NCBI GenBank assembly: GCA_028873975.1
Contig: JAPPMO010000107.1
Coordinates: 55,147-119,146, forward strand
Length of the DNA: 64,000 nt
DNA from: Chloroflexota bacterium
GTDB taxonomy: Bacteria; Chloroflexota; Anaerolineae; Aggregatilineales; Phototrophicaceae
Direction of reading: 5' to 3'
Of the stretch, positions 1 to 64,000 are shown in pieces; positions within the stretch are counted from its first letter, which is position 1, and each line of letters starts with the position of its first letter. Made by a program: the position numbers and the translations under genes. The notes below the pieces were generated by a model, which saw nothing but the letters and a program-made list of their open reading frames with translations, did not search any database and had not been told where the DNA came from.

Positions 1-339
1 GAGCGCGACAGCTTTCTCGTCGGCCTCCCGGATGACCGGCGCGGCAAAGGCGGAAGAGTAGACCTCGACATCCAGGCGCTTTTGCGCTTCGGCTGCGGCG
101 CCGATGTGATCGCAATGGTAATGCGTGAGAATCATTTTGCGGATCTTTTTGGGATCCAAGCCGTCGTCGCGGATGTGTTCGAGGATGGTATCGAAATCCC
201 TATCCATGCCCATGCCGGGATCAACCAGCGCCAGTTCATCGCCGCTGTTGAGGACAAAAACGTGGCAGTCGAGCCTGCCTGACAGTCCATAACCGAAATA
301 GCCGCCGCCAACTACATGCAGATCGCTTGTCATTTTCAT
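1..339 (-). CDS. Metallo-beta-lactamase-fold hydrolase, N-terminal part (cut by window edge)
   Basis: The minus strand is open from an ATG at 339 to the window edge, giving the first 113 residues. The translation begins MKMTSDLHVVGGGYFGYG and contains LVDPGMGMD followed by LTHYHCDHIG. The latter is the HxHxDH zinc motif of the metallo-beta-lactamase fold (hydrolases of the glyoxalase II/lactonase type, normally binding two metal ions). The start is supported by GGGAGAAG six bases upstream; ATG at 333 is an in-frame alternative. The remaining metal ligands lie outside the window, so the substrate cannot be told. It is divergent from the VOC gene at 496. Confidence 0.85.
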   Translation of the reverse strand, partial: MKMTSDLHVVGGGYFGYGLSGRLDCHVFVLNSGDELALVDPGMGMDRDFDTILEHIRDDGLDPKKIRKMILTHYHCDHIGAAAEAQKRLDVEVYSSAFAAPVIREADEKAVAL

Positions 340-448
340 GTGGCTTCTCCCAGGAAACTAAGCACCCTACAAATAGAACTGATTCAGCCTGGCAAGTCAA
401 GCGAGGCGCGCGCGACGGCTGCCCGCCGCTTTTGGAGATTCCGCGCTG

Positions 449-457
449 TGCTATACT
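449..457 (+). promoter_or_regulatory. Extended -10 promoter for the VOC gene
   Basis: TGC immediately before TATACT (452-457) reads as an extended -10 box. No good -35 is visible at 16-18 bases. It lies about 40 bases ahead of the ATG at 496, in the divergent gap with the MBL gene. This is a sequence-pattern call only. Confidence 0.4.
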
Positions 458-495
458 CGACTCGCGCGCATGGTCATTTGCTGATGGAGAAATGT

Positions 496-1266
496 ATGAT
501 TCACGGGATTGATCACATTGTCATTGCTGGTCCTGAACTGGAGAGTCTGACCGCCAGCTTCAAGTCTTTGGGATTCACGGTTGTCGGCGGCGGACGACAC
601 CCGATCGGCTCCTATAACAGCTTGATCGGCTTGGATGACGGCGCTTACATCGAGCTGCTGTCTTTCTATGAAGACAGTCCTGAACATTATTGGTGGGACG
701 CGGTCCATGAACGCGGCGGCGGCTTGATCGACTTCTGCATGGGAACGGACGATATCCGCGCGGATTATGCGCTGTTTGAAGCGCTAGGCGTCGAGATGAG
801 CCCACTGGTCGGTTTGAGCCGGCTAAGGGTCGATGGCTATCAGCTTTCCTGGCTCAACAACGAGATTTACGGCATCTATCAAGGTCTTATTCCCTTTGTG
901 ATTGAAGACAAGACGCCACGGGAAGAGCGTGTGCCCAAGGAAAAAACTCACGAGAACGGTGTCAGGGGCATTGATGCCATCACGCTGGCCGCGCGCGATC
1001 TTGAATTGGCGCGACGGATCATGGGAGCGGTATTGGGACAAGCGGGCGAGCCGGTCTACGACGAAGACCTGAATGCCTCCGGCGTCGTATTTCAAGCCGG
1101 TCCGCATCGCCTGGAATACCTGGCGCCGAATGACGCCAGCAGTCCGCTTCATAAACACATTGGAGCGAACAGACCCGTGCCATATCGGATTCGCTTCCGT
1201 ACTGATGGCGAACCCGGAGCTATCCCGCCGGAAGACGCTGCCGGCGTGAGGATTGTCCTGATCTAG
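496..1266 (+). CDS. VOC / glyoxalase-like domain protein
   Basis: 256 residues beginning MIHGIDHIVIAGPELES. The start has the beta-strand plus metal-His pattern (IDHIVIA) typical of vicinal-oxygen-chelate proteins. The N-terminal half resembles the Glyoxalase_3 type, with GGRHPIGSYNSLIGL and YIELLSFYE. The second half (about residue 155 onward, GIDAITLAARDLE) looks like a second VOC module, so both betaalphabeta repeats are present. The start at 496 is preferred to ATG 484 because GGAGAA precedes it at good spacing and the fold begins right there. VOC proteins include lyases, dioxygenases and glyoxalases; the substrate is unknown. Probably a single-gene unit. Confidence 0.8.
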   Translation: MIHGIDHIVIAGPELESLTASFKSLGFTVVGGGRHPIGSYNSLIGLDDGAYIELLSFYEDSPEHYWWDAVHERGGGLIDFCMGTDDIRADYALFEALGVEMSPLVGLSRLRVDGYQLSWLNNEIYGIYQGLIPFVIEDKTPREERVPKEKTHENGVRGIDAITLAARDLELARRIMGAVLGQAGEPVYDEDLNASGVVFQAGPHRLEYLAPNDASSPLHKHIGANRPVPYRIRFRTDGEPGAIPPEDAAGVRIVLI

Positions 1267-1304
1267 CAGCTTCGATTTCCACTATCAGCAAGCGGCTTGG
1301 TACT

Positions 1305-1333
1305 TTGGCGACGATTGTGAAAGGCGTTATACT
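1305..1333 (+). promoter_or_regulatory. Sigma70-like promoter for the PPOX-fold gene
   Basis: TTGGCG (1305-1310), a 17-base spacer and TATACT (1328-1333) lie 82 bases ahead of the ATG at 1415. Four of six and five of six positions match the consensus. Confidence 0.55.
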
Positions 1334-1414
1334 TGGCTCAAATAAGCTGCTCGCTGACGGCAATTGTCCAGCGGCATGAAAACTGACTGCTTGTGTTTGG
1401 AGGATAACAGAATT

Positions 1415-1930
1415 ATGAGCGAGGAAGGCAAGTATCCCGAATGGATGGGCAAGATGCGCGGGCTGTATCCGCCGGAGATCAAGGAATTTCTGGATGGCGC
1501 GGTGGTGGCGCGCATCGCCACCATTGATAGCAAGGGCGACCCCTATATCACCCCGGTCTGGCAAGAATGGGACGGCGAGGCGATGTGGGTCATCCCGCGC
1601 GCGAAGACTATTTTCGCGCAGCATTTGATGCGCAATCCGCGCTGTTCTGTTTCCTGCGCCATGGACGTAAGTCCCTATACGCGCGTTCTGTTCCGCGGCG
1701 GCGCCGAAATTGTCGAGGGACCAGCCCTGATGCACGGCGAATGGCTGGAAATCGCTCGGCGCATGGCGGTACGTTACCTGGGCGAGCGCGGTCCGGAATA
1801 TCTCGAGCCGTCACGGGTCCGTCCGCGCTATCTGGTGAAAATCGCGCCGGAAAAGACGATTTCCTGGGAAGGCGTCGAGTGGGCAGCGAAATACCTCGAT
1901 GACCCGGAGGCTCCGGCAGCCCCGCACTAA
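1415..1930 (+). CDS. Pyridoxamine 5'-phosphate oxidase-fold flavoprotein
   Basis: 171 residues. The split-barrel FMN/F420-binding fold is shown by residues 26-50 (LDGAVVARIATIDSKGDPYITPVW) and the strand-rich LFRGGAEIVEG segment. The length suits small PPOX-class oxidoreductases rather than true PdxH (about 215 residues with a conserved C-terminal substrate region, absent here). It probably reduces or binds a small molecule using FMN or F420. The ATG at 1415 follows GGAGG (1399-1403); an earlier in-frame ATG at 1364 has no such support. The next gene begins 62 bases downstream, so transcription may continue into the ABC operon. Confidence 0.82.
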   Translation: MSEEGKYPEWMGKMRGLYPPEIKEFLDGAVVARIATIDSKGDPYITPVWQEWDGEAMWVIPRAKTIFAQHLMRNPRCSVSCAMDVSPYTRVLFRGGAEIVEGPALMHGEWLEIARRMAVRYLGERGPEYLEPSRVRPRYLVKIAPEKTISWEGVEWAAKYLDDPEAPAAPH

Positions 1931-1992
1931 GTTGCGGCATTGAACTGTCCGCGAACAGCCTTTGCGGATCAATTTGACAGTCAGGAATGCGA

Positions 1993-2970
1993 ATGAGCCT
2001 GGCCAAGCCATACGAACAAGGAACGGGTTTCAGCGCTTGGCGGCTGCGCAAGCTGGTCGTGGATTTTGGCGTATATATGGCGCTGGCTGTCTTGCTTATT
2101 GCCGCCGTATTCTTGACGCCGAAATTGTACGAGGTCAACACGATTGCAGTGGTCATGCGGCAAGCGTCGCAATTGGGCATTGTGGCGATCGGGCAGACGA
2201 TGATTTTGCTGGTCGCGGGCCTTGACTTGTCCGTCGGCGGCATTTTCATCATGACTTCGATTGTGGTGGCCGATGTCACCAACGGCCGGGACGAGATGGT
2301 GCTGCCGGCAATCCTGATCTCGCTGGGTATTGGGGCGCTGATTGGGGCTGGCAATGGTATCCTGGTCACAAAGCGCCGCGTGCCTCCGTTTGTGGCGACG
2401 CTGGGGATGCTGGTGCTGGTCAAAGGCGCCACGCAAGCCTACACAAAAGGCGTGCCCGGCGGCTTCGTGCCGGAGATAATGGGCATCGTCAATCAGTCCT
2501 GGTTTGTGCTTTCGATACCGCTGCTATTGTGGTTGGGGCTGAACGCGTTCTTCATTTTTGTTTTGCGGCGCACAGCCTATGGGCGCAAGGTCTACGCGGT
2601 CGGCAGCAACACCGAAGCGGCGCGCCTTTCGGGCATTTCAGTCGACGCCATTCGCATTTCCGTATATATCCTGGGCAGTTGCCTGGCGGTGGTTTCCGGC
2701 GTCGTGCTGACCGGCTACGTCGGCTATGTGGACCGCTTTATCGGCACGGGGCTCGAGCTGGATTCAATCGCGGCGGCGATCGTCGGCGGGACTGCCTTTG
2801 TGGGCGGGCGCGGCGGCTTGATGGGTACCATCGCCGGCGTGCTGATGATTCAGATACTCAGCACGATGGCGGTGCTGATGGGCTTGGATATCGAGGTGCA
2901 GTTCATCATTAAGGGCTTGGTGATTCTGGGCGCAGTGACCTTGTACAGCGTCGCCAGTATCGAAGAGTAA
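1993..2970 (+). CDS. ABC importer permease, RbsC/LsrC type (first permease)
   Basis: 325 residues with eight or more hydrophobic segments, of the BPD_transp_2 class that imports ribose, other sugars or AI-2. Diagnostic pieces are GQTMILLVAGLDLSVGG near residue 65 and AAAIVGGTAFVGGRGG near residue 258. The start at 1993 is chosen because AGGA lies six bases upstream; ATG 1987 overlaps that site. It heads an operon of permease, binding protein, ATPase and second permease. Two different RbsC-like permeases argue for a heterodimeric channel as in LsrC/LsrD, whereas classical ribose importers use one. Confidence 0.9.
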   Translation: MSLAKPYEQGTGFSAWRLRKLVVDFGVYMALAVLLIAAVFLTPKLYEVNTIAVVMRQASQLGIVAIGQTMILLVAGLDLSVGGIFIMTSIVVADVTNGRDEMVLPAILISLGIGALIGAGNGILVTKRRVPPFVATLGMLVLVKGATQAYTKGVPGGFVPEIMGIVNQSWFVLSIPLLLWLGLNAFFIFVLRRTAYGRKVYAVGSNTEAARLSGISVDAIRISVYILGSCLAVVSGVVLTGYVGYVDRFIGTGLELDSIAAAIVGGTAFVGGRGGLMGTIAGVLMIQILSTMAVLMGLDIEVQFIIKGLVILGAVTLYSVASIEE

Positions 2971-3074
2971 GGATCGGAGTGAAAGGGGGACGATTGGGAC
3001 AATCCAAATTTTGGACAGCAGGTCATGCGCAATGACGCGTTTTGACGAATAGAAAACTTAAGGAGGAAAGCGCA

Positions 3075-4220
3075 ATGTTGAGGAAATTGACTTACGGATT
3101 GCTCATGTTGTCTCTGCTGCTCGGCACGTCACTGGTGTCGATTGGCCAAGATGACGGCATGATGGAGTTCGAAATCACGCAAGAGATGATCGACGCCTCG
3201 CCGTATTTGCAAAGCGTGCTTTCGCGTATTGATGAAGTTTACGACACCAGCGCATTCGCCAAGGATCCGCCCTATCGAATCGCGCTGGCGGCGCAAGGGA
3301 CCAGCAATGCCTGGTCGGCGCTATTTGATGCGCACGCTTATTGGTATGTAGAGCATTTGGGAGAAGATGTCGTCTCTGAGCTGCTCTATGGCGACGCGCA
3401 GGCCAGCGCCGATGTTCAAGTGCCGCAGGTGGAAGACTTGCTGGCGCAGGAACCCGACGCGCTAATTCTGGTGCCGATGGGCGCGGCCGCTTTGTCGGCG
3501 CCGGTCGAGCGGGCGATGATGCAGGGCGTGCCGGTTGTGCTTTGCGCCAGCGCGGTGGAAACCGACAACTTCGTCACCGAGGTGGGCACAAACCTCTTTA
3601 ATGCTGGCGCAGGTTTGGCGCAGTGGCTGATTGACACGGTCGGCGCCGACGGCAACTTCCTGATGATGACGGGCATCCCGGGCGTGACCACATCAGTCAT
3701 CATGGAAGAAGGCGCGCTGGCTGTCTTCGACTCGGCCGGCATTGAGCTGCTCGATAACCAACCGGGTTTCTGGTCGCCAGCCGAAGGCAAGAAGATCATG
3801 GAGACCTGGCTGGCGCAGCACGGCGACGAGATCGATGGCATTTGGTCGGGCGGCGCGCAGATGTCGCAGGGCATCATCAGCGCCTATTTGGATGCTGAGA
3901 TGGATATCCCGCCGATTGGCGGCGGCGAATGGCAAAACGGCTTCCTGCGTTTGGCGCATGCAAACGATATCCAATACGCCGCCTGGCAGTATCCCAACGC
4001 GATGGTCACGCTGTGCATTGATGCTGCCGTGCAGATTCTGCGAGGCGAGCCAACGCCGCGTTTCATCGACTTCGTAGGGAAGATCGCCAATGCCGATCCC
4101 TTTACTGACGCGGAAGGCGAAGAATACTTCCGCGCGGAATGGAGCGACGACGTGCATGGCCCGATCACCATGCCGGACGAGAGACTGGCGGAGCTCGGCT
4201 TCCTGGTGGAAGAAGAGTAA
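3075..4220 (+). CDS. Periplasmic sugar-type solute-binding protein
   Basis: 381 residues. An N-terminal signal sequence (positively charged MLRKLTYG, then a leucine-rich core) ends near SIGQDDG. No lipobox cysteine is present. The mature part looks like the two-lobed Peripla_BP_4/type I family: DALILVPMGAAALSAPVERA, GVPVVLCAS and FLMMTGIPGVTTS match the strands around the ligand cleft. AGGAGG sits ten bases before the ATG. It delivers ligand to the flanking permeases. Binding residues cannot be matched to a known sugar, so the substrate is unassigned. Confidence 0.88.
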   Translation: MLRKLTYGLLMLSLLLGTSLVSIGQDDGMMEFEITQEMIDASPYLQSVLSRIDEVYDTSAFAKDPPYRIALAAQGTSNAWSALFDAHAYWYVEHLGEDVVSELLYGDAQASADVQVPQVEDLLAQEPDALILVPMGAAALSAPVERAMMQGVPVVLCASAVETDNFVTEVGTNLFNAGAGLAQWLIDTVGADGNFLMMTGIPGVTTSVIMEEGALAVFDSAGIELLDNQPGFWSPAEGKKIMETWLAQHGDEIDGIWSGGAQMSQGIISAYLDAEMDIPPIGGGEWQNGFLRLAHANDIQYAAWQYPNAMVTLCIDAAVQILRGEPTPRFIDFVGKIANADPFTDAEGEEYFRAEWSDDVHGPITMPDERLAELGFLVEEE

Positions 4221-4246
4221 GTCATCTGCCGAAACTTGAGGCATTC

Positions 4247-4286
4247 GCGGTATCCGGGCAGGCTGTCCTGCCCGGATACCGCTTTT
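4247..4286 (+). terminator. Intra-operon hairpin after the binding-protein gene
   Basis: A perfect 15-bp stem, GCGGTATCCGGGCAG at 4247-4261 pairing with 4268-4282, encloses a 6-base loop and is followed by TTTT. It lies 26 bases after the binding-protein stop and 22 bases before the ATPase start. It has the form of a rho-independent terminator, but its position inside the operon suggests partial termination or 3'-end protection of the binding-protein message. Confidence 0.8.
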
Positions 4287-4308
4287 CCGTCGATAGACGG
4301 AGCGAGGC

Positions 4309-5820
4309 ATGAGCGACTATATCCTGGAGATGCTTAATATCTCCAAATCATTTGCCGGTGTGCAAGCGCTGAAGGACGTTTCAATCCGCTGCAAGCCGGG
4401 CAAAGTGTACGGGCTTGTGGGCGAGAATGGCGCCGGCAAGTCGACTTTGATGAAGATCCTGGCCGGCGCCTACAAGGCGGACATTGGCGAGATCATCTAC
4501 AAGGGCGAACAGCGCGAGGGAGCGTCGGCCGGCGATGTCATCGACAGCGGCATCAGCATCATCTATCAGGAACTCGCGCTTGTGCCGCAGATGTCCGTGG
4601 CTGAGAACATCTTCCTCGGGCGCGAGCCGCGTCACGCGCTTGGGGTGCTGAACTTGAAAGAACTGCACCGGAGCGCGGCGGGATTGCTGGCGCGCCTGGG
4701 AATCTCGTTAGATACGCGCTTGCCGGTCCGGGAATTGACCGTGGCGCAGCGCCAACTGGTCGAAATCGCCAAGGCGCTTTCTCAGAATGCCGATCTGATC
4801 GTCATGGACGAGCCATCGGCGATCCTGGCTGGCAGTGAACTCGATCAGTTGTTTAGCATCATCGAGTCGCTGGTGGAGCAGGGCGTCACCATCATCTACA
4901 TCTCTCATCGGCTGGATGAGGTCTTTCGCATCGCCGACGAGGTGACAGTACTGAAGGATGGCGAACTGGTAGATACCCGCCCAATCGATCAATTGGATCG
5001 ATCCACTTTGGTGGAACTGATGGTCGGGCGGCCGCTGGATGAAATTTTCCCGCAGACGGAACACGAGCAGGGCGAATTGCTGCTTGTTGCCGAGAATATC
5101 TCCACCGAAACCATACTGGAAGAGGCCAGCCTGGAACTATACGAGGGCGAAATACTGGGCATTGCCGGCATGGTCGGTTCCGGGCGGACGGAACTGGCGC
5201 GCGCGCTCTTCGGCGCAGATCCCTTGACGAGCGGGAAGATTACGCTGGCTGGCGCCAAAGGCGCGAGCTGGAGCAACCCGGCGCAAGCGATTGATTCGGG
5301 CTTGGCGCTGGTGCCGGAAGATCGCAAGTCGCACGGGCTTTTCACCTCGCTGTCCGTACGTATCAACGTCACATTGCCCATTCTGTCGCGCCTCACGCGT
5401 TTTGGCGTACTGCAAAGCCCCGCGGAGGACAAAGTCATTGCCGAGGCGAAAAAGCGGCTGGCCATCGTGATGGCTTCCGCTGATCAGGAAGCGCAATATC
5501 TCAGTGGGGGCAATCAGCAAAAGGTGGTGCTGGCGAAGTGGCTGGCAACGGATCCAGACGTGGTCATCCTGGATGAGCCGACGCGCGGCGTCGATGTCGG
5601 CGCAAAATTCGAAATTTACAAGCTGATGCGCCAGCTGAACGATCGCGGCATTGCGATTGTGATGATCTCGTCAGAACTGCCCGAGGTGATCGGCATGAGC
5701 GATCGGATTCTGGTCATGAACGATGGACGCATCGTCGGCGAAGTCGCGCAGGAGGAAGCGACTGAGGCTGGCATCATTGAACTCGCCACAATGGCTGACT
5801 CTGGGATGGAGCCATCATGA
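4309..5820 (+). CDS. Sugar ABC transporter double ATPase, RbsA/MglA type
   Basis: 503 residues with two fused ABC cassettes. Domain 1 has Walker A GENGAGKST (about residues 38-46), a non-canonical signature region LTVAQRQLVEIAKAL, and Walker B LIVMDEPSAIL. Domain 2 has a degenerate Walker A region (GMVGSGRTELARAL), the strong signature LSGGNQQKVVLAKW and Walker B VVILDEPTRGVDVGAK. This asymmetry is normal for the RbsA family. The protein energises the two RbsC-like permeases. Its stop overlaps the next start in ATGA (5817-5820), showing translational coupling. Confidence 0.93.
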   Translation: MSDYILEMLNISKSFAGVQALKDVSIRCKPGKVYGLVGENGAGKSTLMKILAGAYKADIGEIIYKGEQREGASAGDVIDSGISIIYQELALVPQMSVAENIFLGREPRHALGVLNLKELHRSAAGLLARLGISLDTRLPVRELTVAQRQLVEIAKALSQNADLIVMDEPSAILAGSELDQLFSIIESLVEQGVTIIYISHRLDEVFRIADEVTVLKDGELVDTRPIDQLDRSTLVELMVGRPLDEIFPQTEHEQGELLLVAENISTETILEEASLELYEGEILGIAGMVGSGRTELARALFGADPLTSGKITLAGAKGASWSNPAQAIDSGLALVPEDRKSHGLFTSLSVRINVTLPILSRLTRFGVLQSPAEDKVIAEAKKRLAIVMASADQEAQYLSGGNQQKVVLAKWLATDPDVVILDEPTRGVDVGAKFEIYKLMRQLNDRGIAIVMISSELPEVIGMSDRILVMNDGRIVGEVAQEEATEAGIIELATMADSGMEPS

Positions 5821-6791
5821 AGGTCTCGGCGCGATTTTTCGCAGGCTTGACCGGTTCCCAGCGGCTGTTCCTGCGGCGCTATGGTCCGATTTTTGCCGTC
5901 TATGGTTTTATTATCGTTCTCATCATCATCGGCGCCACGCAGTCCGAGCGCTTTCTCACCGCGCGCAACCTGAGCAATGTCGCGCGACAGTCCGCCTTCC
6001 TGGGCATCGTCGCGCTGGGGCAGATGCTGGTTATATTGACGGCGGGTATTGATCTCTCGGTTGGGTCGCTGGTTAAGGTGTCTATTCTGGTTTCTGCGAT
6101 CATAATGAATGGCGAAAGCAGCAATTTGTTCCTTGCGATCGTCGCTACCCTCGGCTTGGGCGTGCTGGTGGGGTTGATTCATGGCTTGCTGATCAATGAG
6201 TTGCGAATCGCGCCCTTTATCGTCACGTTGGCGTCTATGGTGATTTTGCGCGGCGTCGGCTTGAGCATATCTACATCGCCGGTTGGTAAAGCCAGTCGAG
6301 AATTCATCATGTTTTATGTGCAGAAGATCGGACCGGTTCCGATAATCGCGCTTATGTTCGCCGTGATGCTGGCGCTGACCGCGCTCCTGCTGCGTTATAC
6401 CGTATTTGGCAAGTATCTCTTCGCAATAGGCGGCAACGAAGAAGTCGCGCATTTGTCGGGCGTGCCTGTAAAACTGGCGCGCTATGGCGTCTATGTGATT
6501 TGTTCTGTCACAGCGTCAATTACGGGCTTGCTTTGGCTTTCGCGCATGGGAGTCGGCGATCCAGCCATCGGCGACGGCATTGAATTGCAGACGATAACCG
6601 CGGTGATCATCGGCGGCACCAGTCTATTCGGAGGGCGCGCCAGCGTCGCCGGCACCCTTGGGGGCGTGCTGCTGCTGGGTGTGACGGCGAATTTGCTGGT
6701 CATGCTCGGTGTGAACCAGTTCGTTCAGGGTTTGATCCAGGGCATCATCATTGTCGCCGCTGTGGCTATTTACAAACAAGAAGGGGATTAG
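5817..6791 (+). CDS. ABC importer permease, RbsC/LsrD type (second permease)
   Basis: 324 residues, multi-spanning and the same family as the permease at 1993. It has GQMLVILTAGIDLSVGSLVK near residue 73 and AVIIGGTSLFGGRASVAG near residue 270. The start overlaps the ATPase stop by four bases. The two permeases differ over most of their length while keeping these blocks, so they look like long-diverged partners and not a recent duplication. Confidence 0.92.
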   Translation: MKVSARFFAGLTGSQRLFLRRYGPIFAVYGFIIVLIIIGATQSERFLTARNLSNVARQSAFLGIVALGQMLVILTAGIDLSVGSLVKVSILVSAIIMNGESSNLFLAIVATLGLGVLVGLIHGLLINELRIAPFIVTLASMVILRGVGLSISTSPVGKASREFIMFYVQKIGPVPIIALMFAVMLALTALLLRYTVFGKYLFAIGGNEEVAHLSGVPVKLARYGVYVICSVTASITGLLWLSRMGVGDPAIGDGIELQTITAVIIGGTSLFGGRASVAGTLGGVLLLGVTANLLVMLGVNQFVQGLIQGIIIVAAVAIYKQEGD

Positions 6792-6793
6792 GC

Positions 6794-7957
6794 TTGAGGA
6801 CTCAAATACGCGCTTCACGTCCATCCATCAACGTGCTCCAGCCAAGCTTGATTCGCAAGGTGGCTAACGCCGCAATTGGAAAAACGGATGTCATACCCTT
6901 GTGGTTTGGCGAGCCCGACAAGCCAACGCCACAGTTCATACGGGAGGCGGCCAAGGACGCGATCGACGAGGGGCAGACCTTTTATCAGCCCAATTTGGGG
7001 ATCGTCGAATTGCGCGAAGCCTTGGCAACCTATACAAACGGTTTGTACGGGACAGACCTCACGCTCGGCAATATCGCGGTTACGCCCTCTGGTATGACTG
7101 CATTGTCGGTCGCCCTGCAGTGCATTGTGGCTGAGGGCGATACCGTGGTAATTCCCTCGCCGGTCTGGCCCAACTTGCCTTCGGCCGCCCGCATTCTTGG
7201 CGCCAAGATAGAACGTGTTTCCTTGCGGCCCGCGGCGGGGAAATGGCAGCTTGATTTGGGTGAGTTGTTCGATGCCTGTAGCGCGAATACGCGCGCCATG
7301 TTAATCAATTCGCCCAACAATCCGACCGGCTGGATGCTCGAGGACAATGAACAGCAGGAGATTCTGGACTTTTGCCGGGAGCGAGACATTTGGCTGATCG
7401 CCGACGAAGTATACAATCGCATCGTCTATGGTCGCAGTTGCGCGCCGAGCTTCATCGACAAAGTTACCGATGAAGACAAATACCTGATCATCAACAGCTT
7501 TTCAAAATCCTGGGCGATGACAGGCTGGCGACTGGGGTGGATTACAAGCCCTGCCTCGCTGATTTCGGCGGTGGAAATGGTGACCGAGTACAATTTTTCC
7601 TGCATCTTCTCGCCTACGCAGATCGCCGGGATCACCGCGCTTGCAAAAGGCGAAGACTTTATTCGCTCTTCGACAGCGCGGTATCGGGCGGCGCTGGACC
7701 TGCTGGTCGATTCCTTGGCCGAATTGCCGCGCGTCAGCTTGCCGGCGCCACAGGCGACCTTCTATGCCTTTTTCACCGTCGAAGGCATGGGAGACAGTTA
7801 TTCCTTCGCGCTGGAGGTCTTGCGCAAGACCGGCGTCGGCTTGGCGCCGGGCGCCGCGTTTGGTCCGCAGGGAGAAGGCTACCTGCGCTTGTGTTTTGCC
7901 GTCGAGCTCGACTTGTTAGAGCGCGCGCTTCGCCAGATGAGACCGCTGCTGATTTGA
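6794..7957 (+). CDS. PLP-dependent class I/II aminotransferase (TTG start)
   Basis: 387 residues of fold-type I aminotransferase. The PLP-anchoring lysine is in NSFSKSWAMTGWRLGW (about residue 240), the substrate/PLP-Asp region is ADEVYNRIVY, and NSPNNPTGW is the family hallmark. Translation appears to start at TTG 6794, only two bases after the permease stop and behind AGGGG; the next in-frame ATG is well inside the fold. As the last gene of the importer operon it probably transaminates the imported compound or a product. It could equally be an aspartate- or aromatic-type enzyme; substrate unassigned. Confidence 0.88.
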   Translation: MRTQIRASRPSINVLQPSLIRKVANAAIGKTDVIPLWFGEPDKPTPQFIREAAKDAIDEGQTFYQPNLGIVELREALATYTNGLYGTDLTLGNIAVTPSGMTALSVALQCIVAEGDTVVIPSPVWPNLPSAARILGAKIERVSLRPAAGKWQLDLGELFDACSANTRAMLINSPNNPTGWMLEDNEQQEILDFCRERDIWLIADEVYNRIVYGRSCAPSFIDKVTDEDKYLIINSFSKSWAMTGWRLGWITSPASLISAVEMVTEYNFSCIFSPTQIAGITALAKGEDFIRSSTARYRAALDLLVDSLAELPRVSLPAPQATFYAFFTVEGMGDSYSFALEVLRKTGVGLAPGAAFGPQGEGYLRLCFAVELDLLERALRQMRPLLI

Positions 7958-7972
7958 CCCGGCAAACTCGCC

Positions 7973-9046
7973 TCAATCCCAAGCCGCGACCAACAGCCGC
8001 AGCCAGTTCTTGTACATGATGTTTTCGATATCTCTCTTGCTGTAGCCGCGCGCGGCGAGCTTGTCGGGGAGTTGCTGCAAATCGGCGATGGTGTCGAGAT
8101 CGCTAGGGGATTGCTCGCGGCCGAAGCCGCCGTCCAGATCGGTGCCAATAGCGGCGTGGCTGCTGTTCCCGGCCAGTTGACAAACATGATCGATATGGTC
8201 GATGACGTGGTCTACGAAAACGTCTTTGTTGCTATCCCCGCGGACGAAACCTGGTTTCAGCATCCAGACGTCAAACGCCGCGCCGATGACCCCATCTCGT
8301 TCGATGATGAGATTGAGCTGTTCGTCGCTGAATTGACGCTGGTGCGGCACGAGCGCTCGGCAGTTGTTGTGGCTGGCCAGCGCCATGCCGTCGTAAATGC
8401 GCGCGGCTTCCCAGAAGGCTTGATCGGAAAAATGCGTCAAATCGAGCAGCATGCCGAGGCGCGTCATCTTTTCCAACAGTGGTTTGCCGAGCTTCGCGAG
8501 TCCCAATTCTGTGCCGGTTCCGCCGGCATATCGCCCGGCGCCGTAATGGGTGGGTCCCAGCAAGCGCAGCCCGGCCTCCCACCAGTCTTGAAGTTGCCCC
8601 GGGTCGCGTATCGGATCGGCGCCTTCCATGCTGAGCACGAAGCCCAGAGGCGGCGCATTATTGGCGTCGCCATCGTGATCTTCCCAAGCCTCCCATTCTT
8701 GGATATGGCTCGTCAAGCCGGCTTTGTCGACCAAGATGCGAATATGTCCGTCGCGTTCCAAGGCGCGATAGTAGGCCAGCTGACCCTGCGCCATTCCGTA
8801 GGCTTGGGCTTGCGATCCGTAGTCCAGATGCGGCAGGGCTGTGCCGGTGGAACGCGCAAGCATCGTGGCAAAGCTGACCGCAACGCGCCCGCGCCGCATC
8901 TCGGGCAGGGCAACCGTGTTTTGGGCGCGCCCCTTGCCGGGCATGCGCCCTTCCTCCGCGCGAATCGTATAGACGGAATCGAGCAGGTTTCGGTTCCAGC
9001 CCAAGGCGTTCCAGGATAGATCAAGATGCGCGTCAACAATCAACAT
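7973..9046 (-). CDS. Membrane/renal-type dipeptidase, peptidase family M19
   Basis: 357 residues starting MLIVDAHLDLSWNALG. Zinc ligands expected for M19 are visible: HxD in DAHLD (residues 6-8), Glu in SMEGADPI, His in LDLTHFSD and LASHNNCR, and Asp in GTDLDGG. The enzyme hydrolyses dipeptides, often with a C-terminal D-residue. The ATG at 9046 is preferred because AAGGA precedes it and the His-x-Asp strand begins immediately; an upstream in-frame extension would overlap the neighbouring gene. No signal peptide, so cytoplasmic. It lies 47 bases downstream of the D-threonine-aldolase-like gene on the same strand, which suggests D-amino-acid peptide use. Confidence 0.92.
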   Translation of the reverse strand: MLIVDAHLDLSWNALGWNRNLLDSVYTIRAEEGRMPGKGRAQNTVALPEMRRGRVAVSFATMLARSTGTALPHLDYGSQAQAYGMAQGQLAYYRALERDGHIRILVDKAGLTSHIQEWEAWEDHDGDANNAPPLGFVLSMEGADPIRDPGQLQDWWEAGLRLLGPTHYGAGRYAGGTGTELGLAKLGKPLLEKMTRLGMLLDLTHFSDQAFWEAARIYDGMALASHNNCRALVPHQRQFSDEQLNLIIERDGVIGAAFDVWMLKPGFVRGDSNKDVFVDHVIDHIDHVCQLAGNSSHAAIGTDLDGGFGREQSPSDLDTIADLQQLPDKLAARGYSKRDIENIMYKNWLRLLVAAWD

Positions 9047-9093
9047 CGGCTGATTCCTTTTATGCGTGTCGGACAATGAATTGAATGAGGGGC

Positions 9094-10149
9094 TTACCAG
9101 ACCAATCCGCGGGCGGCCACATCCCAGACTTCTTCGATCTGGTCTCCGCGTATGCCATAGAGCTGATTGTGCAGATTGGTGACGACGCAGGTATGCACGG
9201 GAATGATATGCACGATATCGCCAACTTGCGGCTGATTGGCGCAGGCGCTGAAATCGACGTAACCGTGTTCTTCGTTGACCTTGTATATCCTCGCGTCGGG
9301 ATATTCTGTGATATAGCCGAAGCAGCCGTCCACCGTCTCGGAATGGATGGTTTTGCTGCCTCCGTCCAGGATCACGCGATTTGGCTCGTTGGCGCTGACG
9401 ACAGTGGCGCGGACGCGCATGGCGCACCTGTCAAAAGTCGTCATTCCGCTGGCGACGCTGCCCCAATCCCAGAAGATATAGGTGCCGACGCGCATTTCGG
9501 TCAACTCCGGAATCAAGTGTGATTCCAATATGGCGCCGCTGCCGCCCCCGCTAACGGTTGCCGCCTCGATTCCCGAATCTTTCAGCAATTTTAAGGTTTT
9601 CTGCAACCGTGGCCGAATGGCGGCGTCGGCTGGATAGATCATCAGTCCGGCAAAGCGCAGATTATCGACCTTGATGATGCGCTTCGCCAATCCCAGGGCT
9701 TCTTCCGGCGTGGCGCCGGTGCGCTTATTGAGCGAGACCAACTCCACCATCACGCCGATTGTCGCGTCAGCCTCTTGCATGGCTGTGCCGATGCCATCCA
9801 GCACGGCTTGGCTATCCACCGTGACAGTTATTTCCACGCGCTTTGCCAATTGCGCCAGACGTCTCGTCTTGGCGGCGCCCACGATATTGTAGGGAATCTG
9901 AATGTCCTTAATCCCGGCATCCGCGAAGACTTCTGCCTCGCTGACTTTTTGGCAGGCGATGCCGACTGCGCCGGCTTCCAGTTGGCGGCGCGCGATATCC
10001 GGTATCTTATGCGTTTTGATATGAGGGCGGAACTGAATGCCAAGATCGTCGCAGCGTTTCTGCATGGCTGCGATATTGCGCTCCATTCGATCTAGGTCAA
10101 TCAAGATGCTGGGCGTTTCGAGGTCATGTACAGTCTTCATTGCCACCAT
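9094..10149 (-). CDS. D-threonine aldolase / D-serine dehydratase-like PLP enzyme
   Basis: 351 residues. The N-terminal alanine-racemase-type barrel carries the PLP lysine in RPHIKTHKIPDIA (about residue 45). The C-terminal domain carries the metal pair in IPVHTCVVTNLH, where the His-x-Cys matches the zinc site of the D-serine dehydratase C-terminal domain. Such enzymes cleave D-threonine or dehydrate D-serine in the cytoplasm. The ATG at 10149 follows AGGACGAAAGA; ATG 10140 is possible. It is co-oriented with the M19 dipeptidase, a plausible pair in which the peptidase releases D-residues and this enzyme breaks them down. Confidence 0.88.
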   Translation of the reverse strand: MVAMKTVHDLETPSILIDLDRMERNIAAMQKRCDDLGIQFRPHIKTHKIPDIARRQLEAGAVGIACQKVSEAEVFADAGIKDIQIPYNIVGAAKTRRLAQLAKRVEITVTVDSQAVLDGIGTAMQEADATIGVMVELVSLNKRTGATPEEALGLAKRIIKVDNLRFAGLMIYPADAAIRPRLQKTLKLLKDSGIEAATVSGGGSGAILESHLIPELTEMRVGTYIFWDWGSVASGMTTFDRCAMRVRATVVSANEPNRVILDGGSKTIHSETVDGCFGYITEYPDARIYKVNEEHGYVDFSACANQPQVGDIVHIIPVHTCVVTNLHNQLYGIRGDQIEEVWDVAARGLVW

Positions 10150-10276
10150 TCTTTCGTCCTGCAAAACATGGATGCACTGATGGAGTGAGCTTATCCGAGC
10201 CTGTGGCAAAATGCAACGGATGCGGCGATTGCTAGTGTATTCTTTTCGGTTGAAATTCAAATGAGCCAAATATAGA

Positions 10277-10380
10277 TTCACCACAAAGACACGAAGGACA
10301 CAAAGAAAACGACTATTTCGCAACCATTCTCTGTGCGCTCTGCGCTCTCTGTGGTGAAAAAATTTGATGCGATTGCCCTG
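10277..10380. repeat. CACAGAG-type palindromic repeat, copy A
   Basis: The left arm TTCACCACAAAGACACG (from 10277) and the right arm ending CTCTCTGTGGTGAA (to about 10358) form an imperfect hairpin. The right arm continues into TTTGATGCGATTGCCCTG (10363-10380), the outer motif shared with the copies at 44583, 50881 and 63767. The outer motif is missing on the left. The rest of the 10150-10276 gap shows no gene. Confidence 0.75.
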
Positions 10381-10397
10381 TTATTGGGACAGAAAAT

Positions 10398-10426
10398 TTG
10401 ACAAGGCATTCGCGACGTGTTATTTT
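10398..10426 (+). promoter_or_regulatory. Sigma70-like promoter for the oligopeptide importer operon
   Basis: TTGACA (10398-10403, exact consensus), a 17-base spacer and TATTTT (10421-10426) lie 110 bases before the first permease start. The promoter begins 18 bases after repeat copy A ends. Confidence 0.6.
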
Positions 10427-10535
10427 CCGAATGTTGTTCCATGGTGTCGAATACCGTTCTATATGATGGGAAAGGCATTCCTGTTTTTTTACGCTATGAT
10501 TTTCTAGCGAGATTTTGAGGTCGCCGTACCGCGCC

Positions 10536-11531
10536 ATGTTGAATTATTTGCTGCGCCGCCTGCTGTATATGGCTATTGTCTTGTTTCTGGTTTCCATCTT
10601 GTCCTTCTATATCATTAATTTACCGCCGGGCAGTTGGATACAGAACTACGCTTCTGAGTTGGAAGCCTCGGGCGATATCGTCGACCAGGAAGAACTCGAT
10701 TTTCTGAATATGCGCTACGGCTTGGACCTGCCTCTGCACGAGCAGTATTTCCGATGGGTTGTGCCGCTGATTACCAAAGGCGACTTTGGACAGTCCTTTG
10801 AGTGGGGGCAGCCGGTATGGCCCTTGATCGAGGAACGCCTTTTCTTGACGATGACCATCTCCATCGCCTCGATCCTCTTCGTTTACGCGGTGTCGGTGCC
10901 GATCGCGCTGTATTCGGCGATCAATCAATACTCAATCGGCGACTATTTTTTCTCATTCATGGGCTTGATTGGCTTGGCAACGCCCAACTTCCTGATCGCG
11001 CTCGTATTCATGATCATCATGTTGCGGGTATTTGGCGTGACGCCTGGCGGATTGTTCTCGCCAGAATACTTACGCGAACCCTGGAGCCTGGCGAAGTTCT
11101 GGGACATGTTGACTCATTTGCCGGTGCCGGTGATTGTAGTTGGCACGGCGGGCACCGCCAGTTTGATACGCATTCTGCGCGCGCAATTGCTCGACGAGTT
11201 TCAAAAACAATACGTGCTGACCGCTCGGTCCAAGGGATTGCGCGAGCGTTTCCTAATTGTCAAATACCCGCTGCGCATGGCTTTTAATCCGATCGTCAGC
11301 AGCATCGGCAGTTTGTTGCCGCAGATCGTTTCCGGCTCGGCGATCGTTTCTATCGTGCTGGGCTTGCCGACAACCGGTCCCCTTCTGCTGCGCTCGCTGA
11401 TTGCCCAGGACACCTATGCCGCGGCGAGTATGCTGCTGATGCTAAGCGTCTTGACGGTGCTGGGCGTATTCTTGTCGGATATGCTGTTGATGTGGCTGGA
11501 TCCGCGCATTCGCTACGAGAGAGCCAACTGA
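10536..11531 (+). CDS. Oligopeptide-type ABC permease, DppB/OppB family
   Basis: 331 residues starting MLNYLLRRLLYM, the charged-then-hydrophobic opening usual for DppB. Six membrane segments are apparent, with a long periplasmic loop after the first (GSWIQNYASELEASGD). The permease-ATPase coupling motif is in YVLTARSKGLRERFLIVKYP (about residue 230). The ATG at 10536 fits the family opening; a TTG at 10515 would add only seven residues. It overlaps the next gene by one base. First gene of a B-C-D-F-IclR-DapA-A cluster. Confidence 0.92.
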   Translation: MLNYLLRRLLYMAIVLFLVSILSFYIINLPPGSWIQNYASELEASGDIVDQEELDFLNMRYGLDLPLHEQYFRWVVPLITKGDFGQSFEWGQPVWPLIEERLFLTMTISIASILFVYAVSVPIALYSAINQYSIGDYFFSFMGLIGLATPNFLIALVFMIIMLRVFGVTPGGLFSPEYLREPWSLAKFWDMLTHLPVPVIVVGTAGTASLIRILRAQLLDEFQKQYVLTARSKGLRERFLIVKYPLRMAFNPIVSSIGSLLPQIVSGSAIVSIVLGLPTTGPLLLRSLIAQDTYAAASMLLMLSVLTVLGVFLSDMLLMWLDPRIRYERAN

Positions 11532-12664
11532 TGTCCACGCGATCGACAGTTGCGGAACTTCCGCCCTCGGATGAGCTGAGCTATGAGATTCTCTCGCAGC
11601 AGCAGTTGATTTGGCGCAAGTTCAAACGCCATCGGGTTGCCTACTTCTGCATGATCTTCCTGGCGCTCTTTTATGTATTGGCGATCTTCGCCGAGTTCTT
11701 CGCTCCTTATGGTCCCTTTAGGCGCTATACTGATTATCTATATGCGCCGCCCACGCCGCTTCACTTCATCGACGAAAACGGCGCCTTCAACCTGCGTCCC
11801 TTTGTCTACAAGATTTCCAGCGAATTGGATCTGAATACCTTTCAGCGCGCCTATGTAGAGGACACCAGCGAGAAATACTTTCTGCAGTTCTTTACCAAGG
11901 GCGAGCCATATCGCTTGTTGGGCTTTATCGATACTGACATACACCTCTTTGGCGTCGGCGAACCTGGCGTTTTCTTCCCGTCGGGGACCGACGGATTGGG
12001 ACGCGATCTTTTCAGCAGGATGTTGCTGGGCGCCCGCACGTCGCTTTTTGTAGGACTGATGGGTTTGGCTGTTGGCTTCGCCCTGGGCTTGTTTTTTGGA
12101 GGGCTGTCTGGATATTACGGCGGCGGCATCGACATGCTGATTCAGCGATTGATCGAGTTCCTGCAATCGCTGCCTACCTTGCCGCTCTGGATGGCTTTGG
12201 CGGCATTGGTTCCACCGGAATGGACGCCTATCCAGGTCTATTTCGGCATTTCGCTGGTCTTGGCGATTGTGGGCTGGACCGGTTTGGCAAGGGTCGTGCG
12301 GGGCAAGCTGATCAGCCTGCGAGAAGAAGACTATGTGCTGGCGGCGAAATTGTCCGGTTTAAGCGAGCGGGCGATCATTACAAGACACTTGCTGCCCGGT
12401 TTCTTGAGTTATTTGATCGTGCATCTGACCTTGGCCATCCCGCATATGATCCTAGGCGAGACGGCGCTGAGCTTTTTGGGGCTGGGCATTCAGCCGCCTG
12501 CGGTGAGCTTGGGAACGCTCTTGCAAGACTCGCAGAATGTCCAGACGGTGACGATCAACCCCTGGCTGCTGTTGCCGGGCGGGTTGGTGGTGATCATCGT
12601 CATCGCCTTCAATTTCTTGGGCGACGGGCTGCGCGACGCAGCCGACCCATACAAGCATTTATAG
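11531..12664 (+). CDS. Oligopeptide-type ABC permease, DppC/OppC family
   Basis: 377 residues, longer than the usual 280-300. The extra length is an insert after the first membrane segment (about residues 60-150, ending before GTDGLGRDLFSRML), a feature of the larger OppC-type proteins. The GTDxxGRD block and the coupling region VLAAKLSGLSERAIITRHLLP are clear. The ATG at 11531 shares its A with the TGA of the DppB-like gene, so the two permeases are translationally coupled and should form the heterodimeric channel. Confidence 0.92.
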   Translation: MSTRSTVAELPPSDELSYEILSQQQLIWRKFKRHRVAYFCMIFLALFYVLAIFAEFFAPYGPFRRYTDYLYAPPTPLHFIDENGAFNLRPFVYKISSELDLNTFQRAYVEDTSEKYFLQFFTKGEPYRLLGFIDTDIHLFGVGEPGVFFPSGTDGLGRDLFSRMLLGARTSLFVGLMGLAVGFALGLFFGGLSGYYGGGIDMLIQRLIEFLQSLPTLPLWMALAALVPPEWTPIQVYFGISLVLAIVGWTGLARVVRGKLISLREEDYVLAAKLSGLSERAIITRHLLPGFLSYLIVHLTLAIPHMILGETALSFLGLGIQPPAVSLGTLLQDSQNVQTVTINPWLLLPGGLVVIIVIAFNFLGDGLRDAADPYKHL

Positions 12665-12672
12665 GACCTGCG

Positions 12673-13716
12673 ATGGACGACATATTGCTGGATGTCCAAG
12701 ATCTGAAGACCCACTTGCCGCTGGAAGAGGGCTTGTTAAAGGCGGTGGACGGCATCAGTTTCGCAATTCGACGTGGCGAAACGATTGGGCTGGTGGGCGA
12801 ATCCGGCTGTGGCAAGAGCATGGCAGTGCGCTCAATCATGCGGCTCGCGCCCAACTTCGCCAAGTTTTCGGGTCGTGTGATCTATCATCCCCAAGCAGGC
12901 GACCCAGTTGATATCGCGCAACTGGACGCTCACGGCGAGCGCATACGCGAGATTCGCGGCGGAGAGATCGCTATGATCTTTCAAGAGCCGATGACGTCGT
13001 TCTCGCCTTTACACACCATTGGAAACCAGATTACAGAAGCAATCCGCGTTCACCGGGCGCAGGACCGCAAGGAAGCGCATAAGATCGCAATCGATTTGCT
13101 GGGCCGCGTCGGCATGTCCAACCCGTCGCAGCGCATGTCTGAACACCCGCATCAACTGTCCGGCGGGATGCGTCAGCGAGCGATGATCGCCATGGCCTTA
13201 TCCTGCGAGCCGTCTTTGCTGATCGCCGATGAACCAACAACGGCGCTTGATGTAACGGTACAGGCGCAGGTGCTTCAGCTGATGCGGGATCTGCAGGTCG
13301 AGTTCGGCATGTCCATCCTCTATATCACACACGATCTGGGCGTGATCGCGCGCATGGTCCAGTATGTGGCTGTGATGTATTTGGGCAAAATCGTCGAATT
13401 CACCGATGTTGACAGCCTCTTTTATCAAGCCAAACATCCATATACGTCGGCGCTCATCAAGTCGATTCCAAAGATTGGCAAGAAATCGCGCCGGCGATTG
13501 GAGTCGATTCAGGGCGCGGTGCCGGTGCCGATTAACCGCCCGCCCGGCTGCGGTTTTTTCCCGCGCTGCTCGGTCGCGATCCCCGGGCTCTGCGATCGTG
13601 TGGAACCGCCTTTAGTACAGGTCGCGCCGGACCATGCGGCAGCTTGCTATGTGTATCCCGAAGTGGCGGAAGCGGCAAACGCGCCCGCGCTTGAAGGGCA
13701 GGGCAATGGACTGTAA
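12673..13716 (+). CDS. Oligopeptide-type ABC ATPase, DppD family
   Basis: 347 residues. Walker A GESGCGKS (about 42-49), Q-loop [16 protein letters not shown], signature [15 protein letters not shown], Walker [15 protein letters not shown] and the H-loop are all present. The C-terminal oligopeptide extension has the cysteine pattern [15 protein letters not shown], a [4Fe-4S]-type site found in this family. The ATG at 12673 follows AGGA at six bases; the frame stays open far upstream but that stretch lies over the DppC gene. It overlaps the next ATPase by eleven bases. Confidence 0.93.
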
Positions 13717-14719
13717 CGATACAATCCTGCAGGTCAAGTCGCTTAAGAAATACTTTCCTATTGAAAAGGGTCTGCTGCGTCGGACCGTCGGGCACGTTAA
13801 AGCCGTCGACGATGTCAGCTTCGCGATCGCCAAGGGCGAGGTGCTGGGCTTGGTCGGCGAATCCGGCTGCGGCAAGACGACCTTGGGACGTTGCATCCTG
13901 CGCGCCATTGATCCGACTTCGGGCGAAGTCATCCTGCGGACGCATGAGGGCGATCCCGTTGATATTACGCGCTTGGACAAGAGGCAACTGCGCGCGTTGC
14001 GCAAGGAAATGCAACTGGTGTTCCAAGATCCCTTTTCCTCACTTTCTCCGCGCATGACCGTGCTCGATATTATCGGCGAGCCGCTTTGGGCGCAGGGCGC
14101 GCGCGGCAAGGCATTGGAAGACCAGGTCAAGGAATTGGCGTCGCTGGTCGGCTTGAATACGGGGCATCTCAATCGCTACCCGAATGCCTTCAGCGGGGGG
14201 CAGCGTCAGCGTATCGGCATCGCGCGGGCTTTGGCCACCAATCCCAACCTGATTGTCGCCGACGAGCCTGTTTCGGCTCTTGATGTTTCGATACAGGCGC
14301 AAATCCTCAATCTCTTGCAAGATTTGCAAGAAAAGCTCGGGCTGACCTATCTGTTTATCGCTCACGATTTAAGCGTCGTGGAACATATAGCCGATCGTGT
14401 TGCCGTGATGTATGTTGGCAAGATCATTGAACTGGCGGAGACCGAGACGCTCTATTTGAGCCCGAAGCATCCCTATACCGAAGCGCTGCTGTCGGCAGTG
14501 CCAAAGCCGGATCCCCGCCTGCAGGAAGCGCAGATCATCCTGAGTGGCGAAGTTGCCAATCCGGCGGATCCGCCTAGTGGCTGTTATTTCCATCCGCGCT
14601 GCAAATATGCCAAAGACCGTTGCAAGCACGAGAGCCCAGAACTGCGCGAAGTCTTGCCGGGACACCATGTATCCTGCCATTTCGCGGAAGAACTTGAGCT
14701 GGAAGGCGTCTCCTTATGA
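13706..14719 (+). CDS. Oligopeptide-type ABC ATPase, DppF family
   Basis: 337 residues with Walker [11 protein letters not shown]-loop [15 protein letters not shown], signature [15 protein letters not shown] and Walker [15 protein letters not shown]. The C-terminal cysteine motif [14 protein letters not shown] matches its DppD partner. The start overlaps the end of the DppD gene, and its own stop overlaps the IclR start in ATGA. The window's second peptide-type transporter (31936-40108) has no ATPases of its own, so this DppD/DppF pair could serve both; that is inference. Confidence 0.93.
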
Positions 14720-15513
14720 TCCAGTCTGTCCTAAAAGCCATCGACATCATGACTGTCTTCAGCATTGAGGAGCCCTGCTTGACCTTGGCTCAGATTAGCG
14801 AACGGCTGCCCATGCCGAAGAGCACGACTCATCATTTACTGGCGACCTTGATGTCACGGGGTTTCATCGAAAAAGTGAATGACGATTCCTACGCGCTTGG
14901 CACCGCAATTGTCAGCTTGTCACAAGCCGTTCGGGTCAATGCGGAACTGCGCGATCGCGCCGCGCCTTTGCTGCGCGAATTGGCGGAGATCGCCAAAGAA
15001 TCTGTTTATCTTACCTATTTCGATGGCAGTTATATCTTGTATATCTACGCGGTGGAATCGTCGCAGCGGTTAATGGCGCGCACGGCGGTCGGCGAACAGG
15101 TCCATCTGCATTGCACAGCCAATGGCAAGTCGATCCTGGCAGCGCTTTCGACCGATCGGGTCGATGACATACTACAACGGACTGGCATGCCGCGATTCAC
15201 CCATACAACCTTGACGAATAGCCAGGACTTGCACAGCGAACTCGAGGCGTCTCGGCAACGTGGTTATGCTGTCGATCGAGAGGAGCACGAGCTGGGCACA
15301 TTCTGTTTGGGCGCGGTCATCCGCAATGCAGCCGGCGAACCCATCGGCGGCTGCAGTTTGTCCGGCGCCGACGAGAGAATTATTCATGACGGCTGCCATG
15401 ATTTAGCGGCGGATTTGCTCTATGTCGCTCAAGAGATTTCCAGGCGGATGGGTTATGTGCCAGCCACGCCGTCGCTCCTAGCGCCGAAGTCGGCTCATTT
15501 TGTTCATCATTGA
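14716..15513 (+). CDS. IclR-family transcriptional regulator
   Basis: 265 residues. The N-terminal winged helix-turn-helix is in residues 1-60 ([24 protein letters not shown]), followed by the IclR effector domain with [15 protein letters not shown] and [19 protein letters not shown]. IclR proteins bind operators as dimers or tetramers and respond to small carbon compounds. The gene overlaps dppF by four bases and precedes a DapA-family aldolase, so it likely senses the imported or degraded substrate and controls this operon. Confidence 0.9.
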
Positions 15514-15530
15514 GACTTAGAAGCTGTCGC

Positions 15531-16454
15531 ATGTCAAACGTATCAACACCCAGCGGCGTTTTTCCGGCGATGATTACGCCGCTTAAGATGGATATGTCTA
15601 TTGACTGGGATGGCATCGATCGTCTGACCGACTGGTATATTGAGTCGGGGGTGACAGGGCTATTCGCAGTGGGGCAATCTAGCGAGATGTTCGCGCTTTC
15701 TGATGACGAGCGACTGCGCCTGGCGGCGCGCGTTGTCAAGCGATCCAAGGGGCGCGTGCCGGTTGTCGCCAGCGGCACCTTTGACCGCTCGATCGCCAGG
15801 CAAGTGAAGTTCGTCCGGCAAATGGCGGATCTCGGCGTCGCGCAAGTGGTCGTCATCGCCAGCATGATGGCGCAGCCGGAAGACGATGACACTGTCTGGC
15901 GGAGCCATGTATCCCGGCTGCTGGAGGCCACGGGCGATATTCCTCTGGGACTTTACGAATGCCCTCAGCCATATCATCGGCTCGTTTCGGCGGACTTGGT
16001 CACATGGGCGGCTGGGACCGGGCGCTTCCGCCTGTTCAAAGAGACTTCCAGGTCAATATGCCAGCTGCGCGCGAAAATCGAAGCCGCCGAAGGCAGCAGC
16101 CTCTGCGTTTACAATGCCGACGCCACGACCTTGCTGGAATCGATGAAAGCGGGCGCGTCGGGTTATTGCGGTATCGCAGCGAACTTTTATCCGCAGCCGC
16201 TGGTTTGGCTTTGCAAGCATTTTCTCGATACGGAGGCTGTAAATGCGCAAACTTTAATCCGCATGGCAGATCCGACGATTCATCACCAGTACCCGGTTTC
16301 AGCCAAATACTATCGCCGCCAGGCGGGATTTGATATGACCACAGTTAGCCGCGTGAGCAATGCAAGGCTGACAGATTATGACCAGCGCGTTCTCGATAGT
16401 ATCGCCAGACAGATGGATCGCCTGATACTGGAAGAGAGGAACCTAACAGCGTAG
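15531..16454 (+). CDS. DapA / N-acetylneuraminate lyase-family aldolase
   Basis: 307 residues of (beta/alpha)8 class I aldolase. The Schiff-base lysine is in RLFKETS (about residue 168) and the tyrosine strand is GLYECPQPYHRL. The carboxylate-binding loop reads GVTGLFAVGQSSEM in place of the GTTGE form of true DapA, so lysine biosynthesis is unlikely. Members of this class cleave or dehydrate 2-keto acids from sugars or sialic acids. The location between an IclR regulator and a transporter binding protein supports a catabolic role. The start at 15531 is the first ATG after the IclR stop. Confidence 0.85.
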   Translation: MSNVSTPSGVFPAMITPLKMDMSIDWDGIDRLTDWYIESGVTGLFAVGQSSEMFALSDDERLRLAARVVKRSKGRVPVVASGTFDRSIARQVKFVRQMADLGVAQVVVIASMMAQPEDDDTVWRSHVSRLLEATGDIPLGLYECPQPYHRLVSADLVTWAAGTGRFRLFKETSRSICQLRAKIEAAEGSSLCVYNADATTLLESMKAGASGYCGIAANFYPQPLVWLCKHFLDTEAVNAQTLIRMADPTIHHQYPVSAKYYRRQAGFDMTTVSRVSNARLTDYDQRVLDSIARQMDRLILEERNLTA

Positions 16455-16472
16455 CGAGCGTCAGCGCTCGCT
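16453..16472 (+). terminator. Short hairpin between the aldolase and binding-protein genes
   Basis: AGCGAGCG (16453-16460), the loop TCAG and CGCTCGCT (16465-16472) form a perfect 8-bp stem that begins inside the aldolase stop codon. No T-run follows, so it is more likely a processing or stability element than a full terminator. Confidence 0.45.
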
Positions 16473-16576
16473 GCCTGACAGGTGTGTAACAAAGAGGCTC
16501 AAAAGGAGGTGGCCGATTCTTACAGACCAGCTATCAACATTGCAAAGTCCATTAACAGAAAGGGAGGAAACAGCAA

Positions 16577-18571
16577 ATGTTTAGCAAGCAACTGAAAATC
16601 TCGTGGGTAGTCTGCCTGATTGTCGTCATGGGTCTCATGTCCTTCACGTCGATCGCGCAAGACGGCGGATTCTCCACGGCCGACAATTACCGCGTTTGGT
16701 CGCTGGATGAATACGAAGCCGCGACCGGAAATAGTATCGCCATGTTCAACGAAGCGCCCATGTTGGCTGAGATGGTAGCCGCGGGTGACCTGCCGCCAGT
16801 CGAGGAACGCCTGCCGGACCACGGCGATATCATGGTCGTTCAACCGCGCGAGGCCATCGGCGCTTATGGCGGCGAGATCACCTTTAACGCCACCAATCCA
16901 ACTTCCTTCGGCAATACTGGCTTCACCGCCTGGGACCAGCACCTGACCGGCTTCTCGACCAATTGGGAGATCGTCTTCCCAGAAGTTGCCAAGAGCGTGG
17001 AATTGTCGGAGGACTTGACCACGGCTACAGTCACATTGCGCCGGGGAATGAAGTGGAGCGACGGCGTTCCTGTCACCGCCGATGACGTCATGTTCTGGTA
17101 CGAAGACATCATGCTGCACGAGGAACTGCCGAATATGCCGCGGGCGCTCTCGCCCGGCGGCACGCCGATCGTCATTGCGAAAGTCGACGACTACACGGTC
17201 ACCTTCACCGCTGCTGCGGCCAACCCGGCCTTTCCGATTGTGGTTGCTCGCAGCGGTCAAGGCTTCCCGCTGGCGCCGCGCCATTACCTGCAGCAGTGGC
17301 ACGCCGATTACAACGAGGACGCGGCCGCTTTAGCGGAGTCGGAAGGCTTTGACAGCTGGGCTGGCGCTTTCCAATTCCACATGAACGGGCAGACGGGGCA
17401 GAACGACTTCGACCCAGACCTGCCGGTGGTCAAACCCTGGAAGCTGGACCAAGTGGATGAATTCGGCAACAAGTTCTATGCCCGCAACCCGTACTATTGG
17501 AAAGTCGACACCGAAGGCAATCAACTGCCATATATCGATGGCCAGGTCCGCCTGCTGCTTGGGGAACCAGAAGTGGTCATTCTGAACGTCCAAGCCGGCG
17601 CTATCGACTACGGCTTTTACAACCTCGAAGTGAGCGATCTGCCGGTGCTGAAGGCGGGCGAGGCGGATGGCGATTACACCACGATCTTGTGGCCCGCCGA
17701 TCAAGGCGCGATGAGCAAATACCAACTGAATATCACCGTCAGCGACCCAGTGCTGAACGAGATCTTCAACGACTTGCGATTCCGTCAAGCTTTGTCGCTG
17801 GCCATCAACCGCTCCGAGATTAACGATGTGCTATTCTTCGGCCAAGCGGTGCCGAGGGCTTGGGGCGTTTCGTCGTTGTCGGTCTTCTATGAAGACTGGA
17901 TGGGCGGCCATTACGCTGATTATGATCCCGACCAAGCCAATGCCTTGCTTGATGAGATGGGCTTGACCATGGGCGATGACGGCGTGCGCCTGCGTCCTGA
18001 TGGCGCGCCGCTGTCAATCGTGCTTTGGGACGCGATCAACCGCATCCCGATGTCCGAGCTGGTAGCTGAATACTGGGAAGACGTCGGCGTCGCTGTCGAA
18101 ATCAACCCAAGTACGCGCGAAGCCTTCAAGCAAGCCTTGCTGGCGAACGAGGTACACGCATCGGTTTGGTTTGCGGACGTTGTATCGGAGAAAGACTTGT
18201 ATCAGCGGCCGATCTGGCTGCGTCCGCCCTACGGCATTGATTCCACGCCAGTAGGCGGCGGCTTGGCTTGGCGGCAGTGGTGGCTCACCGATGGCGCCGA
18301 GGGCGAGGAACCGCCCGAGTACCAGCAAGAACAGATGCGCATGGTCGATGAATGGCAACTGACGCAGATCGGCTCGGAGCGGTATCTGGAGCTGGGTACG
18401 CAATTGGTCGCCAATACCGTCAGGAACATCTACCATTTTGGTACCGTTGGCGAGGCGCCTGAAGTCTTCATCCGTTCCAACCGGCTGCACAACTTCACGC
18501 CGGTCGAAGGCGTTTTGTACATCAGCCACCTCGAAAGCGGTCACTCCGACCAGTGGTACGTCAGCGAATAA
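16577..18571 (+). CDS. Family 5 extracellular solute-binding protein (DppA-type, large)
   Basis: 664 residues, longer than typical DppA (about 535). The signal peptide core runs from residue 10 and ends near SIAQDGG, with no lipobox cysteine. The SBP_bac_5 region is seen in TLRRGMKWSDGVPVTADDVMFWYEDI and FRQALSLAINRSEIND. The extra length is mostly an N-terminal 60-70-residue segment and an extended C-terminus, as in oligosaccharide/peptide binders of this size class. AGGGAGGAAAC lies just upstream of the ATG. It would feed the permeases at 10536-12664. Confidence 0.9.
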   Translation: MFSKQLKISWVVCLIVVMGLMSFTSIAQDGGFSTADNYRVWSLDEYEAATGNSIAMFNEAPMLAEMVAAGDLPPVEERLPDHGDIMVVQPREAIGAYGGEITFNATNPTSFGNTGFTAWDQHLTGFSTNWEIVFPEVAKSVELSEDLTTATVTLRRGMKWSDGVPVTADDVMFWYEDIMLHEELPNMPRALSPGGTPIVIAKVDDYTVTFTAAAANPAFPIVVARSGQGFPLAPRHYLQQWHADYNEDAAALAESEGFDSWAGAFQFHMNGQTGQNDFDPDLPVVKPWKLDQVDEFGNKFYARNPYYWKVDTEGNQLPYIDGQVRLLLGEPEVVILNVQAGAIDYGFYNLEVSDLPVLKAGEADGDYTTILWPADQGAMSKYQLNITVSDPVLNEIFNDLRFRQALSLAINRSEINDVLFFGQAVPRAWGVSSLSVFYEDWMGGHYADYDPDQANALLDEMGLTMGDDGVRLRPDGAPLSIVLWDAINRIPMSELVAEYWEDVGVAVEINPSTREAFKQALLANEVHASVWFADVVSEKDLYQRPIWLRPPYGIDSTPVGGGLAWRQWWLTDGAEGEEPPEYQQEQMRMVDEWQLTQIGSERYLELGTQLVANTVRNIYHFGTVGEAPEVFIRSNRLHNFTPVEGVLYISHLESGHSDQWYVSE

Positions 18572-18586
18572 GCGCTAAGTTTTTTG

Positions 18587-18620
18587 ATGGAGCCCGCGCG
18601 CCTTGCACGGGCTCCATTTA
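18587..18620 (+). terminator. Hairpin terminator after the DppA-type gene
   Basis: ATGGAGCCCG (18587-18596) pairs perfectly with CGGGCTCCAT (18608-18617) across an 11-base loop and runs into TTTA. It lies 15 bases after the stop. It probably ends or attenuates the importer transcript before the sialidase-fold genes. Confidence 0.7.
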
Positions 18621-18681
18621 CCTGATAATCACCTTGGCTGAGGCGGGCAGGTGAATCCTGTCCCGCCAGAAAGAGCGCGCA

Positions 18682-19869
18682 ATGAAATGGTCGCAAGTCA
18701 AATATCAGCCGGAGCGGACGCTGACTTATCTGGGCAGCCCCAGCGTTGTTCGCCTTGAAGACGGCGCTTTGCTGGTCTCGCATGATTACTTTGGTTTGAA
18801 AGGCTGCCCCAAAAACCATGAGGGGGAGGAAAGCCTGACAAGTATCTACCGCTCGGAAGATGATGGCGAGACCTGGGTCAATATCACGCATATTATGAAT
18901 TGCTATTGGAGCAGCTTGTTCATTCACGATGACGCGGCGTACATCCTGGGTACATCGCAGCAATACGGTTCGATTGTGATTCGGCGCAGCGTAGACGGCG
19001 GATTTACCTGGACGCACCCAGCCGATGAACGCAGCGGCATGCTTTTCCGAGGCGGCTATCATCACGAGCCGCCTAACTATCATTGCGCTCCCGTGCCGAT
19101 CGTCCGCCACGAGGGACGTCTGTACCGCGCTTTTGAAGATTGCGACCCGCCGGGCTGGGGCAACTTTCAAGCCGGCGTAATTTCCGCGCCAGCGGATGCG
19201 GACTTGCTGGATGCCGCCAACTGGACCATGAGCAACAAGATGCCATTTGATCCCGCCTGGATACCGAGCGAGTGGGACCCGGCCGACGCCGCAGCTCCGG
19301 GCTGGAGAGAAGGCAATATCGTGGCGGCGCCCGATGGCCAACTCTGGAATATCATGACTTATGAGGCGGGTTCGATTGTGAAAGAAGTTGCGACTCGCCT
19401 GAAAATTGAAGATGAGGGCAAGACCCTTGCGTTCGATCCCGCAAGCGGTTATGTCAACTTCCCGGGCAGCAAGGCCAAATTCACCATCCGGCGCGATCCG
19501 CAAACGGGCAAATATCTGTCTTTGGTGAACAACCTGGCGGATCCTGATACCTTGCGCGAGATGGCCGAGGGAGACCTGAAAGCCCAGGGGCACCGCGGCA
19601 AGCACCCCATGCGGCAGCGCAATGTGCTATCGTTGAGCGCGTCGGAGGACCTGTGGAATTGGCGCCTGGTCAAGACGCTAATGCGTGACGACACAGGCTT
19701 GGAGCCGGCGCCGTCTATTTTGTTGACCGGTTTCCAGTACGTCGATTGGCAATTCGATGGCGATGACCTGATTTATGTGGTGCGTACAGCATATCGCGGC
19801 ACGCGCAACTTCCACGATTCCAATCGGATCATTTTCCGCCGATTGCGCAATTTCCGAGATTTACTTTAG
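18682..19869 (+). CDS. Sialidase-fold (BNR/Asp-box) protein, first of a tandem pair
   Basis: 395 residues without signal peptide. Asp-box repeats (S-x-D-x-G-x-T-W) are visible as SEDDGETW and SVDGGFTW, so the protein is a beta-propeller of the sialidase superfamily. The opening SPSVVRLEDGALLVSHDY aligns with the start of sialidases, but the catalytic arginine of their FRIP motif is replaced (YLGSP). True sialidase activity is therefore doubtful. Aromatic- and His-rich stretches (NYHCAPVPIV) may form a different active site. The gene is followed after 19 bases by a close paralogue. Confidence 0.75.
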   Translation: MKWSQVKYQPERTLTYLGSPSVVRLEDGALLVSHDYFGLKGCPKNHEGEESLTSIYRSEDDGETWVNITHIMNCYWSSLFIHDDAAYILGTSQQYGSIVIRRSVDGGFTWTHPADERSGMLFRGGYHHEPPNYHCAPVPIVRHEGRLYRAFEDCDPPGWGNFQAGVISAPADADLLDAANWTMSNKMPFDPAWIPSEWDPADAAAPGWREGNIVAAPDGQLWNIMTYEAGSIVKEVATRLKIEDEGKTLAFDPASGYVNFPGSKAKFTIRRDPQTGKYLSLVNNLADPDTLREMAEGDLKAQGHRGKHPMRQRNVLSLSASEDLWNWRLVKTLMRDDTGLEPAPSILLTGFQYVDWQFDGDDLIYVVRTAYRGTRNFHDSNRIIFRRLRNFRDLL

Positions 19870-19888
19870 TGTAGGAAAGCAAGAACAG

Positions 19889-21016
19889 ATGATCTGGCGC
19901 GAAGTCAAATACCAACCCGAGCGTACGTTAACCTATCTGGGAAGCCCGAGCATCGTTCGTCTGGCGGACGGCGCGCTGGTAGCCTCGCACGATTATTTTG
20001 GCTTGAAGGGATGCCCCAAGAATCACGAGGCTGAAGAAAGCTTGACGAGCATCTATCGGTCGGAAGACGACGGCATGACCTGGGTCAACGTGACGCATAT
20101 CATGAACTGCTATTGGAGCAGCTTGTTCACCCATCGCGGCAGTTTGTACATTCTTGGCACATCCCAGCAATACGGCTCGATCGTGATCCGCCGCAGCGAT
20201 GACGGCGGCTTCACCTGGACGCATCCCGCGGATGCCGCGTCTGGTCTACTCTTTCGCGGCGGTCCCTATCGCGACGCGCCCAATTATCATTGCGCGCCGG
20301 TCCCTGTGCTGGAGCATCAGGGACGACTGTACAAAGCCTTCGAAGACGCGGACCCGCCTGTTCATGGACCGAGCTTTCACTCTTGCGTGATCTCGGCGCC
20401 TGCGGAAGCAAACTTGCTTGACGCCTCGAACTGGACGATCAGCAACAAAATCCCCTTTGATCCCGACTGGGCGCCAGCTCAATGGGATCGGCTCGAACGG
20501 CCCTGCTGGCTGGAGGGCAATGTGCTGGAGACACCGGACGGGGAACTGTGGAATATCTTGCGGCTAAACGCCAGCCCTATGGTGAACCGAGCCGTAATCG
20601 TCAAGATTGAGGATGACGGCCGAGCAATTTCATTTGATCCGGAGACCGGGTTCATCGATTTCCCGGGCGGCGGGACCAAGTTCAATATTCGCTACGATGC
20701 GCAAACGGGCTTTTACCTCGCCTTGGTCAACAACGTTACAAATCCCGAATGGACCCGGCAACGAAATATCTTGTCCCTGAGCGTTTCGCGCGATTTGCGC
20801 CACTGGCAGGTCCTCAAAACCTTAATGGCGGACGAGAGTGGTTTGTCCGCGGAAGACTCGATGCGCCTTACAGGATTTCAGTACGTCGATTGGCAGTTCG
20901 ACGGCGATGATATCATCTATCTCGTGCGCGCTGCTTATCGTGGAGCCATCCGCTATCACGACTCGAACCGCATCATCTTCCGCAAGCTGGAAGGTTTTCG
21001 TTCGTTCTTACCCTGA
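19889..21016 (+). CDS. Sialidase-fold (BNR/Asp-box) protein, second of a tandem pair
   Basis: 375 residues, clearly homologous to the preceding protein over its whole length: shared blocks include VKYQPERTLTYLGSPS, HIMNCYWSSLF, GTSQQYGSIVIRRS and TGFQYVDWQFDGDD. It carries the same Asp boxes (SEDDGMTW, SDDGGFTW) and the same loss of the FRIP arginine. It lacks about twenty residues found in the first copy near DTLREMAEGDLKAQG. The ATG at 19889 matches the paralogue's start. The pair looks like an old tandem duplication with retained conserved core, pointing to related but different substrates. It ends 14 bases from the convergent GH32-like gene. Confidence 0.75.
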   Translation: MIWREVKYQPERTLTYLGSPSIVRLADGALVASHDYFGLKGCPKNHEAEESLTSIYRSEDDGMTWVNVTHIMNCYWSSLFTHRGSLYILGTSQQYGSIVIRRSDDGGFTWTHPADAASGLLFRGGPYRDAPNYHCAPVPVLEHQGRLYKAFEDADPPVHGPSFHSCVISAPAEANLLDASNWTISNKIPFDPDWAPAQWDRLERPCWLEGNVLETPDGELWNILRLNASPMVNRAVIVKIEDDGRAISFDPETGFIDFPGGGTKFNIRYDAQTGFYLALVNNVTNPEWTRQRNILSLSVSRDLRHWQVLKTLMADESGLSAEDSMRLTGFQYVDWQFDGDDIIYLVRAAYRGAIRYHDSNRIIFRKLEGFRSFLP

Positions 21017-21030
21017 AATTTGCCAGCTGC

Positions 21031-22668
21031 TCAGGCGGGATCGGCGTCCGTATCCCAGATGCTGCGCATTTGCCAAGCGTCTAGTCTCGCGGCCGTCGTG
21101 GACCCTCCCTGGGAGCGCATGGAAACGCCAAGGCTGTCCTCGCGGCCGGGATAGACCCGCGTCGCCAGGCATTGTCTGCCGTTGACGAATACCTCGACCA
21201 CACTGCGGTCGATAAAAACGCGCAATTGCAGAGGCTCGTCTGGCGCGATATACACAGGCGCGGATTCCGGCGCGCGCGAAAGCGCGTCCGGCAGCGTCGA
21301 CGAATACGATGTATCTATTGTGATCACGCTTTCATAACGCTCTGGCAGCTTTTGCATGGCGACCGAGCTGGCGTTCATAGCCGCGGATTTGGAAAGCCGC
21401 TGTCGATAGCGGCGCCCGCGATGTTTGTAAAAGGCGATGCGCGTGAACTCTTCTCGCTTGGGTGAGCGCAGCACGTTCAATTCGACCATGGGCGCGTCGC
21501 CGGGATCAAGCTCCAGCGACAGTTCCATCGCATTGCCCTGAATACCGTCCAATACGATTTCCTGGTTGGCTGGAAGCGTGACGGGTCCCGACTGCCGATG
21601 TTCATGGCGCAGCGACTCGATGCCGCCGGCCGGCTCCATGAGCAAGCGCTTGTCCTCGTCCAGGGTGAGCAGGCGCGGCAGGGTCATGATCTGGTTCCAG
21701 CCGCGTGTAGGCATGCCCTGGTTCATGTTGAAAATGACGATGACGCCGCCCTTGCCGTCGGGTGTGGCTGACGGCGCATGGACGCCTGATGGCGTCGAGG
21801 GTCCGAAGTTGAACAAGCCGCCGTCGCTGACGACGAATTTGTCGCGATCCTTGTCATAGTCCCCCAGCAGGTACTGCCCGCCGGTCATGTGGCTGTAAAT
21901 GAGCAAGATATGCTTGTCATCTCCAATCGGCCAGAAATAGGGACAAGCGCCATCGTCGCCGACCACTGTGTACTGGTCCTGCTCGACAAAAGGATGCAGG
22001 TAATCCCAATTTATCAGATCAGTGGACCGGAATAGAAAATTGGCGCGGATTTGCTTGCGGTCCGGACCTTCAGGCAAAGTCCCGCCGGACAGGGCATAGT
22101 AGAACCCGTCTTTCTCCCATATACAGGGGTCGAAGACAGTGTAGGGCAAGGGCGGATCCCCTTCTTTTGCCATCGGGATGACGGCCCCGTCCCCCAGCTT
22201 TTCCCAGTTCAGCAAAAGCGGATCCGAGGAGGTGGCGACCATATTGCCGATCTTGGTACCGTGATACATGGCGATGACGCGATCGTCCTCTACCAGCGCG
22301 GAACCCGAATAGCAGCACTCTTCCGGATGGGGATAGATCGCATAGGGCAAATCGCGCCAGTGGATCAAGTCGTCGCTGACGGCGTGCCCCCAATGTTGAC
22401 GACTGTCTTCGGGGGGATAGGCTTGGTAAAACAGGTGCCAGCGCCCTTGCCAAAAGCAGAGTCCATTGGGGTCGTTCAAGGTGCTTTCGGGATTGACGTA
22501 GTGATAAAGCGGACGATGGGAGTCCGCAGCGAGTTTCCTGCGCGATTCGTCAAAGCGCTTTAGCAGCGAATTCTCGCGCAGTTGCCGCTCTTGTTCGGCT
22601 AAGTCTCCAGCAAAGCTATAACGGGGAACAGCCGACGTGTAATCCGGCTGGTTATCTGTTTTCACCAT
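21031..22668 (-). CDS. GH32-like glycoside hydrolase (fructosidase fold)
   Basis: 545 residues. A five-bladed propeller followed by a C-terminal beta-sandwich (FIDRSVVEVFVNGRQ) matches GH32. The nucleophile block is present as TLNDPNGLCFWQGRWHLFYQ (Asp66). The transition-state block RDP reads FDP (179-181), and the acid/base block normally containing Glu-Cys reads GACPYFW (240-246), so the catalytic glutamate is not where expected. It may act on a different sugar or use another proton donor. No signal peptide, so intracellular. The start follows GGAAAGAG. It is the last gene of the minus-strand set running from the chaperonin. Confidence 0.82.
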   Translation of the reverse strand: MVKTDNQPDYTSAVPRYSFAGDLAEQERQLRENSLLKRFDESRRKLAADSHRPLYHYVNPESTLNDPNGLCFWQGRWHLFYQAYPPEDSRQHWGHAVSDDLIHWRDLPYAIYPHPEECCYSGSALVEDDRVIAMYHGTKIGNMVATSSDPLLLNWEKLGDGAVIPMAKEGDPPLPYTVFDPCIWEKDGFYYALSGGTLPEGPDRKQIRANFLFRSTDLINWDYLHPFVEQDQYTVVGDDGACPYFWPIGDDKHILLIYSHMTGGQYLLGDYDKDRDKFVVSDGGLFNFGPSTPSGVHAPSATPDGKGGVIVIFNMNQGMPTRGWNQIMTLPRLLTLDEDKRLLMEPAGGIESLRHEHRQSGPVTLPANQEIVLDGIQGNAMELSLELDPGDAPMVELNVLRSPKREEFTRIAFYKHRGRRYRQRLSKSAAMNASSVAMQKLPERYESVITIDTSYSSTLPDALSRAPESAPVYIAPDEPLQLRVFIDRSVVEVFVNGRQCLATRVYPGREDSLGVSMRSQGGSTTAARLDAWQMRSIWDTDADPA

Positions 22669-22737
22669 GGTTCTCTTTCCATATATGGTTCGGACAAGGT
22701 CTCAAATATTGTTTGCCACATGAGCCTCACAACTCGA

Positions 22738-23493
22738 CTAATGCGTCGTATAACCGCCGTCGACAACAATGCCTGTGCCTGTGATATAGCTGGCGTCGTC
22801 AGAGGCCAGGAAGGCGGCAACGCTAGCAATTTCTTCCGGCTGTCCTCGCCGCGCCAGCGGGACCTTTTGCAGGAAGGCCTCATTCACTTCGTCAGGCACC
22901 TCCCGGTTCGCCGGCGTATCAATCGTACCGGGAAGAATCGCAACGACGCGGATTTGCGGCGCCAGTTCCAGCGACAGCGCGCGTGTCAATGACAGGACGC
23001 CGCCTTTGGACGCTTGATAGGCGGCGCTGCCGGTCAAACCGACGATGCTGTGTACGGAGGCTGTATTCAAGATGACCCCGGCCTTGCTTTTCAAAAGCTG
23101 TGGTATCGCCAGTTTGCTCGCCTGCCATACCGGGCGCAGCGTAACATCAAGAGTCCGCTGCCAGTCGTCAGCAGTCGTTTCCAGCGCCGTGGCGCCCCGC
23201 GCCCAGAAGGCGTTGTTATGCAGAATGTCCAGCCCGCCATAGGTTGTCACGGCGCAGTCGATCATTCTGACCAGGTCGCTTTCCAGGCTCACGTCGGCTT
23301 CTACAAAACGCGCCTCTCCACCTAAGCTGCGGATTTCGCCGGCGCAGTCTTTTCCTCGGGAGACATCAATATCGGCGATGACAACATGGGCGCCTTCGCG
23401 GGCAAAGCGCAATGCGGTAGCGCGGCCGATGCCTGAGGCCGCCCCGGTGATGACCGCAACTCTACCCTCTAGCCTCATCGCGATATTCGTCAA
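22738..23493 (-). CDS. Short-chain dehydrogenase/reductase
   Basis: 251 residues of classical SDR: TGAASGIGRA (nucleotide-binding glycine motif), NNAF for the NNAG motif, catalytic Ser in NTASVHS and Tyr-x3-Lys in AAYQASKGG. It uses NAD(P) to oxidise or reduce an alcohol/ketone in the cytoplasm. A TTG at 23493 is chosen because GAGGAGGGAG lies directly upstream at good spacing; ATG 23478 (MRLEGRVAV) is the alternative. It lies 36 bases from the upstream MBL gene and 69 bases before the GH32-like gene, probably one transcript. Confidence 0.92.
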   Translation of the reverse strand: MTNIAMRLEGRVAVITGAASGIGRATALRFAREGAHVVIADIDVSRGKDCAGEIRSLGGEARFVEADVSLESDLVRMIDCAVTTYGGLDILHNNAFWARGATALETTADDWQRTLDVTLRPVWQASKLAIPQLLKSKAGVILNTASVHSIVGLTGSAAYQASKGGVLSLTRALSLELAPQIRVVAILPGTIDTPANREVPDEVNEAFLQKVPLARRGQPEEIASVAAFLASDDASYITGTGIVVDGGYTTH

Positions 23494-23529
23494 GCGCTCC
23501 CTCCTCTTGCAAGTTCGTACTTAGGACTG

Positions 23530-24387
23530 CTATTCCGGGTACGGTTCAAAGCGCCAACCATCCGCAGCCTCGCGAACATAACCCAAGCCCGGGAAGGGAA
23601 AATGATAGCCATGAATGAGCGCGTTCCGCTCAGCGGCGCGTCGCAACAGCGCCCGGCGCGTTTCGATACCTGTTTCCGGCAGTTCATCCCAGGCAGGATG
23701 CCAACTGGTGTTTTCGATATGAATGGGCAGATCCATGGTGTCGGCGACGCAGATCAGCGACCTGCCCCCCGAGGTCGCCTCGACGGAAATATGGTTGCGC
23801 GTATGCCCGGGACTGGTCAGCGTACGGACGCCGGGCGCAATCTCTTCACCCGCATCAATCAGTTCCAGTTGACACTCGATAGCTTTTAAGCAATGCCGGG
23901 CGAAGCGGATATCTTCGGAATGAGCCATCTTGCTGATCTCCTCATCGCCAAGGTTGACCCAGTACTCCCATTCTCCGCGCGCCATCACATGTTTGGCGTT
24001 GGGGAAGATCATGGAATCGTCTTGGGCGACGCCGCCGCAGACGTGATCGCGATGACCGTGCGTGAGGACGACGATGTCGATATCGCCGGGGTTGTATCCC
24101 GCGCTTTCGAGACCGGGCGCCAACAGTCCCAGGTGCGGATCAAAAAACGGTCCGCCGCCGCTGTCGATCAAGATGCGCGAGTCGCCCGTATCGATCAATA
24201 GGCAATTGCATTGCAAGTCGTAATGATCGGGAGAGATGCCATGCGACTTGAAGGCAAGCGCCAAGTCTTCGGCGGCAGAACCCGCAAAAAATGTTGGCAG
24301 CAATTCAGCGCCGATCGGCTGAATGCCGTCGCTAATCGAGACGCACTTGTATTGACCGATATCGAAGGGATAAGTTCTGGCTGTCAC
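23530..24387 (-). CDS. Metallo-beta-lactamase-fold hydrolase (GTG start)
   Basis: 285 residues. The zinc-binding HxHxDH is VLTHGHRDHVCGG (His110, His112, Asp114, His115), with further ligands in SPGHTRNHISV and IHGYHFPFPG. It resembles the quorum-quenching-lactonase/hydrolase branch of the MBL fold, which opens lactones or thioesters. Translation begins at GTG 24387 with GGAG about eight bases upstream; the Shine-Dalgarno is embedded in CCATATATGGAG. It lies 54 bases downstream of the propeller gene and 36 bases upstream of the SDR. Its substrate could be a sugar lactone made by the SDR; inference only. Confidence 0.88.
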   Translation of the reverse strand: MTARTYPFDIGQYKCVSISDGIQPIGAELLPTFFAGSAAEDLALAFKSHGISPDHYDLQCNCLLIDTGDSRILIDSGGGPFFDPHLGLLAPGLESAGYNPGDIDIVVLTHGHRDHVCGGVAQDDSMIFPNAKHVMARGEWEYWVNLGDEEISKMAHSEDIRFARHCLKAIECQLELIDAGEEIAPGVRTLTSPGHTRNHISVEATSGGRSLICVADTMDLPIHIENTSWHPAWDELPETGIETRRALLRRAAERNALIHGYHFPFPGLGYVREAADGWRFEPYPE

Positions 24388-24441
24388 TAAAGCGCTCCAT
24401 ATATGGCGGCGGGGGTCGTCTTCTTGCTGTATTGTGTTGCC

Positions 24442-25392
24442 CTAAAGTTCGTACTGAACAATCCCTTTGCCAGCCAGACCGAGGAACATGGCTTCGCCGC
24501 TGGGATCGGGAACCAAGAACGCGGTTGGCGGGTCTTCCGCTTCTGCAAGAAATTCCCAATTTTGTCCGGCATCGCGGGATCTCAAAACGCCGTCTTCCGA
24601 AAGCGCATAAATCTCGGCGCGGCCATCGGGCTTGTACAGTATCTGCAATTGGTTGACCGATCCGGGTAGCGAGTTGGGCGCGCTTCGATCCCAGCTTGCG
24701 CCGTCGTCGCAAGAGATGAAAAGGCCCTTGCCTTCGGTTCCGGCGAAGAGCAAACTCTCATCCTTGCCGATTGCGTATGCCAGGCTCAATATCGGCGCGA
24801 ATTCGCTTGGGAATCCGCTTTCTCGCCAAGCGCGCCCGCCGTTAGTGCTGCGGTACAAGCCCGTTTCGGTACCGGCGAGGATCGTCTCGTCTTCCCGCAA
24901 ATGTGGCGAAGCTGCCAGACAAAGGACGCCCAGGTCGAACAAGCCGAAGTTCCAAGGCTGCCAATTCACGCCGCGGTCAGTCGAAGAGAATACGCCGTCT
25001 TCCATAGTTCCGGCCAGCATCAGCCCGTCCTGCGCGAAATATGGCGATATAGCCAGCGTCGTGAAGAGGGGAGGAGGAGCGGGGAACTTGGCGGCGAACC
25101 AGGTATCGCCGCCGTCGCTGGATCGCAGAATGCCTCCCTTGACCGCGGCAAACACCGTTCGGTCCTGGTCAAATGACGGCGATACCGCAACAGCCGTCGC
25201 AGCCATTTGAGCGCCTTGTTCCTCGACAATGGGCAAGGACTCCCAGCAATCGCCGCCATCTGTAGAGCGATACAAGCCCCCTGATGTAGCGGCGAAGCAA
25301 AGGCCGTCTTTGGCGAATCCCGGCGACGCTGCCAGCGCATAGGCAGTTGCGTCGGATCCCGTTAATTCCAGGCTGATTCTTTCACCCCGCAT
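24442..25392 (-). CDS. Seven-bladed BNR/VPS10-type beta-propeller protein, cytoplasmic
   Basis: 316 residues made almost entirely of repeats of about 43-45 residues. Each has SPxFxxD near the start and an Asp-box such as YRSTDGGDCW, LRSSDGGDTW, FSSTDRGVNW, YRSTNGGRAW, FISCDDGASW and LRSRDAGQNW. The last blade ends in GIVQYEL without an Asp box, giving seven blades. No signal peptide is present, unusual for Asp-box propellers of the Ycf48 type, which act in membranes or outside. It starts eight bases after the chaperonin-like gene, so the two are very likely co-expressed. No enzymatic residues are recognisable; a scaffold or assembly role is likely. Confidence 0.82.
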   Translation of the reverse strand: MRGERISLELTGSDATAYALAASPGFAKDGLCFAATSGGLYRSTDGGDCWESLPIVEEQGAQMAATAVAVSPSFDQDRTVFAAVKGGILRSSDGGDTWFAAKFPAPPPLFTTLAISPYFAQDGLMLAGTMEDGVFSSTDRGVNWQPWNFGLFDLGVLCLAASPHLREDETILAGTETGLYRSTNGGRAWRESGFPSEFAPILSLAYAIGKDESLLFAGTEGKGLFISCDDGASWDRSAPNSLPGSVNQLQILYKPDGRAEIYALSEDGVLRSRDAGQNWEFLAEAEDPPTAFLVPDPSGEAMFLGLAGKGIVQYEL

Positions 25393-25400
25393 GTGTCTCC

Positions 25401-27065
25401 CTACCCGGGTTGGCGCGCGATCTCCGGCGTCTGGCGATGCGCGATGACATCAATAGTCAGCATCATCCCGGCGGTTAGCACGGCATTTCGCAAGGCGGCT
25501 TTCATCACGGCGGCGCTGTCAACAAGCTCCCCGCCGTCGGCAATCGCCCCGCTGATGACATCAAAGCCAAAGCCATTGTCCAGGTCCGAGAGCTTTGCTA
25601 TGACCTCGCCCGGTTCGTACCCGGCATTTTCGTAAATGGCGCGCGCGGGCTCCGCCAGGGCATCAAATAGAATACGATGGGCTGCGCGCTCGTCGGGGTC
25701 ATCGCCGGCTTGTGATCTGCTTTCCAAGACGCTGCGGCAGTTCAGGTAAGCCATGCCGCCGCCCGGCAAAACACCGTCGCTGACCGCGGCGCGCATCGCG
25801 CTGGCGGTCTTTTCCGCCAACGTTTTTAGCTGATCGATTTCGATTTCGGACAGTCCGCCGATCCACAAAGTCGCCGAGCCGCCCATCAGTCGACCAATTC
25901 GCTTTTGAAGCGTTTCTCGCATTTGCGGGTCGTCGCTTTGTTCCAGCCAGCGTTGCAGGCGACTGATATGTTGTCGTAACACCCGTGGATTGCCCTTGCC
26001 GCCAATGACGCCGAAATTGTGGGCGCTCGCCCAACCGCGCCGCGCTCGTCCGAAGTGTCCATAGGTCACGTCTTTAAGACTGTCTCCCGCCGCCTCAACA
26101 AGCGTTTTGGCATCGGTCGCTATTGCAATATCTTCAAAGGCGGCCGCGCGTTCATCGGCGTTGGCGCCGGGTCCCCGTACCGCCATGACCTGGAAGTTCT
26201 TGAGTTTGCCGTTCGCCATCATTAAGCCGGCCATCGCTTCCGCGGAGAGTTCGGCGGCCACCAGGATCAGTTTTTCGATCTTTTGGTCGACGGCGATTTC
26301 AAGCATCGGCATGATGTGTCGCGGATCGTTGACTTTTGAATCCACGAGCACCAAGGCGGGCTCTTCGTACACAGTTTGCAATTCGACGCGGTCGACGATC
26401 ATATCGCGCGAAAACAGGCCGCTGTCCCAAGCCATGCCTTCAACATATTCCCGCCGCAAAATTCGGCTGTGATCTTTACGAATGTCAAGCCGTCCATAGG
26501 CGCCGATGATATCGAAGATTTCTCCCAGCAATTTCGCAAGCTCCGCGTCATGACAGATTGATTCCGCAACTTGCGCCAGCTTGCGCTTGCCTTCGACAGT
26601 GTAGGTCTCTTCGTCGAGCGCGACGAGCGACTTTTCCAAGGCTCTTTCCAGATGATGTCGCAGGCGCATGGCGTTCCCGCCGGATGCCAGGTAATGCAAG
26701 CCGCCATTGTATATCGCAGCCAACAACACCGCCGCGGTAGCGGAACCGTCCCCCATACGTTCGTTCTGTCGGCAAATCAAGGCGCGGGCCAGCATGGCAC
26801 CGACATCGGCGTCGCGGCGATGCAATTCTATGACGCGACGGGCAATGATGCCGCCATCATCGAGCACCTCGGGACTATCTTTGTTTTCAATGAGGGAGGT
26901 GACGGCTACCGTTCGCGCAGTTGGACCCAGCGTCGGTCGAATCGCGGACACAAGGGTATTGAGGCCGCGCTTAATGTTCTCCTGCGCTTGGGGCTGGAAA
27001 ACCAGACCGGGGCGATAAGTTTTGCGAGAATGAAAGGGCGCCTTTTCGCTCATGCGATCATCCAT
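25401..27065 (-). CDS. Divergent GroEL/Cpn60-family chaperonin
   Basis: 554 residues, full length for Cpn60. ATP-site blocks align without gaps: TLGPTARTV (45-53), VLDDGG (Asp52 equivalent), GDGSATA (105-111, Asp87 equivalent) and VLPGGGMAY (432-440). In the GroEL hydrolysis block RVEDALHATRAA this protein reads LAEKTASAMRAA, so the catalytic Asp398 position is Lys419. The apical substrate-binding stretch is also changed (DSGLFSRDMIV for DRGYLSPYFIN) and there is no GGM-rich tail. No groES is nearby. Start chosen at ATG 27065; ATG 27053 (MSEKAPF) and TTG 27071 are possible. It heads a possible operon with the beta-propeller gene. A specialised, slow or non-hydrolysing paralogue is the likeliest reading. 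Confidence 0.85.
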   Translation of the reverse strand: MDDRMSEKAPFHSRKTYRPGLVFQPQAQENIKRGLNTLVSAIRPTLGPTARTVAVTSLIENKDSPEVLDDGGIIARRVIELHRRDADVGAMLARALICRQNERMGDGSATAAVLLAAIYNGGLHYLASGGNAMRLRHHLERALEKSLVALDEETYTVEGKRKLAQVAESICHDAELAKLLGEIFDIIGAYGRLDIRKDHSRILRREYVEGMAWDSGLFSRDMIVDRVELQTVYEEPALVLVDSKVNDPRHIMPMLEIAVDQKIEKLILVAAELSAEAMAGLMMANGKLKNFQVMAVRGPGANADERAAAFEDIAIATDAKTLVEAAGDSLKDVTYGHFGRARRGWASAHNFGVIGGKGNPRVLRQHISRLQRWLEQSDDPQMRETLQKRIGRLMGGSATLWIGGLSEIEIDQLKTLAEKTASAMRAAVSDGVLPGGGMAYLNCRSVLESRSQAGDDPDERAAHRILFDALAEPARAIYENAGYEPGEVIAKLSDLDNGFGFDVISGAIADGGELVDSAAVMKAALRNAVLTAGMMLTIDVIAHRQTPEIARQPG

Positions 27066-27180
27066 GGGCAAGACGTGTGGACAACAACATGACGCGACAA
27101 TTCATATCTTGCTCGGACACGAGACGATCCCAGGAGATCTGCTACGCTGCCGCCAAGGCATCGCCCTGCGTTCGCCATCA

Positions 27181-28065
27181 CTAGCCCTTGATCGCGCCGC
27201 GCATGATGCCTTCAATCAGATAGCGCTGTCCAAAGAGAAAGATAATGATTACGGGGACCAGCGATACGACCACGCCCGCGAGAACGACCGAGATGCTGCC
27301 GGTCATCATATAACCCTGCAACTGAAAGATGCCGATGGTGATGGGGTAATTCTCGTGCTGCAGGAAGATAAGCGGCCGGAAGAATTCATTCCAATGGAAG
27401 TTAAAGCTGAGTATCGCCAGCACTGCCAAGCCCGGTTTCACGAGTGGGAGATAGACCTGACGGAAGAGTTGCCATTGGTTGGCGCCGTCGATGAGCGCCG
27501 ATTCTTCAAGCTCTATGGGAATGGTCAGATAATACTGGCGCAGCAAGAAGGCGCCAAAAGCCGTCGGCGTCGCCGGCAGGATCAGCGACCAGTAGGTATC
27601 GTAGAGCCCCAAGTTGCGGATCAAAATGAAAACAGGGATGACGGTGGCTTGTATGGGAATCATCATTGTGGCCAGCACCACCCAGAATAGCAGGTCCCGC
27701 CCTTTGAACTCGAGCCGGGCGAAGGCGTAACCGGCCAGCGCTGCCGTGATTAATTGGCCCAGCACTGTGCCCCAGGTGATGATGGCACTGTTGAGGATCT
27801 GACGGGCGAAAGGCACCGTCTCGAATACTTTTGCGTAGTTTTCGACTGCCAGGTCGGTCGGCAGCCACTTTGGCGGCACGGTAAAAGAGTCGACGCCGCT
27901 GCGCAGGGAGGTCGAAATTGTCCACATAATCGGCGCGAGGATGACGACGCTCATGACCGCGAGGATGAACAACGGGACCCAGCGGCCCAGTTGGTGCGAT
28001 AAGATTTGCCGCCGATGCTCCGCTGCCGATATGTCCCCGGGCATTCTGGTCGCATTGCTCGCCAT
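27181..28065 (-). CDS. Carbohydrate ABC permease, MalG/UgpE type
   Basis: 294 residues, six predicted membrane segments, with the binding-protein-dependent permease EAA-type loop in ESALIDGANQWQLFRQVYLPLVKPGLA (about residues 200-225). The C-terminus ends LIEGIMRGAIKG, typical for MalG-like partners. AGGGGAACACTG precedes the ATG. It is the third gene of a binding protein-MalF-MalG operon. No ATPase is encoded here, so it probably shares a MsmX/MalK-type ATPase from elsewhere. Confidence 0.93.
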   Translation of the reverse strand: MASNATRMPGDISAAEHRRQILSHQLGRWVPLFILAVMSVVILAPIMWTISTSLRSGVDSFTVPPKWLPTDLAVENYAKVFETVPFARQILNSAIITWGTVLGQLITAALAGYAFARLEFKGRDLLFWVVLATMMIPIQATVIPVFILIRNLGLYDTYWSLILPATPTAFGAFLLRQYYLTIPIELEESALIDGANQWQLFRQVYLPLVKPGLAVLAILSFNFHWNEFFRPLIFLQHENYPITIGIFQLQGYMMTGSISVVLAGVVVSLVPVIIIFLFGQRYLIEGIMRGAIKG

Positions 28066-28098
28066 CAGTGTTCCCCTGCCAAAGTTCTATTGCCAATT

Positions 28099-29058
28099 CT
28101 ATTGATAGAAAACGCGATTGCGCCAGAGCCACATCTGTACAGCCGACATGGCCAGAATCATGAGAAATACCACGATGGCGATTGCGGATCCGTAGCCGAA
28201 TTCGATGTCTTTGAAGGCGTGTTCGTACATCACCATCACCAGCGTTCGGCTGGCGTTGCCCGGTCCGCCGCGGGTCATGATATAGGGTTCGTCGAAGACC
28301 TGCAGCGCGCCGATGACGCCGGTGACGGTCGCGAAGAGGATTTGCGGGCTCAACAAGGGGATGACGACCGACCACAAGCGCCGCAATCCCTGCGCGCCAT
28401 CAACATCGGCGGCATCAAGCACTTCTTGTGATAGATTCGCCAAGCCGCCGAGGAAGATCAGGAATGTGAAGCCCAGGTTGCGCCAGGCGGAGATGATGGC
28501 GATGGAAATCATCACCAGATCAGAATTTGTCAGCCAGGGGATCTGCGGCAAGCCCAGCAAAGTCAAATAATAGTTCAAAGGACCAAATTCTTTATGAAAG
28601 ATATATCCCATAAAAACAGCGACAGACGCGCCGGACATCAAAAGCGGCAGAAAATAGGCAGTGCGGAAATAATAGCGCAGCCAGATGCGGTTAATGCGAT
28701 GAACCGCCAGAGCCAGGATCAGGCCGAGAGATACTTGGCTGGCGACGGCTAATACCGTGAACTTAAGCGTATTGCCCAAACCGACGATGACACGCCGATC
28801 AGCCAGCAATCGCTCGAAGTTGTCCAGCGCGATAAAGTCGGGCGGTTTGAAGATATTCCAGCGATATAAGCTGAGGCCGAATGAGACGAAGATGGGCCCG
28901 GCCGTGAAAATAAAGATGCCGAGCAAGGTTGGCAAGAGGAAAAGATAGCCGAGCAAGGCGCGCCTGCGCCGCAGCCCTTCCATGGTGTCCTGGAAGAGCC
29001 AATGATATAACCCGCCGATTCCGCCGATATTGTTGCTGGATAGAGATTTTCCTGACAT
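28099..29058 (-). CDS. Carbohydrate ABC permease, MalF/UgpA type
   Basis: 319 residues with six hydrophobic segments. The coupling loop is in EVLDAADVDGAQGLRRLWSVVIPLLSPQ (about residues 220-245). The early region FGLSLYRWNIFKPPDFIALDNFERL is standard for sugar permeases of this type. AAGGACACGGC precedes the ATG. It forms the membrane channel with the MalG-like product, whose gene starts 33 bases downstream. Sugar specificity cannot be read from the permease. Confidence 0.93.
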   Translation of the reverse strand: MSGKSLSSNNIGGIGGLYHWLFQDTMEGLRRRRALLGYLFLLPTLLGIFIFTAGPIFVSFGLSLYRWNIFKPPDFIALDNFERLLADRRVIVGLGNTLKFTVLAVASQVSLGLILALAVHRINRIWLRYYFRTAYFLPLLMSGASVAVFMGYIFHKEFGPLNYYLTLLGLPQIPWLTNSDLVMISIAIISAWRNLGFTFLIFLGGLANLSQEVLDAADVDGAQGLRRLWSVVIPLLSPQILFATVTGVIGALQVFDEPYIMTRGGPGNASRTLVMVMYEHAFKDIEFGYGSAIAIVVFLMILAMSAVQMWLWRNRVFYQ

Positions 29059-29087
29059 GCCGTGTCCTTCGAGATCGGGCTATGGAA

Positions 29088-29120
29088 AGAGAGCCAATTC
29101 AATTGGCGAATTGGCTCTCT
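29088..29120 (-). terminator. Intra-operon hairpin after the MalE-type gene
   Basis: A perfect 13-bp stem, AGAGAGCCAATTC (29088-29100) with 29108-29120, encloses a 7-base loop. On the coding strand it is followed by TTTCC. It lies 13 bases after the binding-protein stop and 29 bases before the MalF-like start, a position that would favour extra binding-protein mRNA. Confidence 0.75.
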
Positions 29121-29133
29121 GATACGCTGGCGC

Positions 29134-30564
29134 TTAGTCGTCGCCGTAGTATTGCGGTTGACGGTTGGTCAGCGATTCCAGTTCCGCTTGCATTTCGTCA
29201 AGCGCTTGCTGCGGTCCCATCTCGCCGGACATGGCGAAGCCGGTATAGGTGGTGAAGATGGTGGTCATCGGGTTCGACCAAGGCGGCGCCGGGATGGGTG
29301 ACGTGGACGGATGATCGTCCAGCGTGCCGTAAAAGACGTCGCTGTTGGCGGGACCCGTGCTTTCGAAGGCGTCGGCCTGGCTGTAGGAGCGGCGCGAGGG
29401 CGTGGTGATGATGACCGGATTGAAGAAAATGCTGCTCTGGAAGCCTTCGTGGCTGACTTCGATTTTCATGAAATCCCAGGCTTCATCGGGCGCGGTCGAG
29501 GTGGTGCTCAGCCAGTGGCCGCCGGTGCCAAACTGATGCTTCTGATTGCGCCAGTTCGGCCAATACTGAACATCGAAGTCGCCTTTTGCCATGCCCTCGT
29601 TGCCGAGGCGCCCAGCCCAGAAGCCCCCAGCGGGCGTCATGCAGAGCAAGCCGGTCGAATAGAAGCCGGTGAGAGTCTGGCCCGTGCCCATGGCGATATC
29701 GGGCGTGACGCCTTCCTGCCACAGGTCAACGACCAGTTGCAGCGCCTCGACTACTTCGGCGGAATTGGCGACTGGTTCGCGCCAGCGGAAGCCGCCGCCG
29801 CGTCCGTCTGCCGCCATATCACCTTCGTAGTAGCCGTCCCAGACCCAACTGCCGCCCGGGGCGCGTTCCTCGGTATAGAGGTTGCCGCCAGCCACGAATA
29901 TCCAGGGCATCCAGCTTCCCCAGAGTCGGTTGGTCCAGGCGTAGCCGAAGACCTCGGTATTGCCGGAGTCGTCTTTCTTGGTTGTGCCGCGGGCGATCTC
30001 GAGGAAGTCGTCTTTCGTCCACTCTTCACCCGGCACTTCAAAACCGTTCTCTGCCAATACATTGGTATTGAAGTACATGTTGGCGGCATTGAAGTCGCGC
30101 GGCGGCTCGTACAAGCTGCCCTCGTACATCATGGCTTCGGTCAATGAGGGGTGGACATCGGAGAAGAAATCGGTCCAGAAGTCCTGGTCGGGATCGCTGG
30201 TGATGCGGTCGTCAAGCGGCGCCGCCAAACCTTGACCCGCGAACAGCTGGCAAGCCTCAGTCGCGGCATAGCCGACGTCGATCGACTCGCCAGCCGCCAC
30301 CAGCGCCAGAATCTTGGCCGCCACTTCTTCGTGGTCGATACCTGTGAGGACAACCCACTCGACATTCACGTTGGGGTTGCGCGCCATCTGAATGTCGGCG
30401 ACTGGCTGCAGCGTATTGTCATCGAGACCGGCCGTCTGCACCTTGATCGTCACCATATCCTGCGCGATCACGCGTACCGGCAAACCCGACATGACGAGCC
30501 CGGTTCCGCCGGCCGCTGCCATCTTCAGCAGATCGCGGCGACTCATTTTCTTTTCTGCGCTCAT
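29134..30564 (-). CDS. Extracellular sugar-binding protein with Tat signal (SBP_bac_1)
   Basis: 476 residues. The start reads MSAEKKMSRRDLLKMAAAGG, a twin-arginine signal, with cleavage likely near VIAQDM; no lipobox. The mature protein has the family 1 pattern: VNVEWVVLTGIDHEEVAAKILALVAAGE near the start and STTSTAPDEAWDFMKIEVSHEG near residue 375. The ATG at 30564 has a textbook AGGAGG seven bases upstream; the frame continues upstream without support. Tat export implies folding before secretion. First gene of the sugar importer operon. Confidence 0.9.
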   Translation of the reverse strand: MSAEKKMSRRDLLKMAAAGGTGLVMSGLPVRVIAQDMVTIKVQTAGLDDNTLQPVADIQMARNPNVNVEWVVLTGIDHEEVAAKILALVAAGESIDVGYAATEACQLFAGQGLAAPLDDRITSDPDQDFWTDFFSDVHPSLTEAMMYEGSLYEPPRDFNAANMYFNTNVLAENGFEVPGEEWTKDDFLEIARGTTKKDDSGNTEVFGYAWTNRLWGSWMPWIFVAGGNLYTEERAPGGSWVWDGYYEGDMAADGRGGGFRWREPVANSAEVVEALQLVVDLWQEGVTPDIAMGTGQTLTGFYSTGLLCMTPAGGFWAGRLGNEGMAKGDFDVQYWPNWRNQKHQFGTGGHWLSTTSTAPDEAWDFMKIEVSHEGFQSSIFFNPVIITTPSRRSYSQADAFESTGPANSDVFYGTLDDHPSTSPIPAPPWSNPMTTIFTTYTGFAMSGEMGPQQALDEMQAELESLTNRQPQYYGDD

Positions 30565-30682
30565 GTTTCCTCCTGAAAAATTATTTTCTGAACTTGTGGA
30601 TAAACCGGTTTTCATCGCCTCGGGCATCACCTCCTCATTATTCAGTCATATCCAGTTGCCTAGCCAATCAACTGCTCAAGCA

Positions 30683-30710
30683 ACTATAACACTTATTTTA
30701 CCTGTCGCAA
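30683..30710 (-). promoter_or_regulatory. Promoter for the Tat-type sugar importer operon
   Basis: Reading the minus strand, TTGCGA (30710-30705), a 16-base spacer and TATAGT (30688-30683) lie about 119 bases before the binding-protein start. Four of six and five of six consensus positions match. Confidence 0.45.
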
Positions 30711-30793
30711 CAAATTGCATGATTTTTTTCCGCGTCAATTTGCCCTGGCAACAATCTTGGCAATTCGCATCTCGCTCGGGGTGGTGGCCAGTC

Positions 30794-31894
30794 TCAAATG
30801 ACCAGAAGCTCACGAGGAAAGCCCGTCAAACTTTCGCAGCCATCTTCCGTGACGAGGATGTCATCTTCAATGCGAACGCCGATTTCGCCGATGCGATAGA
30901 TGCCGGGTTCGACCGTGAAGACCATGCCCGGTTCCAGCAGGCGCTGGTTGCCCTCGACGATGTAAGGCGCTTCGTGCGCTTGCAGCCCAAGCCCGTGGCC
31001 TGTGCGATGCCGCATCAGGGATTCGTAGCCGGCGTCAATGAAAACTTGTCGCGCCGCAATATCAACGGATTCGGCTGTGACGCCGGGCTTTGCGGCCTGT
31101 CGACCGGCTTCATTCGCGGTCCGCACTACTTCGTAGAAATCGCGCTGCTCGCCGCTGACCTCGCCCAGGAAAACCGTGCGCGTGATATCGGCGCAATAAC
31201 CGTCGAATGTCGCGCCAAAATCGACAATCAGCGGATCACCGCGCTTCATGCGATAGTCCAGGGGACCGGAGTGCGGCAGGGCGGTATTGCCGCCGGCATG
31301 CAGGATGATGTCGAAGGATAGTCCCTCGCCGCCCATTTCTCTCATGTGATTTTCCAGTATCGCCGCCAGTTCAATCTCGCTCATGCCGGCGCGCGCCTCG
31401 TCAAGCGTCGCCCGCAGCGCGTCCTCGGAGATTTGAATGGCTCGGCGAAGGGCGGCGACTTCCCCGGCGTCCTTGATCATGCGCAGTTCTTCCAGCGCTT
31501 CGCTGGCGTCGGTCACCACCGAGTCGGGCGCGGCGGAGCGAATCGCTTCGCCTTCGAAAAAGCGCATGAACAAGCCCTCGACGCCGATGGTCTTGCCCGA
31601 CGACTCCAGCGCGCTAAGCGCGTCGCGGAAGGCGCTTTGGTATCCGTCCGCGTCGCTGTAGGCAAACAAACGCGCTTGTACCGCGTGTCGCTCGAAAAGC
31701 GGAATCTCCAGTTCGGGGATGACGGCAGCTGGCTCGGCCTCAAGGGCCAGGAATATGACGATGGGGCGTTCCATGACAAAGTGTACCGCGTCGAAGAGGT
31801 AGCGGTGGTTGGGTCCTGGGATCAGCGCGACTATGTCCAGCCCGGCCTTCCGCATGATCGCGTAGAGTTTGTCAAAACGGATCTGGTTAATCAT
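30794..31894 (-). CDS. M24-family aminopeptidase / Xaa-Pro dipeptidase-like
   Basis: 366 residues. A creatinase-type N-terminal domain is followed by a pita-bread catalytic domain. The metal ligands are in order: Asp in VDFGATFDGY, Asp in CADITRT, His in RTGHGLGLQAHE, Glu in FTVEPGIY and Glu in VRIEDDILV. These enzymes remove residues before proline or hydrolyse creatine-like C-N bonds. It is the final gene of the hydantoinase/peptide-transport operon, 41 bases after the DppC-like gene. This fits a role on imported prolyl or cyclised peptides. No signal peptide. Confidence 0.92.
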   Translation of the reverse strand: MINQIRFDKLYAIMRKAGLDIVALIPGPNHRYLFDAVHFVMERPIVIFLALEAEPAAVIPELEIPLFERHAVQARLFAYSDADGYQSAFRDALSALESSGKTIGVEGLFMRFFEGEAIRSAAPDSVVTDASEALEELRMIKDAGEVAALRRAIQISEDALRATLDEARAGMSEIELAAILENHMREMGGEGLSFDIILHAGGNTALPHSGPLDYRMKRGDPLIVDFGATFDGYCADITRTVFLGEVSGEQRDFYEVVRTANEAGRQAAKPGVTAESVDIAARQVFIDAGYESLMRHRTGHGLGLQAHEAPYIVEGNQRLLEPGMVFTVEPGIYRIGEIGVRIEDDILVTEDGCESLTGFPRELLVI

Positions 31895-31935
31895 CAGGAA
31901 ATGATCTCTCGTGCTGAAGCAGCAACTGGCTTAGG

Positions 31936-32814
31936 TTAGCGGTTTGGGTTGCTCGCATCGTTCAATCCGTCGCCGAGCAGGGTGATGCCCACCACGACCA
32001 GTGTGATCGCCACAGCCGGGAAGGCGCCGATCCACCATTCGGTCAGAAAGTAGATGCGCCCCCAGGCGACCATCGCGCCCCATTCCGGCGTCGGAGCGCT
32101 CGCGCCTAAGCCGATGAAGCTCAAGCTGGCGAGCAGCAGTACAGCCAGACCGAGATCGAGGCTGATGCGCACGATGATGGCATAAACGGCGTTGGGCAAT
32201 ATGTGCCGGAAAATGATCGCCGGCGCCGACGCGCCCATCGCCCGAGCCGCGGTCACGTATTCCATTTCGCTAAGCTGGATGGTGAGGCCCCGCAGCAGGC
32301 GCGCGTAAACGGGCCACCAGACCGCCGCCGCGGCGATAATGGCGCTGCGCAGACCGGGACCGAGCGCCGCGCTGACAGCCAGCGCCAGGATCAAGCTGGG
32401 AAAAGCCAGGACCAGATCGACCAGGGTCATAATGATGCGATCGCTCCAGCCGCGCCAAAAGCCGGCCACCGTGCCCAGGACGACGCCGACTAGGCAGGCG
32501 ACGCTGATAATCAGCGAGGCGGCGACCAGAGAAATGCGCGCGCCATAGACGACGCGGCTGTATACGTCGCGGCCGAGTTCGTCCGTGCCAAAAAAGTGCT
32601 CGGCGCTGGGCGGCGCGTATAACTCGCGGATGGAGGTCTTTGTCGGATCGTGCGTGGCGAAGAGCTCGGGCAGCAGCGCGAATAAAACGAAGGGCAAGAC
32701 CAGCAGTATGCCCGCGGTCAAACCGGGGTTTCGTCTACAGAACTTTGTCAGCTTGGCGAAAACGCGGTTGTGCCTCACCGATGCGCCCTCCCTATGCGCC
32801 GCGTGTAGCGCCAT
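31936..32814 (-). CDS. Oligopeptide-type ABC permease, DppC family (hydantoinase operon)
   Basis: 292 residues. The hallmarks are FGTDELGRDVYSRVVYGAR near residue 75 and YVTAARAMGASAPAIIFRHILPN near residue 190. The start codon overlaps the HyuB stop as TGATG, showing translational coupling. Its DppB partner lies 4.6 kb upstream in the same operon, separated by the three hydantoinase-type genes, an unusual interleaving that ties transport and catabolism together. No ATPase genes occur in this operon. Confidence 0.92.
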   Translation of the reverse strand: MALHAAHREGASVRHNRVFAKLTKFCRRNPGLTAGILLVLPFVLFALLPELFATHDPTKTSIRELYAPPSAEHFFGTDELGRDVYSRVVYGARISLVAASLIISVACLVGVVLGTVAGFWRGWSDRIIMTLVDLVLAFPSLILALAVSAALGPGLRSAIIAAAAVWWPVYARLLRGLTIQLSEMEYVTAARAMGASAPAIIFRHILPNAVYAIIVRISLDLGLAVLLLASLSFIGLGASAPTPEWGAMVAWGRIYFLTEWWIGAFPAVAITLVVVGITLLGDGLNDASNPNR

Positions 32815-34547
32815 CAGCCGCTGTTTGCCAGTTGACGGCGCTTTTCCTCGGATGCTTGCTTGACCACCTGCATGGTCTGCGGGTCAAGGATGACGCCGTA
32901 GACCATCTCGGCTTGCTCCAGGGAAACCAGGCCATCGCGCGCGTCCGCTTGTACATCTTCAAACGCGCGTTCCAGGGGCGAGCCATAGCCGCCGCCGGCA
33001 GCCGTATCAAATCCGACCGTCATATCGCTATCCGTTATGGGAAGCGCGCTGGCGACCTCGACTTTCTCGGCGCGCGTCAGCGCGGCGCCGTCCCGCAGTA
33101 TTTCGGCGGAAATTCCGCCGCGGCCGCCATGCAAGCCGAATGGCGGGACGTGCTGACCGGCAGCGTGCACGGCGACTGTCGCCGATCCGTCGAAGCCCGG
33201 CAGCAGTCCCAATTCCATGCGCTGCGCTAACCCGCCGCGCTGCTGCCCGGCCCCGCCCGAATCGGTGATAAATTCGCGGCAGCGCGTCAAGATCGGTACC
33301 GTGATTTCAAATAGCTCAACCGGAACCGCGCCGGCGAGCGCGGGTACCTGAACGGTCGATATCCCGTTTGAACGGGCGTTGGCGCCCATGCCGCCTGCGC
33401 TGAACAAATAGCAGTGCTCCACCGCGCTGTCCTCCGCGGCGGTCGTGAAGACGCGCGTGCTCACCAGGAATCCGGAGCCGGCGATCACGCGGTCGGGCAA
33501 GACTTCTGCCAAAGCCCGCAGAACAGCGCCAAATATATGCGCGCCGACGCGATGCCGCTGGTTGCAGGAGGCTGGCTTGCGCGCATTGAGTATGCAGCCG
33601 GGCGGCGCGCTGGCATGGATCGGTCGATAGCAGCCGTCATTTCCCGGCACATCCGGCAACAGGGTGGCTTTCAGAGCGTAGGATATTTGTCCATGCGTAA
33701 AAGTGTAAGTCACGTTGATGCCGCCGCGAGGCTGCTGGGGCGATGTGCCGCTGAAGTCGATGTAGATCTCCTCGCCGCGCACTTCCAGCGCGCAGACCAA
33801 TTTCAGGGGCTGATCCAGCTCGTCGACGATCACTTGGGAGCGGTAAAGTCCGTCTGGAAGAGCGCTGATAGCCTTTCTCATCGCAGCTTCGGAGCGACGC
33901 TGGATCTCGCGGGATACCGCTCGCAGATCGGGCAGGTCATACTCGTCGAGCAGCGCCAGGCAGCGCTCGGCGCCGGTCTGGTTGGCGGCAGCCTGCGCGT
34001 GGATGTCGCCGATGACGGCAGTCGGCAAGCGAACATTGGCAGCGACGAAATCGAGCGCGGTCTGGTTCAGCACGCCGCCTTGATAGAGCCTTACCAGCGG
34101 GATTAGCAAGCCCTCTTCGTAGCTGTCGGTGACGCGATTGGCGTCGATGGAGCCGCCGACATCGGCATGATGCGCGATGCTGGCGGCGAAACCTACCAGA
34201 GCATCATCCCTGAAAAATGGTGTGATCACAGTGATATCGGGATGATGGCCCGCATTCTGCCAAGGATCGTTTGATATGAAGACATCACCCGGCGCGATAT
34301 TGTCTCGTCCGAACTGTTCCAGCACGATGCTGCAGGTGTAGGGCATGGTGCGATTGAAGATCGGCAAGCTGCGATGCGCATGCGCGATGCACTGCGCATC
34401 AGCGTCGACAAGCACGCAGCCGTAGTCATTCGAGGCGGTTATGGTGGTGGAGAAAGCCGTCCGCGCCAGCGTCGTGGACATTTGATCGGCGACGGCAATC
34501 AATCGCTGCCAGAGGATTTCCAGTGTCAGTGGATCAATTTCGCTCAT
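32814..34547 (-). CDS. Hydantoinase B / oxoprolinase subunit B (HyuB)
   Basis: 577 residues, the usual HyuB length. The start MSEIDPLTLEILWQRLIAVA is the family opening. Further blocks are NDPWQNAGHHPDI (metal/substrate region), DFSGTSPQQPRGGINVT and the C-terminal DTAAGGGYGSPLERA. HyuB works with HyuA as an ATP-dependent amidohydrolase on N-methylhydantoin, 5-oxoproline, acetophenone-type or related cyclic substrates. The start at 34547 overlaps the racemase stop by four bases; the upstream frame is not coding. Substrate unassigned. Confidence 0.93.
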   Translation of the reverse strand: MSEIDPLTLEILWQRLIAVADQMSTTLARTAFSTTITASNDYGCVLVDADAQCIAHAHRSLPIFNRTMPYTCSIVLEQFGRDNIAPGDVFISNDPWQNAGHHPDITVITPFFRDDALVGFAASIAHHADVGGSIDANRVTDSYEEGLLIPLVRLYQGGVLNQTALDFVAANVRLPTAVIGDIHAQAAANQTGAERCLALLDEYDLPDLRAVSREIQRRSEAAMRKAISALPDGLYRSQVIVDELDQPLKLVCALEVRGEEIYIDFSGTSPQQPRGGINVTYTFTHGQISYALKATLLPDVPGNDGCYRPIHASAPPGCILNARKPASCNQRHRVGAHIFGAVLRALAEVLPDRVIAGSGFLVSTRVFTTAAEDSAVEHCYLFSAGGMGANARSNGISTVQVPALAGAVPVELFEITVPILTRCREFITDSGGAGQQRGGLAQRMELGLLPGFDGSATVAVHAAGQHVPPFGLHGGRGGISAEILRDGAALTRAEKVEVASALPITDSDMTVGFDTAAGGGYGSPLERAFEDVQADARDGLVSLEQAEMVYGVILDPQTMQVVKQASEEKRRQLANSG

Positions 34548-35341
34548 GTTGACCCCATCTCTTTCTTGATCAAGGTCCTTGGTTCGGATTCGCAGGCCTG
34601 GAACAAAGCCCATTCCTCGATTTCCTGTTGCGGCGGCGCTTCGCTGCCCCATTTTCGGCTGGGCTGCCAGCCGAAGCGCCGCGCCGCTTCCGCCAGGAAT
34701 TCCGCGTATTTGAAGGGCGCCAGCGCCGAATCAATGACCGGTACGCCCAGTTCTTCTTGCAAAGTTTGATGAAAGCCGACCTCGGCGCTGCAACCCAGGA
34801 TGATGACCTCGGCGCCATCGTCTTCGACGGCGCGCCTGCCCTCGCGCAGCATGGCTTCCAGGGCGCGCCCGGCTTGCGCTTGAAAGTCGAGCACGTTCAT
34901 GTTCAGCGGACGCATTGAGCGCAGGCGGGGTCCATAACCGTAGCTGTGGATATTTTCGCTCATCTTGGCGATGGCTTTGCTGGCCCCCACCAGCACGGAA
35001 AAGCTGTTGCCGAGATGCGACGCAATCGCCAACGAAGATTGGCAGGGCGCGGTCACAATGGCTTGGCCGGATACTTCACGCGCCTCGCGCAGCGCCAGAT
35101 CGTAAAAGCAGCCGATCACAAAGCCATCATAGCGGTCGGCGAAGCGATAGACCGCCGTCACGATATCAGCCATGACCAAGGCTTCATAAGCGTGGTAGCG
35201 CAGGTGACGCGGGCGCGGTCCCGGGGGTAAAGACAAGATGTCTATTTCTGTGTCGGGTCGGCGGGAAGCGGCGAAGGCGGTCTTTAAGGCGTCGGTGTAG
35301 AGCTTGTCTGCCACGATTGGATCTATCCACAAGATTCTCAT
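34544..35341 (-). CDS. Asp/Glu/hydantoin racemase-family protein
   Basis: 265 residues. The two catalytic cysteines expected for this superfamily are in FVIGCFYDLAL (about residue 78) and VIILGCSAEVG (about residue 183), at the ends of the two pseudo-symmetric halves. The enzyme would epimerise a hydantoin or an acidic amino acid, or act as a maleate-isomerase-like lyase. It sits between HyuA and HyuB. A racemase there allows both enantiomers of a hydantoin to be used, as in known hydantoin-utilisation loci. Start ATG 35341 follows GGAAGAA. Confidence 0.88.
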   Translation of the reverse strand: MRILWIDPIVADKLYTDALKTAFAASRRPDTEIDILSLPPGPRPRHLRYHAYEALVMADIVTAVYRFADRYDGFVIGCFYDLALREAREVSGQAIVTAPCQSSLAIASHLGNSFSVLVGASKAIAKMSENIHSYGYGPRLRSMRPLNMNVLDFQAQAGRALEAMLREGRRAVEDDGAEVIILGCSAEVGFHQTLQEELGVPVIDSALAPFKYAEFLAEAARRFGWQPSRKWGSEAPPQQEIEEWALFQACESEPRTLIKKEMGST

Positions 35342-35365
35342 GCCGGGTTCTTCCTTTCCGCGCGT

Positions 35366-37438
35366 TCATCGTATACACAAGTGTACATTCGCGTATAGAT
35401 CCACGAAGGCATTCATGCCCGGACGCAGGACAATCGTCGATTCGCGCTCTTCAATGATCGCGGGACCGGCGATTGTCATGCCCGCTCCCAGACGATAGCG
35501 GTCATAAGTCGGCGCGTCGACGAATCCGCCCGCTTCAACGAAATACGCTTGCCGCTCGCATTTGAAGGACGGGGCAGGGTCCAAGCCGGCGTCGGCAAGC
35601 GTTTGCTGTTTGATGGCCGCGCGCGCGCCGGATACCCGGCTGCGCCAGGTCAAAAGTTCGATAGCTGTGTGCTCTGGCACGTAATGATAAAGTCGTTTAT
35701 AGGCCGCGTTAAATCGGTCAATGAAAGCGGAAACATCCATTTCGCTCAGATCATGGAGGGGAACCTGGATCTCGTGGAGTTGACCTTGGAAGCGACCGTC
35801 AACGCTTCGTTCGATTTTCACATCCTCTTCGCGGATGCTTGCATCATAAAGCATTTGCAGACCCTGCGTTTCCATGTCCTTGAAGAGATCCTTGACGACC
35901 GACCAATTCGTATTTGCCAGCATGGTCGGGTAGGAATGCGCGAAGTCAAAGGCGACCGGCGCGATCAACAAGCCGATTGCGGATGCGACCCCGGCGCCGG
36001 GCGCGACGACGACTTCGGGAGCGCCCAAAATCGCTGCGACCCCCGCAGCGTGCACGGGTCCCGCGCCGCCGAAACAGATCATGGCATAGTTGCGCGGATC
36101 GCGGGCTTTTTCCAGGATATGGATGCGCGCTGATGCCGCCATATTCTCGTTGACCAGCCGGTGAATGGCGTCAGCGGCTTCGACCAGGGTCCAGGAAAAT
36201 GTCTCGGCGATTGGTCCCAGCGCGCGCTCCGCCGCCGCCACATCGAGCGCCATTTCACCGCCAAGAAAGTAATCGGGATTGAGATAGCCCAAGACGAGAT
36301 CCGCATCGGTTACAGTCGGCAGATTGCCGCCAAAGCCATAGGCTGCCGGTCCCGGGCTCGAGCCCGCGCTTTGGGGGCCGACCTTGAGCAAACCCAGATC
36401 ATCTACCCAGGCGATAGAGCCGCCACCAGCGCCGCTTTCCAGGATATCGACCGTGGGAAATTGCAGCGGGTAGCCACTGCCCTTGGCGAATCGGTTGACC
36501 CGGGCTACTTCCAGATTGGAGGCGATGGCCGGCTTTCCGTTGTGAACCAGCGCCACTTTTGCGGTTGTCCCTCCCATGTCGAAGGAAATGAGATCGGCAT
36601 GGCCCGCCAATTCGCCGAAATAAGCCGCGGCGAGCGCGCCCGCGGCCGGTCCCGATTCGACCAGGCGAATGGGTTGTTCGGCAGCCGCGGAAGCCAGCGC
36701 TGTGCTGCCCGACGAGAGCATCAGATAAAAGTTCCCTTTGAATTTGGAGGCGACGAGTTCATCACGCATGGTCTGTAGATACCGGTACATCAGCGGCAAA
36801 ACATAAGCATTGGCCACGGCTGTCGATGTTCGTTCATATTCGCGAATCTCCGGCGCGATATCACTGGAAAGCGTCAGCGGGACATCTGGCCAGCATTCAC
36901 GCACAAGCTCCGCGATGCGTCGTTCGTTGCTCGGATTGCGGTAGGAATGCAGGCAGGACACGGCAATCGCGTCGACGCCCTGCGCCTTGAAATCGGCTAC
37001 CGCATGACGCACGTCTTCTTCGCAGACTGGCTGCAGTATCCTACCATCGCGGTCGACGCGTTCGCCGACGCCGCGGCGCAAGTAGCGCGGGCTGAGCGGA
37101 GGCGGATATTGCAGGAACAAATCATAAATGGCGTAACGCTGCTCCGTTCTCATTTCCAAAATGTCGCGGAAGCCCGCGGTTGTCAATAAACCGACTAATG
37201 CGCCGCGATGCTGGATGAGCGAGTTTGCCACCAATGTCGTGGCGTGAAACAAGTTGAGCAACTGATCGTGGCTGATGCCGGATGTTTTCAGCAGATCTGT
37301 CATACCGCGCAATGCGGCGGCTTCGGGTTGATCCGCTGTCGTCAATACCTTGAAGATGTCAAGCTTTCCCGTGTCTGTATCGAGCAAAGCAAAATCGGTA
37401 AACGTACCGCCTATATCAAAGCCGAGCTCGTATCCCAT
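35366..37438 (-). CDS. Hydantoinase A / oxoprolinase subunit A (HyuA)
   Basis: 690 residues, standard for HyuA. The N-terminus LGFDIGGTFTDFALLD is the phosphate-binding strand of the ASKHA ATPase fold. Later blocks are SFDMGGTTAKVALV (second phosphate motif, about residue 285), LESGAGGGSIAWVD and CFGGAGPVHAAGVA. It binds ATP and activates the cyclic substrate for hydrolysis with HyuB. AAGGACGCCTT precedes the ATG. It lies 24 bases downstream of the DppB-like permease, within the same operon. Confidence 0.94.
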   Translation of the reverse strand: MGYELGFDIGGTFTDFALLDTDTGKLDIFKVLTTADQPEAAALRGMTDLLKTSGISHDQLLNLFHATTLVANSLIQHRGALVGLLTTAGFRDILEMRTEQRYAIYDLFLQYPPPLSPRYLRRGVGERVDRDGRILQPVCEEDVRHAVADFKAQGVDAIAVSCLHSYRNPSNERRIAELVRECWPDVPLTLSSDIAPEIREYERTSTAVANAYVLPLMYRYLQTMRDELVASKFKGNFYLMLSSGSTALASAAAEQPIRLVESGPAAGALAAAYFGELAGHADLISFDMGGTTAKVALVHNGKPAIASNLEVARVNRFAKGSGYPLQFPTVDILESGAGGGSIAWVDDLGLLKVGPQSAGSSPGPAAYGFGGNLPTVTDADLVLGYLNPDYFLGGEMALDVAAAERALGPIAETFSWTLVEAADAIHRLVNENMAASARIHILEKARDPRNYAMICFGGAGPVHAAGVAAILGAPEVVVAPGAGVASAIGLLIAPVAFDFAHSYPTMLANTNWSVVKDLFKDMETQGLQMLYDASIREEDVKIERSVDGRFQGQLHEIQVPLHDLSEMDVSAFIDRFNAAYKRLYHYVPEHTAIELLTWRSRVSGARAAIKQQTLADAGLDPAPSFKCERQAYFVEAGGFVDAPTYDRYRLGAGMTIAGPAIIEERESTIVLRPGMNAFVDLYANVHLCIR

Positions 37439-37462
37439 AAGGCGTCCTTAGTCGCGATGTCG

Positions 37463-38470
37463 CTATTGATGTTGAATTCGGGGATCCAACTGTACATAAA
37501 GCAAGTCGACGATGGTATTGGAGACCACAAATATCACCGCAATCACTAATGCCGCGCCGATGACCGCGTAAAAGTCAAAAGAGACCACTGACTCAACGGC
37601 ATAGCGTCCCAACCCGGGCCAGGTGAACACAACTTCAACCAGGACCGCGCCGCTCAAGAGAAATCCGATTTGAATGCCCAACATGGTGACGACAGGAATC
37701 AGCGCATTGCGGAAAGCATGACGGAGAATGACGCGGTTCTCGCTCAAGCCCTTGGCGCGCGCCGTGCGCACATAAGGTTGAGAAAGCGTCTCGAGCATGC
37801 CGCTGCGGGTGAAGCGAGCGCCAACCGCAAGACGCCCCAGGGATAGCGCCGCGACCGGCAATACCAGATGCTGCAAGCTCGACCAGAAGACATCCCATTG
37901 ACCGGCGAGCAAGCTGTCGATGGTATAAAGCCCGGTCACGTGGGACGGCGGCGCTATCAAGGTCGGCAAGCGACCTTCCAGCGGGAACCAGTCCAGCGAC
38001 TTGGCGAAAATGAGCTGCAAGAATAGCGCCAGGACAAATGGCGGTATGCCCATACCGACCACAACCAGCATTCGGATAAGAATATCCAGCCGCTTCCCCG
38101 CGTTGACCGCCGCCAGGATGCCCATCGAAATGCCCAGAATGACGATGACTACGCCAGAGAAAATCGCCAACTCCGCAGTCGCCGGGAAGCGCAAACGCAA
38201 ATCGTCGCTGACGGCTCTTCTCGTCAACAGCGACTTGCCCAAGTCGCCGCGAGCCAATCCGGAAATATAGGTGATGAATTGCTCGTGGAAGGGTTTGTCC
38301 AGACCCAGTTCGGCACGGAGTCTTTCGATTTGTTCCGGGCGGGCGTTGGTGCCAGCTGCAACGGCGGCGGGATCGGCAGGCAAGACTTGCGTAACGACGA
38401 AGAGTATGACCGCCATGCCAAAGAGCTTCAGAATCAACGTTAGAAGGCGTTCAAGAATTAACCTGCCCAT
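37463..38470 (-). CDS. Oligopeptide-type ABC permease, DppB family (hydantoinase operon)
   Basis: 335 residues beginning MGRLILERLLTLILKLF. Six membrane segments are apparent and the family blocks TNARPEQIERLRAELGLDKP (loop 1) and YVRTARAKGLSENRVILRHAFRN are present. The ATG at 38470 has a weak ribosome-binding site. A GTG at 38494 falls inside the preceding RNA hairpin, so translation may depend on that structure. It should pair with the DppC-like product at 31936 and the binding protein at 38546. Confidence 0.9.
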   Translation of the reverse strand: MGRLILERLLTLILKLFGMAVILFVVTQVLPADPAAVAAGTNARPEQIERLRAELGLDKPFHEQFITYISGLARGDLGKSLLTRRAVSDDLRLRFPATAELAIFSGVVIVILGISMGILAAVNAGKRLDILIRMLVVVGMGIPPFVLALFLQLIFAKSLDWFPLEGRLPTLIAPPSHVTGLYTIDSLLAGQWDVFWSSLQHLVLPVAALSLGRLAVGARFTRSGMLETLSQPYVRTARAKGLSENRVILRHAFRNALIPVVTMLGIQIGFLLSGAVLVEVVFTWPGLGRYAVESVVSFDFYAVIGAALVIAVIFVVSNTIVDLLYVQLDPRIQHQ

Positions 38471-38485
38471 GGCTATCGCAAAAGC

Positions 38486-38520
38486 GCAGAACACAGCCCG
38501 ATGAGCGCGCCGTGTTCTGC
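38486..38520 (-). terminator. Hairpin between binding-protein and DppB-type genes
   Basis: GCAGAACAC (38486-38494) pairs with GTGTTCTGC (38512-38520), 9 bp perfect with a 17-base loop, followed on the coding strand by GCTTTT. It ends 15 bases before the permease ATG and starts 25 bases after the binding-protein stop. Confidence 0.6.
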
Positions 38521-38545
38521 CTTAGCTGCCCGCGCGTCCGAATCG

Positions 38546-40108
38546 CTAGCCTTCCAACCAGATATCATAAGGATGCAAATCGCCCGGGAATCCATAGGGA
38601 TCGTATTGGTAGCCGCGAACTGAGGCATGCGTCAAGTCGATATATTGCGACAGCATCACCGGGATCACGACCGCTTCGTCAATGAGGATTTGCTGCGCCT
38701 CGCAAAGCAGTTCGTCGATCCGCGGGTCGCCAGGAGCCAGCGTCGGCGCCTCTTCCAGCAGGGCGTCAAAATCAGGATTGTCGTACCAAGCCCAGTTGCC
38801 CGTGCCCGTGTCGATCAGCGACGAGTGATTGAGCCGGAAGAGCATCTCCCCGGCATAGGGAATCGGGATATTGAGCCAGTGGCTGCTCATGTCGTAGGCG
38901 GTATCAAAGTTGCGCTGCGCGTCAATGAAGGTGCCCCAGGGAATGTCGTCCAATACAACTTCGATATTCAACTCGGCCAGCGCTTCCTGGAAGAGCACGG
39001 CCGCGAAGCGGCGCGGTTCGTTGGCGTGGCGATAAGCCTGCCGGACGCTGAAGCCATCGGCATAACCGGCTTCGGCCAGCAATTCGCGGGCTTTGTCAAG
39101 ATCCTGCACTGGCTCGAAGACATCGCAGTGCCCGATCGTCCCAGCCAGCGCCGGCGATGTCAGAGGAACGGCAAAGCCGCCCATGACCTCGATCATGGCA
39201 TGGTAGGGATAGGCATGCAATAACGCCTGACGCACTTGCTTATTCGCCAGGGGACCGTCTTGCTTCATGAAGTGGTAGAAGCCTTGCAGCGGATTGCCGA
39301 AGTTCAAGTGGATGGCGGAGCTAGTAGCGGCGCGGCGCACATCGGACAAGCCCGCCCAATCGATCAAATGAACTTCGCCGTCTTCCATCAGCAAGAGGCG
39401 GGTGGTGTAATCCAAGCCATAGCGGGCGATGAAGCGCTCGATATGGGGACCGTCCCAACCGCCCCAGTAATCGGGGAAGGCTGCCATTTCGGTCTGGCGG
39501 CCCGGATCCCAGCGCACAAGCTGATAGGGACCCGTTCCTACCGCGTTTTCGCGGAAGAATTCACCCGCCATATCACCGTCCATATCGTTCTCGGCAAGGG
39601 CCTGGGCGCTGAGGATCTTGATATGCGGCAGGCCAGCCCAGAATTGGAAGTCCGCCGAATTCAACTGAATGGCGACGGTCATCTCGTCGACGGCCGTGAC
39701 AGATTCGACGGGCCCGAGGATGAATCCCAGATTGCCCAACCCCAGCGCTTTGTGGCGATCGAGCGACAGCTTGACGGCTTCGGCGTCCAGGGTCGAGCCG
39801 TCGTGGAACTGAACGCCCTCCCGTATCGTAAGCGTATATGTCAAGGCGTCGTCGGATATCTCCCAACTCGTCGCCAAGCGCGGTACGATTTCGCCCGCGC
39901 GCGAATACTGCGTGAGACCCTCGTACATGGCGTTGACCACATAGCCCTCGGTTTGCGAGATGCCCATTGCCGCCGGATCCAGGGAATTGGGCTCGCAGCA
40001 GCTGCCCAGAACAAAGGCGCCGGTCCATTCGGCATCCGCCGAACTCGCGGGGATCAGAATTAATACCAGTGCGATTACAGCTAAAAGCGCGCGTTTCTTT
40101 TGAAGCAT
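38546..40108 (-). CDS. Family 5 extracellular solute-binding protein (hydantoinase operon)
   Basis: 520 residues. The signal peptide MLQKKRALLAVIALVLILIP ends near SSADAEW with a signal peptidase I-type site and no lipobox. SBP_bac_5 blocks are LDPAAMGISQTEGYVVNAMYEGL, LTIREGVQFHDGSTLDAEAVK and KQVRQALLHAYP. AAGGAG precedes the ATG. As first gene of an operon with HyuA, HyuB and a racemase, it presumably binds a small cyclic amide, hydantoin or peptide-derived compound. Family 5 proteins also bind opines, nickel and sugars, so this stays an inference. Confidence 0.91.
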   Translation of the reverse strand: MLQKKRALLAVIALVLILIPASSADAEWTGAFVLGSCCEPNSLDPAAMGISQTEGYVVNAMYEGLTQYSRAGEIVPRLATSWEISDDALTYTLTIREGVQFHDGSTLDAEAVKLSLDRHKALGLGNLGFILGPVESVTAVDEMTVAIQLNSADFQFWAGLPHIKILSAQALAENDMDGDMAGEFFRENAVGTGPYQLVRWDPGRQTEMAAFPDYWGGWDGPHIERFIARYGLDYTTRLLLMEDGEVHLIDWAGLSDVRRAATSSAIHLNFGNPLQGFYHFMKQDGPLANKQVRQALLHAYPYHAMIEVMGGFAVPLTSPALAGTIGHCDVFEPVQDLDKARELLAEAGYADGFSVRQAYRHANEPRRFAAVLFQEALAELNIEVVLDDIPWGTFIDAQRNFDTAYDMSSHWLNIPIPYAGEMLFRLNHSSLIDTGTGNWAWYDNPDFDALLEEAPTLAPGDPRIDELLCEAQQILIDEAVVIPVMLSQYIDLTHASVRGYQYDPYGFPGDLHPYDIWLEG

Positions 40109-40275
40109 TTTCTGGCTCCTTAATCATTCTGTAAAACAAAGTAAGTCCTGGAAAGCCCTGCGTACCAAGTGCCTGACATTGACGTCTGGATTCTGTGGAC
40201 GCGCAATGCCATTTTCACTGCCGCGGCGAGCAGGCTTGCTTGACGAACTGGACTCTCCACGAATTGTTGGGGGGG

Positions 40276-40304
40276 AATATATCGCGCTGGTATGCGATTG
40301 TCAA
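40276..40304 (-). promoter_or_regulatory. Strong sigma70-like promoter for the hydantoinase operon
   Basis: On the minus strand TTGACA (40304-40299, exact consensus), a 17-base spacer and TATATT (40281-40276) lie about 167 bases before the binding-protein start. It is the best-scoring promoter by eye in the window. Confidence 0.7.
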
Positions 40305-40308
40305 CAAT
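40297..40308. promoter_or_regulatory. Palindromic operator-like site over the -35 box
   Basis: ATTGTCAACAAT is a perfect 5-bp inverted repeat around a CA centre and overlaps the -35 hexamer of the hydantoinase operon promoter. The form TTGT-N2-ACAA resembles GntR-family operators, and occupancy would block RNA polymerase. No regulator is encoded in this operon. Confidence 0.45.
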
Positions 40309-40398
40309 ACTCAAAAGTTGGGAGCTTGCGTCAATCGCGCTGTCTGGGCATGAGATCTCGGCGGGACAGCGGCGAGGGATTCGATGCGCACAGATAAA

Positions 40399-40426
40399 GC
40401 CCCTGCCAAGTTCCCAAGGCAGGGGC
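40399..40426 (-). terminator. Rho-independent terminator of pdxS
   Basis: GCCCCTGCC (40399-40407) pairs perfectly with GGCAGGGGC (40418-40426) around a 10-base loop, and on the coding strand is followed by TTTAT. It lies 52 bases after the pdxS stop. The remainder of the 40109-40478 gap holds the hydantoinase operon promoter and no gene. Confidence 0.75.
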
Positions 40427-40478
40427 GAGCTAATCTCTAAATTATACTTTTGTGGAATCTGCTTGGCGCGGGCAGACC

Positions 40479-41384
40479 TTACCAGCCGCGTTTGCCCAGG
40501 ATCACTTCCTCGGGCGTTACGTTGATCCCGACCATAGCCTCGCCGAGATTGCGGCTGACATCGGCCAGAATCTCAGCGTCTTCGAAATGGGTGACGGCTT
40601 TGACGATCGCCTTGGCGCGTTTTTCTGGATTGCCGCTCTTGAAGATGCCGCTGCCCACGAACACGCCATCGACGCCGAGCTGCATCATAAGGGCGGCATC
40701 GGCGGGCGTTGCGACGCCGCCGGCGGCGAAATTGACGACTGGCAGCCGGCCCAGATCAGCAGTCTCCTTGACCAGGTGGAAGGGCGCGCGAATGTCCTTG
40801 GCATAGCTGTACATTTCGTCTTCGTCCATACAGCTGAGGCGGCGTATCTCGCCATTGACCGAACGCGCGTGGCGCACGGCTTCGACGACATCGCCAGTGC
40901 CCGCCTCGCCTTTGGTGCGCATCATGGCGGCGCCTTCGTTTATCCGACGCAAGGCTTCGCCCAGGTTGCGGCAACCGCAAACGAAGGGGATGGTGAATTG
41001 CCATTTGTTGATGTGGTGTTCTTCATCGGCCGGGGTTAGCACTTCGCTCTCGTCGATGTAATCCACGCCGAGGGCTTCCAGGATCTGCGCTTCGACGAAG
41101 TGTCCAATGCGGGCTTTCGCCATGACCGGGATGCTGACGGCATTGATGATGCCTTCAATCATATCGGGGTCGCTCATGCGCGCGACGCCGCCTTGGGCGC
41201 GGATATCGGCCGGCACGCGCTCCAAAGCCATCACGGCGCAGGCACCGGCATCTTCGGCGATCCTGGCTTGTTCCGGGGTTACGACATCCATAATGACGCC
41301 GCCCTTGAGCATCTGCGCCAAACCGCGCTTAACCTTGTCCGTGCCCCTCTCGCTCCCGTTCTGCTGGTATCCGTTTGTCGCCAT
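40479..41384 (-). CDS. pdxS: Pyridoxal 5'-phosphate synthase, lyase subunit PdxS
   Basis: 301 residues and very highly conserved. The two catalytic lysines are in [10 protein letters not shown] and [11 protein letters not shown], and the phosphate-binding loop is [14 protein letters not shown]. PdxS condenses ribose 5-phosphate, glyceraldehyde 3-phosphate and ammonia into PLP. Ammonia normally comes from the glutaminase PdxT, which is not adjacent here, so pdxT must be elsewhere or free ammonia is used. GAGGCGGCAAT precedes the ATG. The locus is single-gene with its own terminator and is divergent from the GNAT gene. PLP demand is high in this region, with at least two PLP enzymes encoded nearby. 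Confidence 0.98.
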
Positions 41385-41501
41385 ATTGCCGCCTCACTTT
41401 ACTGAACCAATTCCTGCCATATCCTACGTGATACGACGCCAGAATCCTATGTCCATTGCAGTCCATTCAGACCATTGCCCGGCTGAAACAGGCTAAGGGC
41501 G

Positions 41502-41531
41502 TTGACGATAGCGCATATACAGGTCTAAACT
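41502..41531 (+). promoter_or_regulatory. Promoter for the GNAT gene at 41574
   Basis: TTGACG (41502-41507), an 18-base spacer and TAAACT (41526-41531) lie 42 bases before the ATG. Confidence 0.4.
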
Positions 41532-41573
41532 AGCTCATGTTCTTGGCTCGACGAATAGTGATGGCATGATCAG

Positions 41574-42236
41574 ATGCCGGGCGACTCGATCAGGATTGAC
41601 ACAATCAAGCCAAAATACGCCAAAGCGCTGGAACAACTCCAACGGGATTGCTTTCCTACGCTCGCGGCCAGCGAGTTGATGTCCGAGGCGCATTTTCTCA
41701 ACCACTGCCGCCTCTTTCCCGAAGGCAATTTTGTGGCGCTGGCCGGCGACCGCGTGGTGGGCTTGGGTTCGGGATTTCTGATTGATTTCGACTTTGATCA
41801 TGCCCAGCACAGTTTCCAGGAGATTATTGACGGCGGCAGCTACAGCCATCATAATCCCCGGGGAGAGTGGTATTACGGCGGCGACATCAGCGTTCATCCA
41901 GATTTTCGGGAGCGCGGCATTGGCTCCAGCTTGTACGCGGCGCGCAAAGCGATCGTAGAATCGCTCAACCGCAAGGGCATCGTCGCCGGCGGCTTAATCC
42001 CCGGTTTCGCCGAATACAAGGGTCATATCACGGTACAGCAATACGTTGAGCGCGTGGTTGCGGGAGAATTGCGCGATAGTACGCTATCTTTCCAGTTGGG
42101 CCGAGGATTTGCCGTGCGCGGATTGCTGAAAGATTACATAGAAGACGCCGCTTCGGACAATTGGGCGACGCTTATCGTCTGGGAAAATCCAGATTTCAAG
42201 CCCGACCAAGCCCCGACCGGGCAGATCTCACATTGA
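41574..42236 (+). CDS. GNAT N-acetyltransferase (paralogue of the gene at 51140)
   Basis: 220 residues. The acetyl-CoA pyrophosphate loop is FRERGIGSSLYAARKAI (RGIGS form of R/QxxGxG/A, about residue 118). The C-terminal block ELRDSTLSFQLGRGF followed by TLIVWENPDF is the signature of the GNAT domain that in other bacteria is fused to a carbon-nitrogen hydrolase. Here no hydrolase domain follows. It is homologous to the product of 51140-51805 over most of its length, including the MPG start. The acceptor amine is unknown; a polyamine or small amine is a fair guess by association with that paralogue. Confidence 0.82.
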   Translation: MPGDSIRIDTIKPKYAKALEQLQRDCFPTLAASELMSEAHFLNHCRLFPEGNFVALAGDRVVGLGSGFLIDFDFDHAQHSFQEIIDGGSYSHHNPRGEWYYGGDISVHPDFRERGIGSSLYAARKAIVESLNRKGIVAGGLIPGFAEYKGHITVQQYVERVVAGELRDSTLSFQLGRGFAVRGLLKDYIEDAASDNWATLIVWENPDFKPDQAPTGQISH

Positions 42237-42241
42237 ACAGC

Positions 42242-43978
42242 CTAACCAGTCGCTTGGCTTAGCGCCGGCTCAATCCAGTATTCATCGCCTTGCCCAGCGG
42301 CCGTCCAGCCCTCAATCTGATTGTACTGGATGGGAAACCAGCGCCGTCCTTCCGCGTCGCAGTCGGGATAGTCGGTGATGAGGAAATTTGTCCCGGCGGG
42401 CATCCTGCCCAGGATGCTTGTGCCACTAGTACCCGCGCCGTCGCGGATATTGTTCGCTTCTCCCGCCGAAACCGCAGCGATCATACCCTTGCCCAGACGA
42501 ATTGGCGGGCTGTTGAAGCAGTCGACGTGGTAGAGCAGCCAGTAGTCGCCGTCGATGCCTTCGACCGTCCAGCCGGCAAAACCCGCGCCTTGGACCGAAT
42601 ACCAGTAGTATCCGCCGGCGCAGACTGGACCTTGAATGACAGTGACGACCTCACCGGCTTGTATTCTGCCGACTACCTCGGCATTGAGGCTGGCTGCTGT
42701 GCGGACTCTGTTTGCCAAACCCGGGCTGACGACCGCTTGCTGGTCCGGACTCAGTTGCGGCGCCAGCGCGCAGAGGCCGGGCTTGGCTTCGGATGCCGGC
42801 GCGGCTTGAGCCGCTGCTACGACCCCTGTGGTAACCCACTCCATCGGCGCCCACACCAGGCTAACAGGTCCCGGTATCGGGAAGGCATTGTATGCGACCG
42901 CATCGCTGGCTAAGGCTCTGGCCTCCGTCAACATGCCCAAGCGCCAGACGTTCACGCGTTCTCCATTGTGCCAAGCCATCTGCGATCCGTCGCTTGAAAG
43001 CGCCGGTTGACGGTTGACGTCGACGTCTCTGCTGATGTAGCCGGTCTCGTAGAGGCGGCCCCCGGTCACAGCCCGCCAGTGGATTTCCCAGCCGCCGCGT
43101 TGATTAGCAACAGCCGTCGGAATCAACTCCAGTCCGCCAGTGAGGAATCGGTTTTTCAGACGGGGCGCGTCGGTCAGGCGAGAACGCGAGCCATCCAGCG
43201 GATTCAGCACTTCCCAATGATCTTGTATCCGCAGCAATATGAGGTTTTGTCCAAGGTGATCCGCCCACATAAAATCACTTGCCAGGTTGGCGATGTCCGG
43301 CGTCCGTTCCAGGTTGAATTGCCTTCGCATCCCGGTGGTCGGATTGAATACTTCCAGGAATGTGAATGGGCTTTGATTCCCGTACAGGAAGGCGAAGAAC
43401 ATACGCGCGATGCCTCCCGCGCCCCAGCGCAGGTCGGGGACAGTGATGTTACTTTCCTGGTAACCGAGATTGACGTCGCCGGCGAGGCTGACGGTCGCGC
43501 CCGTGTCGAGGCTGTAGACCAGCAGGGACGCCCCCTCCAGCGTTTGGACCAGGGGGTCGATTTGCAGCCATGCCAGTTTGCGGCTGTCGGGCGACCAGGC
43601 TGGTGTCGAACGCAGATAGCCGGCGCTGCTGGCGCCATTCTGGTCGGCAATTTTACTGAGGTTCTGACCAGCAATATCCAGGATCCAAATATCTGCGGGC
43701 GGCGTGCCGGCTGTCTGGCTGGCGATGCCTGCGTTGAAGTCCGCAACAAATGAAGGCGCTGCTTCCAGGAAGGCGATCGAGCGCCCATCGGGCGAAAGTA
43801 CCGGACCGCCGTTATAGCCTGATCCGGTGAGTGGCATAGCCGTACTTGCATCGAGGCTATAGCGCCAGAGATCGCCATTTTGGTAAGTGTAGATGTCGGG
43901 ATTGGACGATTGCGACTTGGCGATATGGCTGCCCGTGACGACAAGCGCCAACAGGAAGAGCGGTAGCATCTTCTTCAT
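42242..43978 (-). CDS. Secreted TolB/WD40-like propeller with two C-terminal SH3-like domains
   Basis: 578 residues. A signal peptide (MKKMLPLFLLALVVTG) is followed by a propeller region with YSPDG-like turns (GPVLSPDGRSIAFLEAAPS, TPAWSPDSRKLAWLQ, QPALSSDGSQMAWHNG). After residue 430 come two bacterial SH3-like repeats, GLANRVRTAASLNAEVVGRI and GEANNIRDGAGTSGTSILGR, each ending in a GWT...YW block. Such proteins act outside the cytoplasm and bind peptidoglycan or other polymers through the SH3 part. A GGGGGAAC ribosome-binding site precedes the ATG. It ends five bases from the convergent GNAT stop. No catalytic residues are recognised. Confidence 0.8.
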   Translation of the reverse strand: MKKMLPLFLLALVVTGSHIAKSQSSNPDIYTYQNGDLWRYSLDASTAMPLTGSGYNGGPVLSPDGRSIAFLEAAPSFVADFNAGIASQTAGTPPADIWILDIAGQNLSKIADQNGASSAGYLRSTPAWSPDSRKLAWLQIDPLVQTLEGASLLVYSLDTGATVSLAGDVNLGYQESNITVPDLRWGAGGIARMFFAFLYGNQSPFTFLEVFNPTTGMRRQFNLERTPDIANLASDFMWADHLGQNLILLRIQDHWEVLNPLDGSRSRLTDAPRLKNRFLTGGLELIPTAVANQRGGWEIHWRAVTGGRLYETGYISRDVDVNRQPALSSDGSQMAWHNGERVNVWRLGMLTEARALASDAVAYNAFPIPGPVSLVWAPMEWVTTGVVAAAQAAPASEAKPGLCALAPQLSPDQQAVVSPGLANRVRTAASLNAEVVGRIQAGEVVTVIQGPVCAGGYYWYSVQGAGFAGWTVEGIDGDYWLLYHVDCFNSPPIRLGKGMIAAVSAGEANNIRDGAGTSGTSILGRMPAGTNFLITDYPDCDAEGRRWFPIQYNQIEGWTAAGQGDEYWIEPALSQATG

Positions 43979-44065
43979 GGCACAGTTCCCCCAAATGCTT
44001 CACAAGCCCATCATATCACGGGATTCGCGCTTGGCTCAATCAGGCGTCGAGGGCAAGCGCGGTAT

Positions 44066-44503
44066 TCAGGGAGATGGGGTCTGATTACCTTGCCGATGAT
44101 CTGATGTTCGTCGCCATATCAACCATGCCGCCAACAGCGATCCATAGCAATTGGCGAGAAAATCGATCCAGGAAGGATAACGATCCGGCGACAGCGTTTG
44201 CAGGTACTCGGCGCACCCGCCGAGGCAGAGCGCGATAATACAGGCGAGCGCAATACTTGCGCGGGTTGGGATTGAAGCGGACAAAGCCCACTGCCACAGC
44301 GCGCAAGTTAGCGCGAACGCCAGCAAATGGGTGCAGGTGAAAAACAGTTCGCGCAGGAAAGTCTGCGGTCCTGAGGGCAAGCCCAGATTGATGATGGGAT
44401 CGGCTTCCGGCTGTATCAACGAGATGGTGATCCAGATGGACCAGATAATTGCCGAGGCCCAGCGCAAGGGGGGACGATGAAACCAGGATGGGATCTGTTT
44501 CAA
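44066..44503 (-). CDS. VanZ-like membrane protein (TTG start)
   Basis: 145 residues with four hydrophobic segments. The VanZ hallmark is the short loop between the last two segments, AEYLQTLSPDRYPSWIDFLANCYGSLLAAWL, together with a His in the second helix (CTHLLAFALTCAL). Function of VanZ-like proteins is mostly unknown; the namesake gives low-level teicoplanin resistance. TTG at 44503 is the only reasonable start and has a weak AGG upstream. It is 87 bases upstream of the propeller-SH3 gene on the same strand. Confidence 0.75.
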   Translation of the reverse strand: MKQIPSWFHRPPLRWASAIIWSIWITISLIQPEADPIINLGLPSGPQTFLRELFFTCTHLLAFALTCALWQWALSASIPTRASIALACIIALCLGGCAEYLQTLSPDRYPSWIDFLANCYGSLLAAWLIWRRTSDHRQGNQTPSP

Positions 44504-44582
44504 TGCTAAAACCTAATTCCTATCGTCTAACTTGCGTCAGCTTAGCAGAGGGAGCAAATGCGGGTCAAGCGAAATGATTTGC

Positions 44583-44907
44583 TCGGGTGCATTTCAGATT
44601 ATTGGCAATTAACCACCGAGGACACCGAGGGTCGCGTAGACACTGACCGGCAGCATCGAGATTTAAGCTCTTGCCTGCCAAAAAGGAGGCGATGTAGGGG
44701 CGTTTGACGGTCAGTGTCGGCGGTCAGTGTCTACGCGACCTACGCGACCCGCTGAAACGCCCGCAAACAGAAATGATCTTTTGTATTTCTCTGTGCGCTC
44801 TGTGGCTCTGTGGTGAATTTTCAGTTTGTTCGTTGCATTGCTCCACTAGATAACATTTTGAAGCGATTGCCCTGTGAACATCTGCCAAAATATTGAAATG
44901 CACCCGA
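44583..44907. repeat. Mosaic palindromic element with terminal inverted repeats (copy B)
   Basis: A perfect 14-bp terminal inverted repeat, TCGGGTGCATTTCA at 44583-44596 and its complement at 44894-44907, bounds a 325-base non-coding element. Inside are a left CACCGAG arm (from 44611), a perfect 20-bp inverted repeat (44630-44649 with 44721-44740), a right CTCTGTGCGCTCTGTGG arm (44789-44817) and the outer motif GAAGCGATTGCCCTG (44860-44874). It has no ORF, so it could only move with help in trans (MITE-like). It fills most of the 44504-44935 gap. Confidence 0.75.
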
Positions 44908-44935
44908 TTTGCTCTGTTTGACCATGGACAGCGCG

Positions 44936-45268
44936 TCAGTTTATGTTGTCCTCGATCAGATATTCCACCATGCCTTGCAGGTCCATTGCTGCCGCGAAGG
45001 TTCGGGCATCGAGGATTATTCGCGGACAGATTTGGCCTTCGATGTCGGCCAAAAGCGCTTCCGCCGCTTCTTGCAGGTTGGGCGGCAAATCGTCTTGCAG
45101 CAAAATGAAAGCCAGATTTTCCGCCGCAGCCTCAGCGAGACCATTCGCCCAATATGTCCGCGCCAGCCCGTAAAAGCTGCGCAAAAGCGCGAACTGATTC
45201 CCGCTAAAATAAGCGTCACGCATCTGGTAAAGGAGAATTACTTCGGACTTGGCGATCGCCTCGTTCAT
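44936..45268 (-). CDS. Small helical protein, TPR-like, unknown function
   Basis: 110 residues, acidic, almost all predicted alpha-helix. Segments such as QFALLRSFYGLARTYWANGL and AAENLAFILLQDDLPPNLQEA have the spacing of a single tetratricopeptide-like helical pair. It contains no recognised motif. It begins 21 bases after the RdhA-like gene on the same strand, so it is likely co-transcribed and may be an accessory protein. ATG 45268 is used; TTG 45280 is an alternative. Confidence 0.5.
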   Translation of the reverse strand: MNEAIAKSEVILLYQMRDAYFSGNQFALLRSFYGLARTYWANGLAEAAAENLAFILLQDDLPPNLQEAAEALLADIEGQICPRIILDARTFAAAMDLQGMVEYLIEDNIN

Positions 45269-45289
45269 CACTTGGCTCAATATCGTGAC

Positions 45290-46507
45290 TTATGCGCTGG
45301 GCTGGCGCCACCACCAACCGGCGGTGCGCCGCCCGCCGTATTTGAGTTTTTTGTCGAGCCAGAGCGCCAGCCGGCGCCAGCGATTGCCGAGCATCCAGCG
45401 AAGGAGGCGGTTAAATGCCAGGCTGAAATCCTTGTTGTAGGGGCAGACACGGATGCAAATGGAACAATCCGTACCTTGATTCGCCCAAAACTTGAAGCAT
45501 TTCTTGGCGTCGATCGTCCACTTTCTGACGCCCTTAATGTGCGAGATCTTGTCATTGATAAAAGCCGGTTCGTCGAACTGGATCGCCTTGACTGGGCAAG
45601 CGACGCTGCAGCGGCGACAGGTATTGCAGGTTTCGGTCACGCCGAAGTCGATCGGTTCGTCGGCATTCAGGGGCAGATCCGTGAAAATCTTGGCAATGCG
45701 CACCCGGGGACCAAATTCCGGCGTGATGAGCAGACCATGCCGACCGTATTGTCCCAGCCCCGCCTGAACGGCCAGCGGGATAGACAACGCCGTGTCGTTG
45801 AGACTGGCGACAGCCCGGTAGCCAAGATTGCGAATGTATTGCGTGATCGACAGCACGGCGATGATATCGCGGCTGTATCCTTGTCCGGTGGCGGCGCCGC
45901 TCAAGGCGGATGGCACGGTCTGGATGGTCTGGTGGTGCATTTCGTTGACGATCACCACCACGCTTGACAAGTCCTCCGGCAAGTCCATCGGCTTGTCGGT
46001 CAGTTTCTGGCGGCTGTAATTGTGCGTGTAGACCCAGCGTTCGTCATAGTCGCAGACGCCAATGGCATCCGCGCCAAGGAACTTGCCAGCCCGCTTGAGC
46101 TCGGCCGTGTTTTCTTCGGCGCTGCCCTCGATTTTGCGCCTGGCGCCCTCGCGAAACATGGTGTAAGAATCGAGGAAGCCCTCTTTGCGATCCGCGGACA
46201 TTTCCAACAGATCCGATGTGAAATCCGCAATATACCAGGCGGCGTTGCGCAGGGCGTAGTCGCGGTGTTGAAAGCCCTCTACCTTTCGGAATTCCGCCAA
46301 GTCGGTGAAATACGATTCGAAGAACTTCCGCGAGCGGGCGGAGCGCACGTCATCGTCCCACACCGCTCGGTTGAACATGTCATATTTTTGATTGAAGCGC
46401 TGAAACTCTTCGGATACTTCAAAGCCGGTCTTGGCGTCTATGGGCTTTTGGCAGACGCAACTTTCGCAAGAACAATCACGAGACTTCACGCGAGCTGATT
46501 CGATCAT
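45290..46507 (-). CDS. Reductive-dehalogenase-like Fe-S protein, cytoplasmic
   Basis: 405 residues. Two [4Fe-4S] motifs lie near the C-terminus: CNTCRRCSVACP (294-305) and C337 followed by CSICIRVCP (348-356), the pattern of RdhA and the related QueG family. The middle (VVVIVNEMHHQTIQTVPS; VASLNDTALSIPLAVQAGLGQYGRHGLLITPEFG) matches the corrinoid-binding nitroreductase-like domain of reductive dehalogenases. There is no Tat signal and no RdhB anchor gene, so respiratory use is unlikely. The N-terminus carries an extra CSCESCVC cluster. Role could be cytoplasmic dehalogenation or another corrinoid-dependent reduction. Confidence 0.78.
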   Translation of the reverse strand: MIESARVKSRDCSCESCVCQKPIDAKTGFEVSEEFQRFNQKYDMFNRAVWDDDVRSARSRKFFESYFTDLAEFRKVEGFQHRDYALRNAAWYIADFTSDLLEMSADRKEGFLDSYTMFREGARRKIEGSAEENTAELKRAGKFLGADAIGVCDYDERWVYTHNYSRQKLTDKPMDLPEDLSSVVVIVNEMHHQTIQTVPSALSGAATGQGYSRDIIAVLSITQYIRNLGYRAVASLNDTALSIPLAVQAGLGQYGRHGLLITPEFGPRVRIAKIFTDLPLNADEPIDFGVTETCNTCRRCSVACPVKAIQFDEPAFINDKISHIKGVRKWTIDAKKCFKFWANQGTDCSICIRVCPYNKDFSLAFNRLLRWMLGNRWRRLALWLDKKLKYGGRRTAGWWWRQPSA

Positions 46508-46609
46508 CACCGGATCACCGAAAGGCCAACTACATTGCTACGATATTAACATCAAGTGGCATGGCTTGCTATCTACGGCATTGCCAGGGTCCAAGAGTCA
46601 GGGGCAAGC

Positions 46610-47731
46610 TCAGTGGTCGAGGACGGTGGCGCTGGACCGATGCCAACTGATTTTCACGGCTTGTCCGATTGCCAGCGCAGCCTTGTCTTGCCCGTCTACA
46701 TTCTGCATGCGCGCGACCAGGTTGGTATCCTCGGCGATGCGCAGGGTGTAGCGGGTATCCGTGCCGATGTACTGGCTGTCAACCAGAACGGCATCTAAAG
46801 TAGTCATATCCCCCTGCTGGAAATCGCCCGAAGTCAGTTGATCGAATATGCCGATTCGTTCGGGCCGCAGGGCTAGAGTCACATCGCCGCTCGCCGCTTG
46901 CAGGGCATCGGATAATAGCGCGGGAATGACATCGCCTGTCGGCAGTTGAACCATGCCGCGACCTGCGGAATCGCGGTCGAGCAGGGTGGCTGGAATGAAA
47001 TTCGTCTCGCCGATGAAATCCGCCACGAAGCGCGTGCCCGGACGTTCGTAAATCTCTTCGGGCTTACCCACTTGCAGCATCTTGCCTTCGTTCATGACAG
47101 CGATGCGATCGGCCATGGTGATGGCTTCTTCCTGGTCGTGGGTCACATAAATGAAGGTGATGCCGACATCTCGCTGCAGGGCTTTGAGTTCGTACTGCAT
47201 ATTCTTGCGCAGTTTCAGATCAAGCGCGCCGAGCGGTTCATCCAGCAGCAGGACCGCCGGTTGCTTGACCAGCGCGCGAGCCAGCGCCACTCGCTGCTGC
47301 TGGCCGCCCGATAGCTGATGCGGCTTGCGCTTGGCAACCCCGGGCAAGCGCACCATCTCCAAGGCTTCCTCGGCGCGCTTCCGCGCTTCTTTTTTGCCCA
47401 AGCCTTCCATTTGCAGGCCGAACATGACGTTCTGTTCGACCGTCAGATGGGGGAAGAGCGCGTAGTCCTGAAATACGGTGTTGACTGGACGATGGTAAGC
47501 CGGGATGCCTTCCATGGCGCGGCCACGGATCAGGATGCGCCCGGCCGTCGGCTGCTCGAACCCGGCGATCAAGCGCAGGGTCGTGGTTTTGCCGCAGCCG
47601 CTGGGTCCGAGCAGGGCGAAAAACTCGCCGTCGGCGATCTGCACGCTAACCTGGTCGACCGCGCGCACGATCGTTCCGCCGGACTCGAACTCCTTGACGA
47701 TATCGCTCAGCTCGACGTCGGTTGTCGACAT
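46610..47731 (-). CDS. potA: Spermidine/putrescine ABC transporter ATPase PotA
   Basis: 373 residues. Walker A GPSGCGKTT, Q-loop VFQDYALFPHLTV, signature LSGGQQQRVALARAL, Walker B VLLLDEPLGALD and the switch His are present. The C-terminal TOBE region (after residue 280, including LALRPERIGIF) is typical of PotA/FbpC ATPases. Location with PotB, PotC and PotD proteins makes a polyamine importer the best assignment. Gene order is PotB-PotC-PotD-PotA, with PotA last and separated from PotD by a hairpin. Confidence 0.9.
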   Translation of the reverse strand: MSTTDVELSDIVKEFESGGTIVRAVDQVSVQIADGEFFALLGPSGCGKTTTLRLIAGFEQPTAGRILIRGRAMEGIPAYHRPVNTVFQDYALFPHLTVEQNVMFGLQMEGLGKKEARKRAEEALEMVRLPGVAKRKPHQLSGGQQQRVALARALVKQPAVLLLDEPLGALDLKLRKNMQYELKALQRDVGITFIYVTHDQEEAITMADRIAVMNEGKMLQVGKPEEIYERPGTRFVADFIGETNFIPATLLDRDSAGRGMVQLPTGDVIPALLSDALQAASGDVTLALRPERIGIFDQLTSGDFQQGDMTTLDAVLVDSQYIGTDTRYTLRIAEDTNLVARMQNVDGQDKAALAIGQAVKISWHRSSATVLDH

Positions 47732-47746
47732 GTGAGGGACCTGTTT

Positions 47747-47777
47747 GGCAGGAGAACCTTCGACCGATTCTCCCGCC
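47747..47777 (-). terminator. Hairpin between PotD and PotA genes
   Basis: GGCAGGAGAA (47747-47756) pairs with TTCTCCCGCC (47768-47777), nine of ten pairs, with an 11-base loop. It lies between the PotD stop and PotA start. No T-run follows on the coding strand. Confidence 0.5.
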
Positions 47778-47793
47778 TTAGGCGCGCTGGCGC

Positions 47794-48879
47794 TTATTGC
47801 CCCAGGAAGATCAGCATCTCGTCCCAGGCGTTGTTGATGAGCTCTTCCGCTTCGGCGCCGACATCAATGATGGCGAAGAGATTCGCCACTTGTTCCGGCG
47901 TCGGGAAGATAGCGGGGTCGTTGAGAATCTCCTCGTCGATGAAACCCGATTCAATCGAAGCCTGATTGGGAGAGGCGTACCAAATGTAATTGGTCAAATC
48001 CGCCCCGACTTTGGCGTCGAGTATGTAGTCGATGAATACATTCGCCAATTCAGGATTGGGCGCGTCGACCGGGATTGCCAGGTTGTCGATCCACACATTG
48101 CTGCCTTCGTCGGGGATGGCGTAGGCGTAGTCATCGCATTCACAATCCCAGGATATCTGCAATATGTCGCCATTGTATTCGATGGCGATATCAACTTCGC
48201 CGCGCTCCAGCAGGACTTGGCCGTCATCGGCGGCGACGGCGACCACATTGCCGCCGCGCTCTAGCAGGTAATCGCGGGCGGCGACGATTTCATCGCCGTC
48301 GGTGGTGTTGGGGTCGGTGCCGAGGAAGAGGTGGGCGATGCCGAACATCGTCTGGCGGTCGTCTAGCCAGGCGACGCTGCCGTCGTGCGCCCAGACCTGG
48401 TCCCAAGATGTAATGCCATCAGGGAAGACTTCGGTGCGATAACCGACGCCGACAGTGCCCCATTGATACGGCAGAGAATAGGTATTGTCCGGGTCATAAG
48501 GGGCGTTGAGCAAGTCGGGAATCAGGTTGGGGATGTTGGGAATCATGTCTTTGTCGAGCGGGATTAGCAAGCCTTCTTCCGCCATGCGCTGGACGGTGCC
48601 GCCGCTGGGCACGATCAGGTCATAACCCGGATTGCCCTGGCGGATGCGCGCGAGCATGGCTTCGTTGCTCTCATAGATATCGTAATTCACGCTGACGCCG
48701 CAAGCATCTTCGAAGTTGGGGACGGTATCTTCAGCGATATATGTCGACCAATTGAAAATGCTAAGCGTCTGCCCTTCGAATCCTTCGGGGCAGGTCCAGG
48801 CTGCGTATTCATGGCTGTCGGCATAGACCAGCGGCAGCGCGAGCAGCATGACAACGAGCAAAAGTCCAGTTTTCTTCAT
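47794..48879 (-). CDS. potD: Polyamine-binding periplasmic protein PotD/PotF
   Basis: 361 residues. Signal sequence MKKTGLLLVVMLLALPLVYA, cleaved near YADSHEY, without lipobox. The mature start LSIFNWSTYIAEDTVPNFE is the PotD/PotF hallmark (the NW-Y part lines the polyamine site). Acidic residues such as YDIYESNEAML and GVGYRTEVF support a cationic ligand. GGAGGAGATACATA precedes the ATG; a longer in-frame start lacks a signal peptide and is rejected. It should bind putrescine or spermidine. Confidence 0.92.
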   Translation of the reverse strand: MKKTGLLLVVMLLALPLVYADSHEYAAWTCPEGFEGQTLSIFNWSTYIAEDTVPNFEDACGVSVNYDIYESNEAMLARIRQGNPGYDLIVPSGGTVQRMAEEGLLIPLDKDMIPNIPNLIPDLLNAPYDPDNTYSLPYQWGTVGVGYRTEVFPDGITSWDQVWAHDGSVAWLDDRQTMFGIAHLFLGTDPNTTDGDEIVAARDYLLERGGNVVAVAADDGQVLLERGEVDIAIEYNGDILQISWDCECDDYAYAIPDEGSNVWIDNLAIPVDAPNPELANVFIDYILDAKVGADLTNYIWYASPNQASIESGFIDEEILNDPAIFPTPEQVANLFAIIDVGAEAEELINNAWDEMLIFLGQ

Positions 48880-48982
48880 TATGTATCTCCTCCGAATCCT
48901 ACTGGGGTAAACGTTATTCAGGACGCGGCGCGCCCCTGCTTGCCGCGAAATGCCGCCAAGGCAGCTGGCGGCGGACAATGAA

Positions 48983-49885
48983 TCAAGCGCGAGCCACAGC
49001 CCGCCCCTGTATTGTAAGCGAAATGCCGATAAAAAATGTACTCAAGACCATCATGATTGTCGATATCGCGTTGACTTCCGGCGTGACCGTCAGCTTGAGC
49101 AGTCCGTAAACGAAGACGGGCAGCGTCGTGGTGCCAACGCCAGAGGTAAAGAATGTGATGACAAAATCATCAAGCGAAAGCGTGAAAGCCAGTAGCGCGC
49201 CCGAGATGACCCCGGGCAAGATCAACGGAAAGGTCACAAGCCAAAAGGTCTGCCAGGGGTTGGCGCCCAGATCGTTGGCGGCTTCTTCCAACTGGGGGTT
49301 CATGTCGGCCAGGCGCGCCCGCACCACGATGGCGACGAAGGATATGTTGAAGGTCACGTGAGCCGCGATAATGGTATGGAAGCCAGGGAAGATGCGCTCG
49401 CCGCTGATCAGCGCAAGCCAGTCGAATACGACCTTGAAAAAAATTGCCAAAGAGATGGCTTGCGTGATCTCTGGGATGACGACCGGGAAAAAGAGCAGGG
49501 CATCCAGAAGCCTTTTCCCTTTATATTTGCCGCGGGCCATGCTCAACGCGATCATCGTCCCCAGCACGGTCGATATGGCGGTGGCAACCGTGCCGACGAA
49601 GAGGCTGTTGCGGAAGGCGTTTAGCATGAGCTCGGTAGAAAAGGCTGATTCCGCCCCCATCACGTTGTTCAGGATATTGCCATACCACCTCAAGGTGAAT
49701 CCAGTGAACGAAGCCACGGACCGGCTCTGGTTGAAGGAGAAGAGCACAAGCACCAGGATGGGCGCCCACAAGAAAAAATATGAAAAAACCGGGTTTAGCC
49801 ACAGTCCGATGACGCCGAGGCGACGCACCATTCGATTCCGGCTCATGGCATCTTCATTGATCAGTTGCTGATCTGCAGTCAACAC
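48983..49885 (-). CDS. potC: Polyamine ABC permease PotC
   Basis: 300 residues, six membrane segments. The coupling loop is LEEAANDLGANPWQTFWLVTFPLILPG (about residue 205) and FTLSLDDFVITFFTSGVG is the PotC hallmark. A GTG at 49885 is used because it lies two bases after the PotB stop with GAGG upstream; ATG 49846 would remove 13 N-terminal residues. It pairs with PotB. Confidence 0.9.
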   Translation of the reverse strand: MLTADQQLINEDAMSRNRMVRRLGVIGLWLNPVFSYFFLWAPILVLVLFSFNQSRSVASFTGFTLRWYGNILNNVMGAESAFSTELMLNAFRNSLFVGTVATAISTVLGTMIALSMARGKYKGKRLLDALLFFPVVIPEITQAISLAIFFKVVFDWLALISGERIFPGFHTIIAAHVTFNISFVAIVVRARLADMNPQLEEAANDLGANPWQTFWLVTFPLILPGVISGALLAFTLSLDDFVITFFTSGVGTTTLPVFVYGLLKLTVTPEVNAISTIMMVLSTFFIGISLTIQGRAVARA

Positions 49886-49887
49886 GG

Positions 49888-50745
49888 CTATGCGCCTCGA
49901 TCCCGCCGATTGGCAAGCAGGTAGACAAGCAGCGACAGCATCACGACCGCCATCATGACGATTGACAGCGCCGAGCCCAATGGCATATTGCCGGAACCGC
50001 CGAACTGATTATTGATCAAGTTGCCGATCATCAGCCCTTTGGCGCCGCCCAGCAAATCGGGCGTGACAAAGGCGCCGACCGATGGAATGAAGACCAGCGC
50101 GCAGCCGGCCAGCACGCCCGGCAAGGTCAGGGGCAAGACAACGCGAAGGAAGGCGCGCAAGTCATTTGCGCCGAGATCGTAGGCGGCATCTACATAGCGA
50201 AAATTGAAGCGCTCGACCGAGGCGTATATTGGCAGCACCATGAAGGGCAAGAAACCATATACCAGCCCTACCAGTACGGCAAACTGCGTATTGAGCATGG
50301 GTAAGGGATCGTCAATCAATCCCAGGCTCAGCAAGAAACCGTTAATTGTGCCTTCATCGCCGAGCAGAATGCGCCAGGCGTAAGTGCGGATCAAAAAATT
50401 CGTCCAAAAAGGCAAGATGACCAGGAACAGCGTGACTTGCTGAAAGAGGCGGTTGCGGCGCGTGCTGATGAAAAAGGCGAGTGGATAGCCTATCACAAGG
50501 CAAACCAGGGTTGTTAAAGCCGCCAAGCCGATCGACCGCCAAAGGATGATGGAGAAGATGCCAAGGGTTCGCTGATAATGCTCGATGGTGAATGGCATGA
50601 TTGCCACGCCGCCGCGCCCGCGCGACATAAAGCTGACAATCAAGACGATGACAAGAGGCAAGACAAAGAGAATCAGCAACCAGGCAATCGTGGGAACTGC
50701 CAGCAGGAATCCGCTCTCTCGTTTCCGCGCAAGCCAGGTTGTCAT
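49888..50745 (-). CDS. potB: Polyamine ABC permease PotB
   Basis: 285 residues, six membrane segments. The coupling loop is VDAAYDLGANDLRAFLRVVLPLTLPG and SVGAFVTPDLLGGAKGLMIGNLI is the PotB hallmark. First gene of the Pot operon, divergent from the amine oxidase cluster across a repeat-filled 394-base gap. Confidence 0.9.
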   Translation of the reverse strand: MTTWLARKRESGFLLAVPTIAWLLILFVLPLVIVLIVSFMSRGRGGVAIMPFTIEHYQRTLGIFSIILWRSIGLAALTTLVCLVIGYPLAFFISTRRNRLFQQVTLFLVILPFWTNFLIRTYAWRILLGDEGTINGFLLSLGLIDDPLPMLNTQFAVLVGLVYGFLPFMVLPIYASVERFNFRYVDAAYDLGANDLRAFLRVVLPLTLPGVLAGCALVFIPSVGAFVTPDLLGGAKGLMIGNLINNQFGGSGNMPLGSALSIVMMAVVMLSLLVYLLANRRDRGA

Positions 50746-50833
50746 GGAACAGGCTTTTGTGAAAAGAACCTCGATCTATATGCGAAAGCTGTCTACAACT
50801 CTTACTCTGCCGACACTCGGCTAAAGCCCCGTC

Positions 50834-50863
50834 ATTCTAGCTTATCTTCCGGCTTTGCGCTAA
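50834..50863 (-). promoter_or_regulatory. Possible promoter for the Pot operon
   Basis: On the minus strand TTAGCG (50863-50858), an 18-base spacer and TAGAAT (50839-50834) lie about 90 bases before the PotB start. The -10 lies within one arm of an imperfect inverted repeat (50828-50841 with 50908-50921, 13 of 14 pairs), which could act as an operator. Confidence 0.35.
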
Positions 50864-50880
50864 GGTTGACTGTATGCTCG

Positions 50881-51136
50881 CAGGGCAATCGCATCAAAAT
50901 GATAGCGGCTAAAATGACGGGAATCTAAACCGAATATTAACCACAGAGAACACAGAGGGCACAGAGAAAAAAATAAAATGTCTTATTTCAACTGAGATTT
51001 CGAGTGGATAATCACGTTTCGCTTATCTTTCATTCTTATGCTTCGTCTTGGATTTTAGAAGAAATGTCGTCTGAACACCAAGTAACTCTGCGCGCTCTGC
51101 GCTCTCTGTGTTGAATAATTTGATGTGATGGCTCTG
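50881..51136. repeat. CACAGAG-type palindromic repeat, copy C, with both outer motifs
   Basis: This is the copy that shows both outer ends: CAGGGCAATCGCATCAAA at 50881-50898 and the degenerate complement TTTGATGTGATGGCTCTG at 51119-51136. Inner arms are ACCACAGAGAACACAGAGG (from 50940) and CTCTGCGCGCTCTGCGCTCT (from 51087). It fills the divergent gap between the Pot operon and the amine-oxidase operon and ends three bases before the GNAT ATG. Confidence 0.75.
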
Positions 51137-51139
51137 TGT

Positions 51140-51805
51140 ATGCCCGGCAAACCTGAAAGCTTGAGCGATCTGCAAATCCTCAATACCTTGCCAATACACG
51201 CTGTCGGCGTCAGTGAAACCGTACGCGAGGCATTTGGCGTGGGACCAGGCGACGCTTGTGACGATTGCATGACGCCGGCGCATGTTCGCGCGCAAATTGG
51301 ACGATTTCCGGAGGGACAGTTTTCAGCTACAGTCGATGGCGGGGAAGTCGTCGGCATGGCCGCGACCATGCGCACGTCGCGCCCGCCTAGCGAAAAGGCG
51401 CTGGGCTGGCTGGCGGCTATTGGCGATCTGGCAATAAGCGCGCATGAACCGGCGGGGCGCTGGCTCTACGGCGCCGAGATGGCGGTGCGTCCGCAATATC
51501 AGGGGCGCGGCATCGGGACCAAGCTGTATCAGGCGCGCTTTCAACTGGCGCGTTCGCTGAACTTGCGCGGATGGTATGCGGTAGGTATGCTGATGGGTTA
51601 TGCAAGATACGCAAGCGAGATGGATGTGATCACCTATGGGGAAAAGGTAATGGCGCGCGAACTCCGCGATCCAACGGTGACCATGCAAATGAATCGCGGA
51701 TTTCGCGTCGACTATGTGGTTGCGGACTATCTCGACGAGCCGGCGGCGGGCGACGCCGGCGTGCTGATCGTTTGGGAAAATCCTGATTACAAAGCTGGAG
51801 CTTGA
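51140..51805 (+). CDS. GNAT N-acetyltransferase of the polyamine locus
   Basis: 221 residues. The acetyl-CoA loop is YQGRGIGTKLYQARFQLA (about residues 118-135). The C-terminal block ELRDPTVTMQMNRGF followed by VLIVWENPDYKAG matches the N-terminal GNAT domain of fused GNAT-nitrilase proteins such as Bacillus subtilis YhcX. Here the hydrolase is a separate gene 1.3 kb downstream. Start ATG 51140 matches the MPG start of the paralogue at 41574; ATG 51128 and GTG 51125 lie inside repeat copy C. No clear Shine-Dalgarno. The stop is five bases before the amine oxidase start. Likely role: acetylating a polyamine before oxidation. Confidence 0.82.
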   Translation: MPGKPESLSDLQILNTLPIHAVGVSETVREAFGVGPGDACDDCMTPAHVRAQIGRFPEGQFSATVDGGEVVGMAATMRTSRPPSEKALGWLAAIGDLAISAHEPAGRWLYGAEMAVRPQYQGRGIGTKLYQARFQLARSLNLRGWYAVGMLMGYARYASEMDVITYGEKVMARELRDPTVTMQMNRGFRVDYVVADYLDEPAAGDAGVLIVWENPDYKAGA

Positions 51806-51810
51806 GGCGC

Positions 51811-53073
51811 GTGAAAGCAATCGTCATCGGCGCGGGCATCGCGGGACTGTCCGCCGCCTATCATCTTAAAAACGCGGGAATCGAAGCGCTCGTATTGGAA
51901 GGGCGCGATCGCGTCGGCGGTCGGGTTTGGACCAGCCGCGATTTCGCCGACATCCCGGTGGAATTCGGCGCTGAATTGATACACGGGCGCTCAGCCGAGG
52001 TGAACACTTGGGAATGGGTGCGCAAGCTGGGTCTTTCCACCTGGCATTGGAACAAGACTGCGGATTCGATGATCCGCACGGAAGACGGCGCCTGGATGAC
52101 GATGGGGCAGGCGCGGCGCATGTCCCCGGATTTAGATGTAACGCGCTCCTGGGAACTCGGCGATGTCGCAGAGCCGGAAGATCATGAAGATCTGGCGACG
52201 TATCTAAAACGGATTGGATTTACGGACGAGCAATTGCGCTATGTAGAGCGCTCCTTCGCCAACGCCGAGGGCGACAGCATGCGCTATCTCAATGCCAAAG
52301 CGCATGCGCATCTTTTCAAAGACAGCGACGCCGAAACGGACTACGGCGACTATCGCGTTCAAAGCGGCTACGATTCATATTACCAGAAACTGGCCGAAGG
52401 CTTGGATATCCGACTGAACAAGGTTGTAAGCAAGATCAACTGGTCGGAAGCCGTCTCTGTCACCGCCAATGAAGACGAGACCGTCGCGGGCGATGTCGCG
52501 GTCCTGACCTTGCCGGTGGGCGTGTTGAAAGCGGGCGCGGTCCAGTTTGATCCCCCGCTGCCCCGATCAAAACGGGAAGCGCTGGACGGTTTGCAGATGG
52601 GCCCTGTCATGAAGATGGTCTATCAATTTGATGAGCCGATCCTCGATCGCTCGATAGGCGCCATCTACGCCAGGGACAATCCGCCCATGTGGTGGTCGCC
52701 ATCGCTGGGACGAGAAAAAGGCGATGTCGTTTGGACGGCATTTTTTAGCGGCGATTATGCCCGCGAAATGCTGGACTTGGGCGAAGAGGCGGCGCTGCAA
52801 AAGGGGCTGGATACCTTGCGCCGAGAGACCGGCCAAGCGGATCTGCAATATCTCAAAGCGCGCTGGATCAATTGGCCCCAAGACGAATTTGCCCGGGGCG
52901 GATACAGCGTTTGCTTGCCCGGGCACTACAGCGCTCGGGAGAAGCTAGCAGTGTCCACGCCGCCAATCTATTGGGCTGGGGAAGCGAGCGCGCCGCATCA
53001 CCTGACGGCGATGGCGCACGGCGCTTATTTCACTGGTCAGCGCGCCGCCGCCGAGATCATTGCCAGCCGATGA
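51811..53073 (+). CDS. FAD-dependent amine oxidase (flavin monoamine/polyamine oxidase family)
   Basis: 420 residues. The FAD dinucleotide motif IVIGAGIAGLSAAYHL opens the protein and is followed by VLEGRDRVGGRVWT, the GGR motif of this family. The C-terminal FAD block is PIYWAGEASAPHHLTAMAHGAYFTGQRAA. The middle carries VAVLTLPVGVLKAGAVQFDPPLP, typical of monoamine and polyamine oxidases. It oxidises an amine to an imine with oxygen as acceptor. GTG 51811 is chosen because the Rossmann strand begins there; GGAG lies ten bases upstream. Operon partners suggest a polyamine or its acetyl derivative as substrate. Confidence 0.9.
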   Translation: MKAIVIGAGIAGLSAAYHLKNAGIEALVLEGRDRVGGRVWTSRDFADIPVEFGAELIHGRSAEVNTWEWVRKLGLSTWHWNKTADSMIRTEDGAWMTMGQARRMSPDLDVTRSWELGDVAEPEDHEDLATYLKRIGFTDEQLRYVERSFANAEGDSMRYLNAKAHAHLFKDSDAETDYGDYRVQSGYDSYYQKLAEGLDIRLNKVVSKINWSEAVSVTANEDETVAGDVAVLTLPVGVLKAGAVQFDPPLPRSKREALDGLQMGPVMKMVYQFDEPILDRSIGAIYARDNPPMWWSPSLGREKGDVVWTAFFSGDYAREMLDLGEEAALQKGLDTLRRETGQADLQYLKARWINWPQDEFARGGYSVCLPGHYSAREKLAVSTPPIYWAGEASAPHHLTAMAHGAYFTGQRAAAEIIASR

Positions 53074-53083
53074 AAGGGAAGGC

Positions 53084-53971
53084 ATGAAAGACGTTCATAT
53101 CGCTTTGGTACAAGGTCACTGGACTGGTGAGCAAGAGTCGACCAGAGCGCTGTATCGGGACTTGGCAGCGGAAGCCGCGGAGACTGGAGCGGATTTGATT
53201 TGCTTGCCGGAGTTTTCGATCCTGCCCTATTTCCCCGGGGTACGCGATGGCGCGGGCTTTACTTGGGCGGAGCCGCTGGAGGGCGGCGCCTCCGAGCAGT
53301 TCTTCGGCGAGCTTGCGCGCGAGCATCGCGTCACTATTATCGGCAGCTTGTTTGAGCGAGACGAAGCTGGGCGTTTCTGGGATACGGCTACGGTTCACAG
53401 GTCCAATGGAAAACTGGCGCATTATACCCGTAAGATGCACATACCCTCCGGCGAGGGATACCACGAAACGGACTATTTTGGAGGAGCGGACAAATTCCCG
53501 GTGCACGAACTGGAAAGGGTCAAGCTGGCGGCGCCTACTTGCTACGACCAGTGGTTTCCTGAATTGGCGCGCATTTATGCGCTGGAAGGGGCTGAACTGA
53601 TCACCTATCCAACAGCCATCGGTTCGGAACCAACTGCGAGCGACTTCGATTCCGCCGCTGCCTGGCAAACTGTCATGCGCGGTCATGCCGTTGCCAACGG
53701 CGTCTTTGTTGCCGCCTGCAATCGCGTGGGGCGCGAGAATGCCGTGACCTTTTACGGAAGCAGTTTTATCTGCGATCCGCTGGGGAAGGTATTGGCGCAG
53801 GCCAGCCGCGACGGCGACGAAGTGATCCATGCTATATTGAAAGCGGACCTGCGGGAGCAATACCTGGAGCTCTTTCCTTTGCTGCATCAACGTCGTCCAC
53901 AACATTACGGCCGTCTGCTAAGCGATTATGATCCGAAGCCACCCGAACGTTGGAAGGGTACGCTCGCCTAG
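53084..53971 (+). CDS. Nitrilase-superfamily amidase, N-carbamoylputrescine amidase-like
   Basis: 295 residues. The catalytic triad is Glu43 (ICLPEFS), Lys117 (YTRKMHIP) and Cys153 (APTCYDQWFPE). The blocks RKMHIP...GYHE, CYDQWFPELAR and YPTAIGSEP are characteristic of N-carbamoylputrescine amidase (AguB), which releases putrescine, CO2 and ammonia. That agrees with the polyamine importer next door. It could instead hydrolyse an acetyl- or carbamoyl-amine acid formed by the oxidase. GGGAAGGC precedes ATG 53084, ten bases after the oxidase stop. Cytoplasmic. Confidence 0.88.
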   Translation: MKDVHIALVQGHWTGEQESTRALYRDLAAEAAETGADLICLPEFSILPYFPGVRDGAGFTWAEPLEGGASEQFFGELAREHRVTIIGSLFERDEAGRFWDTATVHRSNGKLAHYTRKMHIPSGEGYHETDYFGGADKFPVHELERVKLAAPTCYDQWFPELARIYALEGAELITYPTAIGSEPTASDFDSAAAWQTVMRGHAVANGVFVAACNRVGRENAVTFYGSSFICDPLGKVLAQASRDGDEVIHAILKADLREQYLELFPLLHQRRPQHYGRLLSDYDPKPPERWKGTLA

Positions 53972-53988
53972 AATCGGAGCTGGACATC

Positions 53989-54870
53989 ATGTCGAGAATC
54001 GACTTTTTCATCGTTGACGTCTTCACCATCGGCAGAAAATACACGGGCAACCAGTTGGCGGTCTACCTGGGCGATCCGCCGACGGTCTTGATGCAGCAGT
54101 TGGCGAAGGAAATCAACTTTTCAGAAATCACTTTCGTCACATCAAACAGCCCCGAAAACGGCGGATACAATGTGAGGATTTTCATGCCAGAGGTCGAAGT
54201 GCCCTTTGCCGGGCACCCGGTCCTTGGCGCCGCATTCGTCATCCGGCGAGAACTTATCGGGGCGGAAGTAGAGCGCCTGAACCTTAACCTGGCTGCGGGA
54301 CATATCCCGGTTTCCTTTGCCGACGACGGCGTCATCTGGATGCGACAGAATCAGCCGTCCTTCGGTCAACGCTTTGAGTCGAGCGATTTGGCTCGCATTC
54401 TCAACGTTGAAGAAGCGGATATCGACAGCCGCTATCCTATTCAGGAGGTGTCAACTGGCTTGCCCTTTGTGCTTGTGCCGATGGCCTCCCTGGACGCGGT
54501 CAAGCGTTCGCAAGTGAATCTCGATCGTTTGCGCGCCTTGCTGGGTCCGCGCGATGCCATAGCGCCAGCCATTTTCTGCGCCGAGGCGCTCGATAGCGAG
54601 AATGACATCCACGTCCGTGTGCTGGACGATGTATACGGCGCGCCGGAAGATCCGGCCACAGGCAGCGCCGGCGGCTGCATCGCCGCATACAGCGTCCAAT
54701 ATGGATATGCAGGCGGCGACCGGGTCAAGCTGCGCGCCGAGCAAGGCTACCAGATCGGACGCCCGTCGCTGCTTTACCTGGAGGCGAAAAGGAGCGCAGC
54801 GGGTATCGACATCCGAGTAGGGGGGCGCGTGGAATTGGTCGCGCAGGGACAGCTCGCCGCTGATGATTGA
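53989..54870 (+). CDS. PhzF-family isomerase/epimerase
   Basis: 293 residues. The two-fold PhzF fold is shown by FFIVDVFT and GNQLAVYL, the catalytic Glu in INFSEITFV (about residue 45), FAGHPVLGAAFVI and the second-half ATGSAGGCIAAY. PhzF isomerises an intermediate in phenazine synthesis, but most family members have no known substrate and no phenazine gene is present here. GGAG precedes the ATG. It lies 17 bases after the amidase stop, in the same operon, so it may act on a product of amine oxidation. Confidence 0.88.
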   Translation: MSRIDFFIVDVFTIGRKYTGNQLAVYLGDPPTVLMQQLAKEINFSEITFVTSNSPENGGYNVRIFMPEVEVPFAGHPVLGAAFVIRRELIGAEVERLNLNLAAGHIPVSFADDGVIWMRQNQPSFGQRFESSDLARILNVEEADIDSRYPIQEVSTGLPFVLVPMASLDAVKRSQVNLDRLRALLGPRDAIAPAIFCAEALDSENDIHVRVLDDVYGAPEDPATGSAGGCIAAYSVQYGYAGGDRVKLRAEQGYQIGRPSLLYLEAKRSAAGIDIRVGGRVELVAQGQLAADD

Positions 54871-54916
54871 TATTTCGCTTGTCCGATCAGGCAAATGTGA
54901 ATCCGGGCATCGCCGC

Positions 54917-54946
54917 TTGCCGCGCCCGAAGTTCTTGCTGTACACT
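54917..54946 (+). promoter_or_regulatory. Promoter for the aldo/keto reductase at 54985
   Basis: TTGCCG (54917-54922), an 18-base spacer and TACACT (54941-54946) lie 38 bases before the ATG. Confidence 0.4.
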
Positions 54947-54984
54947 CTTGCCATGATTGCGAAGAACTGGAAGGACAGTCAATA

Positions 54985-55956
54985 ATGGAGTATCGCGCGC
55001 TTGGGCGTACTGGCGTAAAGGTTTCGCCGCTGTGTTTTGGCACAATGTCATTTGGGGATATCGCAGATGAAGCCGAATCGGCGCGCATGTTCAAGCGCTG
55101 CCGCGAAGTCGGCATCAATTTCTTTGACTGCGCCAATGTCTATGCGGGCGGTCGTTCCGAGGAAATCCTGGGCGATTTGATCGCCGATTGCCGGGACGAG
55201 ATTGTTCTGACGACCAAGGTCGTTTCGGGAACCGGGCCAGATGTAAACCAGCGCGGGGCATCTCGCCGGCATATCCAGATCGCCGTCGAAGACAGCTTGC
55301 GGCGGCTGAAGACCGACCGGATTGATGTCTATTTCCTGCATCACTACGACGCCGATACGCCGGTTGAGGAAACACTGCGCGCTTTGGATGACCTGGCGCG
55401 GCAGGGGAAGATTCTGTATCCGGCCGTGAGCAACTGGTCGGCTTGGCAGGTGATGAAGGCTCAGGGCATCGCCAAATACGAAGGACTGGCGCGCATTGAA
55501 TGCCTCCAGCCGATGTACAACCTGGTCAAGCGACAGGCCGAGGTAGAGATCCTGCCGCTGGCGCGTGAAGAGCAGATAGGCGTCATTCCATACAGCCCCT
55601 TGGGCGGCGGGCTTTTAACGGGCAAGTACAGTCCCGACCTTAGGCCGGATTCCGGACGCTTGATTGAGAACCGGATGTATATCAAACGCTATGGTGTGGC
55701 TGACTACTTTCAAACCGCTGCCGATTTCAGCGCGCATGCGGCGGAATGCGGTCTCCATCCCGCTACTTTGGCAGTGGCTTGGGTGATGGCGAATCCGGCG
55801 ATTACGGCGCCGATCATTGGCGCGCGCAACATGGGACAACTGGAGGCTTCCCTGGCGGCGCTTGATGTGGACATGACGGAAGAGTGGCACGCGCGGATTG
55901 CGGCGCTTTCGCCCGCGCCGCCGCCCGCCCATGACCGCCTGGAGGAAGCGGGTTAA
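54985..55956 (+). CDS. Aldo/keto reductase
   Basis: 323 residues of the NADPH-dependent (beta/alpha)8 family. The start MEYRALGRTGVKVSPLCFGT is typical of the YvaA/Tas-like branch. The catalytic tetrad is visible in INFFDCANVYAGG (Asp, Tyr), LTTKV (Lys) and YFLHHYD (His). NADPH-binding residues are in IIGARNMGQLEASLAAL. It reduces an aldehyde or ketone. It has its own promoter and is 114 bases after the PhzF gene; it could reduce aldehydes from amine oxidation, but that is only proximity. Confidence 0.92.
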   Translation: MEYRALGRTGVKVSPLCFGTMSFGDIADEAESARMFKRCREVGINFFDCANVYAGGRSEEILGDLIADCRDEIVLTTKVVSGTGPDVNQRGASRRHIQIAVEDSLRRLKTDRIDVYFLHHYDADTPVEETLRALDDLARQGKILYPAVSNWSAWQVMKAQGIAKYEGLARIECLQPMYNLVKRQAEVEILPLAREEQIGVIPYSPLGGGLLTGKYSPDLRPDSGRLIENRMYIKRYGVADYFQTAADFSAHAAECGLHPATLAVAWVMANPAITAPIIGARNMGQLEASLAALDVDMTEEWHARIAALSPAPPPAHDRLEEAG

Positions 55957-56067
55957 GGGCCGCGGCGCTAAATTGCAGTTCATTTTGTTTACCATGTCGC
56001 TCGGGCGACGAGAAAGCTTGCTATTTTCTGTGAATGCGGCAGTTTTTTCGCTTTCACCCTATTGCTG

Positions 56068-56076
56068 TGCTAGGAT
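56068..56076 (+). promoter_or_regulatory. Extended -10 promoter for the DUF4013 gene
   Basis: TGC followed by TAGGAT (56071-56076) lies 32 bases before the ATG at 56109. No clear -35. Confidence 0.35.
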
Positions 56077-56108
56077 AACCAGAATATTCGTAGGAAGAGA
56101 GAGACGTA

Positions 56109-56975
56109 ATGGACTTCACTCGCGCGTTCAAATATCCATTCCACAATAGCCCCAAGGTATTGAGCATTGTATTAACCTTGACCATCATGATCACCATTTG
56201 CGTTGTTTTTATCGCCGGTTCGCATGACTGGTCGCCTTACGTGGAACTGACTGAAATACACGGGCCGATGGACCAATTAGAGGATCTGGATTACCCCGGC
56301 AGCGCCGCGTTTTTGGGCTTTCTTGGCTTATTGGCGCTGATGATATTGGGGGGATTCTGGCTGAATGGCTACAGTGTCGAAGTTATTCGCGCGATCATGC
56401 GGAACTACGATACGATGCCTGGCGTCGAGGTTGGCGCAAACCTGCGCAGGGGCTTCTGGGTTTTTCTCTCCAGTCTATGGTATGGCATTGTTGCGTTGCT
56501 TTTGGCAGTTGCGCTGTTGATCCTCGTCGGTATTTTTTCCAGCTTATCGTCTCTCGTGGGCACCGTCGTCTCCATCGGGACGCTATTCTTGGTAATCGCC
56601 TATGTATTTGTGGCGGGCTGGGCTTATTTTGTCGGTTTGGCGCGCTATGCCCGGGCTGGGGATCGGTCTGCTCTGTTCGCAATCCTGCGCAATATGCGAA
56701 TCGCGCGGGAACATCGCGGGCTTTCGATACGATTGAGCGCATTTATGATCGCGCTCATGATCATCTATGGAACCGTGAAGTCAATTGTTGATAGCCTGAT
56801 AGGCGGGTTTATGGGTCCAGATGTCGTCGTCGCAACTGTCATTTCAATTTTGACTTACTATGCCTTCAACTTGTTCCAGCATTTTTCCACCCAGCATTTA
56901 ATCGCCCAGTATGGGCTGGCAATTGCGGCATCTGATTATGATTTGCCTGACAAAGAAAAGCCGGATTACCAATAG
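56109..56975 (+). CDS. DUF4013 multi-spanning membrane protein
   Basis: 288 residues. The start MDFTRAFKYPFHNSPKVLS is the DUF4013 opening (a short amphipathic stretch before the first helix). Six or so hydrophobic segments follow, with GYSVEVIRAIMRNYDTMPG between the second and third. DUF4013 proteins are found across Chloroflexota and archaea and have no established function. GGAAGAGAG precedes the ATG. Apparently monocistronic. Confidence 0.8.
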   Translation: MDFTRAFKYPFHNSPKVLSIVLTLTIMITICVVFIAGSHDWSPYVELTEIHGPMDQLEDLDYPGSAAFLGFLGLLALMILGGFWLNGYSVEVIRAIMRNYDTMPGVEVGANLRRGFWVFLSSLWYGIVALLLAVALLILVGIFSSLSSLVGTVVSIGTLFLVIAYVFVAGWAYFVGLARYARAGDRSALFAILRNMRIAREHRGLSIRLSAFMIALMIIYGTVKSIVDSLIGGFMGPDVVVATVISILTYYAFNLFQHFSTQHLIAQYGLAIAASDYDLPDKEKPDYQ

Positions 56976-57059
56976 CCCAGGCGGAACTGGCGCTTTCGCC
57001 TGCCAAAGAAACCGCGAGGCGCGCAAACGGCGAATCCATTGTCCGCCGTCAGTTTCGCT

Positions 57060-57506
57060 CTAGCCGGACTTGCGATCCCCATGAGAATCGAGGATCTGCT
57101 TGAGGTTTGACAATTCTCTTTGCAGGACGCCTTTTAAGGTCAAATTGAAAAAGATGCCGAACCAGAACATCCAGCGGGTGCGGATGTCAAGAGTTTCCCT
57201 GACGTTGGTCTGTTGACCACGGTGCTCGAAGGTAATCGTCGAAATGAAGGGGAAACCCCAGTAGGAACCTTTGAGTTCTATCTTCTTGTTGCGCTCGAAG
57301 TCGGTCACGTCGCTGTTCACGAAACCCTTGCGGCCCACGATGCGGCGCGTCATTGCCACCATTGTGCCGGCGCGGATGGGATCGCCGCTTGTGATGCCAA
57401 CACCCTGCACATTGCGCCAATGGACCTCGTTATTGAAGTCGCCAACATATTGAAAAACCTGAAACACCGGTCGGTTTATCAGGATCTGATTTTCGAATCT
57501 CGGCAT
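57060..57506 (-). CDS. SRPBCC (START/PYR-like) family protein
   Basis: 148 residues. The helix-grip fold is suggested by INRPVFQVFQYVGDFNNEVHW at the start, strands GVGITSGDPIRAGTMVAM and RIVGRKGFVNSDVTDFE, and the long C-terminal helix FFNLTLKGVLQRELSNLKQIL. Such small proteins bind lipids or hydrophobic ligands in a deep cavity. ATG 57506 follows AGGG. Upstream is a well-formed promoter at 57613-57641, giving a leader of about 100 bases. Confidence 0.8.
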   Translation of the reverse strand: MPRFENQILINRPVFQVFQYVGDFNNEVHWRNVQGVGITSGDPIRAGTMVAMTRRIVGRKGFVNSDVTDFERNKKIELKGSYWGFPFISTITFEHRGQQTNVRETLDIRTRWMFWFGIFFNLTLKGVLQRELSNLKQILDSHGDRKSG

Positions 57507-57612
57507 GAACACACCCTACTTCCGCTTTGGCAACAGCCCCGACACAGACCGCGCGCGCAAGAAGTTGTCGCGCGCAAATCGTTTGTGATCGGACAAGCCT
57601 CGACTGCGCCAT

Positions 57613-57641
57613 ATTATAACTTGACAAGCGCCGGTCTGCAA
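57613..57641 (-). promoter_or_regulatory. Sigma70-like promoter for the SRPBCC gene
   Basis: On the minus strand TTGCAG (57641-57636), a 17-base spacer and TATAAT (57618-57613, exact consensus) lie 107 bases before the ATG. It is just downstream of the cdsA stop, so the SRPBCC gene need not depend on cdsA transcription. Confidence 0.6.
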
Positions 57642-57704
57642 AGCGCGACGGCGACGGGCAACACCTTGGCGCGGTATCTCCGGCGCCTTGACTAAGGGCT
57701 GCAT

Positions 57705-58556
57705 TTAGACGATGCCAATTGCCAGAAGATAGAGGAAAACCCAGGTTGTCACCCAAAGCAGGGCATCTATCCGATCCAGAACCCCGCCGTGCCCGGGGAA
57801 AAGATTCAATCCTTCAACGAAACTGTCTTTCACGCGGAAAAACCGCTTCAGCGCCGACTCAAACAAGTCGCCGCTAACGGCGATGAAGGGACCGGCAACG
57901 ATCATCGGGATCAAGGTCGGCTCAAATGCGCCGGCAACGATCAGGATTCCAAATGCCGGGATCCAAGCCCCCAGGATACCGCCGATGGCGCCCTCGACCG
58001 TCTTGTTGGGGGAGATCAGCGGCGCCAGCTTGGTTTTGCCGAAAACCCGCCCGGCGACATAGGCGAAACTATCGGTGCCCCAAGTGATGGCGAAGACCAC
58101 AAACAGCCACATCAAGCCGTCCGGTTGAATATTTCGCAGACTGAGCAAGAATGCTGTCGGGAAGGAAATATAGATGATGCCGCACAATGTCGTTCCGACT
58201 TGCGCCAGCGCCAGTACGAAGTCAGTTGGCTGGCGAACTATCTCGAGAAGCAGTGTCAGGACAATGCAGACGGCTATCGCAATCTGCCACAGCCAGTCCT
58301 GGCTAAAATAGAAACCCAGCGCGATTGCGATACCGGTAGGGATGCCAGTCAAGGAACTGCCTTGCATCCTGGTATCCTTTTCCATGACGTAGAATTCCAG
58401 CATGCCGATGCACATGACAGGCAATGTGAAAGACAAGAATATAAAACCGCCAAAAAGAGAGGCCGCGACCGCTACCGGGAGGAAGACGCTTGCCGTGATG
58501 ATCCGCAAGCGTAAATTCGCGGCTTGCCCTGTATTGACAGCAGTCCGGTCACTCAT
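57705..58556 (-). CDS. cdsA: Phosphatidate cytidylyltransferase CdsA
   Basis: 283 residues with about eight membrane segments. The family signature is complete: SALKRFFRVKDSF followed by FPGHGGVLDRIDAL near the C-terminus, plus SDSFAYVAGRVFGKTKLAPLISP. The enzyme makes CDP-diacylglycerol from phosphatidate and CTP in the membrane. The ATG at 58556 gives a normal length and the expected N-terminus; the open frame upstream has no support. In many bacteria frr, uppS and cdsA are consecutive; here cdsA is divergent from frr-uppS. Confidence 0.95.
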   Translation of the reverse strand: MSDRTAVNTGQAANLRLRIITASVFLPVAVAASLFGGFIFLSFTLPVMCIGMLEFYVMEKDTRMQGSSLTGIPTGIAIALGFYFSQDWLWQIAIAVCIVLTLLLEIVRQPTDFVLALAQVGTTLCGIIYISFPTAFLLSLRNIQPDGLMWLFVVFAITWGTDSFAYVAGRVFGKTKLAPLISPNKTVEGAIGGILGAWIPAFGILIVAGAFEPTLIPMIVAGPFIAVSGDLFESALKRFFRVKDSFVEGLNLFPGHGGVLDRIDALLWVTTWVFLYLLAIGIV

Positions 58557-58604
58557 GATTACAAAACTCTCAACGAGCCAAACGTCACGGTGAATTCTGA
58601 ATTT

Positions 58605-58633
58605 ATTGTAGCATTTCTTGTCAAGATTTTGAC
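58605..58633 (-). promoter_or_regulatory. Possible extended -10 promoter for cdsA
   Basis: On the minus strand GTCAAA (58633-58628), a 17-base spacer ending TGC, and TACAAT (58610-58605) lie 48 bases before the cdsA ATG. The -35 is weak; the TGC before the -10 compensates. Confidence 0.4.
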
Positions 58634-58710
58634 CAGGAAAGCGTTTTCTTTTCTCTGTATTCGCAAACTTGAGCTGGCATAGCAGCATTCTGCCGTCGTA
58701 TCGCCAGAGT

Positions 58711-58739
58711 TTGAAAGCATCTCGTGTATTGCCTATAAT
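58711..58739 (+). promoter_or_regulatory. Strong sigma70-like promoter upstream of frr
   Basis: TTGAAA (58711-58716), a 17-base spacer and TATAAT (58734-58739) lie 238 bases before frr. A second TATAAT (58796-58801) with weak -35 TTACGC at 17 bases is closer. The long leader (about 170-230 bases) contains no convincing gene. The rest of the 58557-58976 gap shows nothing else. Confidence 0.55.
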
Positions 58740-58976
58740 CTAATGGGCTGGCGCCGCGCTGATTCAGCATACTTACGCGGATGCGCAATCAGCGATATAA
58801 TGTTTTCAGCCGGCGGCAAATTCGCGTTTCGCGCAAAAGTCCAGGCGCATCGGCGCGAAAAGATTGTTGAAGTTTGTACAGCGTTCCATGACTTGATATT
58901 CGCTTATTTTCTTCCAGCATGTCTGCTGAATCTGACATGATTCATAATTCGCCCTTAAGGAAACGGAAAGTGTTCT

Positions 58977-59534
58977 ATGTTTGACGAAATAGTGGATGAA
59001 GCGACCCAAAAAATGAAATCGACTTTGTCGGTTTTCCGCGAAGAATTGAGCAAGATGCGCAGCGGCCGCGCGAGTACAGCACTGGTTGATCGTATGATGA
59101 TCGAATACTATGGACAAGACACCGAACTTCGACAATTAGCAAGCATTTCAACGCCGGAGGCGATGCTGATCTTGATCCGCCCCTATGACAAGTCGGCAGT
59201 CAAGAGCATCGAGAAGGCGATACAAATGTCGGATATCGGGGTTAATCCCAACGTCGATGGCGAAAATATCCGGCTCAATATGCCCGCGCTCACGATGGAG
59301 CGCCGCAAGGAATTGGTGAAGTTCCTCAATCGCCGCATGGAAGACACGCGCGTTGCCATCCGCAATATCCGGCGTTCAGCCAATAGCGATCTGCAGGACT
59401 TCGAGAAAGAGAAGTTGATATCGGAAGACGAACGCAAGCGCGGTGAGGTCGAAGTGCAGAAGTTGACCGATTACTTTATCAAACAGATCGACGAGCTTGG
59501 CGCGGATAAAGAAAAAGATATCATGGAGGTCTAA
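58977..59534 (+). CDS. frr: Ribosome recycling factor
   Basis: 185 residues, exact family length. The start MFDEIVDEATQKMKSTLSVF, the helix block EELSKMRSGRASTALVDRM, LTMERRKELVKFLNRRMEDTRVAIRNIRR and the C-terminal LTDYFIKQIDEL are all canonical. With EF-G it splits post-termination ribosomes. GGAAAG precedes the ATG. It is followed 208 bases later by uppS on the same strand. Confidence 0.98.
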   Translation: MFDEIVDEATQKMKSTLSVFREELSKMRSGRASTALVDRMMIEYYGQDTELRQLASISTPEAMLILIRPYDKSAVKSIEKAIQMSDIGVNPNVDGENIRLNMPALTMERRKELVKFLNRRMEDTRVAIRNIRRSANSDLQDFEKEKLISEDERKRGEVEVQKLTDYFIKQIDELGADKEKDIMEV

Positions 59535-59742
59535 AGCTTGAGGATGCCATCAGTTGGACGCGATGGCCTGCGGGTTTTCCGCTGCAAGAATGAGGAATCG
59601 TTGCGGCAAAGGTGTAAACAAGTAGTCGCTCGGCGGCGGCGAAAAGGACAGCAGCGCTAACGCAAAATAGCAAGCGCCTTTCGCTCGCGCGCATGTTGGA
59701 TTATTACATAAGGATGAGCGACTGCTGGAACAAAGGCATTTC

Positions 59743-60531
59743 ATGGTTGTGCTCACAAGCGAAGAACTGCGGACGAAATTCGAATTACCCGAACTGGTTA
59801 AGGTGCCGGCGCACGTGGCGATCATCATGGATGGCAACGGACGTTGGGCGAAGCAGCGCGGATTGCCGCGCTCGGAGGGCCACCGCCAGGGAACCGAAAA
59901 CTTGCGTCGCATCATCCGCGCGGCGGTCGAGTTCGGCGTCAAGATCATGACCATTTATGCCTTTTCTACGGAGAACTGGTCGCGCCCGCGCCGCGAAGTC
60001 CGGTTGTTGATGCGTATCCTGGAGATGGTGATTGACCGGGAATTGCGGGAGTTGCACGAAGAGGGCGTTCAGATCCGCCACATTGGCGAATTGCAGGGCA
60101 TTGAACCGCGACTGGCGCGCAAAGTCGTCGACGCCTGTCACTACACCCGCGGCAATAAACGCTTGATCCTCAACGTCGCCTTTAACTATGGGGGCCGCGA
60201 TGAAATTGTCCATGCGGTACAGAATATCGTCCGCGATGGCATCGCCGCAGAGCGCATCACCGAGCAAACGATCAGCGACTATATATACACCAGCGACTTG
60301 CCTGATCCCGATCTCATCATTCGAACCAGCGGCGAGTTTCGTTTGAGCAACTTTCTGATCTGGCAGGGCGCTTATAGCGAGATTTACACCACGCCGACTT
60401 ATTGGCCGGACTTTGACCGGCGTCATTTCCACGCGGCATTGCTGGAATATGGCCGGCGTCAGCGCCGTTTTGGCAAGACTGATGAGCAGATTAAACCTGA
60501 ATTCGGCGATTCTGTTGATAGATATAGCTGA
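59743..60531 (+). CDS. uppS: Isoprenyl (undecaprenyl) diphosphate synthase
   Basis: 262 residues. The cis-prenyltransferase motifs are IIMDGNGRWAKQRGLPRSEGH (catalytic Asp, about residue 28), IYAFSTENWSRP and LIIRTSGEFRLSNFLIWQ with YSEIY. The enzyme builds the C55 lipid carrier for cell-wall synthesis. AAAGG lies seven bases before the ATG. The usual RTSGE-RLSNFL-WQ order is intact, so it should be active. Confidence 0.96.
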   Translation: MVVLTSEELRTKFELPELVKVPAHVAIIMDGNGRWAKQRGLPRSEGHRQGTENLRRIIRAAVEFGVKIMTIYAFSTENWSRPRREVRLLMRILEMVIDRELRELHEEGVQIRHIGELQGIEPRLARKVVDACHYTRGNKRLILNVAFNYGGRDEIVHAVQNIVRDGIAAERITEQTISDYIYTSDLPDPDLIIRTSGEFRLSNFLIWQGAYSEIYTTPTYWPDFDRRHFHAALLEYGRRQRRFGKTDEQIKPEFGDSVDRYS

Positions 60532-60539
60532 GGCACACC

Positions 60540-61508
60540 TTGCAATATAAACGACTGGGCCGAACCGAACTGATGCTGCCCATCATTGGATTGGGAACGG
60601 CTTTTACCGGTATTCCCACGCCGCGTCAGACGCTGAGCGAATACCTGCAGGGCGGCAATCAGGTTGACGAAGAGCTTGGCGTCAAGACGCTGGTTGATGC
60701 CCTTGATGCCGGTTACCGGTTTATTGATACCGCAGCGCTTTATGGACGCGCGTTAAGCGAGACGATGATCGGCGAGGCGCTGCGTCAGCGGCCGCAATTG
60801 CGTGATGAGGTTATTGTCACCACGAAAGCGGGACGGACTTACGAGGGATTCGACTTCAGCTTCGAAGGCATTCTCAGAAGCGTCGACGCGAGCCTCGAGC
60901 GCATGGGTCTCGATCGAATGGAGCTGGTCTACATACACGATCCCATGGACTTTCCCATGGAAGATGTTTTATCCAATCGCGGCGCCTTGGGCGCCTTGCG
61001 CCGCTTGCAAGACCAAGGCGTGATCAAGTTTGTCGGCACGGCGGCGAATGATCCCGCGACCAACCTGCCATACATCCGCAGCGGCGAATTCGACGCCGCG
61101 GTCATCGCCGATTCCTGGAGCTTGATTAACTTGACGGCCGAACGCGGTATTTTTGACGCGGCTCAAAGGCATGATGTTGGGCTGGTGGTGGCTACAGCGC
61201 TAGAGCGGGGCTTATTGGTAACCGGTCCTGTAGCAGGCGCGGAGTATCTTAATCGCTATTTCTCGCGGGCCTGCCTTGATCAGGTCCGCAAGATCCAGCG
61301 TTTGTGCGAGAGCTATTCCATCCCAATGATCGCAGCCGCATTGCAATGGTGCGCAAGGCATCCCCAAGTTACAGCCACGATTCCAGGAGCGCGCATATCG
61401 GAAGAAGCCGCATCAAGCTTCGCGGCCGTGCAAGTCGACATCCCGGAAGCCTTTTGGCTCGAATTGCAAAAATTGGTCAAACACTTTGACACCGTGACCG
61501 GCAATTAG
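60540..61508 (+). CDS. Aldo/keto reductase (TTG start)
   Basis: 322 residues of the aldose-1-dehydrogenase-like branch. The start MQYKRLGRTELMLPIIGLGT, the catalytic Asp and Tyr in YRFIDTAALYG, Lys in IVTTKAG and His in LVYIHDPMD are visible. The cofactor region is TIPGARISEEAASSFAAV. TTG 60540 is used because GAGG lies six bases upstream and the fold begins at once. It starts eight bases after uppS, so it is probably read from the same transcript. Confidence 0.9.
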   Translation: MQYKRLGRTELMLPIIGLGTAFTGIPTPRQTLSEYLQGGNQVDEELGVKTLVDALDAGYRFIDTAALYGRALSETMIGEALRQRPQLRDEVIVTTKAGRTYEGFDFSFEGILRSVDASLERMGLDRMELVYIHDPMDFPMEDVLSNRGALGALRRLQDQGVIKFVGTAANDPATNLPYIRSGEFDAAVIADSWSLINLTAERGIFDAAQRHDVGLVVATALERGLLVTGPVAGAEYLNRYFSRACLDQVRKIQRLCESYSIPMIAAALQWCARHPQVTATIPGARISEEAASSFAAVQVDIPEAFWLELQKLVKHFDTVTGN

Positions 61509-61521
61509 CGGACGCGGGCTA

Positions 61522-62529
61522 TCAGGATAGCGCCTGTTTCAATTCCCGGGCGCGCCTGATGTCGGCGAAGCCCATTCCCTGGCGCAGCAAGAGAAGAAAC
61601 CCGAAGAGCGTTGCTGGCGCCCAAATCACGAGATGTACGACGACCGCATAACTTGCCGCAATTGCGGCGCTTGTGCCCAAGGCGACAAGTATCGTGCTTA
61701 CGACGAATTCGTATAGCCCAACTTGTCCGGGGGCGGCTGAAATAACCCCAGCCAGATTGACGGCGCCGATGACAAGCAGCGCGACAGTGAAGCTATGGTC
61801 CAGCCCAAAGGCAAACATGACCAGCCAATAGACGGCGGCTTCTATCGTCCAGGTCACATAGCTGCTGATGACAGCGCCCAGCAGCAAAGTCGGCGCGCGC
61901 AGACCGGCCAAGCCGGAGGTCATGTCGTCGCCAACTTGATTGATCAAGGTCGCCAGACGATCTGGAAGGATTCGACTGAGCGAGCTCATAAGCCCCCGCA
62001 AAAGCGCCGGCTTTGCCGCCAGAAGGAAAAACACTGCGACAGCGCCGACAAAGAGCGGCGCAGCGATGCTGACGATTGCCGCGACTTCAGCCGACTGGAT
62101 GTCGATGAACAACAGGCTAAACATGATAAAGGACAACATCACCAAGCCATCAAAGGCGCGTTCTACCATGACCGTGGCGGTCGCGCTGGCAAGCGGCACG
62201 TTATGATTGCGCCGCAGCAAATAAATTCGCAGCGCCTCGCCGGCGCGCAGGGGATAGAGGCCGTTGCCCATGTAGCAGATGGTGACCAATTCCGCCAGGG
62301 AACGCAGTGGAATCAAGCGCACCGCGCGCAACAGGTATTGCCAGCGCAAAGCGATGACGGTCAGCGCGATGAAATATATCGGGACAGCGAGCAGGAGCAG
62401 TTGGACCTTGACCGTCTTTATGCTGCTCCAGAATTGTTCCGCCTTGAGATCGCGAAAAGCCAGGTAGAGAAAGACGATGCTTATGATGATGCCGCTAGTC
62501 GTGGCGAGGCTTTTGCTGCCCTTCTTCAT
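61522..62529 (-). CDS. Flippase-like membrane protein (LPG synthase TM/UPF0104 family)
   Basis: 335 residues, eight or more membrane segments. Family blocks are RWQYLLRAVRLIPLRSLAELVTICYMGNGLYPLRAGEALRIYLL (given in part: YMGNGLYPLRAGE), ATVMVERAFDGLVML and ISAAPGQVGLYEFVV. This is the integral domain of MprF/AglD-type proteins without a soluble synthase domain. It likely translocates or modifies lipids; substrate unknown. It starts 14 bases after the ald stop on the same strand. Confidence 0.88.
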   Translation of the reverse strand: MKKGSKSLATTSGIIISIVFLYLAFRDLKAEQFWSSIKTVKVQLLLLAVPIYFIALTVIALRWQYLLRAVRLIPLRSLAELVTICYMGNGLYPLRAGEALRIYLLRRNHNVPLASATATVMVERAFDGLVMLSFIMFSLLFIDIQSAEVAAIVSIAAPLFVGAVAVFFLLAAKPALLRGLMSSLSRILPDRLATLINQVGDDMTSGLAGLRAPTLLLGAVISSYVTWTIEAAVYWLVMFAFGLDHSFTVALLVIGAVNLAGVISAAPGQVGLYEFVVSTILVALGTSAAIAASYAVVVHLVIWAPATLFGFLLLLRQGMGFADIRRARELKQALS

Positions 62530-62543
62530 CGGCGTCCAGTTGG

Positions 62544-63689
62544 TCAGATGAGCGCCATTTCGCTGGCGTCTACCCGGCGGAGGATGTCTGAAGGGGCATT
62601 GTAGGGGAGGCCAAAGGTCTTGGCAACAGCAGGATGCGCGCATTGTCCATCGAATGTATTGAGCCCCTTCAGCAGCGCGGCATCCGTCCCTAGAGCCGCA
62701 GCAACTCCCAGATCCGCGATTTTCAAGGCGTAGGGCAGGGTGGCGTTCGACAGCGCCAGACTCGAGGTGCGCGGCACCGCGCCGGGCATATTGGCAACGC
62801 CATAGTGCAGGACGTCGTCCAAGACAAAGGTCGGCTGACTATGTGTGGTCACGCTTGTGGTCTCGACGCAGCCGCCCTGGTCCACCGCTACATCGACGAT
62901 GACGCTGCCCGCGGGCATGCTCGGCAGCATGTCGCGGGTGACAAGCATAGGCGCGCGGGCGCCAGTGATCAGCACGGATCCGATGAGCGCGTCCGCAGTC
63001 CGGATGGCAGCGGCGATATTGCCGCTGTTGGAGTACAAGGTATTCAGGTTTCCATCCAGCACATCTTCGAGATAGCGCAGGCGATCCAGATTAATGTCCA
63101 GCAGGGTGACATTGGCGCCCATGCCCAGGGCGATTTTTGCCGCGTTGGCGCCGACGGTTCCCGCGCCCAGGATGACCACATTCGCGGAGGCCACGCCAGG
63201 CACGCCGCCCATCAACAAGCCGCGCCCGCCCTTGTGCCTTTCCAGATAGCGCGAGACAACCTGCGCCGCCATGCGTCCGGCTACTTCACTCATCGGTTCC
63301 AACAGCGGCAAACGGCCCGACGGGTCCTGGACGGTTTCATAGGCGATTCCCGTTACGCCGCTTTGCAACATGGCATGAGTTAGCTCCGCTTCGGCAGCGA
63401 GATGAAGATATGTGAACAAAATCAGATCCGGATGCAAGTGCCGATACTCGCTCGGTTGTGGTTCTTTTACTTTGATGACCATGTCCGCTTGCGCCCAAAC
63501 TCTCGCGGCGGAATCGAGGATCGTCGCGCCAGCCTCAAAGTATTCGTCGTCGGTAAATCCGCTGCCTGTGCCGGCTTGAGTTTCGACCAACACCCGGTGC
63601 CCACGTCTGGCGAACTCGCGCACGCCGGCAGGCGGCAGGGACACGCGGTGCTCGTCGGCCTTGATTTCCGTTGGGATGCCGATGTTCAT
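62544..63689 (-). CDS. ald: Alanine dehydrogenase
   Basis: 381 residues, family length. The start MNIGIPTEIKADEHRVSLPP, the substrate-binding VKVKEPQPSEYRHL-type region with the catalytic Lys, THAMLQSGVTGIAYETV, the NAD motif VVILGAGTVGANAAKIALG and VDVAVDQGGCVETT are diagnostic. The enzyme interconverts L-alanine and pyruvate with NAD. AGGAGAACC precedes ATG 63689. It is upstream of, and probably co-transcribed with, the flippase-like gene. Confidence 0.97.
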   Translation of the reverse strand: MNIGIPTEIKADEHRVSLPPAGVREFARRGHRVLVETQAGTGSGFTDDEYFEAGATILDSAARVWAQADMVIKVKEPQPSEYRHLHPDLILFTYLHLAAEAELTHAMLQSGVTGIAYETVQDPSGRLPLLEPMSEVAGRMAAQVVSRYLERHKGGRGLLMGGVPGVASANVVILGAGTVGANAAKIALGMGANVTLLDINLDRLRYLEDVLDGNLNTLYSNSGNIAAAIRTADALIGSVLITGARAPMLVTRDMLPSMPAGSVIVDVAVDQGGCVETTSVTTHSQPTFVLDDVLHYGVANMPGAVPRTSSLALSNATLPYALKIADLGVAAALGTDAALLKGLNTFDGQCAHPAVAKTFGLPYNAPSDILRRVDASEMALI

Positions 63690-63766
63690 GGAGGTTCTCC
63701 TGTGCAATAGCCTTATTCATATTGTACAGGATGTAGGAAAAATATCCACAAATTTGATACAGATTG

Positions 63767-63842
63767 CAGGACAATCGCATAAAATGAACATGCGCTACAA
63801 TTAAGACAATACAAACTGAAATATAACCACTGAGACACGGAA
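63767..63842. repeat. CACAGAG-type repeat, copy D, left half only
   Basis: CAGGACAATCGCATAAAATG (from 63767) is a close match to the outer motif of copies A-C, and is followed at 63823 by ATAACCACTGAGACACGG, the inner-arm motif. No right arm is seen before the window ends, so the copy is either truncated or disrupted by the next repeat. Confidence 0.6.
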
Positions 63843-63881
63843 GTAGTTCCAAGTAAGTCATGCACAAATTGCAAGGTCAAT

Positions 63882-63951
63882 GTAGGGACGAGCCTTGGCT
63901 CGCCCACCTGTTCCGGCTAGGTTTTGCGGGCGAGCCAAGGCTCGCCCCTAC
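63882..63951. repeat. GTAGGG...GCTCGCCC nested palindrome
   Basis: Two 24-base arms, 63882-63905 (GTAGGGACGAGCCTTGGCTC...) and 63928-63951, are inverted with one mismatch. Each arm is itself palindromic around CGAGCC-TT-GGCTCG. The 63690-64000 gap otherwise holds no gene. Confidence 0.8.
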
Positions 63952-64000
63952 CTGTATAGTCCTGGATTATAATGGCACTGTTTCCAATGAGCAAAAGGAC

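Follow-up and report, generated by a model that had tools for sequence, protein, structure and literature searches.

The Cpn60-like chaperonin paralogue (Cpn60L) encoded at 25401..27065 on the reverse strand of the window (the whole stretch of 64,000 nucleotides of Chloroflexota DNA analyzed here) is, judging by sequence comparison, a member of a large and little-noticed Chloroflexota chaperonin family that lacks GroEL Asp398 and has a dedicated β-propeller gene. The reading that we favor, with a probability of about 0.5, is that Cpn60L would be a paralogous ring that binds nucleotide, hydrolyzes it slowly or not at all, and forms one unit with the propeller encoded just behind it. This reading rests on the Cpn60 sequence and predicted fold, the loss of Asp398 with retention of Asp87 and the phosphate loop, the lack of a separate GroES gene for Cpn60L, the evidence of purifying selection, and the pairing of the two genes.

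The Cpn60L open reading frame has 556 codons from a TTG at 27071 and 554 from the ATG at 27065 (554 amino acids), with a further in-frame ATG at 27053. Residues 42 to 544 match Pfam Cpn60_TCP1 (PF00118) at 120.9 bits (cutoff, 34.3), placing the protein in this superfamily, and the score against the GroEL equivalog TIGR02348 is 325.7 bits, below the cutoff of 582.1. The best sequence and fold matches are to group I chaperonins and not to thermosome/CCT, which argues against membership of group II or III. The 50 PDB fold matches listed for the AF2 monomer model (mean pLDDT, 90.9) are GroEL/Hsp60-type chains of group I; TM scores are 0.81 to 0.86 against GroES/Hsp10-bound subunits and 0.57 to 0.63 against most other GroEL chains listed, although the prediction method itself may favor such a GroES-bound-like shape. 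Pfam, PDB alignments and the AF2 fold thus bear out the full-length group I Cpn60 gene of the preliminary description, at 28% identity to E. coli GroEL.

In the two PDB alignments shown, LAEKTASAMRAAV of Cpn60L lies opposite the VEDALHATRAAV type of segment, and because there are no gaps in this region, GroEL Asp398 falls on Lys419 (codon checked at 25809..25811, reverse strand; the family alignment agrees), as the preliminary description had proposed. The equivalents of Asp52 and Asp87 are also present in the window protein, as it had stated, and the codons of two Asp residues at the GroEL Lys51 and Asp52 positions (LDDGG) lie at 26856..26861 on the reverse strand, placed by alignment and by counting on from the translated stretch. 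Among the loci found, the five close orthologues (L016 to L019 and L027; 90 to 95% identical to the window protein) all have Lys at 398, and dN/dS of the window gene against them is 0.11 to 0.14; since the Lys is shared and the ratio is low, Lys419 is not a sequencing accident, and by the same ratio the gene is under purifying selection. The claim that a single hydrolysis residue had been lost from an otherwise intact GroEL was too narrow, as the equivalents of Lys51, Thr90 and Asn479 differ as well. A described loss of apical substrate residues holds for positions 199, 203, 204 and 264 (Leu, Asp, Met and Ala in the window protein) but not for 234, 237, 241, 259 and 263, which are mostly still hydrophobic. 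The GGM tail is indeed absent, but its absence is not diagnostic, because two of the four canonical GroELs read from the phylum (L143 and L144) lack it too.

For the wider family, contigs were scanned with an alignment of the five copies from the source genome, yielding 80 loci, the best 80 of at least 182 confirmed relatives, and 298 genomes of the class, when searched, added 30 loci, for a total of 110. A protein of ≥400 residues was obtained from 109 of the 110 which, with the five copies of the source genome, gave 114 aligned members; these contain near-duplicates, including the window's own locus (L096), and clustering at 85% identity left 78 nonredundant members. The scan used two DNA patterns, neither involving position 398; one spans D87 to T91 and specifies Ala at position 90, which partly predetermines the counts of Asp87 and of Ala90 among the 80 loci. 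The class search scored no more than four candidates in each genome, and class-wide copy numbers are therefore not taken from it. L061 (broken frame, 135 amino acids) is in no count, and L062 (cut, 440 amino acids) is in the residue counts but not in the tree or propeller counts; L045 was omitted from the tree, and L044, L045 and L084 were omitted from pair distances. Almost all loci are labeled as Chloroflexota groups, and a few (L051, L065 and L070) are labeled otherwise.

Asp is absent from position 398 in all 114 aligned members, which include the best 80 of at least 182 relatives: Arg occurs in 74, Glu in 14, Ala in 11, Lys in 7, Tyr in 3, Gln in 2, and Thr, Ser and His in 1 each. The 78 nonredundant members have Arg in 57, Glu in 9, Ala in 7, Gln in 2, and Lys, His and Tyr in 1 each, and show the same residue picture as the 114. 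Across the full set, Asp87 is retained in every member, Asp495 in 113, Gly88 in 112, the TLGP motif in at least 112, and Thr91 in 110. The GroEL Lys51 position is Asp in 113 of 114, Thr90 is replaced by Ala in 111 and Asn479 is replaced by Asp in 108. Position 52 is variable (Asp in 48, Asn in 30, Ser in 18, Lys in 16, Thr and Ala in 1 each), and neither Asp52 nor Asp398 is present in 66 of the 114. We take Asp52 to be the other GroEL residue needed for ATP hydrolysis; a literature search for this requirement found no paper. The 35 members that did not come from the DNA-pattern scan give the same result, with Asp398 in none, Asp87 and Asp51 in all 35, and Ala90 in 32. On the GroES/substrate face (helices H and I and positions 199, 203, 204 and 264), Tyr199, Tyr203, Phe204 and Val264 are lost, hydrophobic positions of helices H and I are kept, and Asn265 is retained in 56 of the 78 nonredundant members.

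A quick tree of 98 rows has Arg as the main state of a large clade, inside which the Lys of the window and the Ala of its sisters arise. The sister group (11 loci, 65 to 70% identity) has Ala in 9, Thr in 1 and Ser in 1, and Lys is confined to the window's own subclade among the 114 aligned members, occurring also in L138 among more divergent paralogues. Conservation of Lys therefore holds for the five close orthologues but not for the wider family, and Lys as a meaningful state was rejected, given Arg as the main state on the tree. The 17 divergent paralogues from the class search (L126 to L142) all have Asp87, and one (L140) has Asp398; the remainder have Arg (seven), Glu (five, including L132 and L136) or Ala, His, Lys and Gln (one each). 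A search of the phylum gave eight loci (L152 to L159, of which L159 repeats L129), and six of them (L153 to L158), each belonging to a different class of the phylum from that of the window, have Asp398. Relatives with Asp at this position thus exist among more divergent paralogues but not among the orthologues seen, and because such paralogues retain Asp while the large clade has mainly Arg, the loss of Asp398 looks derived on this alignment and tree.

The source genome (4.46 Mb, 119 contigs) encodes one canonical groES-groEL and five divergent Cpn60 paralogues, C67 (the window gene), C96, C9, C3 and C88, with Lys, Arg, Glu, Arg and Arg, respectively, at position 398. The canonical groEL retains VEDAL and the GGM tail, and the sole Cpn10 match in the genome adjoins it, so that no groES belonging to Cpn60L was found there. 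The C3 copy is followed by a PhyH gene. Within the genus, all 31 genomes searched have at least one Cpn60L and 30 have at least two. The earlier interpretation, a chaperonin that binds ATP and turns it over slowly or not at all, gains from the family-wide loss of Asp398, the canonical groES-groEL elsewhere and purifying selection, but it had missed the several pocket changes and the propeller partner.

This partner, an Asp-box β-propeller gene at 24442..25392 (reverse strand), starts 9 bp past the Cpn60L stop. Its product matches Pfam BNR at 38.9 bits (cutoff, 27) and has repeated Asp boxes in an alignment (A7) of the window propeller with 33 of 40 others, placing it among Asp-box/BNR proteins, and its score of 35.9 bits against PRK13684 (YCF48) is far from the cutoff of 326. 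The model (316 residues; mean pLDDT, 94.4) has seven blades by reading of the strands, and the structures closest to it in fold include those of GH74 xyloglucanases and YCF48 (solved YCF48, TM 0.65 to 0.69). YCF48, a photosystem II assembly factor with seven blades, is likewise an Asp-box propeller of about 300 residues; unlike YCF48, the window partner has no signal peptide visible by eye and lies behind a chaperonin gene. Conservation among the propellers is concentrated in blade 3, where 21 of 46 columns exceed 3.5 bits, compared with 1 to 13 columns in the other blades (blade limits taken from the model).

The next gene 3′ encodes a propeller of this YCF48-like type at 82 of the 108 loci that could be read, 81 of them recognized by a script and one, L055, added because its propeller reading frame overlaps; among nonredundant readable loci it was present in 54 of 72 and not found in 18. 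The two genes are separated by ≤30 bp or overlap in 48 of 53 nonredundant loci measured, a 4-base overlap being the most frequent value, and these gaps are the smallest possible because reading frames were started at the first possible start codon. In the 31 genomes of the genus (source genome included), every one of the 51 propeller matches with E ≤ 1e-40 sits immediately 3′ of a Cpn60L match on the same strand. Cpn60L matches at E ≤ 1e-140 number 102, and the 51 with a strong propeller behind them are a lower bound, because the C88 propeller falls under the threshold. The three best propeller matches in the source genome are those behind C67, C96 and C88, and the fourth, a weak one, lies in a 1,082-amino-acid frame. 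For a set of 51 Cpn60L-propeller pairs, distances correlate at r = 0.72, partly through species history, where the best of 1,000 permutations reached 0.25, and nearest neighbors agree in 33 of the 51. In the genus, no propeller was seen away from Cpn60L at E ≤ 1e-40, while Cpn60L exists without a propeller, and the propeller would thus be an accessory protein or a client. Half of the 102 genus matches have no strong propeller, and Cpn60L therefore does not always need one. The propeller link is also independent of the loss of Asp398, since L153 and L157 have both Asp398 and a propeller behind the chaperonin gene.

Members of the Glu398 clade (the type of C9) have no propeller where the locus is readable, and another protein of about 280 to 340 residues is encoded behind the chaperonin. 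These downstream proteins are 40 to 54% identical to that of L071 (L071 2486-3481), which has no Pfam match at E 1e-3; C9 itself is at a contig end. A Pfam scan of 17 downstream proteins matched no family in more than two of them, and alignment A5 covers 17 of the 27 loci in which no propeller was found. Behind the divergent Cpn60 genes of L130 to L137 and L141 are long propeller-containing frames of about 575 to 710 codons from stop to stop, many of them cut, which are possibly double propellers. An apparent Cpn60L-propeller fusion in L045 (a 769-amino-acid reading frame) was taken as a frameshift and dropped, because the propeller matches lie in other frames. Cpn60L, a propeller and permeases also occur together on contigs labeled Actinomycetota and Acidimicrobiia (L065 and L070); because these two loci pair up within the Chloroflexota clade, the cassette may have been transferred or the contigs misbinned.

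Cpn60L and its propeller lie among genes of one direction, in an ABC importer/GH32 operon. Directly upstream on the reverse strand are an ABC importer permease (27181..28065; Pfam BPD_transp_1, 55.3 bits), a second permease (28099..29058; BPD_transp_1, 51.7 bits) and a probable solute-binding protein of the importer (29134..30630), named by reading and position, with no Pfam match at E 1e-5. Downstream of the propeller, on the same strand, follow genes for a metallo-β-lactamase-fold protein (23530..24387; Lactamase_B, 59 bits), a short-chain dehydrogenase (22738..23493; adh_short_C2, 215.7 bits) and a GH32 glycosidase (21031..22668; Glyco_hydro_32N, 139.7 bits). The five close orthologues have the same gene order from solute-binding protein to GH32, as do the sister loci, with variations and cut contigs. 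An importer link as a general rule was rejected: among 63 readable nonredundant loci, a permease is adjacent upstream in 27 and within 3 kb in 4, with other genes in 32. The nonpermease upstream genes (31 of 42 such reading frames scanned) include those for glycosidases, sulfatases and unrelated proteins. Beside GH32 on the opposite strand, the gene at 19775-21016 scores 29.7 bits against BNR_2, short of the cutoff of 31.4, and perhaps encodes another propeller protein. Scanning for promoters and terminators returned slightly more sites than shuffled sequences did and was not relied on, and a plasmid tblastn search returned only matches of <60% identity, those listed being mostly labeled groL.

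The nearest functional precedent is a laboratory mutant. Asp398 lies on helix M of GroEL, which shuts over the nucleotide pocket on ATP binding, and the D398A protein shows normal ATP binding and 3% ATPase while still encapsulating and folding proteins (PMC3326522). The Cpn60L family resembles D398A in the loss of Asp398 with Asp87 and the phosphate loop kept, but it is natural, usually has a basic residue at 398, and has further pocket changes and another partner gene. Because Asp87 and the phosphate loop are kept and Asp398 (often also Asp52) is lost, and given this precedent, the family should bind nucleotide and close, and reopen slowly; by this analogy, a slow ATP turnover of Cpn60L fits the behavior of D398A. 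Cpn60L would bind ATP and close but hydrolyze only rarely, so that it would serve as a holdase or as a cage with a long dwell time; the propeller would be its dedicated adaptor (or client), and the pair would help to mature or assemble operon products, here an ABC importer and glycosidases. The variation in operon context across loci counts against this scheme. A bolder version, which we regard as improbable, is a GroES-free machine in which ATP is bound once for a long closure, a single-chain seven-bladed propeller serves as adaptor or as a substitute for the heptameric GroES lid, and several copies per genome give individual nutrient-uptake operons a maturation chamber each; a sevenfold on-axis lid is weakened by the position of most propeller conservation in blade 3.

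It is possible, if on balance unlikely, that the propeller is instead a dedicated client, folded by Cpn60L before it does the work of the operon, such as sugar or peptide binding. The 51 of 51 strong genus propellers behind Cpn60L, with half of the Cpn60L copies lacking one, make the propeller seem dependent on the chaperonin. Eukaryotic CCT folds WD40 and other propellers, and the mTOR complex subunits mLST8 and Raptor are β-propellers. CCT is described as a key factor for mTOR complexes (PMC6599039). Against a client role, a canonical GroEL is present, and clades without a propeller retain the same altered chaperonin. Nor are related propellers such as YCF48 known to need a private chaperonin.

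A still-active ATPase, in which Asp51 replaces Asp52 and Asp398 and the basic residue of helix M contacts the nucleotide, is a rather unlikely alternative to slow or absent hydrolysis, although Asp51, nearly invariant (113 of 114) while position 52 drifts, could take over catalysis. The 11 of 93 rows with Lys52 include none with a basic residue at 398 and nine with Glu, a hint from the alignment that positions 52 and 398 may be in contact, but this charge pattern arose independently only three times (sign test, median P = 0.25), and neither position ranks among the columns that covary most with the other. Five divergent members moreover have Asp at 51, 52 and 398 (L153 to L158 except where 52 differs; LDD and AED segments), which means that Asp51 did not necessarily evolve as a substitute for Asp398. 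An alignment error, with another Asp filling the Asp398 site in this divergent segment, is very improbable: the two PDB alignments shown are gapless here, the 114-member alignment agrees, and across helix M (385 to 412) Asp occurs in more than 10 rows at 390, 401 and 409, with a maximum of 39 of 114 at one place. That Cpn60L is a decaying duplicate without function, as its low identity to E. coli GroEL and its lost conserved residues might suggest, has a negligible probability; it is contradicted by the selection test (dN/dS of 0.11 to 0.14 against five orthologues), by the presence of copies in every genus genome (at least two in 30 of 31), and by the conserved partner and gene order.

Among known systems, canonical GroEL/Cpn60 (TIGR02348) shares with Cpn60L the full-length fold, phosphate loop and Asp87, and Arg452 and an acidic residue at 461, which we take to be inter-ring contacts of GroEL, are mostly kept. 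It is set apart by Asp398, Lys51, Thr90 and Asn479 (absent, Asp, Ala and Asp, respectively, in Cpn60L), a groES neighbor and the GGM tail. The nearest described case found is that of chlamydial GroEL2 and GroEL3, additional, diverged chaperonins that accompany a single canonical GroEL and are changed in regions related to ATP (PMC1892554). Cpn60L scores only 103.2 and 112 bits against their NCBIfam cutoffs of 600 and belongs to a different family. We know of no propeller partner for GroEL2 or GroEL3. Five phyla are given as having multiple copies in a review on atypical chaperonins of type I, and Chloroflexota is not one of the five (PMC5904260); a search for literature on Chloroflexota chaperonins with propellers, with most subscription journals outside its coverage, found no paper. 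A large natural family of chaperonins without Asp398 joins a field in which the purpose of ATP hydrolysis has been probed with the D398A mutant, and such chaperonins gain a partner gene other than GroES that is open to direct testing.
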